Source: a virus. Taken from it: a stretch of 38,162 bases of DNA. Positions 1 to 38,162 of the stretch are shown in pieces. Each line of letters begins with the position of its first letter. Position 1 is the stretch's first letter. The notes under the pieces are model-generated. The model was not told the DNA's origin, ran no database searches, and was given only the letters and a program-made list of their open reading frames with translations. Where the stretch lies: the IMG/VR virus record IMGVR_UViG_3300046648_000140, positions 1 to 38,162 of that record; one strand, 5' to 3'. The position numbers and the translations under genes are program-made.

Positions 1-44
1 AATAGCTTGCTCTGCCTGACGCACGACGACCCGGAGTCGCCGCT

Positions 45-197
45 GTGACTCGCTTTCGGTTGCGGCGTGCCCAGGTCAGAGGTCGTGCCTTTTTTTATGG
101 CCTTTGCTTCTGGTCCTTCCTCGCCGCCCTGCAAGCAATCGGCGGCGCAGTAACCGACCAAACCCCGACCGCTGTTGCGGTTGAGTCCCAGCGTTAG
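45..197 (+). CDS. Small membrane protein (50 aa), GTG start
   Basis: This is a short gene of unknown function. GTG at 45 is preceded by GGAG at 33-36, eight bases upstream, and the frame stays open to TAG at 195-197. The N-terminus is arginine-rich. It is followed by one hydrophobic segment (about residues 16-37, starting FFYGLCFW) and a short polar tail ending VAVESQR, so a single-pass inner-membrane protein with a basic cytoplasmic N-terminus is likely. Its stop overlaps the Shine-Dalgarno TAGGAG of the next gene, which points to coupled translation in the rightward early operon. The start and function are inferred; only the frame, the RBS and the hydrophobic stretch are seen. Confidence 0.55.
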   Translation: MTRFRLRRAQVRGRAFFYGLCFWSFLAALQAIGGAVTDQTPTAVAVESQR

Positions 198-206
198 GAG
201 TTCAAC

Positions 207-704
207 GTGGAAAAAACTCACTTCCGAAAAGCGTTCGATTCGCCGTATCTATCGAGCGCCGATATCGTCGGCCCCACCGTCTTAACCGTGGCTCGGGTAA
301 CGCTCGAAGCCGACCGGACCAAGAAGACAAAAGACGTATTCAACACCGCGTGGTTTGTCGAGAAGGAACTGCGCCCCGGCGAGAAGCTCAAGCCGATGAT
401 CCTCAACGCGACGAACTCGAACACGCTCAAGAAGTTGACCGGCTCCCCGTTTATCGAGGACTGGGTAAACCTCAAGGTTACGGTTTACGTCGACCCGAAT
501 GTGCGGTTCGGCAAGGAGGTTATGGAAGGGCTACGGATCAGCCCGAAAGCCCCGGTCGTGGCGAGCATTTCCCCGGCGACGGTCAAGGCTTGGCAGAACG
601 CGAAAGCCGCGTATCAGCGCGACGGCAACCTCGACGCGGTACTCGCTCGGGCAACCATGAGCGACAAGGACCAGCAGCAACTAATCGAGGAGTGCCGCCC
701 ATGA
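207..704 (+). CDS. Phage early protein of the recombination operon, unknown function
   Basis: This 165-aa protein starts at GTG 207, with TAGGAG at 195-200. It resembles, from memory, a widespread phage family found immediately upstream of YqaJ-type exonucleases. Members start with a short motif like FRKAFDSPYLSSADI and contain a conserved LNATNSNTLKKL segment (residues about 67-78) and a beta-rich middle with VTVYVDPNVRFGK. No catalytic motif is visible and its biochemical role is not established. Position suggests a part in recombination or replication, perhaps DNA binding or support of the exonuclease. Its stop (TGA 702-704) overlaps the next start as ATGA, so the two are translationally coupled. 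Confidence 0.75.
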   Translation: MEKTHFRKAFDSPYLSSADIVGPTVLTVARVTLEADRTKKTKDVFNTAWFVEKELRPGEKLKPMILNATNSNTLKKLTGSPFIEDWVNLKVTVYVDPNVRFGKEVMEGLRISPKAPVVASISPATVKAWQNAKAAYQRDGNLDAVLARATMSDKDQQQLIEECRP

Positions 705-1339
705 TCTGGTTCGATATCCCGCAGAACACAGATCTATGGTTTCAGGCGCGCATAGGCAAGGCGACGGGCTCGAACTTCGGCAAGTTCATGGCGAACTTCG
801 GTAAGGCGTTCGGCGACCCGGCCAAGCGTTACGCGTTGCAGCTCGCGCTCGAACGAGTAACCGGCCGCAAGGCTGAATTCAGTTTCCAGTCCGACGATAT
901 GGAGCGCGGGCATTTGCAGGAGCCGGTCGCCCGAATGCTTTACGAGGACTCGCGATTTGTCGAGGTTACAAACGGGGGGTTCTTCGACTGCGGACAATAC
1001 GGCGACTCGCCCGATGGGCTAGTGGGGAAGGACGGCGTTCTCGAAATCAAATCGGTAACGGCGGGGGTTCACTGGGACACGTTGAAGCGCGGGTCATTCG
1101 ACCCGGCGTATCGCTGGCAGTTGGTCGGGCACCTTGATTGCTCGGGCCGGGACTGGGTGGACTTCGCGAGCTATTGCTCGGACTTCCCCGAGGAGAGTCA
1201 GCTCATCGTTTACCGGACGACCCGCGACGATTTCAAGGAGGAGCTGGCGCAGCTCGCCGAACGCCGGGCGGAATTCTTGGCGCTCGTCCAAACAATCAAA
1301 ATCTATATCGACGAGGTGGCATATGGCACGCGGAGTTAA
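701..1339 (+). CDS. YqaJ-type viral recombinase exonuclease
   Basis: This 212-aa protein has the PD-(D/E)XK nuclease core of the YqaJ/lambda-exonuclease superfamily. Visible signatures are [10 protein letters not shown] (residues about 68-77), GDSPDGLVG (about 104-112) carrying the metal-binding Asp, and VLEIKSV (about 115-121) with the catalytic E-x-K pair. Enzymes of this family resect double-stranded ends 5' to 3' and leave 3' single strands for annealing. The ATG at 701 overlaps the upstream stop; a longer reading of the frame upstream only shadows the previous gene. No separate Bet/Erf/RecT annealase was recognised, so the partner annealase is unknown. SSB follows directly with a 17-base overlap. 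Confidence 0.88.
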
Positions 1340-1796
1340 CAAGGTCATTCTGGTGGGGACTTGCGGACAAGACCCGGACGCCCGTTTCTTGCCGAACGGC
1401 AACGCGGTCACAACGCTGAGTCTCGCGACCTCGGAGAAGTGGACCGACAAACAATCGGGTCAGCCGGTCGAGAAAACCGAATGGCACCGGGTCTGCCTGT
1501 TCGGGAAGGTCGCCGAGATTGCCGGGCAATACTTGCGCAAGGGGTCGCAGGTGTATATCGAGGGGAAGTTGCAGACGCGGGAGTGGGAGAAGGACGGGAT
1601 TAAGCGCTACACGACTGAGGTTATCGTCGATATGAAAGGCGCGCTTCAGTTGCTCGGGCCGAAACCGGAAGGGCAGCAAGCGCCAGCCCAACAGAACCAG
1701 CGCCCGGCACCGCAGCAGAACCAACAAGCCGCGCCGCCTGACTCTTATGACGACGACATACCCTTTGCGCCAGTGCCTTATCTAGCCGGCACCTAA
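1323..1796 (+). CDS. ssb: Single-stranded DNA-binding protein
   Basis: This 157-aa SSB has an N-terminal OB fold starting [19 protein letters not shown]. It shows the usual [18 protein letters not shown] and [22 protein letters not shown] segments of bacterial SSBs. A glutamine/proline-rich linker (about residues 118-142) leads to an acidic DDDIPF motif close to the C-terminus. In cellular SSBs this tip recruits DNA-processing proteins; here it is followed by about nine extra residues instead of ending the chain. It coats single strands made by the upstream exonuclease or at replication forks. ATG 1323 has GAGGTGG just upstream and overlaps the exonuclease 3' end by 17 bases. Confidence 0.95.
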
Positions 1797-1853
1797 CCAA
1801 ACGACGGTGTAATCATTTGGCCGTTGTTTCTTGTGATAAGCGGGGGGTTGGCG

Positions 1854-2945
1854 ATGGTGACTTACGGGTCTGTCTGTAGTGGGATTGAGTCGGCTTCTGT
1901 CGCCTGGGCATCACTCGGTCTTAAACCGGCGTGGGTCGCCGAGGTCGCCCCCTTCCCCAGCGCGGTGCTTGCGTACCGCTTCCCCGAGGTGCCGAACCTC
2001 GGGGACATGCGCAACCTCGGCCGGCTTGTCCTTAGCGGCAAGATCGAAGCGCCAGACGTTCTAATCGGTGGGACGCCTTGTCAGGCGTTCTCTCTTGCAG
2101 GGATGCGCGAAGGGTTGGCCGACGAGTGCGGCGCTCTCGCGATCAAATACGTGGAGCTGGCAGATGCAATTGACCATGTTCGAGGACTCGCCGGAAAACC
2201 TCCCGGCATCACCGTCTGGGAAAACGTGCCCGGCGTCCTCGCCGACAAGGCGAACGCCTTCGGATGTCTACTTGCGGCGCTTGTTGGGGAAAGCTGCGAG
2301 CTGCAACCTACAGGGCGCAAATGGACAGACGCTGGTGTTGTGTATGGACCCACGCGGGCAGTCGCTTGGCGGGTTCTTAATGCCCAACATTTCGGAGTGG
2401 CCCAACGGCGTCGCCGCCTGTTCGTTGTCGCAAGCGCTCGAAAAGGATTCGACCCCGGAGCGGTACTTTTTGACCTCGGAAGCGTGCGCCGGGATTCTGC
2501 GCCGCTTGAGCCGCAAGGGAGTGACCCCGAGGTTCGCCAGTGCCGATGCGGCTACGCGTTTCCAGTCGGCCTTGGCTTCCTCAAGTGCCCCAAGTGCAAG
2601 CGCACCGTAGCGGTTGAGGCGCCTGCATGGTGGAACGGTTCGGGGGTAAGTCAAACCCTCGACGCCGTACTCGACAAGCACCAAGCGCTGCCGGAAAAAA
2701 ACCGGTTCCCTGCCGTACTCGATAACGGCCGGCTCCGGTTTATTACACCGAGGGAAGCCGAGCGCCTGCAAGGGTTGCCCGACGACTTCACGCGTATTCC
2801 GTGGCGCGGCAAACCCGCCGAGCAATGTCCCGACGGGCATCGGTATAAGGCAATCGGCAACACTAAGGCGGTCCCGGTAGTTCGTTGGCTCGGCCGTCGC
2901 TTACTTGCGGTAATCAATCAAGATGGGGTGAACGATGGAGCCTGA
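1854..2945 (+). CDS. DNA C5-cytosine methyltransferase
   Basis: This is a 363-aa SAM-dependent DNA cytosine-5 methyltransferase. Motifs in order are: motif I region TYGSVCSGIESASVAW (3-18); motif IV GGTPCQAFS (72-80) with nucleophile Cys76; motif VI ENV (123-125); motif VIII QRRRRLF (184-190); and motif IX/X RFITPREAERLQG to AIGNTKAVPVVRWLG (295-347). The target-recognition part is short and holds a zinc-ribbon-like CxC...CxxC (Cys230, 232, 245, 248). The likely role is protection from host restriction or preparation of cytosines for further modification. ATG 1854 is chosen over an in-frame TTG at 1824 because a G-rich RBS precedes it. A second credible gene lies inside it in the +1 frame (2164-2610). 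Confidence 0.93.
   Translation: MVTYGSVCSGIESASVAWASLGLKPAWVAEVAPFPSAVLAYRFPEVPNLGDMRNLGRLVLSGKIEAPDVLIGGTPCQAFSLAGMREGLADECGALAIKYVELADAIDHVRGLAGKPPGITVWENVPGVLADKANAFGCLLAALVGESCELQPTGRKWTDAGVVYGPTRAVAWRVLNAQHFGVAQRRRRLFVVASARKGFDPGAVLFDLGSVRRDSAPLEPQGSDPEVRQCRCGYAFPVGLGFLKCPKCKRTVAVEAPAWWNGSGVSQTLDAVLDKHQALPEKNRFPAVLDNGRLRFITPREAERLQGLPDDFTRIPWRGKPAEQCPDGHRYKAIGNTKAVPVVRWLGRRLLAVINQDGVNDGA
2164..2610 (+). CDS. Overlapping gene embedded in the methyltransferase (+1 frame)
   Basis: A 148-aa frame lies entirely within the methyltransferase gene. ATG 2164 has GGAG at 2153-2156, a seven-base spacing, so it carries its own good ribosome-binding site. The product begins MQLTMFEDSPENLPASPSGK and has a middle with QTLVLCMDP and MPNISEWPNGVAACSLSQ. 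Near the C-terminus it has RYFLTSEACAGILRRLSRKG. From memory these blocks match a small phage protein family usually annotated as hypothetical and found with phage C5 methyltransferases. The family's function is unknown; the FL...ACAGILRRA block looks helical. The recognition and the RBS favour true dual coding, but selection on this frame has not been tested. Confidence 0.6.
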   Translation: MQLTMFEDSPENLPASPSGKTCPASSPTRRTPSDVYLRRLLGKAASCNLQGANGQTLVLCMDPRGQSLGGFLMPNISEWPNGVAACSLSQALEKDSTPERYFLTSEACAGILRRLSRKGVTPRFASADAATRFQSALASSSAPSASAP

Positions 2946-3180
2946 AATCCTACACGTTCCAGAGCTGGCAAAGATTATGGGGCGAACTGAGTCGGCAATC
3001 CGTAGCGCCGTACAAGGTCGGCCGGATTGGTTGCCGCCTTACTATAAGCAGGGGTCGCGGATTTGCTGGCGACTTGAGACGGTGCGGAAGTTTCTGAGGG
3101 AGTTTGAAGCGGGGGAACATCAAGCGGTGAAAGTAGGGCGGCCCCGTAAAGAGCCGCCGAGATTGATGGCGCTAGCCTAA
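2935..3180 (+). CDS. Excisionase-like MerR/AlpA-type DNA-binding protein
   Basis: This 81-aa protein has an N-terminal winged-helix-like segment (about residues 7-55, HVPELAKIMGRTESAIRSAV then CWRLETVRKFL) typical of small phage excisionase/AlpA regulators. It also has a basic GRPRK motif near the C-terminus (about 69-73) that resembles an AT-hook. It starts inside the 3' end of the methyltransferase and converges on the integrase, overlapping its 3' end by nine bases. That position is where lambdoid phages carry xis. Excisionase function is inferred from context and fold; a transcription regulator is the alternative. Confidence 0.6.
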   Translation: MEPEILHVPELAKIMGRTESAIRSAVQGRPDWLPPYYKQGSRICWRLETVRKFLREFEAGEHQAVKVGRPRKEPPRLMALA

Positions 3181-4146
3181 CTTGTCGGCGAGGCTCTCGG
3201 GGCTCAGGTGGGTATAGCGCTTGAGCATCGCCAGCGTCTTATGCCCGGTAATCGACGCGACTGTCATTATCTCGAAACCGCGCTCGAATAGTCGGCTAGT
3301 CGCTTCGTGGCGCAAGTCGTGAAAGCGAAGGCCGACCACCCCCGCCGTCTTACATGCGAGGCGAAAGTAAACGGTGACAAGTTGGGGAGCCAGACTGAAT
3401 ACCTGCCCGTCAATTCGCGCTGGCAAACTCTTTAGAAGTTCCCGCGCTCTTGTCGAAAGCGGCACCGAACGGCGGTCGCCGTTCTTCGTGTCTTCGAGAT
3501 AAATTACTTTCCCACGAATTTGTTCCCGCCGTAACAAAACTAACTCCGAACGACGCATTGCCGTATCTGCGGCGAGTTCGATAATGATCGGCATCTCCAT
3601 ATGAATCTCGGCCGCAGCCGCATAAATCTTTTTGAGTTCGAGAGTAGTCGGGCGGCGGTCGCGTTCTTTAGCACCTTTCGGTAAACGGATGCCTGTGCAG
3701 GGATTGTGTAAGCCGGTCATACGCCACTCTTTAGCGGCGACCGTAAACAGGTGGGAGATGATAGCGAGTTCAAGCCGGACGGTTGCCGTCGATACTTCAT
3801 CATCGAGGCGCTCGTCGCGATACTCGGCCATATCTGAGGAGTCAATTGCTGAGAGAGTTTTCTCGGCGAGGGGATGTTTAAGCCACTTCTTAATCCTGAC
3901 CGCTTCCTGCGTCGCCCCCTTTTTTTTGTCGCTAACTTCCTTGAGGTACTTATTGAGGGCGGTGGCTAAAGTTGTCCGGTCTTGCTCGCGTTTATCGACG
4001 TGCTTCGAGCGGGCTATATCGCCTTCAATACCGTCAGCCCAGCGCTGCGCCTCGGCTTTCGTGTCGAAGGTAGCTGTCATGGTCTGATAGCCCTTCCGGC
4101 GTATCTGAGCTTTCCAAGCGTTGCCGCGCTTTGTGTAGGTTGCCAT
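3172..4146 (-). CDS. int: Tyrosine-recombinase integrase
   Basis: This 324-aa phage integrase has all the catalytic residues of the tyrosine recombinase family: Arg198 (AMRRSEL), Lys221 (DTKNGDRR), His276 and Arg279 (RFHDLRHEA), His302 (ITGH) and Tyr311 (KRYTH). The N-terminal 50 residues (NAWKAQIRRKGYQTMTATFDT region) look like the arm-binding domain and residues about 60-150 like the core-binding SAM-like domain. It should recombine attP with attB in the tRNA-Leu gene. The attP core and arm repeats lie just upstream of its start. It is transcribed away from attP and converges on the excisionase-like gene, the usual arrangement. Confidence 0.96.
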   Translation of the reverse strand: MATYTKRGNAWKAQIRRKGYQTMTATFDTKAEAQRWADGIEGDIARSKHVDKREQDRTTLATALNKYLKEVSDKKKGATQEAVRIKKWLKHPLAEKTLSAIDSSDMAEYRDERLDDEVSTATVRLELAIISHLFTVAAKEWRMTGLHNPCTGIRLPKGAKERDRRPTTLELKKIYAAAAEIHMEMPIIIELAADTAMRRSELVLLRREQIRGKVIYLEDTKNGDRRSVPLSTRARELLKSLPARIDGQVFSLAPQLVTVYFRLACKTAGVVGLRFHDLRHEATSRLFERGFEIMTVASITGHKTLAMLKRYTHLSPESLADKLG

Positions 4147-4203
4147 TTCGGTATCCCCATCGGTGGTTGGAAACCCGAGTCTAGCCGAAGTGATTAAATG
4201 GCG

Positions 4204-4221
4204 TTGCTCCAGAATTGCTCC
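4204..4221 (+). repeat. Integrase arm-type repeats, set 1 (two TTGCTCC)
   Basis: TTGCTCC occurs at 4204-4210 and 4215-4221, 11 bases apart and in the same orientation. The same heptamer recurs three times on the other side of the tRNA-like core. Direct repeats spaced by about one helical turn on both sides of a core are the expected layout of integrase arm-binding sites. The role is inferred from the arrangement. Confidence 0.65.
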
Positions 4222-4231
4222 AAATGAAAAA

Positions 4232-4260
4232 GGGGTTAGCGCTTGTAAGCCGCTAACCCC
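4232..4260 (-). terminator. Terminator between attP core and integrase
   Basis: There is a perfect 10-bp stem, GGGGTTAGCG (4232-4241) with CGCTAACCCC (4251-4260). On the minus strand it is followed by TTTTT (4227-4231). It lies just downstream of the tRNA 3' end carried in the attP core. It may terminate the host tRNA-Leu transcript after integration and keep that transcription out of int. Confidence 0.8.
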
Positions 4261-4272
4261 TTGATTCTATTC

Positions 4273-4328
4273 TGGTGCCCCGAGGGAGACTCGAACTCCC
4301 ACACCTTTCGATAACGGATTTTGAATCC
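4273..4328 (-). other. attP: attP core: 3' half of a tRNA-Leu(CAA) gene
   Basis: Read on the minus strand, this 56-bp stretch runs from an anticodon stem-loop to the acceptor end. The anticodon loop has TT-CAA-AA with the anticodon at 4321-4323. It continues through a variable arm and a T-arm with GTTCGAGTC and ends GGGGCACCA at 4273. Upstream of 4328 the tRNA similarity stops, so this is a partial copy and not a working tRNA. Phages that integrate into tRNA genes carry such a 3' fragment so that the host gene is rebuilt on insertion. The exact crossover and the full identity length need the host sequence. Confidence 0.85.
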
Positions 4329-4433
4329 TATCTGGCCTATTGTTTTTCCTCACATTTTCCTGACAAGGTATTGAATTCACTACACCTTGCTGCGTGAGCG
4401 TAATGCTTGATGATGGATAGTTTGGCGCACTCG

Positions 4434-4461
4434 TTGCTCCAAAATTGCTCCATCTTGCTCC
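4434..4461 (+). repeat. Integrase arm-type repeats, set 2 (three TTGCTCC)
   Basis: TTGCTCC lies at 4434-4440, 4445-4451 and 4455-4461, with spacings of 11 and 10 bases. The orientation is the same as in the two copies at 4204-4221. The five copies bracket the attP core asymmetrically (two and three), as in other tyrosine-integrase attP sites. Confidence 0.65.
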
Positions 4462-4611
4462 AGCCTTCTAGACGGCATCCTAACCGACGCACGGCTATGG
4501 TTCTCCCTCTGCCCAGGGTACAGAGTTGACGGCGGCCGAGTAGTTCGGGTACAAGGATGCCCCGCCTACGCCAGCCAATCGGCAGCGCAGCGACAAAAAA
4601 TAACATTCGTC

Positions 4612-4641
4612 TTGACTCAACACCCCGACCAACGGTAAACA
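4612..4641 (+). promoter_or_regulatory. Possible promoter of the attP-side cargo operon
   Basis: TTGACT at 4612-4617 is a good -35 hexamer. The best -10 about 18 bases later is only TAAACA (4636-4641). A promoter is needed somewhere here because transcription of 4708-6152 starts after the attP region. The match is weak. Confidence 0.3.
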
Positions 4642-4707
4642 GTATTCGACCGTCGCTAAGGAATGATTAAGCGATACCGGGAAAACATGGAAACGCAGGA
4701 GCCTCAC

Positions 4708-5382
4708 ATGGCTTTAAATTCAGGATTAGGATTTGCCAAGTTCGCGCAGCGCGAACATTGTCTGCTCGACTTCATCGCTACTATCGACCCGCCAACGCCC
4801 GAACCAACTGCTCACGAATTGCGATCAATACGCAAAGCAGAGAAGCGTAAACGGCGAGAGCTATCAATGCTCCGTGCCGATGATTTCCATTTTGATTTTA
4901 CCCCCGCCCCGAAGTCCTTCGACTTACAAAGTCTTGAGGATCAAATGCGCGACGCGCTCGGTATTGATACGCCGGTCAAAAAAGACAAGCCCGAGGTATT
5001 AGCCTCGTTCGAGTTTGTCCCGACTATCCCGAAGACTTCACCGCCCCCCGGTATTGAACAAGCAAGCGAGACAGCGAAGCTTCACGCCAAGCTTGAAAAA
5101 CAAATTCGTACAAACCTTGGCGTTCCCGCCCCCGCCAAACCAGCCACGCCTATACGCAAACCCGTAGCGCCACGAACCTTCCTAAAACGTGAACTCGAAG
5201 TCATCCTGCTTGTTCGCGATCAGGACTGGTTCGAGGTTCCGTTTTTTCACGTTGAATACAATATGACCGAAGTTGAGGCGGAAATATTGGCCGGCAAGAA
5301 AGCGCGAGCTTACGGCCTGAAAGTTCTCAAGCTGGTTAGCGTTACGTCAAAAGAAATAGAAGTGACGGTGGGTGCGGCGTAG
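4708..5382 (+). CDS. Cargo protein of unknown function (224 aa)
   Basis: The family is not recognised. The start at 4708 is chosen because AGGAG (4697-4701) lies six bases upstream; in-frame ATGs at 4663 and 4687 have poorer sites. The N-terminal part holds a basic stretch (HELRSIRKAEKRKRRELS). The middle is proline- and lysine-rich and probably unstructured. The last 70 residues (from about FLKRELEVILLVRDQDWF) look like a compact alpha/beta domain ending in alternating hydrophobic strands. No signal peptide or membrane segment is seen. It is the first gene of a rightward cassette next to attP, a usual place for lysogeny-expressed cargo. Confidence 0.7.
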   Translation: MALNSGLGFAKFAQREHCLLDFIATIDPPTPEPTAHELRSIRKAEKRKRRELSMLRADDFHFDFTPAPKSFDLQSLEDQMRDALGIDTPVKKDKPEVLASFEFVPTIPKTSPPPGIEQASETAKLHAKLEKQIRTNLGVPAPAKPATPIRKPVAPRTFLKRELEVILLVRDQDWFEVPFFHVEYNMTEVEAEILAGKKARAYGLKVLKLVSVTSKEIEVTVGAA

Positions 5383-5393
5383 GCTAGGTATTC

Positions 5394-5420
5394 GCCCCGG
5401 CGCTATCTCGGTGCCGGGGC
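5394..5420 (+). other. Intergenic hairpin
   Basis: There is an 8-bp perfect stem, GCCCCGGC (5394-5401) with GCCGGGGC (5413-5420), in the gap after the 4708 gene. No T-run follows, so it may be an mRNA stability or processing element or a weak terminator. Confidence 0.4.
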
Positions 5421-5448
5421 TTATCCTATGGGGAATGAGGGAGGACCA

Positions 5449-5670
5449 ATGGCAAGCGAAGCCGAAAGCCTTTACATGATTCAACGCTACATCATGGCGC
5501 TTAACCCGAATGACCAATCGATAACCGCCCGGCACATTAGACAGTTTCGCCAAATCCTAGCCGACTCGCCAGACAAGCACCTAGCCTATGTGGCGCTGGC
5601 GCTAGTTAGCGCCGAGCGATTAGCCGCGACTAGTGAAGCGAAAAGTCTTCGGCCGAACGAAATCAATTAA
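5449..5670 (+). CDS. Small hypothetical protein (73 aa)
   Basis: The family is not recognised. ATG 5449 follows a strong GGGAGGA (5439-5445), so it is preferred to the in-frame ATG at 5428. The product looks helical and soluble, with the segments AESLYMIQRYIMALNPNDQ, ARHIRQFRQILADSPDKH and AYVALALVSAERLAA. It has no cysteines and no obvious enzyme motif. It sits between the unknown 4708 gene and the MvaT homologue in the attP-side cassette and probably shares their transcript. Confidence 0.65.
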   Translation: MASEAESLYMIQRYIMALNPNDQSITARHIRQFRQILADSPDKHLAYVALALVSAERLAATSEAKSLRPNEIN

Positions 5671-5696
5671 CCGACAACAATAGGGAAGTTACAACC

Positions 5697-6152
5697 ATGT
5701 CCACACTTGCAGAATTCAAGCGGGCCGAACGCGAACTCGCGATGAGGGTCCGCGCCTTTCAGGAAATGAAGCAGTCCCCCGAGGTCCAGAAGGCGATAGC
5801 GTTCGAGAAGGCGCTCGACGACTTTCTCGCCGTACACAAGGTTTCGAGGTCATCCCTATACGAGCTGCTTTCTATCGAATTCGAGGCGGACAAGAAGCCG
5901 GCCAATAGGTCGCACCACAAGAAGCCGGCAACGGCGGTCAAGAAGTCGGCGAGCAAGCCGGCCACCGGAAAACGTGTGTTTAACGGCGTCAAAATCAGGA
6001 CGTTCAAAAACCCCCATACCGGCGAGGAGCTAGTCGTGCGCGGCAATCGCGACGGCAAGTTCAACGCGTGGAACGCGCAGTATGGGGCGGACGTTGTGCG
6101 GTCTTGGAAAATCGGCGAGGTTGATGCCCCGCCGAAAGCCGAAACCGCCTAA
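5697..6152 (+). CDS. MvaT-family H-NS-like xenogeneic silencer
   Basis: This 151-aa homologue belongs to the Pseudomonas MvaT/MvaU branch of H-NS proteins. The N-terminal half (residues about 2-60, AEFKRAERELAMRVRAFQEM onward) is the coiled-coil oligomerisation domain. A lysine-rich linker (about 66-95) follows. The C-terminal DNA-binding domain has the diagnostic FKNPHTGEELVVRGN (about 102-116) and WNAQYGADVVRSW (about 125-137); the Gly-Asn pair matches the MvaT AT-pincer. Such proteins bind AT-rich DNA and silence it. It is longer than the roughly 124-aa host proteins, mostly in the linker. It may silence the phage's own genes in lysogeny or mix with host MvaT. It is the last gene before a bidirectional terminator. 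Confidence 0.88.
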   Translation: MSTLAEFKRAERELAMRVRAFQEMKQSPEVQKAIAFEKALDDFLAVHKVSRSSLYELLSIEFEADKKPANRSHHKKPATAVKKSASKPATGKRVFNGVKIRTFKNPHTGEELVVRGNRDGKFNAWNAQYGADVVRSWKIGEVDAPPKAETA

Positions 6153-6155
6153 AAA

Positions 6156-6180
6156 TAAACCCGGCCTCGCGCCGGGTTTA
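6156..6180. terminator. Bidirectional terminator between MvaT cassette and tail operon
   Basis: A perfect 10-bp stem, TAAACCCGGC (6156-6165) with GCCGGGTTTA (6171-6180), has a 5-base loop. T-rich sequence follows on the plus strand (TTGTTT) and A-rich sequence precedes it, so it can work both ways. It separates two convergent operons and contains the stop codon of the tail fibre gene. Confidence 0.85.
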
Positions 6181-7578
6181 TTGTTTCTTGAGGGCGATAA
6201 CCGGAATGATGGTGTTATACCCGACGATGTTCGCGCTCGTCATGTTCATGCCGGTCAGGTCCATGCCTCGGGTATACGACCCGCCCGGCAGTGACGCGTC
6301 GTTGAACAATACTAACGAAAGCGTGGTGGTCCCGGCCGCGATTTGCGTCATTGCGTCACTGATCGACAGCCCGGCGATTTGCCCCGGAACATAGTTAGTA
6401 GTTTGCGTATACATGGCGAGACTCGGCGACGTACTCCCATGCATGGCGACCCAATACAGGCCGGGGTTTAGGGTCACGGGAGCGCCGAGGGTAACGGCAA
6501 CCCGACCCGCCGAAGCGGTCGAAAAGTTGGCGCTAGCCACACACGTTCCGGGTTTGCCCGCCCCGAGAAAATTATAAATACCAACGTCAACCGTCGTCGC
6601 CGCCGACCCGGTGCGAACCGCTATCACAATGTCGGTGAACGTCAGCGGCGAATCGAGATAGACGAGGTTAAGGTGTAGGCGGGTCGCGCTGTTAAGCGTT
6701 GCCGACGTGTAACCGCCGACGCCCGTATAGAACGGGAAGTCATTCAAGGTCGCGGTAGCGCTCGCCATGCCGGCCTGACTCCCGCCCGCAGGCGTCGCCC
6801 AAGAAGGGACGCCAGCCGTTAAGGTCAGTACCTGCCCGTTACTCCCGACGCCTAACCGGGTCGGCGTACCCGACGCGCCGCCATAGATAATATCCCCGCT
6901 AGTGGTCATTGGGTTTGTCATGCCAGCAGCGACGGCGGCCCACGTTGGGACGCCAGCGGTCAACGTTAGGAAGTGGCCATTAGTCCCAGCCGCTAGCCGA
7001 GTCGCAACACCCGACGCACCGCCATAAATGATATCCCCCGAGGTCGTCATGGGGTTGGCGAAACCAGTCGCCGCAGCCCAAGCGACAACCCCGGCGACGG
7101 CGGTTAATACAAATCCGTTTGTACCGATAGCGAGTCGGGCAGGCGTACCGCTCGAACCGCCAACGATAATGTCCTGCGCGGTCGTCATCGGGTTTGTCAT
7201 ACCCGCCGTAAAGGCAGCCCAAGCCGAGCCGTTCCAGACGTAGAGTTTATCGTCGGCCTTGCTCCAAACCTTGAGCCCTTCGTGGCGAGCGCCCATCGTA
7301 ATAGCCGAACCGGCCGAGGTGTTGCCCGGTACGAATACCCAAGCCGTGCCGAAGTACCCGGCGAGGCAGTTCGCCCGGCCGGCCCATACTCCGGTCGGAC
7401 TCGCGCCGAGAATGTACGAGTCACCCTGAGCCGGGCTTCCCGGTGGCGTATTGAGCGCGACGCTGATAACGCCCGTATGCAAGATCTGCAACTGGTTGAG
7501 CGCGGTGTTGTGGGTAATCTCCGGCTGCGCTTGTTGGCCTGCGATGTACTCGATGCCGATATCTGCGGATGTGGTCAT
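6178..7578 (-). CDS. Tail fibre / receptor-binding protein with DUF2793-like N-terminus
   Basis: This is a 466-aa structural protein at the distal end of the late operon. The N-terminal 120 residues (EITHNTALNQLQILHTGV to LYVWNGSAWAAF) match the DUF2793-type module seen at the base of phage tail fibres. It is followed by three tandem repeats of about 40 residues (129-168, 175-214, 222-261) with the core NPMTTSGDIIYGGASG. The C-terminal 190 residues are a beta-rich domain that probably contacts the host surface. No chaperone gene follows; the terminator begins at the stop codon. The receptor is unknown. Confidence 0.8.
   Translation of the reverse strand: MTTSADIGIEYIAGQQAQPEITHNTALNQLQILHTGVISVALNTPPGSPAQGDSYILGASPTGVWAGRANCLAGYFGTAWVFVPGNTSAGSAITMGARHEGLKVWSKADDKLYVWNGSAWAAFTAGMTNPMTTAQDIIVGGSSGTPARLAIGTNGFVLTAVAGVVAWAAATGFANPMTTSGDIIYGGASGVATRLAAGTNGHFLTLTAGVPTWAAVAAGMTNPMTTSGDIIYGGASGTPTRLGVGSNGQVLTLTAGVPSWATPAGGSQAGMASATATLNDFPFYTGVGGYTSATLNSATRLHLNLVYLDSPLTFTDIVIAVRTGSAATTVDVGIYNFLGAGKPGTCVASANFSTASAGRVAVTLGAPVTLNPGLYWVAMHGSTSPSLAMYTQTTNYVPGQIAGLSISDAMTQIAAGTTTLSLVLFNDASLPGGSYTRGMDLTGMNMTSANIVGYNTIIPVIALKKQ
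6796..7194 (-). repeat. Three tandem repeats in the tail fibre gene
   Basis: Three copies of a repeat of about 40 residues, spaced about 46 residues apart, encode NPMTT-GDII-GG-SG-P-RL---TNG-VLT--AGV--WA. The last two copies are the most similar, also at DNA level. Repeats of this type form a stalk of stacked beta-turns in fibres and can change in number by recombination. Confidence 0.8.
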
Positions 7579-7585
7579 AAATCCC

Positions 7586-9925
7586 TCACACGGTCGCGAT
7601 ACCGGGGACGCCCCGGCCGCGAACGTCGCTTAGTTGGTAGACGCGTAATGCTACTGGCGCGCCAGGGGACAGCCCGTCTGCGGTTTGCTCGGCAGCGGTA
7701 TAAGTTGCGGTCGGGGTAGTCGCGGCAATCGTCCGAACAACGGTCGCGCCGCTATAGATATCGATGGAATACGCCTCGCTCAATTCGCCCAACGGGACCG
7801 GACCAAGACCAAGACCGGGAACTTGTAGGCGAGTACGGCGAACCCACGTCACGGTAAGGTTGTTCGAGCCGTCGCGTGCCCCGGCAATATGTACCGGGGA
7901 CTTCGGCATTTTGCCCACGCCGTTATTGGTAAACGCTTGAGCCGTAGTATCGACCTCGTTTGTCAGGAGGCTGACCGGCTTGAATAGGCGGGAGTAATAC
8001 CAGTCTGCCGGGCCGAACTCGGTACGCCCGAGCGTCGTCGTGCGGAGCAATACGAATACCTCGGCGCTGCCGTGCGTAGTGTTCGCCTCGGTCCCGAGTC
8101 GGCCGCGTAGCAAGTTACTGAGCTGGTACGTTCCGGGTGCCGTGAGGGTCGCGGTTGCGAACTGGATAACTTCGCCGCCTTGACCGTTAGCCGGCCCGAG
8201 CCACGCCGCATTGAAGCCGGCGATAATCAAATCCTCGGACATACTCTCAAGCGTTGAACCCGCGTAATCGAGGACGACGGTTAGCGAGTTGCCTCGGTCC
8301 CAGAAGTCAGTCGGCCCAATCGGCAAGGCGACGGCAACGTCACCGATGACAGTCCGCACGCCAACCTTACTCATACTGCTATAGGTCGACCCGCCGTCAA
8401 TAGAGCGACGGATATCCGCGCCGCGCCAGCCGGTCGACGCCCCGGTGACAACCCAGTAAAACCCGGTGTCGTCGTTGCCGTCTTGGACGATTGGCATATC
8501 CATAAGAACCAGCCGAGTAACGCCGGGAAACTTAACGTCATTCGCGGGAACGTTCCCGTTTGTACCGACCGCCTCGGAGGTATAGACCTCGGGGTCATCG
8601 CGTTGAGCCTCGAACGCACTGACGCCGTTATCCCCTCGCGAGATTCGTACGATTTTGTAAGGGATGATCTGGCCGTCTACCAGTACGCCCAAGACATCGC
8701 CGGAGCTACGCCGTACCCATTTATCGGTAAGCGAGAACGTCACGCTACGGCGAGCTGTCCAAGCCTCCCATAAGGTACGGTCGGCAATACGTCGCGCCTC
8801 GTCGACGCTGATAGTCAGGGGCAGTTCAACGCTTAGTTTATTCTCTGCGTTTCCGATGTCTTTAAAAGCGCGTTGGCTGTTGATCTGGTAGTCCAGCGCC
8901 GGGTCAAGGTGCGTTAGCGATACTTCCTTGGGCATCTCCAATACCGTGACCGATTTGAAGCGCGCCGGCTCGGCCGAGTTGTCGGCACCTTCAACCGCGC
9001 CCATATCCTCAATCGGAATGACCCCCTTCATACCCGCGCCGCGCTTAACGCAGCGGACCTGCCCGGCTTGCTCGGCCATGTCGAAGTTATAGGCAATCGC
9101 CAGTGGCGCCAGTACGCCGCTAGCCTGTCCGGCCCGCGCAATAACCAAGCCGCGCAATGTATCGCTAAGCCCCGTCACCGAAATATCGGTAACGCCTACG
9201 CGCCGTGCAATATCTTGGACGACGGCCGCGACATTGGTCGTTGCACTCCCGGCGATTTCGACCTCAATGTTAGGCAGCCGATTGCCGAAGTCGGCGAGCT
9301 GCATATCCTTAAAAACGATATAGGCGATATGCCGGTAAGCGGGTGTCGTGGGGTTGTTGGACTGCATCCAACTATCGCGAACTTGTACGGCCGAGCCCGG
9401 CCAGAAATGCATTTCCTCCATAACGGCATGGGTGCCCATTGCCTTGGTTACGATCTGCCCGTTAACCGGGTCGACGGCCGGAACCGATATCCCGGTCGCG
9501 TCGTAAATCAATTTACTGTTTGCCCAAATCCGATTAACCCCGACCATCGGACCGGCGCCCATCGCTAGCGCGAAACTCATTCGGTAGCTGTAGTTCGTTT
9601 GGGTCGCCCCGCCACCGCCACCTTTGCCGCCTCCAGAATCCTCCTCCTCTGCGGTTTCGATTAACCCGGTCGACCAGATAACGTTTCCGCTTGCGCGGTT
9701 CTCCGGCCCGTAAATCAATGGAATCGCGTTCCCATAAGTGGAGACAATAATCTGCTTATCTTGCAGGCGCTGTCCCTCAAGCTGCGGACCGTCGGGCGGG
9801 TCGATAATCCCGCCGACCGTCATACCGATTTGCGCGCCATAGATCGCGCCGGCCGGGCCACCGCCTACAAAGAAACCAATGACGGCACCGGCCGCGCCGC
9901 CGACAACTTGCCCGACGCTACTCAT
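7586..9925 (-). CDS. Tail tip / host-specificity protein (RcGTA gp15 / lambda J-like)
   Basis: This 779-aa protein fills the central hub position of the tail tip. It begins with a glycine-rich hydrophobic stretch (GQVVGGAAGAVIGFFVGGG) and then LQDKQIIVSTYGNAIPLIYG, as in the central tail-tip proteins of RcGTA-like phages. A poly-glycine linker (about residues 98-107) precedes the main domain. Residues about 230-300 look like the hub fold and residues about 640-779 like fibronectin-type strands. It probably folds the tip, holds the fibre and starts host contact. It overlaps the NlpC/P60 gene by 4 bases. It is shorter than the roughly 1,300-aa GTA megatron. Confidence 0.8.
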   Translation of the reverse strand: MSSVGQVVGGAAGAVIGFFVGGGPAGAIYGAQIGMTVGGIIDPPDGPQLEGQRLQDKQIIVSTYGNAIPLIYGPENRASGNVIWSTGLIETAEEEDSGGGKGGGGGATQTNYSYRMSFALAMGAGPMVGVNRIWANSKLIYDATGISVPAVDPVNGQIVTKAMGTHAVMEEMHFWPGSAVQVRDSWMQSNNPTTPAYRHIAYIVFKDMQLADFGNRLPNIEVEIAGSATTNVAAVVQDIARRVGVTDISVTGLSDTLRGLVIARAGQASGVLAPLAIAYNFDMAEQAGQVRCVKRGAGMKGVIPIEDMGAVEGADNSAEPARFKSVTVLEMPKEVSLTHLDPALDYQINSQRAFKDIGNAENKLSVELPLTISVDEARRIADRTLWEAWTARRSVTFSLTDKWVRRSSGDVLGVLVDGQIIPYKIVRISRGDNGVSAFEAQRDDPEVYTSEAVGTNGNVPANDVKFPGVTRLVLMDMPIVQDGNDDTGFYWVVTGASTGWRGADIRRSIDGGSTYSSMSKVGVRTVIGDVAVALPIGPTDFWDRGNSLTVVLDYAGSTLESMSEDLIIAGFNAAWLGPANGQGGEVIQFATATLTAPGTYQLSNLLRGRLGTEANTTHGSAEVFVLLRTTTLGRTEFGPADWYYSRLFKPVSLLTNEVDTTAQAFTNNGVGKMPKSPVHIAGARDGSNNLTVTWVRRTRLQVPGLGLGPVPLGELSEAYSIDIYSGATVVRTIAATTPTATYTAAEQTADGLSPGAPVALRVYQLSDVRGRGVPGIATV

Positions 9926-10368
9926 AGCTCACCCTCAAGGTTTGGATATCGCCACCAGCTTTTGATACGCGCCAGCCACTCGGGGGTTAGGCCGTGTTCG
10001 ACCACTCCCCCGGCGTCGCTATAGGAATGAATCAAGGTCGCGCCGCCTCGGGTATCGCTTGCCAAGATCGCGAGGTGCATCGGCAAATCGTCGCGCCATT
10101 CGAGCCACGCGATATCCCCCGGCTGCGGCGTGCCTTCGACCAGCCGGAGAAATTGCCGCATCCCTTCGCCCATCCGACGCGGGTTAGGTATACGGGAGTA
10201 CCCGCCGAACCGCGCCCACTCCTCGGCGTCTTCGGGTAGCGCGCCGGTCGCATGACCGACGCCACGAATCAACCCGACACAATCCACGCCGACCCCGCGA
10301 AGAACCGCCTGATGGTGGTACGGGGTACGCAGCCACCGACGCGCCTCGGTCACGATTTGCTCGCGCAT
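9922..10368 (-). CDS. NlpC/P60 tail-tip peptidase
   Basis: This 148-aa cysteine peptidase of the NlpC/P60 family is the equivalent of RcGTA gp14 or the lambda K peptidase domain. The catalytic Cys30 lies in VDCVGLIRG, and His98 (LPMHLAIL) and His114 (TLIHSY) supply the other conserved positions. It should cleave peptidoglycan peptides during DNA entry. It sits between the DUF2163 and tail-tip hub genes, the standard order of this module, and is coupled to both by short overlaps. Confidence 0.9.
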   Translation of the reverse strand: MREQIVTEARRWLRTPYHHQAVLRGVGVDCVGLIRGVGHATGALPEDAEEWARFGGYSRIPNPRRMGEGMRQFLRLVEGTPQPGDIAWLEWRDDLPMHLAILASDTRGGATLIHSYSDAGGVVEHGLTPEWLARIKSWWRYPNLEGEL

Positions 10369-10370
10369 AG

Positions 10371-12110
10371 TTACCCCTTGGCGTCTGGGAATTGGTTAAT
10401 AGAATCGGAGCCGGGTACATCGGGGAACCCACCGTAATCAACCATGTCTGCGTTGAAGCGCAGATGGTCGGTCGGCGACTTGTTGCAGCCGGGCGTCGCG
10501 GTATAGGTATCGCCTGTTTGGATAGGGAAAAGCAGCGGCGACCAGAGAACAAAAACGCCACCCTCAAAACGCTTAATCTCCGACTTCGCCCCGGCGTTGG
10601 CTCCTCCGGTGAAGGTCACAATCCCTAGATCAAAGTGACCATCCGGTTCGGCCCGCGAACTATCGATAACGATACGACGCGTCGACGCGTTACTCGCCGC
10701 CGGCACCGCTGTAGAAGTCGCCGACCCGGCGACGGTAATCGCCGCCAGATTGACCGGGCAGCGAGCGTCGAGAGTCGAGCCGAACCCGTAGCGGCACGAC
10801 GGCGAGAAGACTTCTAAAAGCCCTTTCTGCCGCAGGTTGGCCGAGCCGGTTAGCACTTCAAACTTGAAACCATCAACGCCGTGACTCATGCCCCCGGTGG
10901 TCCCGGCCATGAGCCGGAACGGTGTCTGGCCGCTGGTGTTATTCCAGGGCACCATCCAAATTTCAAACGCGGCAAAATCGAACAACCCGTTATAGAGTTC
11001 CTGCTCGCTAATACCCGCGTCGGAAATTATCCCGAGTAGTTCCATGTTCCCGCTTGCGCCTATCGTCGTGCTTTGTTCCGTCGCCGTAGCGGTCAAAGAA
11101 TTGCACGGACTATGAACCACCCCCCGGAAAGTCAACGGCCGGTCAAGCGAAGTAAACGCGAAGACTTGGCCGTCGGTTCGGGTAATCGTCCACGTCTGCG
11201 CCCATTGCGTTGTGCAGGGTACGAGGTCGGCGAGGACGAGCGCGGACATTTGGGTAATCGGTGTATCGGCGTGGAACTCGACTAGGGGCAGCGCGGCGAA
11301 CTGCGTAATACGCATCGGTGGCGCGAGGGCAGCCATCACCAGCGCGGCGAATTGGGTTTCCCGAATGTCCGGCAACGTGCCGCCGAGGACCAGCGCGGCC
11401 AGTTGCGTATCCCGCGTATCGGTTGCGCCAACTTCCAATACCAGCAACGCGTCTTGCGTTTCGCGAACCTCGGCCGAGGTCGGGAAAACCGCCGTATCGC
11501 CGTTAGTGCCGACCGCCACATCGTCGAAGTCTTGGATGCCCGTACTCGCCCAGTTGCCGACACCAATCCAGCCGACGCCACCAATCGCTGCATTGGTGGT
11601 GTCGACGTTCCACGCGGCCGGCTCGGGGTCAACTTGGCTGTTCCATACCCGCGCCTTGATCGTGGTGCCATTGACGCGAAAACGTAGGCCATAAAAGATA
11701 TTCGCAGCAATCGTAAAACTGAACGTCGCAATCGTCGTCAGCACTCCGGCCGACAAACTCGATACCCGAAACTGAGTGCCGGAAATGTTGTAAAACACAT
11801 ACCCGGTTTCAGAGCCGGCACTCCCCGAACCGCGCAGAATTAGCCACACCTGATAAGGCTGCGTTGGTACAGTAGTGCGGAACCGCACAAAGATTTCGCC
11901 GTTGTCCCGGTTGGCGTCTGCATCGACGTTATCCCACGACAGCAGCCGGTAAAACGTGGTCGTGCGAGTGTGCTGTAAGTACTTACCTTGGGTCGTGCCC
12001 GCGCTCGCTTGTACTAGCCAAGTCGAACCTGTGGTTGTCCAACGCTGAGTGAAGTTGGCCGGGGCCGCCCCGGTGGTGTCCGAGCCAAAGCTAGTCGAAT
12101 AAACGGCCAT
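10371..12110 (-). CDS. DUF2163 tail-tip protein fused to an N-terminal lectin-like domain
   Basis: This is a 579-aa fusion. Residues about 1-205 (starting MAVYSTSFGSDTTG) look like a concanavalin/LamG-type beta-sandwich. Residues about 215-298 are five 17-residue repeats (TQ pairs end at Gln219, 236, 253, 270 and 287). Residues about 299-579 are the DUF2163/BR0599-type domain, with SPCRYGFGSTLDARCPVNL carrying the two conserved cysteines. Standalone DUF2163 proteins are about 280-300 aa, so the first half is added. The core belongs to the ring of the tail tip, like lambda L or RcGTA gp13. The additions probably bind surface sugars. It lies two bases downstream of the next lectin-like gene. 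Confidence 0.8.
   Translation of the reverse strand: MAVYSTSFGSDTTGAAPANFTQRWTTTGSTWLVQASAGTTQGKYLQHTRTTTFYRLLSWDNVDADANRDNGEIFVRFRTTVPTQPYQVWLILRGSGSAGSETGYVFYNISGTQFRVSSLSAGVLTTIATFSFTIAANIFYGLRFRVNGTTIKARVWNSQVDPEPAAWNVDTTNAAIGGVGWIGVGNWASTGIQDFDDVAVGTNGDTAVFPTSAEVRETQDALLVLEVGATDTRDTQLAALVLGGTLPDIRETQFAALVMAALAPPMRITQFAALPLVEFHADTPITQMSALVLADLVPCTTQWAQTWTITRTDGQVFAFTSLDRPLTFRGVVHSPCNSLTATATEQSTTIGASGNMELLGIISDAGISEQELYNGLFDFAAFEIWMVPWNNTSGQTPFRLMAGTTGGMSHGVDGFKFEVLTGSANLRQKGLLEVFSPSCRYGFGSTLDARCPVNLAAITVAGSATSTAVPAASNASTRRIVIDSSRAEPDGHFDLGIVTFTGGANAGAKSEIKRFEGGVFVLWSPLLFPIQTGDTYTATPGCNKSPTDHLRFNADMVDYGGFPDVPGSDSINQFPDAKG
11214..11468 (-). repeat. Five 17-residue repeats (51-bp period)
   Basis: The encoded unit is approximately VRETQxAALVLxxxxxD, with glutamines exactly 17 residues apart (219, 236, 253, 270, 287 of the protein). 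The DNA copies are diverged, so the phase is kept at protein level. The repeats join the lectin-like and DUF2163 domains and probably form a rigid spacer. Confidence 0.8.
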
Positions 12111-12112
12111 CG

Positions 12113-13171
12113 TTAAGCCGTCCGTGCGACTTTGAATTGCAGGGCATCAACCGCCGCCGGGGCAAACGGGGCAGCGGTGGCCGGGTCAGTTTGAAAAACG
12201 TCTTGTCGGTAGGTATAGATTTCGGTCAATGGCTTGTCAGCGCCCGCCGTGTTCGAAGCCCCGGACACAATGGAGACTTGTGTGTTTGCCGTACCGGCTT
12301 CAGTCTTGCGCGCGCGCTCGACCATGACAACGGCGTTCACAACCGAAATTCCGGCCGGCAAATTCTGCAAGCCGAATTGCGACACGAGGCCAACGGTGGC
12401 GGCGGTGATGTAATCGGTGTCATCGTTCGGGGTCGCCTCGTCGATGCACAAATAACCGGACGCAGCGCCAACAGCGGTCCAGTCGGCGGTCGCCGTATTG
12501 GCATCAGGAAACAGGGTCAAGACGCGGCGGTCGCCAATGAACGTGTTGTTGTAACTCCCGGTATTGTCGTAACAGAAAATATCGTCGAGGTCCGTAGTCG
12601 AAAACCCGGTGCTCCCACAACCCCCCCCGATGTAAACCTGACTGCATTCGGTTAGCGCAGTGGCGCAAGTATCAACCCCGCTAATGCTCAAGACGGTTAC
12701 ACCGTTCACCCGGACCTCGACGGTCCCGACGGTCTGCGAAAAAAATGCAACGCATTCGATGTGTTGATAGGCGTTCGCCACGACAGCCGGGGTCGCCGAC
12801 GCGCCGAGCGATGTCCCGCTACCATTCCCGCGAAACACCTCGATTACGCCAGTACTTTGCGAGATAACCGATAGCTGCAAATTGTTGGCGGCATCGGCAA
12901 ACTGAAACAGCCGTTGTGTATTGTTATCCGTTGGCAACGCACCCCAGTAGAAAGCCCCCCCGATTCCGACAGTAGTTTTCGCGCCACCCAAGACCCGGCG
13001 CAAATCTGTAGTCGACGCGGTGGTGCCGCCACCTTGACGAATGCAATACGTCCCGGTCCGGGGGTTGACCGTCGATAGGGTCACACCGGCCGAAACCTGC
13101 GCATAGACACCGTTCGTCATATTCCCAACTACACCGTAATGGCCGAAACCATCGCACCAGAGCAAAGCCAT
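12113..13171 (-). CDS. Lectin-like virion protein (352 aa)
   Basis: This beta-rich protein starts MALLWCDGFGHYGVVG and contains a ConA/LamG-like pattern over about residues 1-215 (FYWGALPTDNN, EVRVNGVTVLSISG, DDIFCYDNTGSYNN). The C-terminal part has DWTAVGAASGYLCIDEATPN and a jelly-roll-like end. From memory, proteins of this type recur in phage tail regions and are annotated as structural or hypothetical. Here it is inserted between DUF2460 and DUF2163, genes that are usually adjacent. The neighbouring fusion domain resembles it, so the two may be related adhesins at the tail tip. Function is inferred from fold pattern and place. Confidence 0.65.
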   Translation of the reverse strand: MALLWCDGFGHYGVVGNMTNGVYAQVSAGVTLSTVNPRTGTYCIRQGGGTTASTTDLRRVLGGAKTTVGIGGAFYWGALPTDNNTQRLFQFADAANNLQLSVISQSTGVIEVFRGNGSGTSLGASATPAVVANAYQHIECVAFFSQTVGTVEVRVNGVTVLSISGVDTCATALTECSQVYIGGGCGSTGFSTTDLDDIFCYDNTGSYNNTFIGDRRVLTLFPDANTATADWTAVGAASGYLCIDEATPNDDTDYITAATVGLVSQFGLQNLPAGISVVNAVVMVERARKTEAGTANTQVSIVSGASNTAGADKPLTEIYTYRQDVFQTDPATAAPFAPAAVDALQFKVARTA

Positions 13172-13187
13172 AGATCACCTCGAATAT

Positions 13188-13856
13188 TTAGCAGGGGCGG
13201 ATTTCGACCAACACCAAATCGGCGAAGCCTGAAACGCCGTAGTCACGCAGTAAGCCGTCGAAGGATTCGTCACTCTCGAACCGAACCTCGACGTCATAGA
13301 GATAGCCGGCGCGGACGACTGCGCCCGGCGCTGGGGGACCGCTGAACGTAACGACTCCGGTTAAGCGGTCAACGCTCCAGGTCAGCGGGACAATCAATGT
13401 TGTGGGGTCGGTGTTGTTGATCGAAACAATGGCCGTAGACACGACCGGGTGAACGACCTTGCGCGTATAGGTTTCGGCGCCCCGCGTGTAAGTCTTTACG
13501 AGCTGGAACGCCACGGTGATTCCGTCGCCGGTCCCTAGAACCTGATCGCTGAAAGTAATCGGAGGGACTTGGTTAGGTCGGGCGAGCGCACGCGATGCAA
13601 AGTCGAGCGGGTCGCGAAACGGAAAGCTCCGCAATGGCCCGCGTGTAATTAACCAATGATCGCGCACGGCCTCGTATACGTCGTGATCGCGCACGGCCTC
13701 GGGCAAGGTGTAACGGTGAAGCGGATGCTCCCACCGTTGGTTCGCTTGCTCCGCGCCGGAGTCCGAATGCGTGATCGAAGTCGACCAACGCGGCGAAGAC
13801 ATGCACGGATAGCCGGGCACGCAGCGATCTAGATACACGTCGATAAATCGGCTCAT
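13188..13856 (-). CDS. DUF2460 distal tail protein
   Basis: This 222-aa protein belongs to the DUF2460 family (RcGTA gp12, distal tail protein). Signatures are HPLHRYTLPEAVRDHDVYEA, GPLRSFPFRDPLDF (about residues 74-87) and the beta-strand series ending WSVDRLTGVVTFSGPPAPGA. In this family the protein forms the ring joining tail tube and tip hub. Two copies of EAVRDH nine residues apart (an 18-bp DNA repeat at 13657-13674 and 13684-13701) may be a recent duplication. It overlaps the tape measure gene by 4 bases. Confidence 0.85.
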   Translation of the reverse strand: MSRFIDVYLDRCVPGYPCMSSPRWSTSITHSDSGAEQANQRWEHPLHRYTLPEAVRDHDVYEAVRDHWLITRGPLRSFPFRDPLDFASRALARPNQVPPITFSDQVLGTGDGITVAFQLVKTYTRGAETYTRKVVHPVVSTAIVSINNTDPTTLIVPLTWSVDRLTGVVTFSGPPAPGAVVRAGYLYDVEVRFESDESFDGLLRDYGVSGFADLVLVEIRPC

Positions 13857-15901
13857 GTTTGGCTCATTTGGGATTTGGCGCGGCGTGCGATTTGCCGCTG
13901 GGAGGCGCGAAACGAATTCGCATCGGGGGTGGTGATGTTGAAAACTTGCGTACTGCGGCCACCCGTTACGCCTTGCGGTTTGATACTCCCGCTATTGCCG
14001 GGAATGAGGAACTGACGCCCGTTCGCCATGAACATTTCAGGCGCGTCGTTCTCGCCGACCTCGTATAACTTCCCGGCTTCGACGGGACCGCCGACAGCTT
14101 TGCCGCCACCGAAACCGAAGAACGTCGACGCAGCTTTTAACCCGGCAGAAAGGAATCCCCCGGTGCGTTCGCCGTCGGCACCGACCTTGCCTAATGCGTC
14201 CTGCATTAGTTGCGCGGCTGCGGCCTCGGCGACCATGCGTTGCAGTACCTTCCCGAAGTTCGCGGCCATCCCGTCGACGCCATCCGCGAACGGATCAAAC
14301 AAGAAGTTCGCGAACGCGTCTTGTGCGTTCCGTGCGGCCTCGTCGGCGAATACGCTCATTACGTCTTTTGTTTCGGTTAGCTTGTCCTGCGCCTTCGACA
14401 ATCCTTTATCGAGCCCGTCCATCACGTTGTCGTATTGGGTCTGGTTTATGTCGCCCGCGTTTAGCGATTTGCGCAGTGTTTCGACCTTTGTTTGATACTC
14501 GTCTAAAAGCTTCTGCCCATCGGTAAAGGTCGACTCTTGCACGGCGTTGAACGCGGTAACGCGCTCGGTATGATCCTTGATTGCTTTCTGGCTTTTGTCG
14601 TAAGCATCGACGACGGCAAGCGCGGCCGCAGCGCTCTTTAGTTGGCTCTCGTTCGCGCCGTCTTGGGCGAGTTTGTACAAGGCCGTTTGCGTGGTAGTCA
14701 TACCCACGGTTGCGGCTTGCTCTTGCAGAGCAACGACTTGTTTGTCTATCGCCGCCACTGCTTTTGCCGTCGCTTTTGCCGCCGCCGCTGCGGCGGCGGC
14801 GGCCTCGGCGTTCTGGCGTTCAAGCCGTTTAAGCTCCTTTGCATACTCGCGCGCAACCGCCGCCGCTTCTTGGGCTTTCTTGGCATAGGTGCCGTCGAAA
14901 AGTTTCTCGATGCGTTCCGCGCCTTTGGCCTCGGCCGCGTCGATATCGGCTTTCATTGCCTTAAGCGTTTCCCCGGCGATTGCAAAATCACCGCTCGCCG
15001 CTTGCACCGCCGCCGCCGCAAACCCGGCGAGACTGATAGCCCCGGCTTGCAACTCAGTGCCGAGCGCCAGCGCAATAGCAGTAACAGCCTTGAGGATGGT
15101 GCCGAGGCCCGAGCCACTATCGGCGGCGGTGTCCGAGTTATCCGCGAGGTCGAGCATTAGCCCGCCAATGTCGTTAAGCGCAGGGAGCAAGCCGGTGGCA
15201 ATGTTGTTCGCCATGCCGCGACTTGCCCCGGACAGAACAGTCAGGTTGTCATTGAACGTATCGGCGGCGGCGGCGGCCTCGGCGCTCATCACGAGGCCGA
15301 GGCGTTGTGCTTGCGTCATCAGATCGGTGATGCCTTGCTTCCCGCTATTCAGTAACGGGATAAGTTTTGCACCCGACTTGCCAAACAGGTCTTGTGCTAA
15401 TGCGGTCTTGTTCGCGCCGTCGGCGTACCCTTGGAATTTGTCGGCCACTTCCAGTAGCAAACCGTCAGCGGTTTTTAGATTGCCGTTCGCGTCTCGGACC
15501 GATACGCCGATATCGGCAAAGGCCGCAGCTTGTTTCTTACCGCCCGCTGCGGCTTGGCTGATTGTTTTGTTGAACTTAGTCAGAGCGCCGGTTAGCCCTT
15601 CCTGTTCGACCCCCGCCGTCGACGCGGCAAAGCTCAACCCTTGATAGGCCTCAATGCTGATACCGATTGTCTGCGCCGTTTCCGCCGCCGCGTCGGCCGC
15701 GTCGATAGACTCCTTAATCCATCCTGCGAATGCGCCAGTAGCAAAGGTCGCAATAGCACCGCCGATCAGCTTACCGATTCGGGCATATCGCTTTCGCTGG
15801 TCCTCGGCGAACTTCGCCGAGAGACGGTTCGCCTTTCCTAAATCGGATTCGAGCCGCGCCAAATTCGCGGCGATATCAATCGTCAGCGTGCCGAGCGACA
15901 T
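13853..15901 (-). CDS. Tail tape measure protein
   Basis: This is a 682-aa tape measure protein. It begins MSLGTLTIDIAANLARLESD, has a hydrophobic segment (LIGGAIATFATGAFAGWI, about residues 45-62) and is followed by a long alanine-rich helical body. A predicted coiled coil of stacked Glu/Ala/Lys residues lies near 340-400 (EYAKELKRLERQNAEAAAA). A glycine-rich region near the C-terminus (FFGFGGGKAVGGPVEAGK) follows. By the usual 0.15 nm per residue, the tail would be about 100 nm. It is encoded just after the tail chaperone frameshift pair, the canonical place. Confidence 0.92.
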   Translation of the reverse strand: MSLGTLTIDIAANLARLESDLGKANRLSAKFAEDQRKRYARIGKLIGGAIATFATGAFAGWIKESIDAADAAAETAQTIGISIEAYQGLSFAASTAGVEQEGLTGALTKFNKTISQAAAGGKKQAAAFADIGVSVRDANGNLKTADGLLLEVADKFQGYADGANKTALAQDLFGKSGAKLIPLLNSGKQGITDLMTQAQRLGLVMSAEAAAAADTFNDNLTVLSGASRGMANNIATGLLPALNDIGGLMLDLADNSDTAADSGSGLGTILKAVTAIALALGTELQAGAISLAGFAAAAVQAASGDFAIAGETLKAMKADIDAAEAKGAERIEKLFDGTYAKKAQEAAAVAREYAKELKRLERQNAEAAAAAAAAAKATAKAVAAIDKQVVALQEQAATVGMTTTQTALYKLAQDGANESQLKSAAAALAVVDAYDKSQKAIKDHTERVTAFNAVQESTFTDGQKLLDEYQTKVETLRKSLNAGDINQTQYDNVMDGLDKGLSKAQDKLTETKDVMSVFADEAARNAQDAFANFLFDPFADGVDGMAANFGKVLQRMVAEAAAAQLMQDALGKVGADGERTGGFLSAGLKAASTFFGFGGGKAVGGPVEAGKLYEVGENDAPEMFMANGRQFLIPGNSGSIKPQGVTGGRSTQVFNITTPDANSFRASQRQIARRAKSQMSQT

Positions 15902-15913
15902 AGTGAAACCTCG

Positions 15914-16494
15914 TTAGAAAAGGGAATCGATAGCAGCCGAATGCTCGGCCGGGTCGTCGTATTCAAGGGGGGGAAGGGTGTCGGTTTGAATCTCGTATTC
16001 GACTTGATAGAAGGCCATCCAGTCGACGAGTTGCGGGCTAGTCATTTGCCGCTCCAGAGCGTCAACATTCCAGACGCCCAAATCTCGGGCGAGCTTGAAA
16101 AGAAAGTAACGCTCGGGGCGGCCCCTTAGTTTTTTGCGGTGTCCTCGGTCGCCTTAACAAAGAACCGATTTAGGAGAAGAACCGCGTCAGAAATGACGCC
16201 GATTGGTCCGTCTGATTTCCGCGCCAGCTCGGTGATATCGTCCGCGCTGAATAGCGGTACGCCGTCCGCGTCGGTAATCGAGAGCGCGACTAGGCGCAGC
16301 TTGATATCAAGCTGCGCGCTAATCGTATCGCCCCCTTCCTTTTGTACGTTCCCGAGGCGAGCCCACTCGCCGAGTACGCTGCTCCGGTCGCGAACAGATA
16401 GGGCGGTGATAGTTACATCGCCACCCCACTCCTCGACGTGGATAACCTCTTGGGCTCGGTCCTTTGCGTTTAGGATTTGCTCACGATTAAGCAC
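15914..16494 (-). CDS. Tail assembly chaperone GT, made by -1 frameshift
   Basis: This is the long product of a programmed -1 frameshift, about 193 aa. Translation starts at 16494, runs to the slippery heptamer A-AAA-AAC (minus strand, 16129-16135) and slips back one base. It then continues in the other frame to TAA at 15914-15916, so base 16129 is read twice. The 71-residue extension starts LRGRPERYFLFKLARDLGVW and contains MTSPQLVDWMAFYQVEYE, a typical T-domain motif. In lambda-like phages G coats the tape measure and GT recruits tail tube subunits. The frame, heptamer and domain are seen; efficiency is unknown. Confidence 0.85.
16126..16494 (-). CDS. Tail assembly chaperone G (unshifted product)
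   Basis: This 122-aa protein starts MLNREQILNAKDRAQEVIHV and shows the LRLVALSITDADGVPLFS and LLLNRFFV pattern common in tail assembly chaperones. It ends at TAA 16126-16128, immediately after the slippery heptamer, so termination competes with slippage. It overlaps the tail tube gene by 8 bases. It should be the major product, with the GT fusion a minor one. Confidence 0.9.
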   Translation of the reverse strand: MLNREQILNAKDRAQEVIHVEEWGGDVTITALSVRDRSSVLGEWARLGNVQKEGGDTISAQLDIKLRLVALSITDADGVPLFSADDITELARKSDGPIGVISDAVLLLNRFFVKATEDTAKN

Positions 16495-17146
16495 TCAGCA
16501 CCTCATAAACTTCGCCGGTAATAGTTACCGCCAGCGTGCCGGCGTTGGTCCCATCGACCGCGCCTGCGTCGCTCAACGAACGCACGAAACCTTCAAAGAT
16601 TTTGATGTAGCCGTTTTGCTTAACGAGCTTGAACCAACGCGGCAATGCTTCGCGCTTGGCGAGCTTGGCCTCAATCTGGAATGCGTCGTCCTCGACATAG
16701 TGAAGGTCCGCCGACATACCACCGAAGTCTTGCAGGCCCAACGATTTTTCCTTGGCGGTCGAGCAGAGGGTCGTGGTATCGATCTCGCTCGCCTGCCCGT
16801 CAAAACCCGAATACGACTTGTGCTGACAAGTCTCGAAGAACTGGAGCGCCGCTGCGGTCCCTGCGCTGCCGTAAGTCGTGAAGCTAGTCGAGTCGATATT
16901 CGCGAGGACTACGGTTGTGGCGGTCGTCGATTCGACGATGCCCTCAAGGCCGTTAATCTCGGTCATCCCGACGACGGCGGCGATACGAATCACGCTGCCC
17001 TTTACAAAGGTATGCGAGGCGAACGTCACCACGGCTTTTGTCGCCTTGGAAATGCCGGTAATCACGGTGGTCGTGAGGGTCGCGGCAGCGTTCTCGATAT
17101 AGAAGTGGGTGCCCTGCGAGGACACGGCGCGGCTTTTAGATGGCAT
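16487..17146 (-). CDS. Major tail tube protein
   Basis: This 219-aa tail tube protein lies in the standard place between the connectors and the chaperones. It has an N-terminal beta region with an FCCH/Ig-like insertion (TTTVITGISKATKAVVTFAS, HTFVKGSVIRIAAVVGMTEI), then DTTTLCSTAKEKSLGLQDFG and a C-terminal tube strand pattern ending VTITGEVYEVLSA. It polymerises in hexameric rings round the tape measure. The leader holds a GGAG ribosome site and, further upstream, an 11-base G/C homopolymer. Confidence 0.88.
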   Translation of the reverse strand: MPSKSRAVSSQGTHFYIENAAATLTTTVITGISKATKAVVTFASHTFVKGSVIRIAAVVGMTEINGLEGIVESTTATTVVLANIDSTSFTTYGSAGTAAALQFFETCQHKSYSGFDGQASEIDTTTLCSTAKEKSLGLQDFGGMSADLHYVEDDAFQIEAKLAKREALPRWFKLVKQNGYIKIFEGFVRSLSDAGAVDGTNAGTLAVTITGEVYEVLSA

Positions 17147-17172
17147 GGGAATTACTCCGAGCTAATGGGGGT

Positions 17173-17183
17173 GGGGGGGGGGG
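17173..17183. repeat. Homopolymer of 11 G (plus strand)
   Basis: Eleven consecutive G residues on the plus strand follow GGGGGT. They lie in the divergent gap between the tail tube gene and the moron. Such a run is prone to slippage, so it may vary in length between virions, or be an assembly-length uncertainty. Confidence 0.7.
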
Positions 17184-17236
17184 TCGTGTGGCTTGCGGGG
17201 GATTCGTCGGCGGGTAAACCGCTTGATTACTTTTGT

Positions 17237-17244
17237 TATATAAT
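17237..17244 (+). promoter_or_regulatory. Moron promoter (-10 region)
   Basis: The sequence TGT-TATATAAT contains a perfect TATAAT (17239-17244). Alternatively it gives an extended -10 (TG at 17234-17235, then TATATA). No good -35 is visible at the right distance. It faces the moron genes. Two small hairpins follow in the leader (17245-17263 and 17269-17283). Confidence 0.6.
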
Positions 17245-17277
17245 TCGGGGTCGTCGCCCCCGAGTCCGTGGGCGAGT

Positions 17278-17291
17278 TGCCCAGGGGACAG
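17278..17291 (+). repeat. Dispersed repeat CCAGGGGACAG (one of five copies)
   Basis: TGCCCAGGGGACAG is found here and on the minus strand at 29828-29841 and 35186-35199. The inner 11-mer CCAGGGGACAG is also at 7662-7672 and 26630-26640 on the plus strand. A 10-mer version lies at 36934-36943 on the minus strand. This copy is the spacer and Shine-Dalgarno region of the moron gene. The others are inside coding sequences. The role is unknown. Confidence 0.7.
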
Positions 17292-17296
17292 AACAA

Positions 17297-17665
17297 ATGA
17301 AAACCGAGAAGCGACCCCGCGTCGTAATCGACTTAACCGATGAGCAAGTCGACGCGATGGGTTATGACGTAACGCGACGCCTTGCGGATGGGTCGTGGTT
17401 AGCGGTATCGAAAATGACGTTCGGGAAAGGCCGGCTGTTTTTTAATCTCGACTGGCACGGGTTTGAGGCGTGCTATTGCTATAAGACTTTTTCCGAGGCC
17501 GTCGACGCCTTGCTCACCTTCGACCCGGAAAAGGACGAGGAACCGCAGGGGTGGTTTAAAGACCCGAGGAACAATCGAATTCGACCCGACGGTGACGCGT
17601 CGAGGGAAACCATCGGCTACCCGCCACCAGACGACAACGACAAACCGAAAGGGAAAACCAAATGA
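17297..17665 (+). CDS. Moron protein 1, unknown function (122 aa)
   Basis: The family is not recognised. It starts MKTEKRPRVVIDLTDEQVDA at ATG 17297, with AGGGG upstream. The frame is open further upstream but only as a shadow of the tail tube gene. The first 75 residues look like a small alpha/beta domain, with aromatic-rich LFFNLDWHGFEACYCYKTF. The C-terminal third is proline- and charge-rich and probably disordered. It is on the strand opposite to all neighbouring late genes and has its own promoter, the hallmark of a moron expressed from the prophage. It is coupled to the next gene by ATGA. Confidence 0.72.
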   Translation: MKTEKRPRVVIDLTDEQVDAMGYDVTRRLADGSWLAVSKMTFGKGRLFFNLDWHGFEACYCYKTFSEAVDALLTFDPEKDEEPQGWFKDPRNNRIRPDGDASRETIGYPPPDDNDKPKGKTK

Positions 17666-18105
17666 ATATGCGCGAAAAAATAACCGGCGATATTGCTCGG
17701 GTAGGATTCTCGACTATCGGAGTCGGCGACCCTAACGGCAACTTTGCCTACACCGTTGGGTTTACCGAACTCGGCCACCCGGAAATCCTTGTGTGTGGAT
17801 TACGCCTCGACAATTGCCACGGCCTCATGTGGGAGATTTTTCACAAGGTCAAGGCCGGGGAAAAGTTTGTCGCCGGGCAAGTCGCTACGGATATCGGCAA
17901 TTTGCCGGTAGCCTTTCGTTACCTTCCCGATATAGCCGCGAACGACTTTTGCTGTCAGGCGTTGTTCCATTACGAGGGCTCGGCGAAAACCCCGACGTTC
18001 CTACAAATGGTTATCCCCGATAACAACGGGCTGCTGCCTTGGCAGGAAGGTTACGACCACGAATTTATGCGGGCTCAACGTCACTTGTGGGTCGACCTGA
18101 ACTAA
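17662..18105 (+). CDS. DUF4262 protein in the tail moron
   Basis: This 147-aa protein belongs to DUF4262. The conserved block is NFAYTVGFTELGHPEILVCG (about residues 28-47), followed by VAFRYLPDIAANDFCCQALFHY. No enzymatic activity is established for the family. It is probably cytoplasmic: no signal peptide or membrane segment is seen. It is transcribed with the 17297 gene against the structural genes and converges on the DUF3168 gene, leaving two bases between stops and no visible terminator. Prophage morons in Pseudomonas often alter host physiology or exclude other phages; that role here is only inferred. Confidence 0.8.
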   Translation: MNMREKITGDIARVGFSTIGVGDPNGNFAYTVGFTELGHPEILVCGLRLDNCHGLMWEIFHKVKAGEKFVAGQVATDIGNLPVAFRYLPDIAANDFCCQALFHYEGSAKTPTFLQMVIPDNNGLLPWQEGYDHEFMRAQRHLWVDLN

Positions 18106-18107
18106 CG

Positions 18108-18476
18108 CTAAGCCGTTACCTGCCAGACCGAATAGTCGAGGACGACGTAATGCAATTTTACCTCGCCGTCGTAAAGGTCTTGGTCCGCAATGAATACGAC
18201 ATTGAATAGCGCGCTTGCCTCCAATGCAGCTTGGACGGCGAGCGCGATTTGTTTCGCTTGTCCGTAGTTCGGCGACCAGCAATCGAGCTGGATTCGTGCG
18301 TGGCGCATCAAGCCCGAATCCGTCATCGAGGGGATACGCTCCCCGGTGATAAGCGAGTAAGTCACATACGGGCGTAGCTCTCCCTCGGGGAGCATTCCCG
18401 CAGCAACCCGAGTACCCACCAAGGCGGTTACGGCAGAGGCTGCAAGTAGCACCGTCTGAACGTCTGATTCGATCAT
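18108..18476 (-). CDS. DUF3168 tail completion protein
   Basis: This 122-aa protein is of the DUF3168 family. It starts MIESDVQTVLLAASAVTALV, and the conserved RPYVTYSLITGERIPS and HARIQLDCWSPNYGQAKQIA are visible. In HK97-like phages this family lies between the gp10-like protein and the tail tube and is thought to be the tail terminator at the head-tail joint. It overlaps the upstream gene by 4 bases. Apart from the moron, it is the last gene of the connector block. Confidence 0.85.
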   Translation of the reverse strand: MIESDVQTVLLAASAVTALVGTRVAAGMLPEGELRPYVTYSLITGERIPSMTDSGLMRHARIQLDCWSPNYGQAKQIALAVQAALEASALFNVVFIADQDLYDGEVKLHYVVLDYSVWQVTA

Positions 18477-18979
18477 GCTACTTTGCTCCCGAGTTCTCTC
18501 GCTAGCTTCTCCGCTTCGCGCACTATCCGCTTCTTGCAGTACTCCTCAAACTTGCGGAGCGCCTCGAATTTTTTCGCCTCGAACGCCGGTCGCAGGAACG
18601 GGGTTTTTGTAAGCTTCGCCGTGCCGAACTCAAGGAACAACCAGTAAAACGGATCGTCGGGATTATGGGCGCCTTTCTTGCGTACCGCCCCACCTTTAAA
18701 CTCTTTGATCTTTTTCGCGCTCAACCCCGCTACGGTTAGATAAACCCCGAACTTGTCACGCTTTGAACGCCTTACGGTAATAGCCTTTTTCACGGTGCCG
18801 GGCTTCCGGTACTTGCTCGGTGCCTTGAGGATTGGCACCCGCGACTGCGCATCCTTGCGGATTACTTGAGCGCTTGCACGCAACGCAGCGCGTACTACCT
18901 TATCGCCTAAACGGGCTGGCAATCGGGCGAGGGTTTTTTCGAGTTCCTTTAGGCCTAGCACTTGGATTTCATCGGCCAT
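18473..18979 (-). CDS. HK97 gp10-like head-tail protein
   Basis: This 168-aa protein of the HK97-gp10 family has GLKELEKTLARLPARLGDKV at the N-terminus, a basic middle and FYWLFLEFGTAKLTKTPFLRPAFE (about residues 110-133), the family signature. It is thought to act in tail or connector assembly. It is unusually lysine- and arginine-rich. It overlaps both neighbours by 4-11 bases, so it is part of one coupled connector operon. Confidence 0.9.
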   Translation of the reverse strand: MADEIQVLGLKELEKTLARLPARLGDKVVRAALRASAQVIRKDAQSRVPILKAPSKYRKPGTVKKAITVRRSKRDKFGVYLTVAGLSAKKIKEFKGGAVRKKGAHNPDDPFYWLFLEFGTAKLTKTPFLRPAFEAKKFEALRKFEEYCKKRIVREAEKLARELGSKVA

Positions 18980-19298
18980 CGGTTAGCCCCTCGTTCGCCA
19001 AGATTTCCAGCGACGCGCCTATCTCACGCGGGTTGATTACCGACTGGATATCAAACGGGCGACCGTCGTAAACGATACGCTGCGACGCCTCAAGCCCGGC
19101 CAGATATCGGCAGCGGATTCGGTGCGTCACTTCGGCTTGTACTTGTTGGGCGGTCAAAAGCTCGCGCCCACTAATCGGCTCGACGGAAGCCCACAGGGTA
19201 GCGACAACATCCCACCCTTCGAGCGGCTGGCCGAACGCGTCGCGGCCGGTCTTGCGCGCCTCGAAAGTTACGCGGTGACGTAGCGGGCCGAGTCTCAT
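18969..19298 (-). CDS. Head closure protein (SPP1 gp16-like)
   Basis: This 109-aa head-tail joining protein starts MRLGPLRHRVTFEARKTGRD, with VVATLWASVEPISGRELLTA in the middle and RYLAGLEASQRIVYDGRPFD near the end. All are typical of the phage head-tail joining (Phage_H_T_join) family. It closes the head below the adaptor ring. It overlaps the adaptor gene by 4 bases. Confidence 0.9.
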   Translation of the reverse strand: MRLGPLRHRVTFEARKTGRDAFGQPLEGWDVVATLWASVEPISGRELLTAQQVQAEVTHRIRCRYLAGLEASQRIVYDGRPFDIQSVINPREIGASLEILANEGLTDGR

Positions 19299-19870
19299 GC
19301 AACCCCCGGAACTACAAAGGGAGCGAGCAACGAATCGACGCTAAGCGGTACGCTCGAAACAATCGTACCGACCACGACCGGCTCCCGGTTCTGGTCCCAG
19401 TGCGCAACGAGTAGCATCATGGCGGATGCCAGGTCAGAAGGAACGGCAGTAGCGTTGCCGTAACCCGCTGTGAACTTGATACGGACGGCCATCGGCTGCG
19501 TCCGGGTAATCGGCCACTGCTTGTTGTAGGCGCGGTGGATCATGCCAATCATGCCGTTTTTGTCGACGAGATATTCAGTCGTCGCCAGAACAACGGTCGC
19601 CCCGGTCGAATCGATGTAGGTTATTTCCTCAACCGATTGAAGCGGGGGCAGAGGAAGCGAAATCGAACCGGCCGGGAACGCGTCGAGAGTCAGCGCCCAG
19701 CTCTGCGTTACGAACGCTCGCCGGGTGATGCTCTCGGCGTGCTTGGTCGCGGAAGCGATCAACCGCGTCACCCCGGCGTCGTCGGATGCGTCGTCAATAC
19801 GCAGACGCGTTTTGACTTCGGCCAACGTGACAGGCTCGGTCGCCGGAGCAGAGAGCAATTCTAGGCGCAT
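19295..19870 (-). CDS. Head-tail adaptor (HK97 gp6-like)
   Basis: This 191-aa connector has VTLAEVKTRLRIDDASDDAG at the N-terminus, then HAESITRRAFVTQSWALTLD and PLPPLQSVEEITYIDSTGAT. That is the usual pattern of the gp6/YqbG-type adaptor family, which forms a ring under the portal. It lies two bases downstream of a small protein gene that follows the capsid gene, and is coupled to the head closure gene. Confidence 0.9.
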   Translation of the reverse strand: MRLELLSAPATEPVTLAEVKTRLRIDDASDDAGVTRLIASATKHAESITRRAFVTQSWALTLDAFPAGSISLPLPPLQSVEEITYIDSTGATVVLATTEYLVDKNGMIGMIHRAYNKQWPITRTQPMAVRIKFTAGYGNATAVPSDLASAMMLLVAHWDQNREPVVVGTIVSSVPLSVDSLLAPFVVPGVA

Positions 19871-19872
19871 GA

Positions 19873-20055
19873 TTAGGCCTCGTTAATTTGTAGCGCGTAG
19901 GCCACAGCGGCCTTGTCGTCGTCGACCCAGCCAAGGGCTTTTAGAACGGCAACCGTTACCGCCGAAAACTCGGCGACTTGGTTCGGTTTGTAGTCGACTT
20001 GTTCCAGAGAAAAGGCAACAAGACAACGTGTAGAAATCAATTTAGTTACGGCCAT
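19873..20055 (-). CDS. Small capsid-adjacent protein (60 aa)
   Basis: This short protein has YKPNQVAEFSAVTVAVLKAL and VDDDKAAVAYAL. From memory, similar small proteins occur between capsid and adaptor genes in other phages, usually annotated as hypothetical. Function is unknown; the place suggests a minor head or connector part, or a decoration. It begins after the terminator that follows the capsid gene, so some transcription must pass that terminator. Confidence 0.75.
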   Translation of the reverse strand: MAVTKLISTRCLVAFSLEQVDYKPNQVAEFSAVTVAVLKALGWVDDDKAAVAYALQINEA

Positions 20056-20076
20056 TTTTCCACCCTTCCGCTAACG

Positions 20077-20105
20077 AAAAAGTGGGGCGACCCGAAGGCC
20101 GCCCC
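20077..20105 (-). terminator. Terminator after the capsid gene
   Basis: On the minus strand there is a 9-bp stem (one G-U pair) with a UUCG tetraloop, GGGGCGGCC and GGTCGCCCC (20084-20105). It is followed by AC and TTTTT (20077-20081). It is a strong-looking intrinsic terminator only 10 bases after the capsid stop, within an operon that must continue. Confidence 0.85.
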
Positions 20106-20114
20106 GGTTGTTCC

Positions 20115-21326
20115 TTAGGTCGCGGAATGCGCGTAATACTTCACGGCCGCAGTATCAACGAGGTTGCCACCCGAACGGATGAACGCGAGGAAACCGACCT
20201 GCCCTTTACTGGCGTAGGCGGAATCGTCGAAGCGCATCAAGGACACCGACATGGCGTCGCGGATGATGTACTTTTTCATGTCGCCGTAAATGATGGACTT
20301 GGCGTTCGCGGCCGGGGTCGCCATGTCGTTGTTGATTACGACCGACTTGCCGAGGAGCAAGTCTGGAGCGCCAGCGGTGATACCGGCCTCGTAACCCGGT
20401 GTCCAGATTGGACGGCCAGCGGTATCCTTCAGCTTACGCAGCAGGCCGCGAACGGTCTGGTTAAACATGAATTTGCATTCGCCGCCGAGCTGGTAAGCCT
20501 CGTTAACGGACTCCAGCAAATCGACCAGATCGTCATAGATGACGGTCAAGGTTTGGCCGGTGGTGCCGACCTTGCCGGACGACGCGCCAGTCACGATACC
20601 GCGAGGCTGCGCGGTCCCGGTCCCGGTAGTGAAGTGCTGGTTAGTAATACGGCCGATACGCTCGATGATGCGCGCACGCACGAACGCCTCAATGTCGACG
20701 CTCGAATCTTGCAGCAGCTCGATTGGAACGGCGATAACCTTGGAGCTGTATTTGTATACGTTCAGACCCACGGTGCCGAAACTCGGGTCGAGCGCCGCAG
20801 CCGCAGTGTTTTCCGCGAGCAGCTCGCCAACTTCGGCGGTGCCGTCGCTGGTTGGGTAGCTCAACGGATTACCCTGCGCGGTGGTCAGGAGTTGCGCCAC
20901 GCCGCGCATACCGCCGAAGTCCTTCAGGGAGTTGATCAGCTCGGAAGCTACCAACGCCGGAACGGTATAACCGCCCTCGCTCGGGGTGGTGGTCGACATG
21001 GTGTTGTAGAGCTTGGTCGCTTGCTCGGCGCTCAAACCCTTTTCACCGCGACGCATCCAAGTGTCGAAAATCTTGATGTCCGACAACAGGTCGTCGGTAT
21101 CGCGCTTGGCTTTCGGGTCACGGTGTTGAATGTGGTCCTCGGCGGCGAGGTCGAGCAGCTTTTGCTCGCGCTCGATACGCTGATCGATTTCCACGATTTC
21201 GCCGGTCAGGCCGTCATACTTGGTCTGGTCCTCGGCGCTCCACTTCTTATCCTTGGAATCGTCCAACAGTTTGCGCGCTTCGATAGCCAGACCGTTACGG
21301 CGCTCGCGCTGTGCTTGGATAGTCAT
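20115..21326 (-). CDS. Major capsid protein, HK97 fold
   Basis: This is a 403-aa HK97-type capsid protein. The first 105 residues or so are charged and helical (RKLLDDSKDKKWSAEDQTKY, VEIDQRIEREQKLLD) and match the scaffolding delta domain removed in HK97. The mature part begins near TMSTTTPSEGGYTVPALVAS and includes FTTGTGTAQPRGIVTG and RSGGNLVDTAAVKYY, typical of the family. The upstream ClpP-like protease would trim it. The gene is bracketed by two intrinsic terminators. Confidence 0.95.
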   Translation of the reverse strand: MTIQAQRERRNGLAIEARKLLDDSKDKKWSAEDQTKYDGLTGEIVEIDQRIEREQKLLDLAAEDHIQHRDPKAKRDTDDLLSDIKIFDTWMRRGEKGLSAEQATKLYNTMSTTTPSEGGYTVPALVASELINSLKDFGGMRGVAQLLTTAQGNPLSYPTSDGTAEVGELLAENTAAAALDPSFGTVGLNVYKYSSKVIAVPIELLQDSSVDIEAFVRARIIERIGRITNQHFTTGTGTAQPRGIVTGASSGKVGTTGQTLTVIYDDLVDLLESVNEAYQLGGECKFMFNQTVRGLLRKLKDTAGRPIWTPGYEAGITAGAPDLLLGKSVVINNDMATPAANAKSIIYGDMKKYIIRDAMSVSLMRFDDSAYASKGQVGFLAFIRSGGNLVDTAAVKYYAHSAT

Positions 21327-21345
21327 TTCATTTTTCTCCGTGCAT

Positions 21346-21369
21346 AAAAAAACCCGCCGATGGCGGGTT
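21346..21369 (-). terminator. Terminator between protease and capsid genes
   Basis: On the minus strand there is an 8-bp stem, AACCCGCC-ATC-GGCGGGTT (21351-21369), followed by a further run of T (21345-21350 region). It lies between the protease stop and the capsid start. It could attenuate transcription, end a processed RNA or be passed by an antiterminated polymerase. Confidence 0.8.
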
Positions 21370-21391
21370 GGGATTCGCGATGGCGCGAGGC

Positions 21392-22102
21392 CTATGGCGC
21401 GATTACTTCGAGCAGGGACAACCGGCGCTCAAGTGCGGCGCGGTCAACCGTTGGCTCTGGTTCGGGTTGTGCGGTAAGGGCTGCCGGCGCGTTGCCGTAG
21501 GCCTCAAGGTTCCACTGGTTTTTTGCCGCCTTCTGTCCTGGAACGATGCGATCAACAAACCCGTGGTCGACGGCTTCCTGCGCGGTGAACCAAGTAGTGG
21601 CGTCCATCCATGCCACTAGCTCCTCCGTGGTCTTGCCGGTCTTGCGTTGGTAGTCCGCAACAATCGAGGCATCGACCTTGCGCAGAATGCCGGCCGTATC
21701 CTCGAAGTCGTTCGCGTTACCGAGGGCGATAGTCCACGCGTTATGGATCATAAAAAATCCACCGTCGGCGATTTCTACCTCGTCTGCTGCAAGGGCTACA
21801 TAGGTCGCAGCGCTCGCCGCTTGGCCGTCGATATGAGCGACGACGTGGGCGGGGTGTTGAGCGAGGGCGGTCGCGATTGCGCGGCCGTCGAATACGTCGC
21901 CACCGGGGCTATTGATGCGAAGGTGAATTGTGTCTACGTCCAAGGCGGCGAGCTGCGGAACGAACTCGCGAGCGCTGACGCCACCGGCCCAAGACTCGCC
22001 GATAATGTCGTAAATGTAGACGGTCGCCTCACGCCCGGCCTGTTCGATTCGGGCCTGACGCGGTGCCGCTTGATTGCTTAGGTAGAGCTGCATCAGCTTC
22101 AT
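21392..22102 (-). CDS. Head maturation protease, ClpP-like
   Basis: This 236-aa ClpP-fold head protease has INSPGGDVFDGRAIATAL (about residues 63-80), catalytic Ser97 in GQAASAATYV, His120 in FMIHNAW and probable Asp144 in the ILRKVDASIVADYQ helix. Members of this family cut the capsid delta domain and often help assemble the procapsid. The C-terminal 40 residues are Ala/Pro/Glu-rich and may be a scaffold tail. Its start overlaps the portal stop by 4 bases. Confidence 0.94.
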   Translation of the reverse strand: MKLMQLYLSNQAAPRQARIEQAGREATVYIYDIIGESWAGGVSAREFVPQLAALDVDTIHLRINSPGGDVFDGRAIATALAQHPAHVVAHIDGQAASAATYVALAADEVEIADGGFFMIHNAWTIALGNANDFEDTAGILRKVDASIVADYQRKTGKTTEELVAWMDATTWFTAQEAVDHGFVDRIVPGQKAAKNQWNLEAYGNAPAALTAQPEPEPTVDRAALERRLSLLEVIAP

Positions 22103-23352
22103 ACGCTGGGCCCCTGTGTAACGTTGGTTAGATAGAGAACGTCGCCACCCGGAACGGGAGGTAAGTTTTTGATGCGGCGCGCTTCGTTGACGGTCATCCA
22201 GCCTTGGGCACCCGGACCGCCGAGCGATTTCGAGATAACTTCCGACTCGGTTTTGCTATCGCCGGCCAGCAATCCGTCGCGATTGAACTCCACGAAAAAG
22301 CGCGGCGAGCGCGGCCAGAGCTTGCGGTTTAGTTCCTGCTCGACGCGGCGAAGGTGCGGGCCGAGGGTGTAGCGAACAAACCCGATACCCATCTGCTCGA
22401 TACCGCTCCCCCAAGAAGTCGAGGCGCTCGTCTCGCCGACCATGTGAGGAGGTACGCCGAACGCTCGGGCGATTTCGACGACCTGAAATTTGCGGGTTTC
22501 GAGTAGCTGCGAGTCCTCGGCGGTCAAGCTAACCGGCTCGATTTTGCCGCCGTTAACCAACAGCAACGGCTTGTGACGGTGGCCGGTTCCGGTATACGTC
22601 TCGGTGAACTGGTTGCGAAGGTGGGTCTGTTGCGCCTCGGTAGGCGCGACGCCTTGCGGATAGGAGAGCGCAATAGATGGCGCGGCACCGTTCGCGAAGA
22701 ACTCCCCCGCGTAATCGTCGGCAGCGAGGGCGGTGCCGACGGCTTGCCGGGCTGCGTATCGGATTACAGATTCACCGTGGCAGCCGTCGAAACCGAAGCC
22801 GGGGAAGTGCAAAACGTCATCGTCATACAGGCCATATACCGACTCGCCGTCGCTGACAAAGTAGACGAGGCGCCCGTCCTTTTCGACAACGTGAACACAC
22901 TCCCGAGGGAGCGGCATCAAGCTCGACGGGTTGCCGTTTCGGTCGCGGATAATTTGCGCGAATCCGTCGCCCCGCATCAGCATGGACGAGAGCATCCACT
23001 CCCAAAAAGAGCAGGCCGTAAGGGTCGGATATGGGCTCTCGTTGAGGAGCCACCATAGCGGGTGGTCCGCCTTCTTGCGGCTACCATCGGCGGTCCGCTC
23101 GTACACCGGAATCGGTAGGAGCGCGACGGCCCCGGCAATCAATCGAGTACAGGCGTAAACGGCAGCGCTACGTTTGGCCGATTCGACCGTAACCGAGATA
23201 CCAGAGGAGGCTTTCGGTACGCCGAAAAACTCGGCCCACTGCTCGCGAGTTCCGAACCCGTCGATAGTATTCGACGCGCTAATCTTGCCAAGCTCTGCGC
23301 GGAGGGTTGCGACCTCCTGCTCTAGCTTTTTTTGCTTCCCGAAAAATAGCAT
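22099..23352 (-). CDS. Portal protein, HK97 family
   Basis: This 417-aa portal protein begins MLFFGKQKKLEQEVATLRAE. The ATG at 23352 overlaps the terminase stop (TGATG). The reading frame is open upstream, but that part is arginine-rich antisense-like sequence and is not used. Family signatures are AVYACTRLIAGAVALLPIPV, LPRECVHVV, DVLHFPGFGFDG and RAFGVPPHMVGE. It forms the dodecameric DNA gate of the head. Confidence 0.95.
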   Translation of the reverse strand: MLFFGKQKKLEQEVATLRAELGKISASNTIDGFGTREQWAEFFGVPKASSGISVTVESAKRSAAVYACTRLIAGAVALLPIPVYERTADGSRKKADHPLWWLLNESPYPTLTACSFWEWMLSSMLMRGDGFAQIIRDRNGNPSSLMPLPRECVHVVEKDGRLVYFVSDGESVYGLYDDDVLHFPGFGFDGCHGESVIRYAARQAVGTALAADDYAGEFFANGAAPSIALSYPQGVAPTEAQQTHLRNQFTETYTGTGHRHKPLLLVNGGKIEPVSLTAEDSQLLETRKFQVVEIARAFGVPPHMVGETSASTSWGSGIEQMGIGFVRYTLGPHLRRVEQELNRKLWPRSPRFFVEFNRDGLLAGDSKTESEVISKSLGGPGAQGWMTVNEARRIKNLPPVPGGDVLYLTNVTQGPSV

Positions 23353-24866
23353 CAGAGCACCATAAATAGGTCGTGGATAGGAGCGTCCTCGGTCGGTTCG
23401 CCTTGGGCACCGACCGCCATAGCGAGCGCCACCATCCCGTCTATACGGCCGGTCGCTTTGCTCTTGGTAAACTTGCGGTTCCCCGCCTCGTCGGCGACGG
23501 TAATCGCGTTGGCGGCGCACATGGTTAGCACCGGATGGTTCCCGTGCCGAAGGCCTTTCGCGAGTAGCCGCGCTTCGAGTTCGCGCAGCGCCGGGGACAT
23601 AGACACCCAGCCTTGACCGAAGGGTTTAAAGCGGGTCAATTCCAGGTCAGAGAACCCTGCCTCGATTAGCCACGGGGTCAGGAATCGCATGTTGTGGCGG
23701 TCGAATGCCAGCGCCTGAACGTCACAATCATCGAACAATTCACGCAGCCAACGGGCTACAAATCGGTACTCGATAGCGCGGCCGGGCGTAAGTTCTAGCA
23801 GCCCTTCTTCGGCCCAAACGTCATACGGTACGCGGTCGTTTCGCGCCTTCTCTTTAATCCCTTCCTCGGGTAGCCAGAAGGTCGAATGCACGTCGCCGTC
23901 TTCGGAGACAGAGACGAGCGCGGTAAGGTCGGAGACGCTCGAAAGGTCGAGGCCAGCCCAGACTTTTTGTCCGTGATACGGCTCGGGCTTCCCTGAGTTT
24001 TCTTCCCAAACGGCCCAGCTTACGAACGGGGCTTTCGCCGCTACGCGCTGGTTTAAAATTAGGTTCCGATACGCCGACTCGCGAGCCGGTAAACGCTTCG
24101 CGTCGGAGGCTTGGCGCAGCACTTCCTCCTTGTTCATGAAGTCATCGAAGTGAGGATTTGCGGCGCGGATTGCTTCCTCGCTAAACGGATCAAGGTCGAG
24201 CGGGGCGGTGCATATTTCGATCTTGTTTCGCGGGTCCGCTCCGGTGAGCGCGTCGTCGATGAGCAGGCTCAATAGGTCCGCGCTATTCGGGGCTTGCGTC
24301 GAAATGATGATCGACATTGGCTGGTCTTGCGCAGCGCTTGCGGTTTCGAGCGCCTCGTATAGCTGCGATCTTGGGCCGACGACCTGCCCTAATTCGTCGT
24401 GAATTACGAGCGCGGGAGACAGCCCGAACTTGGTCGACGCGTCGGCGGATAGCGCTTTGAAAAACGTGCCGAGTTCGCCGCACAAAAGCTCCTTGGCGGT
24501 GTCCCGAATCGTGACGTAATACGACAATTCCGAACTGAGCCGAACGATTTTCGCGGCCAGCTCGAACAGAATTGCAGCTTGGTCGCGGGATTGTGCCGCG
24601 CTATATAACTGAGAGTTCGGCCGCGCCTCGGGTCCGCACAAGTGCAGCAAGACGATAAACGCACTGAAGGCCGTCTTTGCATTCTTGCGGGCCATCGACA
24701 AAATGAAAACGCGGGTCGGCGAATCGTAAATTCGCTTCATCCAACGGCGCTGATGCTTGGTCAACTTGACCCGTTGCCCGACCATTCGACCTTCGGGGAT
24801 GCAGCAGTGGGCTTCAATCCAGCCGCAATTGCGCTCCCCCCGCGTCAGTCTTGTTCGAGCTGCCAC
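23352..24866 (-). CDS. terL: Terminase large subunit
   Basis: This is a 504-aa packaging motor. The ATPase part has a Walker A-like SMARKNAKTA (57-66), the deviant form of the HK97/Terminase_1 group, and Walker B LVIHDE (153-158). The nuclease part has GLDLSSVSDLTAL (first Asp cluster) and, near the C-terminus, RIDGMVALAMAVG with the last conserved Asp. Start is GTG 24866, overlapping the small subunit gene by 22 bases. With an HNH protein nearby, a cos-type system like HK97 is plausible. Confidence 0.95.
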   Translation of the reverse strand: MAARTRLTRGERNCGWIEAHCCIPEGRMVGQRVKLTKHQRRWMKRIYDSPTRVFILSMARKNAKTAFSAFIVLLHLCGPEARPNSQLYSAAQSRDQAAILFELAAKIVRLSSELSYYVTIRDTAKELLCGELGTFFKALSADASTKFGLSPALVIHDELGQVVGPRSQLYEALETASAAQDQPMSIIISTQAPNSADLLSLLIDDALTGADPRNKIEICTAPLDLDPFSEEAIRAANPHFDDFMNKEEVLRQASDAKRLPARESAYRNLILNQRVAAKAPFVSWAVWEENSGKPEPYHGQKVWAGLDLSSVSDLTALVSVSEDGDVHSTFWLPEEGIKEKARNDRVPYDVWAEEGLLELTPGRAIEYRFVARWLRELFDDCDVQALAFDRHNMRFLTPWLIEAGFSDLELTRFKPFGQGWVSMSPALRELEARLLAKGLRHGNHPVLTMCAANAITVADEAGNRKFTKSKATGRIDGMVALAMAVGAQGEPTEDAPIHDLFMVL

Positions 24867-25273
24867 GGTTTTCGTCCTTTCCCTTGCGAGTGAACTACCT
24901 TGTCGGCGCGGATTAGGCTCTGTTGGGTTAGCCGCATCGAGCGAAGTAGCGCGTTCATACAGCGCGTTTCGCGCTCGGCCATCGCGCCGAGCTTGTCGTA
25001 TCGCTTCAAACCCTCGTCATCGGTCAGCCATGCAGGGTCAAAATTCTCCTGCTGCTGCGCGATTAGGTCGGCTTGTACCTTGTGCCGGCAGTACTGCGCG
25101 AGCATCGGCCCGTGTTCCTCGCCGAACCATTCGGCCGGCTTCGAGTTGACGACCGAAACCCAGACCGCCTTTTGTGCGTTGGTCAAAGTCGCGGGAGGTG
25201 CGAGCCGGTGCGATAACGACGTGGGCGAAGCGACCACAAGGGACGCCGCTGATCTGCGTCCTCGGTCTGCCAT
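24845..25273 (-). CDS. terS: Terminase small subunit, P27-like
   Basis: This 142-aa protein is directly upstream of terL. It has LTNAQKAVWVSVVNSKPAEW, a helical body with MLAQYCRHKVQADLIAQQQE and RYDKLGAMAERETRCMNALL, and a basic C-terminal tail (LRSMRLTQQSLIRADK). This is the usual layout of P27-family small terminases. It should bind the packaging site and regulate TerL. AGGA lies about nine bases before ATG 25273. Confidence 0.85.
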   Translation of the reverse strand: MADRGRRSAASLVVASPTSLSHRLAPPATLTNAQKAVWVSVVNSKPAEWFGEEHGPMLAQYCRHKVQADLIAQQQENFDPAWLTDDEGLKRYDKLGAMAERETRCMNALLRSMRLTQQSLIRADKVVHSQGKGRKPWQLEQD

Positions 25274-25362
25274 GGCCTGATTCCTAAAAAAATACGGTTT
25301 TATGAAGGCCTCTCTGGGCGATCGGTCTTCTGTTGTGTCTGTGCAAACTTTTCACCTCCCCC
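25274..25362. other. Gap between HNH and terS; possible packaging (cos) site
   Basis: These 89 bases hold no gene. On the minus strand they begin with a GGGGGGAGGTGAAAAG-like purine-rich stretch (about 25352-25367) and end at the terS ribosome site. In HK97-like phages cos lies beside the HNH and small terminase genes, so this is the first place to look. No cleavage position can be read from sequence alone. Confidence 0.35.
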
Positions 25363-25674
25363 CTACCTGCGCCAGTGGTGGCGAGGGTCGAGTGGAACGC
25401 CGGAGGGGTCACAACCGGGCAACACGCCAGACCGCTCAAGGGTCTGCTTAGCCGAGTCGTGGCAGAGCTTGCAGAGGCTCTGGAGGTTGGCCGGGTCGCG
25501 GAATAGCTTCAGATCGCCTTTGTGCGGCTTCTTGTGGTCTGCCACGTTCGCGCTGGTGTACTTGCCAACAACTAGGCAATAGGCGCACATGGGCTCCTTG
25601 CGCAGCTGTGCAAGGCGTAACTGTTTCCACTCGGCCGTGTTGTATAGGTGGTGCCAGTCAGCCTTGGTCTTCAT
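25363..25674 (-). CDS. HNH endonuclease, packaging-associated
   Basis: This 103-aa HNH nuclease has two zinc knuckles, CAYC (Cys30, Cys33) and CKLCH (about 68-72). Between them lie DHKKPHKGD (about 46-54) and NLQSLC, which supply the catalytic His and Asn. Next to terS and terL it is the equivalent of HK97 gp74. Those proteins stimulate terminase cutting at cos. It overlaps the upstream small gene by 17 bases. Confidence 0.9.
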   Translation of the reverse strand: MKTKADWHHLYNTAEWKQLRLAQLRKEPMCAYCLVVGKYTSANVADHKKPHKGDLKLFRDPANLQSLCKLCHDSAKQTLERSGVLPGCDPSGVPLDPRHHWRR

Positions 25675-25834
25675 CGGGTAGCACCGTTACGCGAGTAGCC
25701 TTCAGTGCGAACGCTCGAACCTTGTCGGAGTCGGGTTGGCTATCCGTAAGGACGGCAACGACCGCCACGCCCAAGGCGTACCAACGCCACCACCAAGCCA
25801 TGCGAACCCGGAGCTTTACCTTTATGTTCGCCAC
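25658..25834 (-). CDS. Small membrane-anchored protein (58 aa)
   Basis: GTG 25834 is chosen as the start: GAGG lies seven bases upstream and the previous gene stops two bases earlier. An in-frame ATG at 25852 is the alternative. The product is VANIKVKLRVRMAWWWRW followed by a hydrophobic segment (YALGVAVVAVLT) and a soluble tail with PDSDKVRAFALKATRVTV. From memory, similar short proteins are common in Pseudomonas phages between lysis and packaging genes. Function is unknown. Confidence 0.65.
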   Translation of the reverse strand: MANIKVKLRVRMAWWWRWYALGVAVVAVLTDSQPDSDKVRAFALKATRVTVLPDEDQG

Positions 25835-25836
25835 GG

Positions 25837-26241
25837 TTAGGCCTCGAACCAATCGGACGATACAAAGTCGTCCTGACTAACCCCGTCTCGCCGCTTGTCC
25901 CAGTAGAGCCAACCACCCGAGCGAACACCGAGGTACATCGCGTGGCGGGTAGCCCAACCCACGCCGCACGCTTCGAGTGCCTCAAGGAACAAGGCGTCTG
26001 CCTCGGCCCGAGTTGAGTAGTGGATGCAATAGAGAAAGTCGTGGAGGACTGCGGCCTGTCGGCTTGGTCCGTCCGGGTCGATCAACCAACGCAACGCCGA
26101 CGGAATACTCGCGAGGTCGGTAACGAATCCACGCGGGACCATGTACCGAGCGCCGTTGGTGGCGAGGTAAAGCAGGCCGGTCAATACGACCCACTCGCCG
26201 GGCTTGTAGGCCCGAAGGTCAAGCGGTGTTAGGAACGCCAT
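25837..26241 (-). CDS. DUF1353 protein
   Basis: This 134-aa member of DUF1353 has the signature VPRGFVTDLASIPSALRWLI (about residues 35-54) and QAAVLHDFLYCIHYSTRAEA (about 62-81), then ADALFLEALEACGVG. The family is frequent near phage lysis and tail genes and its biochemical role is unknown. It overlaps the small membrane protein gene upstream by 13 bases. The histidine-rich core suggests metal binding or hydrolysis, which is speculative. Confidence 0.85.
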   Translation of the reverse strand: MAFLTPLDLRAYKPGEWVVLTGLLYLATNGARYMVPRGFVTDLASIPSALRWLIDPDGPSRQAAVLHDFLYCIHYSTRAEADALFLEALEACGVGWATRHAMYLGVRSGGWLYWDKRRDGVSQDDFVSSDWFEA

Positions 26242-26411
26242 AACGCTACCCCGTACCCGAGCAGATAGAACGCTGCGAGGGTTATCTCGTACAAGGAAAG
26301 AGCCAACATCAATAAGGCGTCGCCCGTCATCCCGGCGCGGTAATGGTTAGCCGCGCCGTGCATAGCGACGAGGGCGGCGATTACCAACATTAGTGGGATG
26401 GCGAGCGACAA
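26229..26411 (-). CDS. Two-pass small membrane protein in the lysis cassette (60 aa)
   Basis: This very hydrophobic protein has two predicted membrane helices (about residues 4-20, AIPLMLVIAALVAMHGA, and 30-55, GDALLMLALSLYEITLAAF). The start is TTG 26411, three bases after the endolysin stop, so re-initiation is likely; ATG 26390 is the alternative. Its position next to the endolysin suggests a second holin-like or antiholin protein. It does not look like a spanin, which would have one helix and a coiled coil. Confidence 0.6.
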   Translation of the reverse strand: MSLAIPLMLVIAALVAMHGAANHYRAGMTGDALLMLALSLYEITLAAFYLLGYGVALWRS

Positions 26412-26414
26412 GGC

Positions 26415-26849
26415 TTATGCCCGGCCGAGGTACAAAAGCCGCTCTTTACGGCGGCGAGTCTCAAGGCCAGCAATCTTTTTGCCGTTGTCGTATACCCAGC
26501 GGAGGAACTCGGCGGCGATACACATATGGTCCGACCGGGCGTTGATAAGCCGGAGGATGGTCGAGGTTTTGAACGCGCTCTGGCCGATGTTGAAGACGAA
26601 CGACACCAACGCGTCAAACTCGAACTGTTCCAGGGGACAGCGGACCAAGCGATTTACTGCCGCGACGGCCTCGGCTACGTCCTCGGTGAGCAACATCAAG
26701 GCGCGGGCCTCGCTGATCTGCATCCCCGATAGGGCGGACCGCGTATGGCCGTACCCGATTGTCCAGACCCCGCCAGTATCGAGGTACGCGGTAAGGCGTA
26801 ACTGCTCGAACCCTTTAATGGCGTCGAGGCCTTGAGGACTTAGGTTCAC
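26415..26849 (-). CDS. Endolysin, GH24 lysozyme
   Basis: This 144-aa T4-type lysozyme has the catalytic triad Glu15 (GFE), Asp24 (AYLDTGG) and Thr30 (WTIGYGHT), with the same spacing as Glu11-Asp20-Thr26 of T4. FEFDALVSFVFNIG and the C-terminal RRRKERLLYL are also typical. There is no signal peptide or SAR helix, so it needs a holin for export. It overlaps the holin gene by 4 bases. It cleaves the glycan strands of peptidoglycan. Confidence 0.95.
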   Translation of the reverse strand: MNLSPQGLDAIKGFEQLRLTAYLDTGGVWTIGYGHTRSALSGMQISEARALMLLTEDVAEAVAAVNRLVRCPLEQFEFDALVSFVFNIGQSAFKTSTILRLINARSDHMCIAAEFLRWVYDNGKKIAGLETRRRKERLLYLGRA

Positions 26850-27160
26850 TTCGGCACCTGCGAATCGAGGAAGCGCTCGGCGTATTTGCGCAGCTTATCG
26901 ACACCGATAAAGCCGACGGCCCCACCGGCAAAAGTCGCCATTGAGGACGGCAACCCGAGCCACTCAAGGAGCGGAATAACGGTCAGCGTACAGAGTCCGC
27001 ATAGCGACCCTTCGAGGACCATCTGGCGCCGCGTACCCCCGCCGTATATGACGCGCAGGACGGCAATTGCGATGGACAGGGCCGGTGGATAAAGAATCGT
27101 GCCCATGCTTACTAAAAAAGCTGTAAGGGAAACCCACAAATCCGGGTTTTTTTCGGGCAT
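26846..27160 (-). CDS. Holin, lambda-type family
   Basis: This 104-aa holin starts MPEKNPDLWVSLTAFLVSMG. The ATG at 27160 is chosen because upstream in-frame sequence is not protein-like and GGGG precedes it. Three hydrophobic segments are visible (about residues 8-24, 28-43 and 60-90). RVIYGGGTRRQMVLEGSLCG and PLLEWLGLPSSMATFAGGAV match the lambda-type holin family (PF05106-like, from memory). It forms inner-membrane holes at lysis. It is the first gene of the lysis cassette after the reversed operon. Confidence 0.85.
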   Translation of the reverse strand: MPEKNPDLWVSLTAFLVSMGTILYPPALSIAIAVLRVIYGGGTRRQMVLEGSLCGLCTLTVIPLLEWLGLPSSMATFAGGAVGFIGVDKLRKYAERFLDSQVPK

Positions 27161-27174
27161 GATTAAAACCCCTG

Positions 27175-27188
27175 TTATCGGGAGATAA
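27175..27188. promoter_or_regulatory. Palindrome in the divergent holin/small-gene-operon gap
   Basis: A perfect inverted repeat TTATC-GGGA-GATAA lies between the holin start (27160) and the GTG at 27204. It differs from the CI-type ATAAC-N4-GTTAT sites in half-site orientation. The position fits an operator for the rightward operon, but no clear -35/-10 pair was found beside it. Confidence 0.4.
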
Positions 27189-27203
27189 AAAAAGGAGCTT
27201 GGT

Positions 27204-27596
27204 GTGGTCAAAAATAAAATGGCGGTATGGGGTCGGAATCTTGCGGCTGACCTTTTCCCGGTTCGCCTCAAGTGGCGTATGTGGCTGTCCTATTTCGTCC
27301 CGTTTCCGATAGCGTTCGCGTGGCCTTACGTCGTAGAGCCGACCTTTGTTAATTGGCTGATCGTTGTCGGGTTTTTAGTATTCGTCGTGCGGTCGTTTAC
27401 CCGGCTGATGATTCGCGGCCAGATCAAGGCCGATGCCCGGTTACAGATTCGGTTATTCGAGCAGGCTGAAGTCGAAATCTCGGCGCTGCTCGAATTCGTT
27501 ACGCCAGAAGAACGTAGGCAATACGCCGACCTCGCCGAAGACTTGGCGCGGCGTGCGAAAATCCTCAAACGTATACTGGCGGACTTTGAAAAATGA
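27204..27596 (+). CDS. Membrane protein with coiled-coil tail, first gene of reversed operon
   Basis: This 130-aa protein starts at GTG 27204 with GGAG six bases upstream. It has two predicted membrane helices (about residues 27-43, WLSYFVPFPIAFAWPYV, and 48-63, FVNWLIVVGFLVFVVR). A charged helical tail follows (LQIRLFEQAEVEISALLEFV, then AEDLARRAKILKRILADFEK) that could form a coiled coil. Family is not recognised. It leads an operon of eight tightly overlapping genes transcribed against the late genes. Possible roles are membrane exclusion or regulation of lysis, both speculative. Confidence 0.7.
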   Translation: MVKNKMAVWGRNLAADLFPVRLKWRMWLSYFVPFPIAFAWPYVVEPTFVNWLIVVGFLVFVVRSFTRLMIRGQIKADARLQIRLFEQAEVEISALLEFVTPEERRQYADLAEDLARRAKILKRILADFEK

Positions 27597-27811
27597 CGGA
27601 CTTTGACGACGACTTTCAGACCTATAACGACGGCCACCAGATCGAAGGTCTGGACCGCTGCATGACCATACTTTCGCTTCTTGACACGCTCTTAACCGGG
27701 CACCCGGCCGTCCTTCGCGCCGAGGGTGATGCCTTGGTAACGCAGGCGTTCGATGCAATCGGGGCGCTGTACCAAAAAATCGGAAACATCGACGAGGGCG
27801 ACGAAAAATGA
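27593..27811 (+). CDS. Acidic small protein (72 aa), reversed operon
   Basis: This protein is not recognised. It is acidic, starting MTDFDDDFQTYNDGHQIEGL, with a helical middle (CMTILSLLDTLLTGHPAVLR) and end (DALVTQAFDAIGALYQKIGN). It has no membrane segment. ATGA overlaps with both neighbours show obligate coupling. A DNA-mimic role is possible for such acidic phage proteins but has no direct support. Confidence 0.65.
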   Translation: MTDFDDDFQTYNDGHQIEGLDRCMTILSLLDTLLTGHPAVLRAEGDALVTQAFDAIGALYQKIGNIDEGDEK

Positions 27812-28035
27812 CCGCGCCGTCGCGGGGCGGGTCGGAACTACGCGAGCTGCTCGAATGGGCAAAATCGCTGGGATTCACATGCAACGTTGGCGGCAAACAT
27901 TTGATATTTTTTCGGCCGTTTACGCGTAAGGTCTTCGCCTCGTATACGCCGAGCTGCAAACACGCCCGGAAAAATACCCGGCGCGATATTTTGAAGGCGC
28001 TCGCCGAGGCCGAACAAAACAAACCCAAGGAATGA
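27808..28035 (+). CDS. HicA-like small RNA-binding-fold protein (75 aa)
   Basis: This 75-aa protein has a pattern like the HicA/dsRBD-like fold: helix SELRELLEWAKSLGFTCN, then strand VGGKHLIFFRP with the His at the position of the HicA catalytic His. A second strand (KVFASYTPSC) and a final basic helix (NTRRDILKALAEAEQ) follow. HicA toxins are mRNA interferases paired with HicB antitoxins. No HicB-like protein follows here, so an orphan toxin-like, RNA-binding or regulatory role is possible. The match is by fold pattern only. Confidence 0.6.
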   Translation: MTAPSRGGSELRELLEWAKSLGFTCNVGGKHLIFFRPFTRKVFASYTPSCKHARKNTRRDILKALAEAEQNKPKE

Positions 28036-28038
28036 ACA

Positions 28039-28254
28039 ATGATCGCGATTATCAACACCGGGGAATTCGACGAGGACGGCCGTTCTCGTTACCGGGTACA
28101 AATCAATGACAAGCTGATAACCGAGTATTACCACCACCGAATCGACGGCCTTGCCGCCTGTCTTGCGCTCGCTGCTCATGCGGTTGACCGGGCGGACTTC
28201 GAGAAAATCGACCGGATATGCAAACTCGCAGAAGGCGGAAAAAATGGGCATTAA
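28039..28254 (+). CDS. Small hypothetical protein (71 aa), reversed operon
   Basis: This protein is not recognised. It starts with a beta-hairpin-like stretch (MIAIINTGEFDEDGRSRYRV, then DKLITEYYHHR) followed by a helical half (IDGLAACLALAAHAVDRADF). AAGGA lies shortly before ATG 28039. It overlaps the next gene by 11 bases. It could be the partner of the preceding HicA-like protein, since it lies immediately downstream, but no HicB signature is seen. Confidence 0.6.
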   Translation: MIAIINTGEFDEDGRSRYRVQINDKLITEYYHHRIDGLAACLALAAHAVDRADFEKIDRICKLAEGGKNGH

Positions 28255-28639
28255 AACGACCCTCGCCGACCGCCGAGCGATGACAAAGGACAACGCGAAA
28301 TGGCCGCTACATCTAAAGCAAGTACCGCGTGACCAATGGCCGAGCGTGCGCCCCGGACTTATTGAGGTCTGGCGCTCACGCGGCTTTCTCGTACAGTTCT
28401 ACATCGAAAAAAATGGCTACGTCCGTATGTCCGTAAATCGCACCACGCATAACGGTAACGACTGGGTGGCGGCGATTTTGTGGGACGAACTTATGCGACT
28501 CAAGCGCGAGTGCGGCCGGGGCGAAAGTGACGCCTTGGAGCTGTACCCGGCCGATAACGACGTGGTGAACGTCGCGAATATCCGGCACCTTTTTTTCCCG
28601 CCCGGCCCGGTCGCGTTCAAGTGGATGGGCGACGAATGA
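28244..28639 (+). CDS. DUF7694-like phage protein (131 aa)
   Basis: ATG 28244 follows a GGCGGA-type site; ATG 28280 is an alternative. The product has FLVQFYIEKNGYVRMSVNRT, then ILWDELMRLKRECGRGESDA and LYPADNDVVNVANIRHLFF. From memory these match a phage family now called DUF7694, found in accessory parts of many phages, without known function. It is soluble and alpha/beta. It is coupled to the next gene by ATGA. Confidence 0.7.
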   Translation: MGIKTTLADRRAMTKDNAKWPLHLKQVPRDQWPSVRPGLIEVWRSRGFLVQFYIEKNGYVRMSVNRTTHNGNDWVAAILWDELMRLKRECGRGESDALELYPADNDVVNVANIRHLFFPPGPVAFKWMGDE

Positions 28640-28944
28640 GCGCGCTCGTCTGGAGCAAAACCCGGCCGGTTCCGACCGACCTTAACGGCAATTCCGAGGA
28701 GTATTTCTGGGCTCGGGGTGGCTACTTCAACCGGCCGATAATGGTCCGAGCGAACAACGGGGTGAACTCCGATGTTATCGACGGCCAGCGCGTATACCGC
28801 GCCGAGGTCAATTTCAATTTCTTCTCCGACGGCTTCCCCAGCACTATCTGGTCTAGCGACCTTGGGGATTATCCGTGGCTGCTCGAACTTGAGTGGGCCG
28901 GACCCGTCGAGCGCGTACCCGACAACCAACAAAAGGAGCTGTAA
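28636..28944 (+). CDS. Hypothetical protein (102 aa), reversed operon
   Basis: This protein is not recognised. ATG 28636 overlaps the previous stop. It is rich in aromatic and Asn residues (YFWARGGYFNRPIMVRANNG, then VNFNFFSDGFPSTIWSSDLG) and ends with WLLELEWAGPVERV. The pattern suggests a small beta-rich domain. No membrane segment or cysteine is present. Confidence 0.62.
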   Translation: MSALVWSKTRPVPTDLNGNSEEYFWARGGYFNRPIMVRANNGVNSDVIDGQRVYRAEVNFNFFSDGFPSTIWSSDLGDYPWLLELEWAGPVERVPDNQQKEL

Positions 28945-28946
28945 AA

Positions 28947-29261
28947 ATGGGCGATTGCACCCTGTTCCACGACGAAATTCGTTTCAGCGTTCGCGACCCG
29001 GAAAAAACCGAGGTTTGGGTTTATCTGCGCGGCGAGGGCGACTGTCCGTTCCAGTGTATCGGCTGGCGTTATAAGGCGTTTCCGCCGAGCGTCAAGCCGA
29101 TGGATATCTTGGTCAGTTGGTCGGTCGGCGACTATGACCCGCTCGACTGGGAGCGCAAAGACCCGCCCCCGACCGAACTTAATTACAACCCGGACTGGGA
29201 CGCTATCGAGGCCGATATATTGGCTCGACTGGCTGAACGAGGAGCGAAAGCCGATGAGTAA
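28947..29261 (+). CDS. Hypothetical protein (104 aa), reversed operon
   Basis: This protein is not recognised. ATG 28947 is preceded by AAGGAG (28933-28938). The N-terminal half looks beta-rich (CTLFHDEIRFSVRDPEKTEV, then CPFQCIGWRYKAFPPS), with Cys residues near 4, 33 and 37. The acidic C-terminus (NPDWDAIEADILARLAERGA) is helical. It overlaps the next gene by 8 bases. Its size and composition resemble those of the upstream 102-aa protein. Confidence 0.62.
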   Translation: MGDCTLFHDEIRFSVRDPEKTEVWVYLRGEGDCPFQCIGWRYKAFPPSVKPMDILVSWSVGDYDPLDWERKDPPPTELNYNPDWDAIEADILARLAERGAKADE

Positions 29262-29508
29262 GGACTACACGAACGCGACCAAACTCGCCGGTATGGCGCT
29301 TGAGAACGCGCTAAATTCGGCGTCGAACAATACCGAGGCCGTCGAGGTCGCCGAAATGTTCGTAACGCTCGGTACAGCGTTCCTCCGCAGCGTGTGCGGC
29401 GAGGAATACGCGAAAGCGATACTTGAGGCCGGGTTAGTCGATATGGAACGCCCGTCAGTCCTGAAGGTCGTCCGCGTCGAAATGCCCGGCACCGGGACCA
29501 AGCACTAA
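29254..29508 (+). CDS. Small helical protein (84 aa), last gene of reversed operon
   Basis: This protein is not recognised. It is mostly helical (NATKLAGMALENALNSASNN, EVAEMFVTLGTAFLRSVCGE, YAKAILEAGLVD). GGAG lies upstream of ATG 29254. Its stop overlaps the stop of the opposing 29505-29876 gene by 4 bases, and no terminator is visible between them. Transcripts of the two operons would therefore run into each other here. Confidence 0.6.
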   Translation: MSKDYTNATKLAGMALENALNSASNNTEAVEVAEMFVTLGTAFLRSVCGEEYAKAILEAGLVDMERPSVLKVVRVEMPGTGTKH

Positions 29509-29876
29509 CGCTTGTCCGGCTCAACCCCTAACGCAACCCGGCCGATTTTGTGGGCAATGTCGAAAACCTTCGCCAGCGCGTTGATTTCGGCCGGAGTTGT
29601 CGCGTTCTGAATCATCTGCGCCGCCTTCGCCCGAATCGCCCGAGCGACCGTCAGGTCGTCCTCGTTGAACCGGGCGAGTAAATTCGCCGCGTCGCCACTT
29701 TGACTAGTGACGGCGCGGACCTTTTCCGCTTCCTGCCGCCGTTCCTCGGCCCATCCTTCCTTGTCCGCCCGTGAGGCCAGCGTCGCCGGGTACAGGGCGT
29801 ATTTTTCGGCCAGCTCACTCAGACTTGCTGTCCCCTGGGCATACTCCATTCGGATTGAAGGCCAGTCAGTCGCCAT
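29505..29876 (-). CDS. HTH protein, small-terminase-like (123 aa)
   Basis: The N-terminal helix-turn-helix (about residues 5-45, YAQGTASLSELAEKYALYPA then LASRADKEGWAEER) is the type found in one class of phage small terminase subunits and related DNA-binding proteins. The C-terminal ATTPAEINALAKVFDIAHKI also fits that class. A different small terminase lies directly upstream of terL, so this one may be a regulator or a remnant of another packaging module. It overlaps the glycosyltransferase gene by 11 bases and belongs to that operon. It contains one copy of the dispersed 11-mer. Confidence 0.68.
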   Translation of the reverse strand: MATDWPSIRMEYAQGTASLSELAEKYALYPATLASRADKEGWAEERRQEAEKVRAVTSQSGDAANLLARFNEDDLTVARAIRAKAAQMIQNATTPAEINALAKVFDIAHKIGRVALGVEPDKR

Positions 29877-30753
29877 TACCCTTCACCTTTAGCGTCATTC
29901 CGTAGTTATTGGTTCCGGCCGGGATTATTGCCGAATCGCTGCGGATCAGCTTTTGAAGCTTGAAACCCGAGTAATCGACGTGGTGGTGTACCCGGCCGAA
30001 CCGCATAACGATTCGCGAAACGTCGGGGTGAACGGCGACCTGCATCGCGCTTTTCGCGGTCGTCCCTTCCTTAAAATAGAACTCGTCCGAGTTGCCACCT
30101 CCGATAGTTTGGGTGGTCAATTTCTCTTGCAGAAAGGCGTTGAATTGAACCGTACACCATCCCGCCTTGAGCATATCGAGGGATAAAATCGTGTCCTCGT
30201 TGTATCGACCGCGCCACCGAAACGGCGTGTCGTTTCGGATCAAGTTGCAGGAGTAAATCCGGGTATTGGTTACGAACGGTGGCATTTTGGTCTTGCGCGA
30301 CGCGAACATAAAATAATTCGGTCCGGCCATTGCCACGTTCTTATAGCGCTGGCAAAAGTCCTCCATCGCACGCCAGAAGGCCGGCGATTTCGTCGGCACC
30401 TTCAGGTTGTGATTGAGGCGGTAAAACGCCTTTATGTTGTCGTCCATGACCCAGTGCCATTTGTGACCCTCGCTTATCGAATGGTCCCAGATGAAATTGC
30501 GCGCCGGTCCCGGTCCGGTCGACTTGGATAGCCCGAGGCCGTCGCAGAGTTCGTACCGGGCTTTATACGACTGATCCAGCACGATCAGCTTCGACTTGTC
30601 GCCGCCGACTGCCGCCAGATACGCCTTGTATTCCTGTTCCTCGATAACCAGCCGATGCTTAACGCCCATCGCGTCGAGGGCTCGCGACGTAATCATGTAT
30701 TCCGCCCGGCCCTTGCTCGGGATATAGAGCGGGAACTGCGGGTGGTCATTCAT
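29866..30753 (-). CDS. TAGT/GREB1-like glycosyltransferase, possible DNA modification
   Basis: This 295-aa protein has the pattern of the TET-associated glycosyltransferase family proposed from comparative genomics for phage DNA base modification. Visible features are FPLYIPSKGRAEYMITSRAL (nucleotide-sugar side of a GT-A-like fold), HRLVIEEQEYKAYL, GPGPARNFIWDHSISEG, and WVMDDNIKAFYRL with Asp104-Asp105 as probable metal ligands. It would add a sugar to a modified base, but acceptor and donor are unknown. It follows a ParB-like gene with an 8-base overlap. No TET/JBP oxygenase is recognisable in the genome. The start at 30753 is preferred to 30768. Confidence 0.72.
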   Translation of the reverse strand: MNDHPQFPLYIPSKGRAEYMITSRALDAMGVKHRLVIEEQEYKAYLAAVGGDKSKLIVLDQSYKARYELCDGLGLSKSTGPGPARNFIWDHSISEGHKWHWVMDDNIKAFYRLNHNLKVPTKSPAFWRAMEDFCQRYKNVAMAGPNYFMFASRKTKMPPFVTNTRIYSCNLIRNDTPFRWRGRYNEDTILSLDMLKAGWCTVQFNAFLQEKLTTQTIGGGNSDEFYFKEGTTAKSAMQVAVHPDVSRIVMRFGRVHHHVDYSGFKLQKLIRSDSAIIPAGTNNYGMTLKVKGNGD

Positions 30754-31363
30754 ACGACTTATCCGCATAGGTTTCGATTTCGATAAACGGAAACCAAACC
30801 ATCCGAGTTTTGTCCGTGATCTTTTGTTCGATCAACGCGGCGAACTCGTCGACATGAGCCTGACAAGCGAAGTGAACGTGAATCGACCGAAAGGCCGTTT
30901 TGTCCTCCTGCTTGAACTCCGGCATTCCTTCCCATTCGGCTAGCGCGTCGGTTTCGCCGTGCGCAAATTCCAGGAACAGAGTGGACAAATCACCCTCGCT
31001 AAAGCCGACTAAATCGAGGTCGACGCCCAAATCTTGCAGGCCGGCAATCTCAAGCCGTAACAGCTCCTCGTCCCACCCGGCATTCAGCGCGAGCTTGTTG
31101 TCGGCCAAGATATACGCCCGGCGCTGGTTGTCGTTGAGGTGCCCCAGCTCGATTACCGGGACCGTCTCGAAACCCAACTTACGCGCTGCCAACAGGCGAC
31201 CATGCCCGGCAATAACCCCGTTCAAGCCGTCGACCAATATCGGGTTAGTCCAGCCGAATTCCTTGATGCTGGCGGCGATCTGCGCCACCTGCGCATCGTC
31301 GTGCGTTCTCGCGTTGTTCGCGTAGGGCACAAGGTCGGCGACTTTCCGTTGTTCAACCTGCAT
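30746..31363 (-). CDS. ParB/Srx-like nuclease-fold protein, partner of the glycosyltransferase
   Basis: This 205-aa protein has an N-terminal ParB/sulfiredoxin-like domain: RKVADLVPYANNARTHDDAQ (box I region), then NPILVDGLNGVIAGHGRLLA (box II with GHGR). The C-terminal half (about 120-205) carries QEDKTAFRSIHVHFACQAHV and DKTRMVWFPFIEIETYADKS. From memory this tail is typical of ParB-like proteins encoded next to TAGT genes. Some members of the fold are nucleases or ATP-using enzymes; the activity here is unknown. ATG 31363 is preferred to TTG 31381. A promoter and terminator lie upstream. Confidence 0.78.
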   Translation of the reverse strand: MQVEQRKVADLVPYANNARTHDDAQVAQIAASIKEFGWTNPILVDGLNGVIAGHGRLLAARKLGFETVPVIELGHLNDNQRRAYILADNKLALNAGWDEELLRLEIAGLQDLGVDLDLVGFSEGDLSTLFLEFAHGETDALAEWEGMPEFKQEDKTAFRSIHVHFACQAHVDEFAALIEQKITDKTRMVWFPFIEIETYADKSYE

Positions 31364-31390
31364 ATGGTTTATTCCGGTCAAAACGCGGGC

Positions 31391-31455
31391 ATAAAAAAAC
31401 CCGGTGGGGACCGGGTTTTTCTGGAGCTACTTCAAAGGGGGATGACTCTGAAAGT
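31391..31455 (-). ncRNA. Candidate short leader RNA ending at a terminator
   Basis: The promoter at 31462-31491 would start a transcript near 31455. It meets a perfect terminator at 31397-31420 after about 40 bases, giving an RNA of about 60 nt. No gene lies between. It may be a free small RNA, or the terminated form of a late leader whose full-length form depends on antitermination. Start and end are predicted, not measured. Confidence 0.55.
31397..31420. terminator. Bidirectional terminator upstream of the ParB gene
   Basis: There is a perfect stem of 10 bp, AAAACCCGGT (31397-31406) with ACCGGGTTTT (31411-31420), and a GGGG loop on the plus strand. Three further A residues precede it, so minus-strand RNA ends in seven or more U. 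It lies between the 31518 gene and the ParB gene. Confidence 0.85.
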
Positions 31456-31461
31456 GATCGA

Positions 31462-31491
31462 ATGCTACCCCCAGCCGTGCAGGAACGTCAA
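31462..31491 (-). promoter_or_regulatory. Strong sigma-70-type promoter, candidate late promoter
   Basis: On the minus strand, TTGACG (31486-31491), an 18-base spacer and TAGCAT (31462-31467) lie in the non-coding gap after the 31518 gene. It directs transcription leftward into the terminator and then the ParB operon. Place and layout (end of nin-like genes, promoter, near terminator) resemble pR' and tR' of lambdoid phages. Confidence 0.6.
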
Positions 31492-31517
31492 GCGCTGGAA
31501 TTGCGAAGTTTTGCCCC

Positions 31518-31847
31518 CTAAAATGCCTCCTCGTCCCGGTCCCAGAAATCGGGGACATACTCCTCGTAACCGCAGTTTTCGAGCGCGCGGATGCACCAAT
31601 GGATTTCGAGCGGGAATTCGTCGTCCTCGCTAATTTCGGTAACAACCCAGCCGGGACATTCGGGCAGGTCGATTAGCTCGCCTAGTTGTTCGAGAGATAC
31701 GCCAGACAGCGCCTCCCTCAATAGTGCGGCGTCGGCTATCCATAGCCGTTCCCCGTCGTCGACGAGGGCGATAGGACCGTCATACATTACGACCACCCCA
31801 CCGATACAGTCCGAGGTTAGTGCTTCCCAAATCGAACGCTGAGCCAT
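31518..31847 (-). CDS. Acidic hypothetical protein (109 aa)
   Basis: This protein is not recognised. It starts MAQRSIWEALTSDCIGGVVV with AAGGAG six bases upstream and is strongly acidic, with a C-terminus EISEDDEFPLEIHWCIRALE and ending in Asp/Glu. No membrane helix is seen. It is the last gene of the early-right operon before the candidate late promoter, so it would be expressed just before late genes. A regulator or anti-host protein is possible but unsupported. Confidence 0.65.
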   Translation of the reverse strand: MAQRSIWEALTSDCIGGVVVMYDGPIALVDDGERLWIADAALLREALSGVSLEQLGELIDLPECPGWVVTEISEDDEFPLEIHWCIRALENCGYEEYVPDFWDRDEEAF

Positions 31848-31869
31848 TTGTATCTCCTTGGTTGTGGAA

Positions 31870-32508
31870 CTAGATAAGGAACGTCGTGCCCTTTCTTGCG
31901 GTACTCGTCTCGCCGACCTCGAACGGTGAAGTCATAATCCGAATGACCGCCGAAACTGGGGCGAGTGCTTCGCGGTCGAGGTCGTCGCAGGCGTCGAAAC
32001 AATCCTCGACAAATCCGGCCCACTCCCGCGCCCATGCCTCGCTGCGAATCCGTACCCCGTACTTGCCGAATAGCCAGTTACGGAACTCCTCGGGCTTTTG
32101 CAGCGGGTCGGAGTTCGCACTCTGGCCGCCTTGGTGCATTCGGCGATAACGGAACAGAACGCCCATCGCAACATACCGGGCGCGCTTAGCTTTGTACGCG
32201 GTCATACGCGGCGATTTGTCGTAAGCCCGAACGAATACAGCGGCCTCGCCGAGTTCACGCTCGTCGTCGTCGGCAAGCGGGTTATACATCCAGTGGCCGA
32301 AGGCGCGGACGTAACCGGGCAGGGTATTGATTGCCTGCTGGATTCGCCCGGCGATTGCTTGATGGACCGCCCGAGTCGTTCGGCCGTCGAATTCGGACAA
32401 CTGAACCGCCCCGCCCAACTTGGCGCGCTCGATAGCGAAGGCCGCGACCGAATCGCCGGGCGAGTAGTAACAATCGTGCCAAGCGAGACGAGCTGAATTC
32501 AGTTTCAT
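31870..32508 (-). CDS. Nin-region protein in the position of antiterminator Q (212 aa)
   Basis: The family is not recognised. ATG 32508 overlaps the previous stop and follows a G-rich site. The protein has MKLNSARLAWHDCYYSPGDS, a basic helical middle (RMTAYKAKRARYVAMGVLFR) and WAREWAGFVEDCFDACDDLD. It is encoded one gene before the promoter-terminator pair at 31.4 kb, where lambdoid phages place Q. Its size (212 aa) is near that of lambda Q (207 aa). It has no visible zinc motif of the Q type, so the role is inferred from position only. Confidence 0.65.
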   Translation of the reverse strand: MKLNSARLAWHDCYYSPGDSVAAFAIERAKLGGAVQLSEFDGRTTRAVHQAIAGRIQQAINTLPGYVRAFGHWMYNPLADDDERELGEAAVFVRAYDKSPRMTAYKAKRARYVAMGVLFRYRRMHQGGQSANSDPLQKPEEFRNWLFGKYGVRIRSEAWAREWAGFVEDCFDACDDLDREALAPVSAVIRIMTSPFEVGETSTARKGTTFLI

Positions 32509-32900
32509 ACGGTCGCCCCCAACTTTTTTACGAGCTGGAAAAAGTCGTCGATATCGAATACGACCCAACTTGCGCCCGGCACATACCAATCGGGCCAGAG
32601 GTCGGACGCGTCGACGTAACAGAACCAGCCTCGCCGGTTGACCTTGAGCGCCAACACTGGACGCGTTCCGACTCGCTGGGCTTGGGCTCTCGCCTGAACA
32701 ATCATGGCGTACAGCTCGCTATTGACCGGCACCAATGCACGCCCCTTGACCTCGACGGCCCACCCCGGCAAACCGTCGATATCGTGACCGCCAGACCGGC
32801 ACTGCTCCAAGTTGCGCTTGAGCCGGACCCCGAGATATTCGTAAGCCAGCGCGATAAATTCACGCTCTACCGTCGCGCCTTTGTTCCGGCTATTGGTCAT
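32505..32900 (-). CDS. Putative PD-(D/E)XK endonuclease (131 aa)
   Basis: This small nuclease-like protein starts MTNSRNKGATVEREFIALAY. It has the core CRSGGHDIDGLPGWAVEVKG, in which Asp42, Glu50 and Lys52 form a PD-(D/E)XK-like set. Such enzymes in nin regions are often Holliday-junction or structure-specific nucleases. A basic region (RLKRNLEQCR) precedes the core. It overlaps the genes on both sides, by 4 and 11 bases. The exact substrate cannot be told. Confidence 0.78.
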   Translation of the reverse strand: MTNSRNKGATVEREFIALAYEYLGVRLKRNLEQCRSGGHDIDGLPGWAVEVKGRALVPVNSELYAMIVQARAQAQRVGTRPVLALKVNRRGWFCYVDASDLWPDWYVPGASWVVFDIDDFFQLVKKLGATV

Positions 32901-33093
32901 TGTTCGCCCCTCCTTGTAAGTGCCGTTCGCAGACCGTCTTGGCCTCGTCGATGTTGTACCCGCTGTAAATAATCGGAGCCGTTCGAGGCGCTCGGGCGAT
33001 GTAAACGGTGGTTCGCTCGTTCACCTTGGACTTTGAAATTATGTAGCCCTCGGGCGTCTCGATTCGGTAGGCGCTCATTTGTTGCCAGTTCAT
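32890..33093 (-). CDS. Small hypothetical protein (67 aa)
   Basis: This protein is not recognised. It starts MNWQQMSAYRIETPEGYIIS and is probably a small beta-rich fold (ERTTVYIARAPRTAPIIYSG) followed by a helix with NIDEAKTVCERHLQG. A second possible start is Met6. It is tightly packed between two coupled genes, overlapping each by 4-11 bases, which supports it as real. Confidence 0.62.
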   Translation of the reverse strand: MNWQQMSAYRIETPEGYIISKSKVNERTTVYIARAPRTAPIIYSGYNIDEAKTVCERHLQGGANNDQ

Positions 33094-33413
33094 GGCCGGC
33101 TCCCGCTGAAATCGATACCGGCCTTTGTCAGTTGAGAACGTATCCAGTCCGGGTCAACCCCGGCGATATGCGCGTGCCACATATCCCCGCGCAAGTAGTA
33201 AGCAGCCGCCTCGCGATAGACTTCGATTTCCCCCCCGTGCCGATTCGTGATTAGGTCGTTAAGCGCGACTGAAACAACCCCCAACATCAGCCGACCTTCG
33301 GCGCAGTCGGGGAACTGGTAGGACATTTTCCGAACCAAGGCGCGGACTAGATCGAAGGTTTCTGGCGGGGTTCTCCGGTCGCCATTGCCGGTACGGCCAC
33401 GATGGGTACTCAT
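33090..33413 (-). CDS. Hypothetical nin-region protein (107 aa)
   Basis: This protein is not recognised with confidence. It has a basic, disordered start (MSTHRGRTGNGDRRTPPETF). A helical body follows (MLGVVSVALNDLITNRHGGE, then EVYREAAAYYLRGDMWHAHI). The C-terminus is VDPDWIRSQLTKAGIDFSG. Small phage proteins of this kind occur near DUF1364 nucleases. It overlaps both neighbours by 4 bases. Confidence 0.65.
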   Translation of the reverse strand: MSTHRGRTGNGDRRTPPETFDLVRALVRKMSYQFPDCAEGRLMLGVVSVALNDLITNRHGGEIEVYREAAAYYLRGDMWHAHIAGVDPDWIRSQLTKAGIDFSGSRP

Positions 33414-33700
33414 ACGTTTACGACTCCCATTTTTATTAGAATTGCCAGCGTTCTTACGACCCCCTCAAGGTGGGCGAGCGAAGCCGCGTCGGCGTCAATA
33501 CGTCGGGTACGCCGGTCGATTTCGTCGTGACAACTTGAACAGGCCCAAGCCCCTAAAAGGTCGTGCGGTTTGAGGCCCATCCCGCACGTCCCCCCGAGGC
33601 GGTAATGCGCAAGCACGGTCGTCTCTGCGTCGAAATTGCAGATGCCCTCAAGGCGTACTTGGCAATCGCGACCACGCGCCAACTTGCGCAGGTTGCTCAT
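33410..33700 (-). CDS. DUF1364 HNH-like nuclease (96 aa)
   Basis: This 96-aa protein of the DUF1364 family has MSNLRKLARGRDCQVRLEGI, then VLAHYRLGGTCGMGLKPHDL and WACSSCHDEIDRRT. Cysteines at 13, 21, 54 and 57 and histidines at 32 and 58 would hold zinc and form an HNH-like site. These proteins are frequent in the nin region and are thought to be recombination nucleases. The start at 33700 is fixed by similarity and by overlap with the previous stop; the open frame upstream is a shadow. Confidence 0.88.
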   Translation of the reverse strand: MSNLRKLARGRDCQVRLEGICNFDAETTVLAHYRLGGTCGMGLKPHDLLGAWACSSCHDEIDRRTRRIDADAASLAHLEGVVRTLAILIKMGVVNV

Positions 33701-34092
33701 TGGTCCACCACGTTCCAGCCCATCCGGTCGGCGAAGTTCGCCCGAGTCCGGTAGAACATCCGGCCGGTATCCATGTCGGCATAGACGACTATCTCGCCTC
33801 GGCGACTTGTCCCGGCTCCGTGCGCGACGCCATAGACCATGTAACGCACGCCGTTCAATAGGACGACCCGACCCGGTGGTGCTTCGACGCGATCTAGCTC
33901 GGCCTTGAGCAGTTCGATTGCCTCGGTCGGGGTCGCGCCGTACTGAAACCATACCGGCTCGGTCGGCTCCTCCATCGCGTTCGCTCCTACGGTGTCGCCG
34001 ATACAAGCCCACGCCGAGGCCAACCCGGTGAGAGAGTTGTAAGTCGAAGCAATCCCGAACTGCCCGTAACGGTCCCGCTGTATCTGTCTCAT
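33697..34092 (-). CDS. DUF1653-like protein (131 aa)
   Basis: The C-terminal half (NGVRYMVYGVAHGAGTSRRG, then EIVVYADMDTGRMFYRTRAN) follows the pattern of DUF1653-type small beta domains (Y-V-G-A-H...VVY...G..W.R...F). The N-terminal half has GQFGIASTYNSLTGLASAWA and VWFQYGATPTEAIELLKAEL. Function is unknown. It overlaps the DUF1367-like gene as TGATG. Assignment is tentative. Confidence 0.6.
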   Translation of the reverse strand: MRQIQRDRYGQFGIASTYNSLTGLASAWACIGDTVGANAMEEPTEPVWFQYGATPTEAIELLKAELDRVEAPPGRVVLLNGVRYMVYGVAHGAGTSRRGEIVVYADMDTGRMFYRTRANFADRMGWNVVDQ

Positions 34093-34589
34093 GCTGCCCC
34101 CTTGAACGCGTCAATTTCCGCCATTTGCGTCAGCCGCTCCTCGGTCAAGGTCGGCCAGTCGTTCTCGATTACATACGCGCAGACGCCGACCCAGAACGCC
34201 TTAAACTCGTCCTCGCCCATATTCGGAAAGGACAGGCTCTGCGGCTTCTTGGTAATCAATACGCCGACCCCCGGAATCGGCGTTTCAGTCTTGTCGCAGC
34301 AGACGCCGGACTCAAATTGCAGCTCCTTGATTACGGCGTGAGATTGCTTGCCGGTGAAGCGGTCGAGGTTCTGCCCGAGGAGTTTCCCGAGGCCGTGAAC
34401 CAGTCGGTTGAACCGTGGATTACGCGGCAGGGTCAGGTAGGCAAATACCCGCGTATTGAGGCGAAACCCGCGTTCGCGCAACATCGAGCGGTCAGCCTCG
34501 GAAGCCGCAACAAATGCCGCCGTAGGCTTACCCGTTACCGGGTCGGTCAGTACGCGCAGGATCAGCTCAATCGGCAGCGGCTTACTCAT
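34089..34589 (-). CDS. DUF1367-like nin-region protein (166 aa)
   Basis: This 166-aa protein is compatible with DUF1367. It has LNTRVFAYLTLPRNPRFNRL, a basic helical stretch, then PQSLSFPNMGEDEFKAFWVG (about residues 115-134), the family's typical SLSF-M-E-EF motif. In lambdoid phages related genes lie just after the P replication gene, as here, and their role is not known. It is separated from the P-like gene by an overlap of 8 bases. Confidence 0.72.
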   Translation of the reverse strand: MSKPLPIELILRVLTDPVTGKPTAAFVAASEADRSMLRERGFRLNTRVFAYLTLPRNPRFNRLVHGLGKLLGQNLDRFTGKQSHAVIKELQFESGVCCDKTETPIPGVGVLITKKPQSLSFPNMGEDEFKAFWVGVCAYVIENDWPTLTEERLTQMAEIDAFKGAA

Positions 34590-35250
34590 CGTTTGGTTTC
34601 CCCTTGATAGTCCCGCGCAACTTGTCGAGCGCAGCCCGGCCGACCTCGGGCGTCCTGCGGCCTTCGACCTTCTCCGGCAGGCCGACCAAGATCGGGCGCA
34701 GCGGTTCGCCGGCTGCGATCATCCGGCAAACAATCTTGTATGCCCGGTTAAACAGCTCCCGGCTCGACTTGAGCGGCAGGGTGGATAGGTTGTAGAGCCC
34801 GACCTCCCGCGCAGCGTGAGACACGGCTACGTGCGACCAGACGACGTGCCCGGCGTTCGGGTAGGCGTTACGTGCCGCTTCCGCGTAGGCGTTATCCTCG
34901 GAAGGTAGGCCGAGGGTTTCCGGGGTTGGATGGCAGAGCGCGATAAACCGGCCAACGCTCGGGACGAAATCCGACGACAACCGGCGGCACGCTTGAACGC
35001 CGAACCGAATCTGCTCGATGCTCGTTATCCCCTCGGCCACAAACCCTTTCGTCATCGATTGCTTGTAGGCCTTGAGGTCGTTGTCGTCCGGCCACGCTTG
35101 GCGCCACGCCGGGAATATCGCCTTCAGTTCCTTGATAAGCGTATTGACGACGCGCCCGGCTGCCTCGTTGATGGCTTTCGGTTCGCTGTCCCCTGGGCAC
35201 GCAGCCGCTCGGGAAGTAATACGGGCGGCGATAGCCTTAACGTGATCCAT
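34582..35250 (-). CDS. Replication protein P-like helicase loader
   Basis: This 222-aa protein is of the phage replication protein P family. It has NTLIKELKAIFPAWRQAW and WPDDNDLKAYKQSMTKGFVA (about residues 50-70), then IEQIRFGVQACRRLSSDFVP and PSVGRFIALCHPTPETLGL. These blocks are typical of P, which brings host DnaB to the O-bound origin. ATG 35250 is preferred to 35277 because a G-run lies seven bases upstream and it overlaps the O-like stop as TGATG. It contains one copy of the dispersed 14-mer. Confidence 0.85.
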   Translation of the reverse strand: MDHVKAIAARITSRAAACPGDSEPKAINEAAGRVVNTLIKELKAIFPAWRQAWPDDNDLKAYKQSMTKGFVAEGITSIEQIRFGVQACRRLSSDFVPSVGRFIALCHPTPETLGLPSEDNAYAEAARNAYPNAGHVVWSHVAVSHAAREVGLYNLSTLPLKSSRELFNRAYKIVCRMIAAGEPLRPILVGLPEKVEGRRTPEVGRAALDKLRGTIKGKPNDE

Positions 35251-35975
35251 CACAACCCCCCGAGGTTTTGAGTCCATGACAGGTCATCGAAGTCCGGCCC
35301 GGTCTTGGCGTTCGGGACGATTCGGCGACCGGCATAGGTCTGCGCGTTGAGCATCCAGTTTTTCCACGACGCTACCCAGTCGGCGCGGGTTTCGCCTTTC
35401 GCTTTCCAGTAGTTCAAAAACTTCTCGGTTTCGAGAGTCAAGTCAGCGGCCGGCGCTCGGTCGTTCGCCCAGACGATCATTTCGGCCGTAATGTCGAACG
35501 GGTCGGGGACGGCGGTTTTACGTTTGGTTTTCGGCGAGGGAGCAGGGGACGGTTTCGCGTCGTTACGCTCTTTAATCTCTTCTCTTCTCTTCTCTTCTCT
35601 AGTCCGCTTTTTGTCCGCTTCGGATGCGGACACATTGCGGACGTTTCTTTTGCGGTCGGAGTCCATCGCCCGACGTTTGGCCGAGAGCCCGTTATGGTCC
35701 TCGAAGCGAGGCAGGCTGAGGCCTCCGGCGATTTCGTCCAACCACCCGGCGTCGATCATGGCGCGAGCGAAACCCGGAAACCCGATCAGGTCGTCCACGG
35801 TTTCGACCGTGTAACCTTCGAGGTTTCCGTCGACCGAATGCGTATCGAAAAGACACCAAACGGAATGTAGTCCGCCAACGGTCCGAAGTCTGTCCGCATG
35901 TAAAGCGGACGAAATACGGACAACTTTCGGACAGGTCGCGAGGTCGGTCCGCATCTTTATCCAATCGCCGGCCAT
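35250..35975 (-). CDS. Replication initiator O-like protein
   Basis: This is a 241-aa origin-binding protein candidate. The N-terminal winged-helix domain starts MAGDWIKMRTDLATCPKVVR, with GYTVETVDDLIGFPGFARAM. A highly charged linker (about residues 105-155, KKRTREEKRREEIKERN) follows. The C-terminal DnaT-like domain has FDITAEMIVWANDRAPAADL and ADWVASWKNWMLNAQ. It is directly upstream of the P-like gene. Two iteron arrays lie inside this gene, as the origin lies inside O in lambda. The linker is encoded by a TCTCT repeat tract. Confidence 0.82.
   Translation of the reverse strand: MAGDWIKMRTDLATCPKVVRISSALHADRLRTVGGLHSVWCLFDTHSVDGNLEGYTVETVDDLIGFPGFARAMIDAGWLDEIAGGLSLPRFEDHNGLSAKRRAMDSDRKRNVRNVSASEADKKRTREEKRREEIKERNDAKPSPAPSPKTKRKTAVPDPFDITAEMIVWANDRAPAADLTLETEKFLNYWKAKGETRADWVASWKNWMLNAQTYAGRRIVPNAKTGPDFDDLSWTQNLGGL
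35576..35600 (-). repeat. Five tandem TCTCT units (AGAGA on the coding strand)
   Basis: TCTCT is repeated five times at 35576-35600, directly beside iteron array 1. It encodes the Arg/Glu/Lys linker of the O-like protein. An oligopurine/oligopyrimidine tract next to iterons may ease strand opening, as AT-rich or purine-rich tracts do in other origins. It could also expand or contract, but only in steps that keep the frame. Confidence 0.75.
35602..35642. repeat. Iteron array 1 (candidate origin)
   Basis: GTCCGC begins at 35602 and 35613 (11-bp period) and GCGGAC at 35626 and 35637 (11-bp period). The two inner copies form the inverted repeat GTCCGC-N7-GCGGAC (35613-35631). The period is not a multiple of three, so it is not produced by protein repeats. 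It is probably a binding site for the O-like protein. Confidence 0.7.
35870..35932. repeat. Iteron array 2 (candidate origin)
   Basis: GTCCG begins at 35870, 35881 and 35892, and CGGAC begins at 35906, 35917 and 35928. All are exactly 11 bp apart within each set. The inner pair is GTCCGC-N7-GCGGAC (35892-35910), the same geometry as array 1. One more GTCCGC is at 35947. The symmetric three-plus-three layout suits cooperative binding on one face of the helix. Confidence 0.75.
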
Positions 35976-36235
35976 TACTGCCGAGCCTCAAGCGAGTACT
36001 GGCCGACGGTGACGGTTTTGCCGGCCTCGTTAACTACGCGGATATAGTCCGTATTGATTTCCATCCCGAGCCGGCGCAGGTCTTTGATACGAGCGGCAAG
36101 GCGGAAGCAACCGAAAAGGCGAAGGGCATCGAGCGGGGTTAGCCGTCCGCCTTCCTCAAGGTGTTTTTTGATAGCGCTGTTTTGCGACGTGGAGTTGATA
36201 GCGTTCGGGTTGTTGTCCATACTGACCTCGCTCAT
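35975..36235 (-). CDS. Small HTH protein in the cII position (86 aa)
   Basis: This winged-helix-like small protein has HLEEGGRLTPLDALRLFGCF and RLAARIKDLRRLGMEINTDY, then a beta tail. It matches the short phage HTH proteins that lie between Cro-like and O-like genes. It is probably DNA-binding; a CII-like activator role is suggested only by position. Two starts are possible: ATG 36235 (GGGGG upstream) and ATG 36220 (GAGG upstream). A candidate antisense RNA covers its 5' end. Confidence 0.72.
   Translation of the reverse strand: MSEVSMDNNPNAINSTSQNSAIKKHLEEGGRLTPLDALRLFGCFRLAARIKDLRRLGMEINTDYIRVVNEAGKTVTVGQYSLEARQ
36195..36223 (+). promoter_or_regulatory. Promoter of an OOP-like antisense RNA
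   Basis: TTGATA (36195-36200), a 17-base spacer and CATACT (36218-36223) lie on the plus strand, facing away from the HTH gene they overlap. The predicted start is near 36230. The only downstream element before the cro-like gene is a terminator. Confidence 0.5.
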
Positions 36236-36281
36236 TGATGACCCCCGGCCTGATCCGCACGATCTAACCGGGGTTTTTTTT
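36230..36281 (+). ncRNA. Candidate OOP-like antisense RNA
   Basis: A plus-strand RNA of about 50 nt would run from the promoter at 36195-36223 to the terminator ending at 36281. It would be complementary to the leader and possible start codon of the HTH gene in the cII position. Lambda OOP is a comparable short antisense RNA, but acts on the 3' end of cII. Ends are predicted. Confidence 0.45.
36243..36281 (+). terminator. Plus-strand terminator between the cro-like and HTH genes
   Basis: CCCCGG (36243-36248) pairs with CCGGGG (36268-36273). An inner GATC pair (36252-36255, 36261-36264) could extend the hairpin. Eight T residues follow (36274-36281). It faces away from the early-right operon, so it must serve an antisense transcript. 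Confidence 0.7.
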
Positions 36282-36286
36282 GGCCG

Positions 36287-36562
36287 TTATTCGACCGGGT
36301 AAAGGTCTGGGCGTAACTCGAACCGGGTCACGGCACCTTTAACGGCGCGCTCAATCGGCAGCACAAGCTCTGCCGGTACGGTCAAGTTTCGATGTAGGCA
36401 TTGCCAGATTCGCGGCTGGCTGGTGTTGCAGAGCCGAGCTAATTCGGCTTGTCCCCCGGCGAGTCGCACCGCTCGCTCTATTGGTCGCTCCTCGGCGACG
36501 CCACTCAGCCGCTCTTGAGCGAGGCGAAGCGCTCGATCACTCAGCCGTTCGGCATCCTTCAT
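36287..36562 (-). CDS. Cro-like YdaS-family regulator
   Basis: This 91-aa HTH protein is of the YdaS/Cro-like family. The core is IERAVRLAGGQAELARLCNT, then SQPRIWQCLHRNLTVPAELV, ending FELRPDLYPVE, which is highly characteristic of the family. It is the first gene of the early-right operon, divergent from cI. AAGGAG lies eight bases before ATG 36562. It should bind the operators in the gap and turn down cI transcription. The first 27 residues are a polar extension not usual in the family. Confidence 0.88.
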   Translation of the reverse strand: MKDAERLSDRALRLAQERLSGVAEERPIERAVRLAGGQAELARLCNTSQPRIWQCLHRNLTVPAELVLPIERAVKGAVTRFELRPDLYPVE

Positions 36563-36593
36563 TGCGGCGACTCCTTTCCGTTTTCGTCCCAGA

Positions 36594-36621
36594 AATATAA
36601 CTGAGGTTTTCGCGGAGTCAA
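36594..36621 (-). promoter_or_regulatory. pR-like promoter with a CI-type operator
   Basis: On the minus strand, TTGACT (36616-36621), a 16-base spacer and TATATT (36594-36599) form a good promoter for the Cro-like gene. The operator-like ATAAC-TGAG-GTTTT (36597-36610) overlaps the -10 and spacer. A half site ATAAC lies at 36628-36632. Confidence 0.75.
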
Positions 36622-36641
36622 TGGCTGATAACGTTGATTTC

Positions 36642-36669
36642 TTGCTGCCCCTATAACAATGGTTATAGA
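36642..36669 (+). promoter_or_regulatory. pRM-like promoter overlapping a perfect operator
   Basis: The perfect palindrome CTATAAC-AATG-GTTATAG (36651-36668) lies 11 bases before the cI start. A possible promoter is TTGCTG (36642-36647) and TATAGA (36664-36669) with a 16-base spacer. The transcript would start about 3 bases before ATG, so cI mRNA may be leaderless from this promoter. Binding here would block cI. Confidence 0.65.
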
Positions 36670-36678
36670 ATTGCGCCC

Positions 36679-37404
36679 ATGAAAACGACCTATACCCCTA
36701 CCTTGGCCGAGCGCCTCAACAACGCGATGAAGGCCTGCAACCTCAAGCAGCGCCAGCTCTCCGAGCTGGTGACTGAGTTGAGCGGCACCCCGATTTCGCA
36801 AGTCGCCATCCAGAAAATTACGAGCGGAAAAACCCAGCACTCAAAACGGATAACCGATATCGCCCGAGCCTTAAACGTTTCTGCGGAATGGTTGGCACAT
36901 GGATGCTCGCCTTTTCCCCCTTCCGGCACTACCCTGTCCCCTGATGGTGATTCGATGGGAGGCGGGGCCAACACGGACAAGGAAGAACTAAAAATAAAAT
37001 GGGGGACGGTGCCAGTGGTAGGGACAGCGCAGCTCGGGGATGACGGTTTTTTCGAGGATGAAGGGTATCCATCCGGCCACGGCTCGGGGGTTCTCCGCAT
37101 CCAATCCACCGACCCGGATGCCTACGGGTTGAGGTTGCTCGGCGATTCGATGCAACCGCGAATCATGCACGGGGAGTTCGTACTTGTTGAACCGAACACG
37201 CCGCCCGTACTTTACGAGGAGGTTCTCGTTAAGACGGTCGACGGCAGAAAGATGATCAAGATTTTCGCCCAGCTTGCCGACGGGTTCTATCGATTCGATT
37301 CGATCAACCACGACCACCCGCCGATTCACCTTCGTGTCGATCAAGTCGAGACGGTCCACTATGTCGCCGGGATTCTCAAAAAATCCCGGTTCTTCGAGCA
37401 GTAA
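36679..37404 (+). CDS. CI-like repressor with S24 peptidase domain
   Basis: This is a 241-aa lysogeny repressor. The N-terminal HTH (about residues 8-72) has ERLNNAMKACNLKQRQLSEL and ITDIARALNVSAEWLAHG. A linker rich in Ser/Gly/Asp follows. The C-terminal S24/LexA domain has VPVVGTAQLGDDGFFED (region of the cleavage site), catalytic Ser157 in LLGDSMQPRI, and probable Lys194 in GRKMIKIF. RecA-stimulated self-cleavage is expected. The usual Ala-Gly or Cys-Gly dipeptide is not evident in the cleavage region. ATG 36679 is taken because upstream sequence is operator. Confidence 0.92.
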   Translation: MKTTYTPTLAERLNNAMKACNLKQRQLSELVTELSGTPISQVAIQKITSGKTQHSKRITDIARALNVSAEWLAHGCSPFPPSGTTLSPDGDSMGGGANTDKEELKIKWGTVPVVGTAQLGDDGFFEDEGYPSGHGSGVLRIQSTDPDAYGLRLLGDSMQPRIMHGEFVLVEPNTPPVLYEEVLVKTVDGRKMIKIFAQLADGFYRFDSINHDHPPIHLRVDQVETVHYVAGILKKSRFFEQ

Positions 37405-37421
37405 GCCCACTGCACGATTTT

Positions 37422-37450
37422 ACCCGCCCACCGTTGGGCGGGTTTTTTTT
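37422..37450 (+). terminator. Terminator after the repressor gene
   Basis: The stem ACCCGCCCA (37422-37430) with TGGGCGGGT (37435-37443) is a perfect 9-bp stem with a CCGT loop and is followed by eight T residues ending at 37450. It ends the cI transcript before the pL-like promoter. Confidence 0.9.
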
Positions 37451-37465
37451 GCCCGGCGAAAAATA

Positions 37466-37507
37466 AATAACCTGAGTTATTGACGTGGCGATCACTTGTA
37501 TTATCCT
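37466..37507 (+). promoter_or_regulatory. pL-like promoter with CI-type operator
   Basis: The palindrome AATAAC-CTGA-GTTATT (37466-37481) has the same ATAAC-N4-GTTAT core as the operator by cI. It overlaps the -35 TTGACG (37480-37485). The best -10 is TATCCT (37502-37507) after 16 bases; TATTAT at 37499 is closer to consensus but too near. It would drive the rightward early operon across the junction to the recombination genes. Confidence 0.7.
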
Positions 37508-37537
37508 TGAGACACACCCAGCAAGGAGCAACCCGCC

Positions 37538-37657
37538 ATGACCACTACCGATAAAGCCGTCGCCGCTCTCCTCCTCGTTCTCGTCCTTGGCGTAATCGGC
37601 ACCCTGTATTCCGACGTAGTTTTGCCGCGTATCTCGGCGATAACTTCCGCGCTTAGT
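37538..37657 (+). CDS. Very small membrane protein (39 aa), first gene after pL
   Basis: ATG 37538 follows AAGGAG (37523-37528), and TAG at 37655-37657 ends the frame. The product starts MTTTDKAVAALLLVLVLGVI, a single hydrophobic helix, and ends GTLYSDVVFAAYLGDNFRA. Function is unknown. As the first gene made from the pL-like promoter it would appear immediately on infection or induction. In lambdoid phages this site often carries small membrane or anti-host proteins. Confidence 0.6.
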
Positions 37658-37688
37658 TCCACCCGCTCGTAACCCTTACGACCTATCG

Positions 37689-37706
37689 CCCCCGGCCTAC
37701 CGGGGG
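37689..37706 (+). other. Hairpin after the 39-aa gene
   Basis: CCCCCGG (37689-37695) pairs with CCGGGGG (37700-37706) over a CCTA loop. No T-run follows. It may protect mRNA or act as an antitermination-related or processing element in the pL-like leader. Confidence 0.45.
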
Positions 37707-37751
37707 TGATTGATGCCTGCCTCATAAATGGATTCTTACGGGGAACACTCG

Positions 37752-37937
37752 ATGAAAGCGGTACTTATTAATCGGCAGATTGCTGCCTGCGAATCGTTCA
37801 TTCGGAACTTTCAAGACGGCCTGCCTTACGCCGACGGCCCGGCATACGGACAAGACAAGCAGCGTATTCGGGAGCTGGAAAACGAGGCGAAAGTCTGGCG
37901 CGAAATCCTCGAACAAGTGACCAAGGGGGAAGTATGA
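37752..37937 (+). CDS. Small helical protein (61 aa), pL-like operon
   Basis: This protein is not recognised. ATG 37752 is preferred because GGGGA lies about eight bases upstream; ATG 37728 in the same frame has no such site. It starts MKAVLINRQIAACESFIRNF and ends with a charged helix (QRIRELENEAKVWREILEQV), possibly a coiled coil. The stop overlaps the next start (ATGA), so the two are coupled. Confidence 0.65.
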   Translation: MKAVLINRQIAACESFIRNFQDGLPYADGPAYGQDKQRIRELENEAKVWREILEQVTKGEV

Positions 37938-38162
37938 AGACGGACATCAAACTCTTTATCCACCAGAAGCCGGGCGACGTACAGAAAGCCCTAACCTGCG
38001 ACATGAGCGACTATCCGACGCTGTATGGCGCGATGCTCGGTTACTACGTCGCCGAGGTCGAATGGCCGGAAGTCGAGGCCGACCCGACCGCGCTGCTCGT
38101 CAAGCAGTACGAGAAGGAACTCGAACGGGAAATCGCCGACCACCATAGCCGGGTCCACGTTA
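37934..38162 (+). CDS. Small protein cut by the window end (76 aa seen)
   Basis: This protein is not recognised. It starts MKTDIKLFIHQKPGDVQKAL and ends near EKELEREIADHHSRVHV, a helical charged tail. GGGGGA lies just before ATG 37934. The window ends one base into the next codon. If the window is circular, that codon is AAA and TAG follows at 3-5, giving a 77-aa protein. Homologous length would confirm closure. Confidence 0.65.
   Translation, partial: MKTDIKLFIHQKPGDVQKALTCDMSDYPTLYGAMLGYYVAEVEWPEVEADPTALLVKQYEKELEREIADHHSRVHV

Follow-up and report, generated by a model that had tools for sequence, protein, structure and literature searches.

A conserved overlapping gene in the +1 frame of phage C5-cytosine methyltransferase genes

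The gene for a C5-cytosine methyltransferase (MTase) in a 38-kb virus record (IMG/VR record IMGVR_UViG_3300046648_000140; the whole stretch of 38,162 nucleotides is referred to here as the window) contains a second open reading frame (ORF), in the +1 frame, that is almost certainly a genuine and ancient protein-coding gene. Its frame is open beyond chance, synonymous change in the MTase frame is constrained along it, and it has initiation signals of its own, as befits a conserved same-strand overlapping gene. Few long, strongly constrained overlaps of this kind are known from double-stranded DNA genomes, and they are a matter of dispute.

Upstream of a divergent integrase, the window encodes a YqaJ-type exonuclease, an SSB, and the C5-cytosine MTase, with portal and tail genes further on. 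The MTase gene (1854-2945, plus strand; the ORF opens at TTG 1824 and the likely start is ATG 1854) defines frame 0, matches PF00145 and phrog_116, and contains motifs IV, VI, VIII, IX, and X. Motifs VI (ENV, 2220-2228) and VIII (QRRRR, 2403-2417) lie within the overlap, and motifs IX and X, neither of which is present in the +1 ORF, lie in frame 0 downstream of 2610. The +1 gene (2164-2610, plus strand) runs from ATG 2164 to a stop codon at 2608-2610, encodes 148 aa (MQLTMFEDSP...SAP), and has homologues in the same register; since 2164-1824 leaves a remainder of 1 when divided by 3, it is +1 relative to the MTase. A Shine-Dalgarno (SD) sequence, GGAG (2153-2156), precedes ATG 2164 with 7-nt spacing. 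Re-examination of the sequence thus bore out the original prediction in its coordinates, frame, product length, and SD, and in placing motifs VI and VIII in the other frame over the same bases. Other features seen here are a zinc-ribbon-like CxC...CxxC stretch in the frame-0 target-recognition region (2542-2607, CRCGYAF...CPKCKR), a 190-aa antisense ORF that also spans the overlap (2268-2840, minus strand) and is probably a by-product of composition, and, elsewhere in the window, two ORFs of ~400 aa that oppose each other almost wholly on the two strands (20082-21347, plus; 20115-21326, minus).

Openness of the +1 frame was scored by codon resampling, with frame-0 amino acids held fixed and synonymous codons redrawn. 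The +1 match region of the window was open in 1% of resampling trials, with 3.6 stops expected. The first codon-resampling test used loci chosen by their +1 frame and was therefore biased; it was repeated on the Firmicutes-type and Streptococcus-type sets, the unbiased sets being MTases gathered by the frame-0 protein only, blind to +1. All 79 window-type MTases selected in this way and mapped to loci, the most distant sharing 34% MTase identity, had a +1 homologue in the same register, and the +2 frame was open in 0 of these 79 loci. Among Firmicutes-type MTases (clade 2; gathered with a Streptococcus phage MTase and dereplicated, n=51), the +1 region was open in 51/51 vs 13.6 expected (27% each), and the +1 ORF was ~130-136 codons long in every member. 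The Streptococcus type (clade 3, 42% G+C) was open in 45/45, vs 0.37 expected in all. As a negative control, ordinary cellular C5-MTases from bacterial genomes were open in 1/49 vs 0.44 expected. The conservation of the +1 frame that was to be looked for in homologous phage MTases holds in all three types.

Frame-0 synonymous change was ~0.9 of expectation outside the overlap and 0.2-0.4 inside it, recovering past the +1 stop, which is the depression foreseen for the MTase frame. The edges of the suppression coincide with the ends of the +1 ORF; clade 3, whose +1 ORF is longer and starts much further upstream, shows suppression from that start, near codon 45, onward. Synonymous change in the C-terminal core of the +1 product was 0.39 of expectation in the unbiased window-type set, 0.23 in clade 2, and 0.23-0.27 in clade 3. 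Third-position diversity in frame 0 (the second position in +1) fell in window-type genes from 0.62 upstream to 0.26 in the core, where first-position diversity (the +1 wobble position) was higher, at 0.37.

The aligned +1 start is ATG in 137/144 scorable cases among +1-selected loci. In the window clade, selected by MTase (40 distinct sequences), ATG was kept in 34/40 vs 12.8 expected and an SD of at least 4 nt in 23/40 vs 4.3 expected, and in Firmicutes-type genes the SD-forming arginine codon is AGG in 76/76, vs 14% AGG among the other arginine codons of the same genes; the sequences are related, so the ATG, SD, and AGG counts are not independent events. Codon choice preserves the +1 start signal, and the gene has its own conserved initiation signals beyond what frame 0 needs. 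The conserved ATG and SD favour internal initiation over frameshifting.

In translated searches the window +1 protein matched 120 phage records and 526 plasmid records, the latter mostly from E. coli. The gene is spread over phages of Proteobacteria, Firmicutes, Akkermansia, Caulobacter, and mycobacteria, and hundreds of phage, prophage, and phage-plasmid records carry it. Phage P1 is among them: its dmt gene, whose annotation mentions a bifunctional MTase and nothing else, carries the +1 ORF (3501-3971 of locus L003). At 168/168 +1-selected loci a C5-MTase lies in the -1-related frame, and no homologue found in any set lies away from a C5-MTase gene. The original prediction had assigned two remembered sequence blocks to a separate phage protein family; every homologue found is a +1 gene inside a C5-MTase gene, never apart from one, so the protein does not form such a family. 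The expectation that annotation would miss the gene was correct, as it is nearly unannotated across phages. The claim that two constrained proteins sharing the same bases are a rarity stands in part: the constrained second gene is real, and its very wide phage range means that it is no rarity of this phage.

Searches of the +1 family against Pfam, NCBIfam, and PDB sequences gave no match. The search proposed for the 148-aa product accordingly yielded no Pfam or NCBIfam family and a partial match to one small phage family, phrog_16143 ('DNA methyltransferase', 139 positions), which matches the +1 ORFs of Javan25 (E 3e-17) and Blautia phages (E 6e-15); the window protein itself had no significant match to it (E 0.21). 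Some +1 products are therefore probably in databases already under an MTase label, the overlap with the MTase gene not being recorded for phrog_16143; the +1 product gp104 of Mycobacterium phage Thibault is annotated as hypothetical. In a control search phrog_16143 matched 6/14 control genomes, archaea included, so relatives, whether in +1 or in frame, may also exist outside phages. Within the open-access literature, no description was found of a gene overlapping the MTase of P1 or other phages; a rumen-phage paper that used similar terms proved unrelated.

The conserved C-terminal core of the window protein (residues 84-119, AACSLSQALEKDSTPERYFLTSEACAGILRRL..., 2413-2520, plus strand) has the lowest synonymous change and is modelled by AF2 as a helical hairpin. 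Applied to 49 ordinary C5-MTases, the +1 core profile gave a match in 36, and in 22 of these the best one lay 5-60 aa beyond motif VIII, vs 0-8 in a control of 20 shuffles; the segments matched include LGSILEPHVDEKYTLTPK and, in E. coli Dcm, VTLAQLLDPMVEAKYILTP. With hhalign, a subset of ordinary MTases picked with the same profile scored 40.4 in profile-profile alignment (highest decoy, 18.4), enteric Dcm by itself 24.1 (highest decoy, 22.0), and the full set of 49 scored 20.9, so that homology is suggestive and not proven. The +1 core thus appears to resemble the segment by which ordinary C5-MTases enter the target-recognition domain (TRD) after motif VIII. The match is offset in position, since the segment lies ~28-60 aa after motif VIII in ordinary enzymes and overlaps motif VIII in +1. 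Frame-0 proteins of the phage families had no positive-scoring match to the core profile, and the segment is absent in frame. The segment is in frame in Citrobacter phage Miller, where stops close the +1 frame; in Streptococcus phages IPP48 and CHPC1282 it occurs in +1 alone, and in Thermus phage P74-26 in neither. Only the C-terminal hairpin is confident in the AF2 models, the rest of the protein being predicted disordered, and Foldseek with the AF2 model found no relative; the predicted hairpin and disorder are compatible with, and no proof of, a protein that needs a partner.

The N-terminus of the window protein carries QLTMF (residues 2-6, 2167-2181, plus strand), a putative QLxLF-like sliding-clamp-binding motif resembling the bacterial consensus QL(S/D)LF, in which much variation is tolerated (PMC9690074). 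Window-type N-termini open with M-QLTMF or near forms, and a loose QLxLF-like motif is present in 46/72 distinct sequences vs 1.5 expected from the frame-0 residues. Streptococcus-type +1 ORFs have QMSLF, QMNLF, or QLTLF in 13/17 vs 1.1 expected, at a different MTase position from the window type, and the +1 ORF of Omegavirus NihilNomen has QLDLF. The motif was found in 0/279 frame-0 MTases. It is absent from Firmicutes clade 2, and the P1 ORF starts only with MQLTT, so clamp tethering would be a trait of some lineages. On the strength of the QLxLF-like N-terminus, we regard a role as clamp tether as possible rather than probable. In Pseudomonas phage D14E, a gene with a DNA polymerase III beta-clamp domain (L001:636-1310) lies two genes upstream of the MTase.

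We propose that the +1 ORF would be translated by internal initiation from the MTase mRNA, at its own SD and ATG, and that its product, synthesised alongside the phage C5-MTase, would serve that enzyme as a small second chain. The C-terminal helical module would replace, in trans, the segment leading from motif VIII into the TRD, and the disordered N-terminal part, often QLxLF-like, would anchor the complex to the beta sliding clamp. Methylation of new phage DNA would then take place during synthesis, as by DNMT1 with PCNA. From the conservation, constraint, start signals, MTase linkage, and in-frame absence of the segment, all seen directly, we infer that the product may bind the MTase, be needed for its activity, and bind the clamp. 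A partner role is probable, given the strict linkage, the split MTases of actinophages in the same +1 register, and the placement of the core profile after motif VIII; the sequence does not itself call for a partner, since no catalytic motif is missing from the frame-0 MTase. The explanation as a whole, from internal initiation to a core acting in trans and N-terminal clamp docking, we hold with somewhat more confidence than doubt.

The main competing account accepts the overlapping gene and takes its product to act independently of the MTase, for example in anti-restriction or host takeover, having merely been born there by overprinting. Novel overprinted proteins are often accessory, and the small size of the protein, the variation of its N-terminus among lineages, and the position of the gene within a recombination module (YqaJ, SSB) would all suit such a role; however, homologues are never found away from a C5-MTase, and the core looks like a segment of ordinary MTases that frame 0 lacks, which makes this account unlikely, if worth serious weight. 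A product made by +1 ribosomal frameshifting, with no internal initiation, would be an MTase variant whose C-terminus is the +1 core, and the MTase-like core does adjoin motif VIII. This is very improbable, as the ATG and SD are conserved beyond the needs of frame 0, a +1-frame stop often lies just a few codons upstream of the ATG, and a shift at motif VIII would remove the motif VIII strand and the ~28-aa spacer of ordinary enzymes.

Translation of the +1 frame, or the RNA itself, might instead tune MTase output while the peptide has no function, since an internal SD could slow or seed ribosomes. Regulation alone needs neither the conservation of +1 amino acids across phyla nor the wobble at the +1 third position, both of which are seen, and we give this explanation very little weight. 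Least credible of all is the view that there is no second gene, and that the open +1 frame simply follows from codon bias and the conservation of the frame-0 protein. Part of the MPNISEWPN block does follow from the frame-0 NAQHFGVxQRR, but the codon-resampling controls, the sharp-edged synonymous suppression, and the negative control with ordinary C5-MTases refute it. A small second MTase polypeptide, initiated internally, remains the reading we prefer.

The gene recurs in hundreds of records, where standard annotation overlooks it. If its product is a subunit, many phage C5-MTases expressed alone may seem inactive or mis-specific for want of it, and the clamp motif, if functional, would tie phage DNA methylation to replication. 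We consider it rather doubtful that the proposal applies in its broadest form, whereby the common C5-MTase of phages from many bacterial phyla, P1 included, would be a two-polypeptide enzyme whose +1 small subunit gives the target-recognition entry segment in trans, with a clamp tether in many lineages. The overlap in P1 opens the question to direct test in a classic phage.

Among known systems, the hidden HNH endonucleases of the ShiLan type are likewise out-of-frame genes inside a phage methylase gene; they code for HNH nucleases on mobile insertions, start at GTG, and lack an SD (PMC11855218). The window gene, in contrast, overlaps the conserved MTase motifs VI and VIII, has a clear SD, and is universal in its clades rather than patchy (79/79 relatives), and none of 27 +1 members had a Pfam nuclease match, on which grounds a hidden HNH insertion was rejected. 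As a separate observation, an HNH-bearing element breaks up the Omegavirus MTase of Mycobacterium phages Thibault and Schatzie close to motif VIII, and the +1 core persists downstream of it (gp104 in Thibault). The proposed way of working resembles that of DNMT1, a C5-MTase brought to the sliding clamp PCNA (PMC9690074); in the phages a separate polypeptide would bear the motif, and the likeness is an analogy only.

Split C5-MTases come nearer. Actinophages Vanisoa, FoulBall, Dorothy, and Renna12 have an M.AquI-like split C5-MTase whose second half is a separate annotated gene in the same +1 register, starting inside the 3' part of the first gene with overlaps of ~20-209 nt. The second chain of M.AquI and of these actinophage enzymes (phrog_1008) comprises the TRD and motifs IX-X, whereas the window +1 ORF stops before these; in Omegaviruses, alpha, beta, and the +1 ORF are three items. 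In M.EcoHK31I, the gene of the large chain also encodes the small one, in a different frame. That enzyme, which by its description can be set beside the +1 protein, likewise has a large, nearly complete C5-MTase chain and a small second polypeptide (PMC3404938), and at all 168 loci here the predicted second polypeptide is encoded together with the large chain. The M.EcoHK31I small chain carries motif IX, whereas in the window motifs IX and X are both in frame 0, and the +1 protein has instead a segment like the TRD entry, its relatives often having a clamp-like motif. A beta subunit carrying motif IX was accordingly rejected as an identity for the +1 protein, which, having no motif IX, is not classed as a member of the M.EcoHK31I and M.AquI kind. 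By analogy, M.EcoHK31I and M.AquI nevertheless appear to be the closest precedents for the +1 arrangement.

Follow-up and report, generated by a model that had tools for sequence, protein, structure and literature searches.

Two convergent half-site arrays inside a phage initiator gene mark a candidate lambda-like replication origin that appears to be exchanged with its DNA-binding domain

Bacteriophage lambda has its iterons within the coding sequence of its initiator, next to a tract that is strand-asymmetric, a design that is already known. Passages of PMC5043065 describe the lambda opening region as strand-asymmetric, with nearly all of the purines in one strand, and palindromic sites of the lambda type are described there, and in part of PMC7466680, as being bound by a dimer. 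It is also already known that lambdoid origins differ in specificity and are recognised by the N-terminus of O, as stated in a portion of PMC2629481. Two other groups of origins are relevant here: plasmid iteron origins, which have helix-phased repeats beside an opening element (outlined within PMC5043065), and PICI origins, which have two iteron sets per origin (set out in part of PMC6092414).

The DNA analysed here (the window, meaning the whole stretch of 38,162 bp) is that of a temperate phage with integrase, CI-like repressor, portal, terminase and head genes. Its O-like replication initiator gene (35250..35975, minus strand) encodes a protein of 241 aa that matches PHROG 2509, a replication initiation protein, with an E value of 8e-62 over residues 1-154. 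The protein consists of an N-terminal winged helix (residues ~7-96), a basic linker and a DnaT-like C-terminal domain (~150-214). In an AlphaFold2 model (mean pLDDT 76), the winged-helix domain is confident and the C-terminal domain is helical, while pLDDT in the linker (residues 118-150) is below 50. A profile search (E 4.7e-5) and a fold comparison (4ou6; Z 6.0, rmsd 3.5, 64 residues) both relate the C-terminal domain to DnaT; the model indicates a DnaT-like fold that is predicted to bind ssDNA. For the N-terminal domain, the staphylococcal Rep chains 4pql and 5kbj (Z 5.1-5.2) were tied with CRP-like regulators. We detected no Pfam family in the protein at E values up to 1, and no homology to lambda O (BLASTP E 0.62; hhalign probability 0.3%). 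Directly downstream, and overlapping the end of the O-like gene by 28 bp, is a lambda P-like helicase-loader gene (34582..35277, minus strand; PF06992, E 2.7e-30; phrog_109, E 4.7e-49), and a winged-helix gene (35975..36235, minus strand; PF14090, E 3.1e-13) lies upstream. Other members of the family have a DnaC-like gene in place of P, or neither.

The original prediction, made from the letters of the window, was that the O-like gene contains two arrays of GTCCG/CGGAC half-sites, one of 2+2 and one of 3+3, and we recovered every one of their positions. Array B (35602..35642, minus strand; 2+2) has GTCCG at 35602 and 35613 and CGGAC at 35627 and 35638 on the plus strand; in gene coordinates it covers nt 334-374, with half-sites at nt 334 and 345 followed by inverted ones at 359 and 370. 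Array A (35870..35932, minus strand; 3+3) has GTCCG at 35870, 35881 and 35892 and CGGAC at 35906, 35917 and 35928 on the plus strand; it covers gene nt 44-106, within the part that encodes the DNA-binding domain, with GTCCG at nt 44, 55 and 66 and CGGAC at nt 80, 91 and 102. The predicted 11-bp phase proved exact at every same-strand step of both arrays, as did the identity of their centres: the 19-bp core GTCCGC-N7-GCGGAC is present once per array, at 35613-35631 in B and at 35892-35910 in A, and the only two sites for GTCCG-N9-CGGAC in the whole record are these two centres. The gap between the arrays, put at about 230 bp in the prediction, is 227 bp. A scan of the whole window found no chain of phased half-sites with more than four members outside the O-like gene. 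GC skew, which had been proposed as a check, was computed along the window and was uninformative, with no convincing switch at the arrays.

The lambda iterons lie in the middle of their initiator gene (O nt 349-433), as does array B (nt 334-374). As in lambda and the Stx phages, the sites are palindromic and a P gene is found downstream, and, as in lambda, a strand-asymmetric purine tract follows the iterons in the coding direction. In contrast, lambda has four separate 18-bp palindromes, whereas each array here has a single 19-bp core from which half-sites are stacked outward at 11-12 bp. Further differences from lambda are the second cluster near the gene start, the DnaT-like C-terminus and an O without detectable sequence relation; moreover, although the strand asymmetry of the window's tract equals that of lambda's, the former is GA-rich and the latter A+T-rich. 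The original prediction gave the lambda iterons a length of 19 bp; the lambda record annotates 18 bp. Of the features of a lambda-type origin, the window has repeats within the initiator gene and an asymmetric tract, and lacks the series of ~18-bp palindromes; the P-type loader next door is as in the lambda O/P module. Plasmid iteron origins are similar in that their repeats are in helical phase and adjoin an opening element, but here the repeats are inside the initiator gene, converge on a palindrome and have a predicted reader from a different protein family. In PICI origins, the two iteron sets lie on either side of an A+T-rich region 3' of rep, whereas both arrays here are within the gene and the tract is beside B only; the window arrays do not have the PICI-type arrangement. 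The initiator of Salmonella phage epsilon15 (NP_848250) belongs to the same family, with 75% identity over residues 1-121, and its gene has the same arrays in the same places. DNA homology between epsilon15 and the window covers gene nt 1-405 only, and the C-terminal part past the purine tract is unrelated to that of the window. No origin is annotated in the epsilon15 record, and we found no earlier description of these arrays in the open-licence PMC literature. Relative to that literature, four features are new for this initiator family: half-sites that converge on a core, an additional cluster, the set of three words, and the place where the cassette ends. The best reading of the window is that it would have a lambda-like origin in an initiator gene that is unrelated to lambda O and is fused to a DnaT-like C-terminus.

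The array B DNA pattern, searched for in IMG/VR in exact form and with no protein information, was found at no fewer than 119 viral loci. Among the pattern loci listed, the match lies within a homologue of the window's O-like gene in 117 of 119 (tblastn); the other two are O-like by eye, and one of these is a truncated fragment. Relatives have one of three core words, GTCCGC, GTAACG or GTCACG, and are referred to as the GTCCG, GTAAC and GTCAC classes. Because the pattern-fetched loci (L082-L200) were chosen by array, they were excluded from all counts of cores, codon identity, tracts, pair distances and homology boundaries. At gene extraction, 11 loci dropped out, 6 of them short and 5 lacking a start, no gene was found in 30, and the number of distinct protein-fetched genes is 208 or 210 depending on the order in which duplicates were removed. 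The same exact core, scored as a 5-mer inverted pair at a distance of 14, is present in both arrays in 125 of 210 protein-fetched genes, and a distance-14 pair was found in both zones in 2 of 4200 genes after codon shuffling. At a distance of 12, which corresponds to the same palindrome one base further in, the pair is found in both zones in 194 of 210 genes. Among genes from bacterial genomes, 44 of 66 have a core in both zones at distance 14 and 45 of 66 at distance 12, against 3 of 1320 shuffled genes; two short genes were dropped from the shuffle and distance-scan counts for this set. The distance of 14 was picked after the arrays had been seen; hence, we scanned all distances from 6 to 30, and observed peaks at 10, 12, 14 and 16 and at 23, 25 and 27 only, with odd distances represented by 0 or 1 genes, the flanking sites at 21, 23, 25 and 27 excepted. 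The same-strand lag is 11 in the GTCCG class, 12 in GTAAC and 11 or 12 in GTCAC, and, of the 128 genes with a core of any kind in both arrays, A and B share the word in 123.

The original prediction had called for a search for the same geometry in related O genes, and had named absence of the arrays from close relatives as evidence that would count against it. We found the geometry to recur at the same places where the O N-terminus is shared; the arrays are present in close relatives. A clear array A is absent from two GTCCG subclades, one comprising L116, L125, L169 and L207 and the other L098. Array B in these subclades has 4 to 6 phased half-sites, and the additional half-sites perhaps compensate for the missing array A. 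Among distant relatives, two contigs from Planctomycetota MAGs (L444 and L450) have GTAAC cores in the A zone as well as the B zone; the layout may reach beyond Pseudomonadota, provided that the binning is correct. In L006 (gene nt 140-200 and 440-490), and also in L454, both zones contain CGTGACGTAACG repeats with a geometry unlike that of the main family; L006 was labelled GTCAC by script, and its repeats are of another geometry by eye.

Array B of the window ends at gene nt 374, and a 25-nt purine-only run begins at nt 376. This run (35576..35600, minus strand), one base past array B and with AGAGA repeats on the coding strand, is a candidate strand-opening element; it is the TCTCT-repeat tract that the original prediction had noticed beside the smaller array, the plus strand being pyrimidine-only from 35576 to 35600. 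In 56 of 67 GTCCG genes, the distance between the tract and the last half-site is 1 nt; it is 1 or 2 nt in 88 of 131 GTAAC genes, and 1 nt in 5 of the 11 genes of the small GTCAC group; 36 of the 131 GTAAC genes have no purine run of 11 or more. Longer runs, of at least 14, are found in the B region in 188 of 238 genes, in nt 1-300 in 1, and past nt 520 in 0. Arginine is encoded by AGR codons at 78 of 78 positions inside tracts, as compared to 98 of 621 outside. The peptide encoded by the tract varies by class (REEKRRE or EEEEEE, by eye), and the DNA remains purine. Five loci (L203, L204, L208, L209 and L211) have runs of four to seven C just past the tract, some of them followed by G runs; the window has no such C runs.

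We consider it very likely, on comparative sequence grounds, that the arrays are iterons of the O-like protein encoded by the gene in which they lie, and that array B and the purine tract together form the phage replication origin; we infer that O binding and the start of replication occur at the arrays. An O dimer would bind the 19-bp core palindrome through its N-terminal winged-helix domains, and further O protomers, all on one face of the DNA, would occupy the half-sites at a distance of one helical turn (11-12 bp). The complex on array B would then melt the strand-asymmetric purine tract one base away, and the DnaT-like C-terminal domain, together with the P-like loader, would place the host DnaB helicase on the strand that has been opened. 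Array A would be a second cognate cluster ~280 bp away, near the gene start. Since there is no tract at array A, and since it is missing in two subclades, its role is probably regulatory rather than that of an opening site; most likely, it would limit initiation or O-P transcription, by repression or by pairing of the clusters.

The comparative tests thus favour, as the best reading, the iterons and lambda-like origin in the O gene that the original prediction had proposed, but they lend no special support to its suggestion of looping. If A and B formed one looped complex that was required for initiation, the identical core word in the two arrays would be readily understood. Yet the spacing between the cores is variable (264-342 bp in GTCCG, 207-238 in GTCAC and 189-231 in GTAAC), phasing at 10.5 bp does not exceed chance in the GTCCG class (0.20) and is weak in the other two classes (0.036 and 0.092), and two subclades have array B alone. 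We therefore regard a requirement for looping as unlikely.

Initiators often autorepress, and array A, at 44-106 nt inside the gene, is at a good site for a roadblock. Hence, the arrays might be operators only, through which O or another protein represses the O-P operon, with the origin elsewhere. This would leave unexplained both the purine tract 1-2 nt from array B and the parallel with lambda ori, and regulators encoded nearby are excluded as the other protein. The window's upstream winged-helix, YdaS, CI and P genes all have homologues in each of the six relatives L004-L009, which are labelled GTCAC, though the arrays of these relatives differ; we rejected these neighbours as array readers for this reason. 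Complete flanks were available for 64 loci, of which 60 are GTCCG; the winged-helix gene is present in only 7 of the 64 and P in 9; the winged-helix gene occurs with other arrays and is absent beside most GTCCG arrays, and was also rejected as a reader. We conclude that a purely operator function is improbable.

As RNA, both arrays fold well (z -6.8 for B and -3.5 for A), as would be expected if the inverted arrays were stems of hairpins in the O mRNA that act in attenuation or translation control. Stems need neither a word repeated at 11-12 bp within an arm nor its presence in both arrays, and the word changes in both arrays together. Furthermore, the 5-nt spacers of the arms pair at 113 of 330 positions, as compared to 127 expected from shuffled partners (66 distinct arrays). 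We consider RNA hairpins highly improbable as the explanation.

The arrays lie within coding sequence, and array A overlaps conserved residues. We compared each gene with versions in which synonymous codons had been permuted within the gene, leaving the protein and codon counts unchanged. The window gene has 10 phased half-sites, whereas the maximum in 200 shuffles is 4. All 200 shuffles are exceeded by 31 of 40 representatives chosen at 85% binding-domain identity, a set that is biased because 19 of the 40 were fetched by DNA pattern, and by 13 of the 21 representatives that were fetched by protein similarity or as phage records. For 66 further genes from bacterial genomes, 38 exceed all 100 shuffles and 28 do not. 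Three genes (L274, L380 and L381) have a phased half-site score of 0 in the shuffle test; L380 nevertheless has a core in both zones. We also measured synonymous-codon identity, comparing pairs of genes at positions where both encode the same amino acid. For the GTCCG class, with 23 representatives of 76, identity is 0.805 over codons 19-36 as compared to 0.533 over codons 37-104; in the GTAAC class (43 representatives of 143), it is 0.901 at codons 50-56, with 0.515 and 0.539 on either side. Each class is at background (0.484 and 0.493) where the other class peaks. Since the peaks fall at different codons in each class, array A occupies two gene positions and the conservation follows the array, a pattern indicating that selection acts on the array DNA beyond the protein. 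That a conserved protein and codon bias generate the arrays as a by-product of coding can effectively be dismissed, given that synonymous shuffles fail to yield the arrays of the window and seldom yield cores in both zones of relatives, that codon identity peaks exactly over array A and shifts with class, and that an 11-bp phase is out of frame; this agrees with the claim in the original prediction that protein repetition is not their cause.

Comparison of the window with its relatives indicates that the half-site word follows the N-terminal DNA-binding domain. L004-L009 have 70-85% identity to the window in the C-terminal domain and 30-49% in the binding domain, and their arrays are different. 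When DNA of L006 is aligned to the window, identity is 93% up to gene nt 20 and 87% from nt 375, and nothing is alignable between; the exchanged interval (35602..35955 of the window, minus strand) includes both arrays and the DNA-binding domain, and the right end of the exchange is the first base after array B. Conversely, epsilon15 and L030 have the same arrays and are homologous to the window in the first 405-407 nt of the gene only. In 1695 of 2193 pairs among 124 representatives, DNA matches confined to the N-terminal part stop no more than 30 nt from the tract, and in 41 of 56 pairs those confined to the C-terminal part start within that distance of it, the pairs in both counts being non-independent. 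A tree of the binding domain, which has long branches and few columns, requires 5 label changes for the four labels, where the minimum possible is 3; thus, words have changed rarely, and largely along the lineage of the domain. The original prediction mentions the purine tract, but neither its fixed distance and place in the origin, nor the other words in this geometry, nor the swapping of binding domain and arrays as a cassette.

Our broader proposal is that a large initiator family has a two-cluster origin entirely within the initiator gene, made of helically phased half-sites that converge on one palindrome, in which the word, read by the N-terminal domain, would set type specificity, the domain and arrays would be swapped as a cassette of ~375-400 bp ending at the tract, and array A would be a position-shifting brake or partner; taken as a whole, we hold this with belief and doubt in equal measure. 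If it is true, a single recombination at the cassette would change the replication specificity of a phage, giving a simple model in which phages switch specificity by swapping one cassette. For several hundred phages and prophages, the origin would be predicted to within ~70 bp; epsilon15 and Rac-like prophages are among them, as are loci from genomes of Pseudomonas and Burkholderiales. The three half-site words and their matching binding domains would provide a natural set for studying how an initiator reads DNA, and the arrays would illustrate how strong selection can act on a second message within a coding sequence.

In a column-wise comparison of binding domains, each of the three GTCCG groups has R101 without variation, and the other groups lack it. 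We derive no recognition code from the domain columns, since class is confounded with ancestry and the coding of residue 51 overlaps array A. The ydaU gene of E. coli K-12 (L390:7120-7977) encodes a protein, YdaU, whose C-terminal part is common with that of the Rac YdaU of strain 442/2 (L204:1228-2016); the N-terminus of the K-12 protein is different and, by eye, so are its linker repeats (GTTCAAAC/GTTTGAAC). This is apparently another swap of a binding domain together with its repeats. Elsewhere in the window, there are two overlapping genes (29866-30768 and 30746-31381), a match to phrog_842 (beta-glucosyl-HMC-alpha-glucosyltransferase) and a ParB-like gene, and a methyltransferase gene is located at 1824-2945; the phrog_842 match and the methyltransferase hint that the phage DNA is modified.
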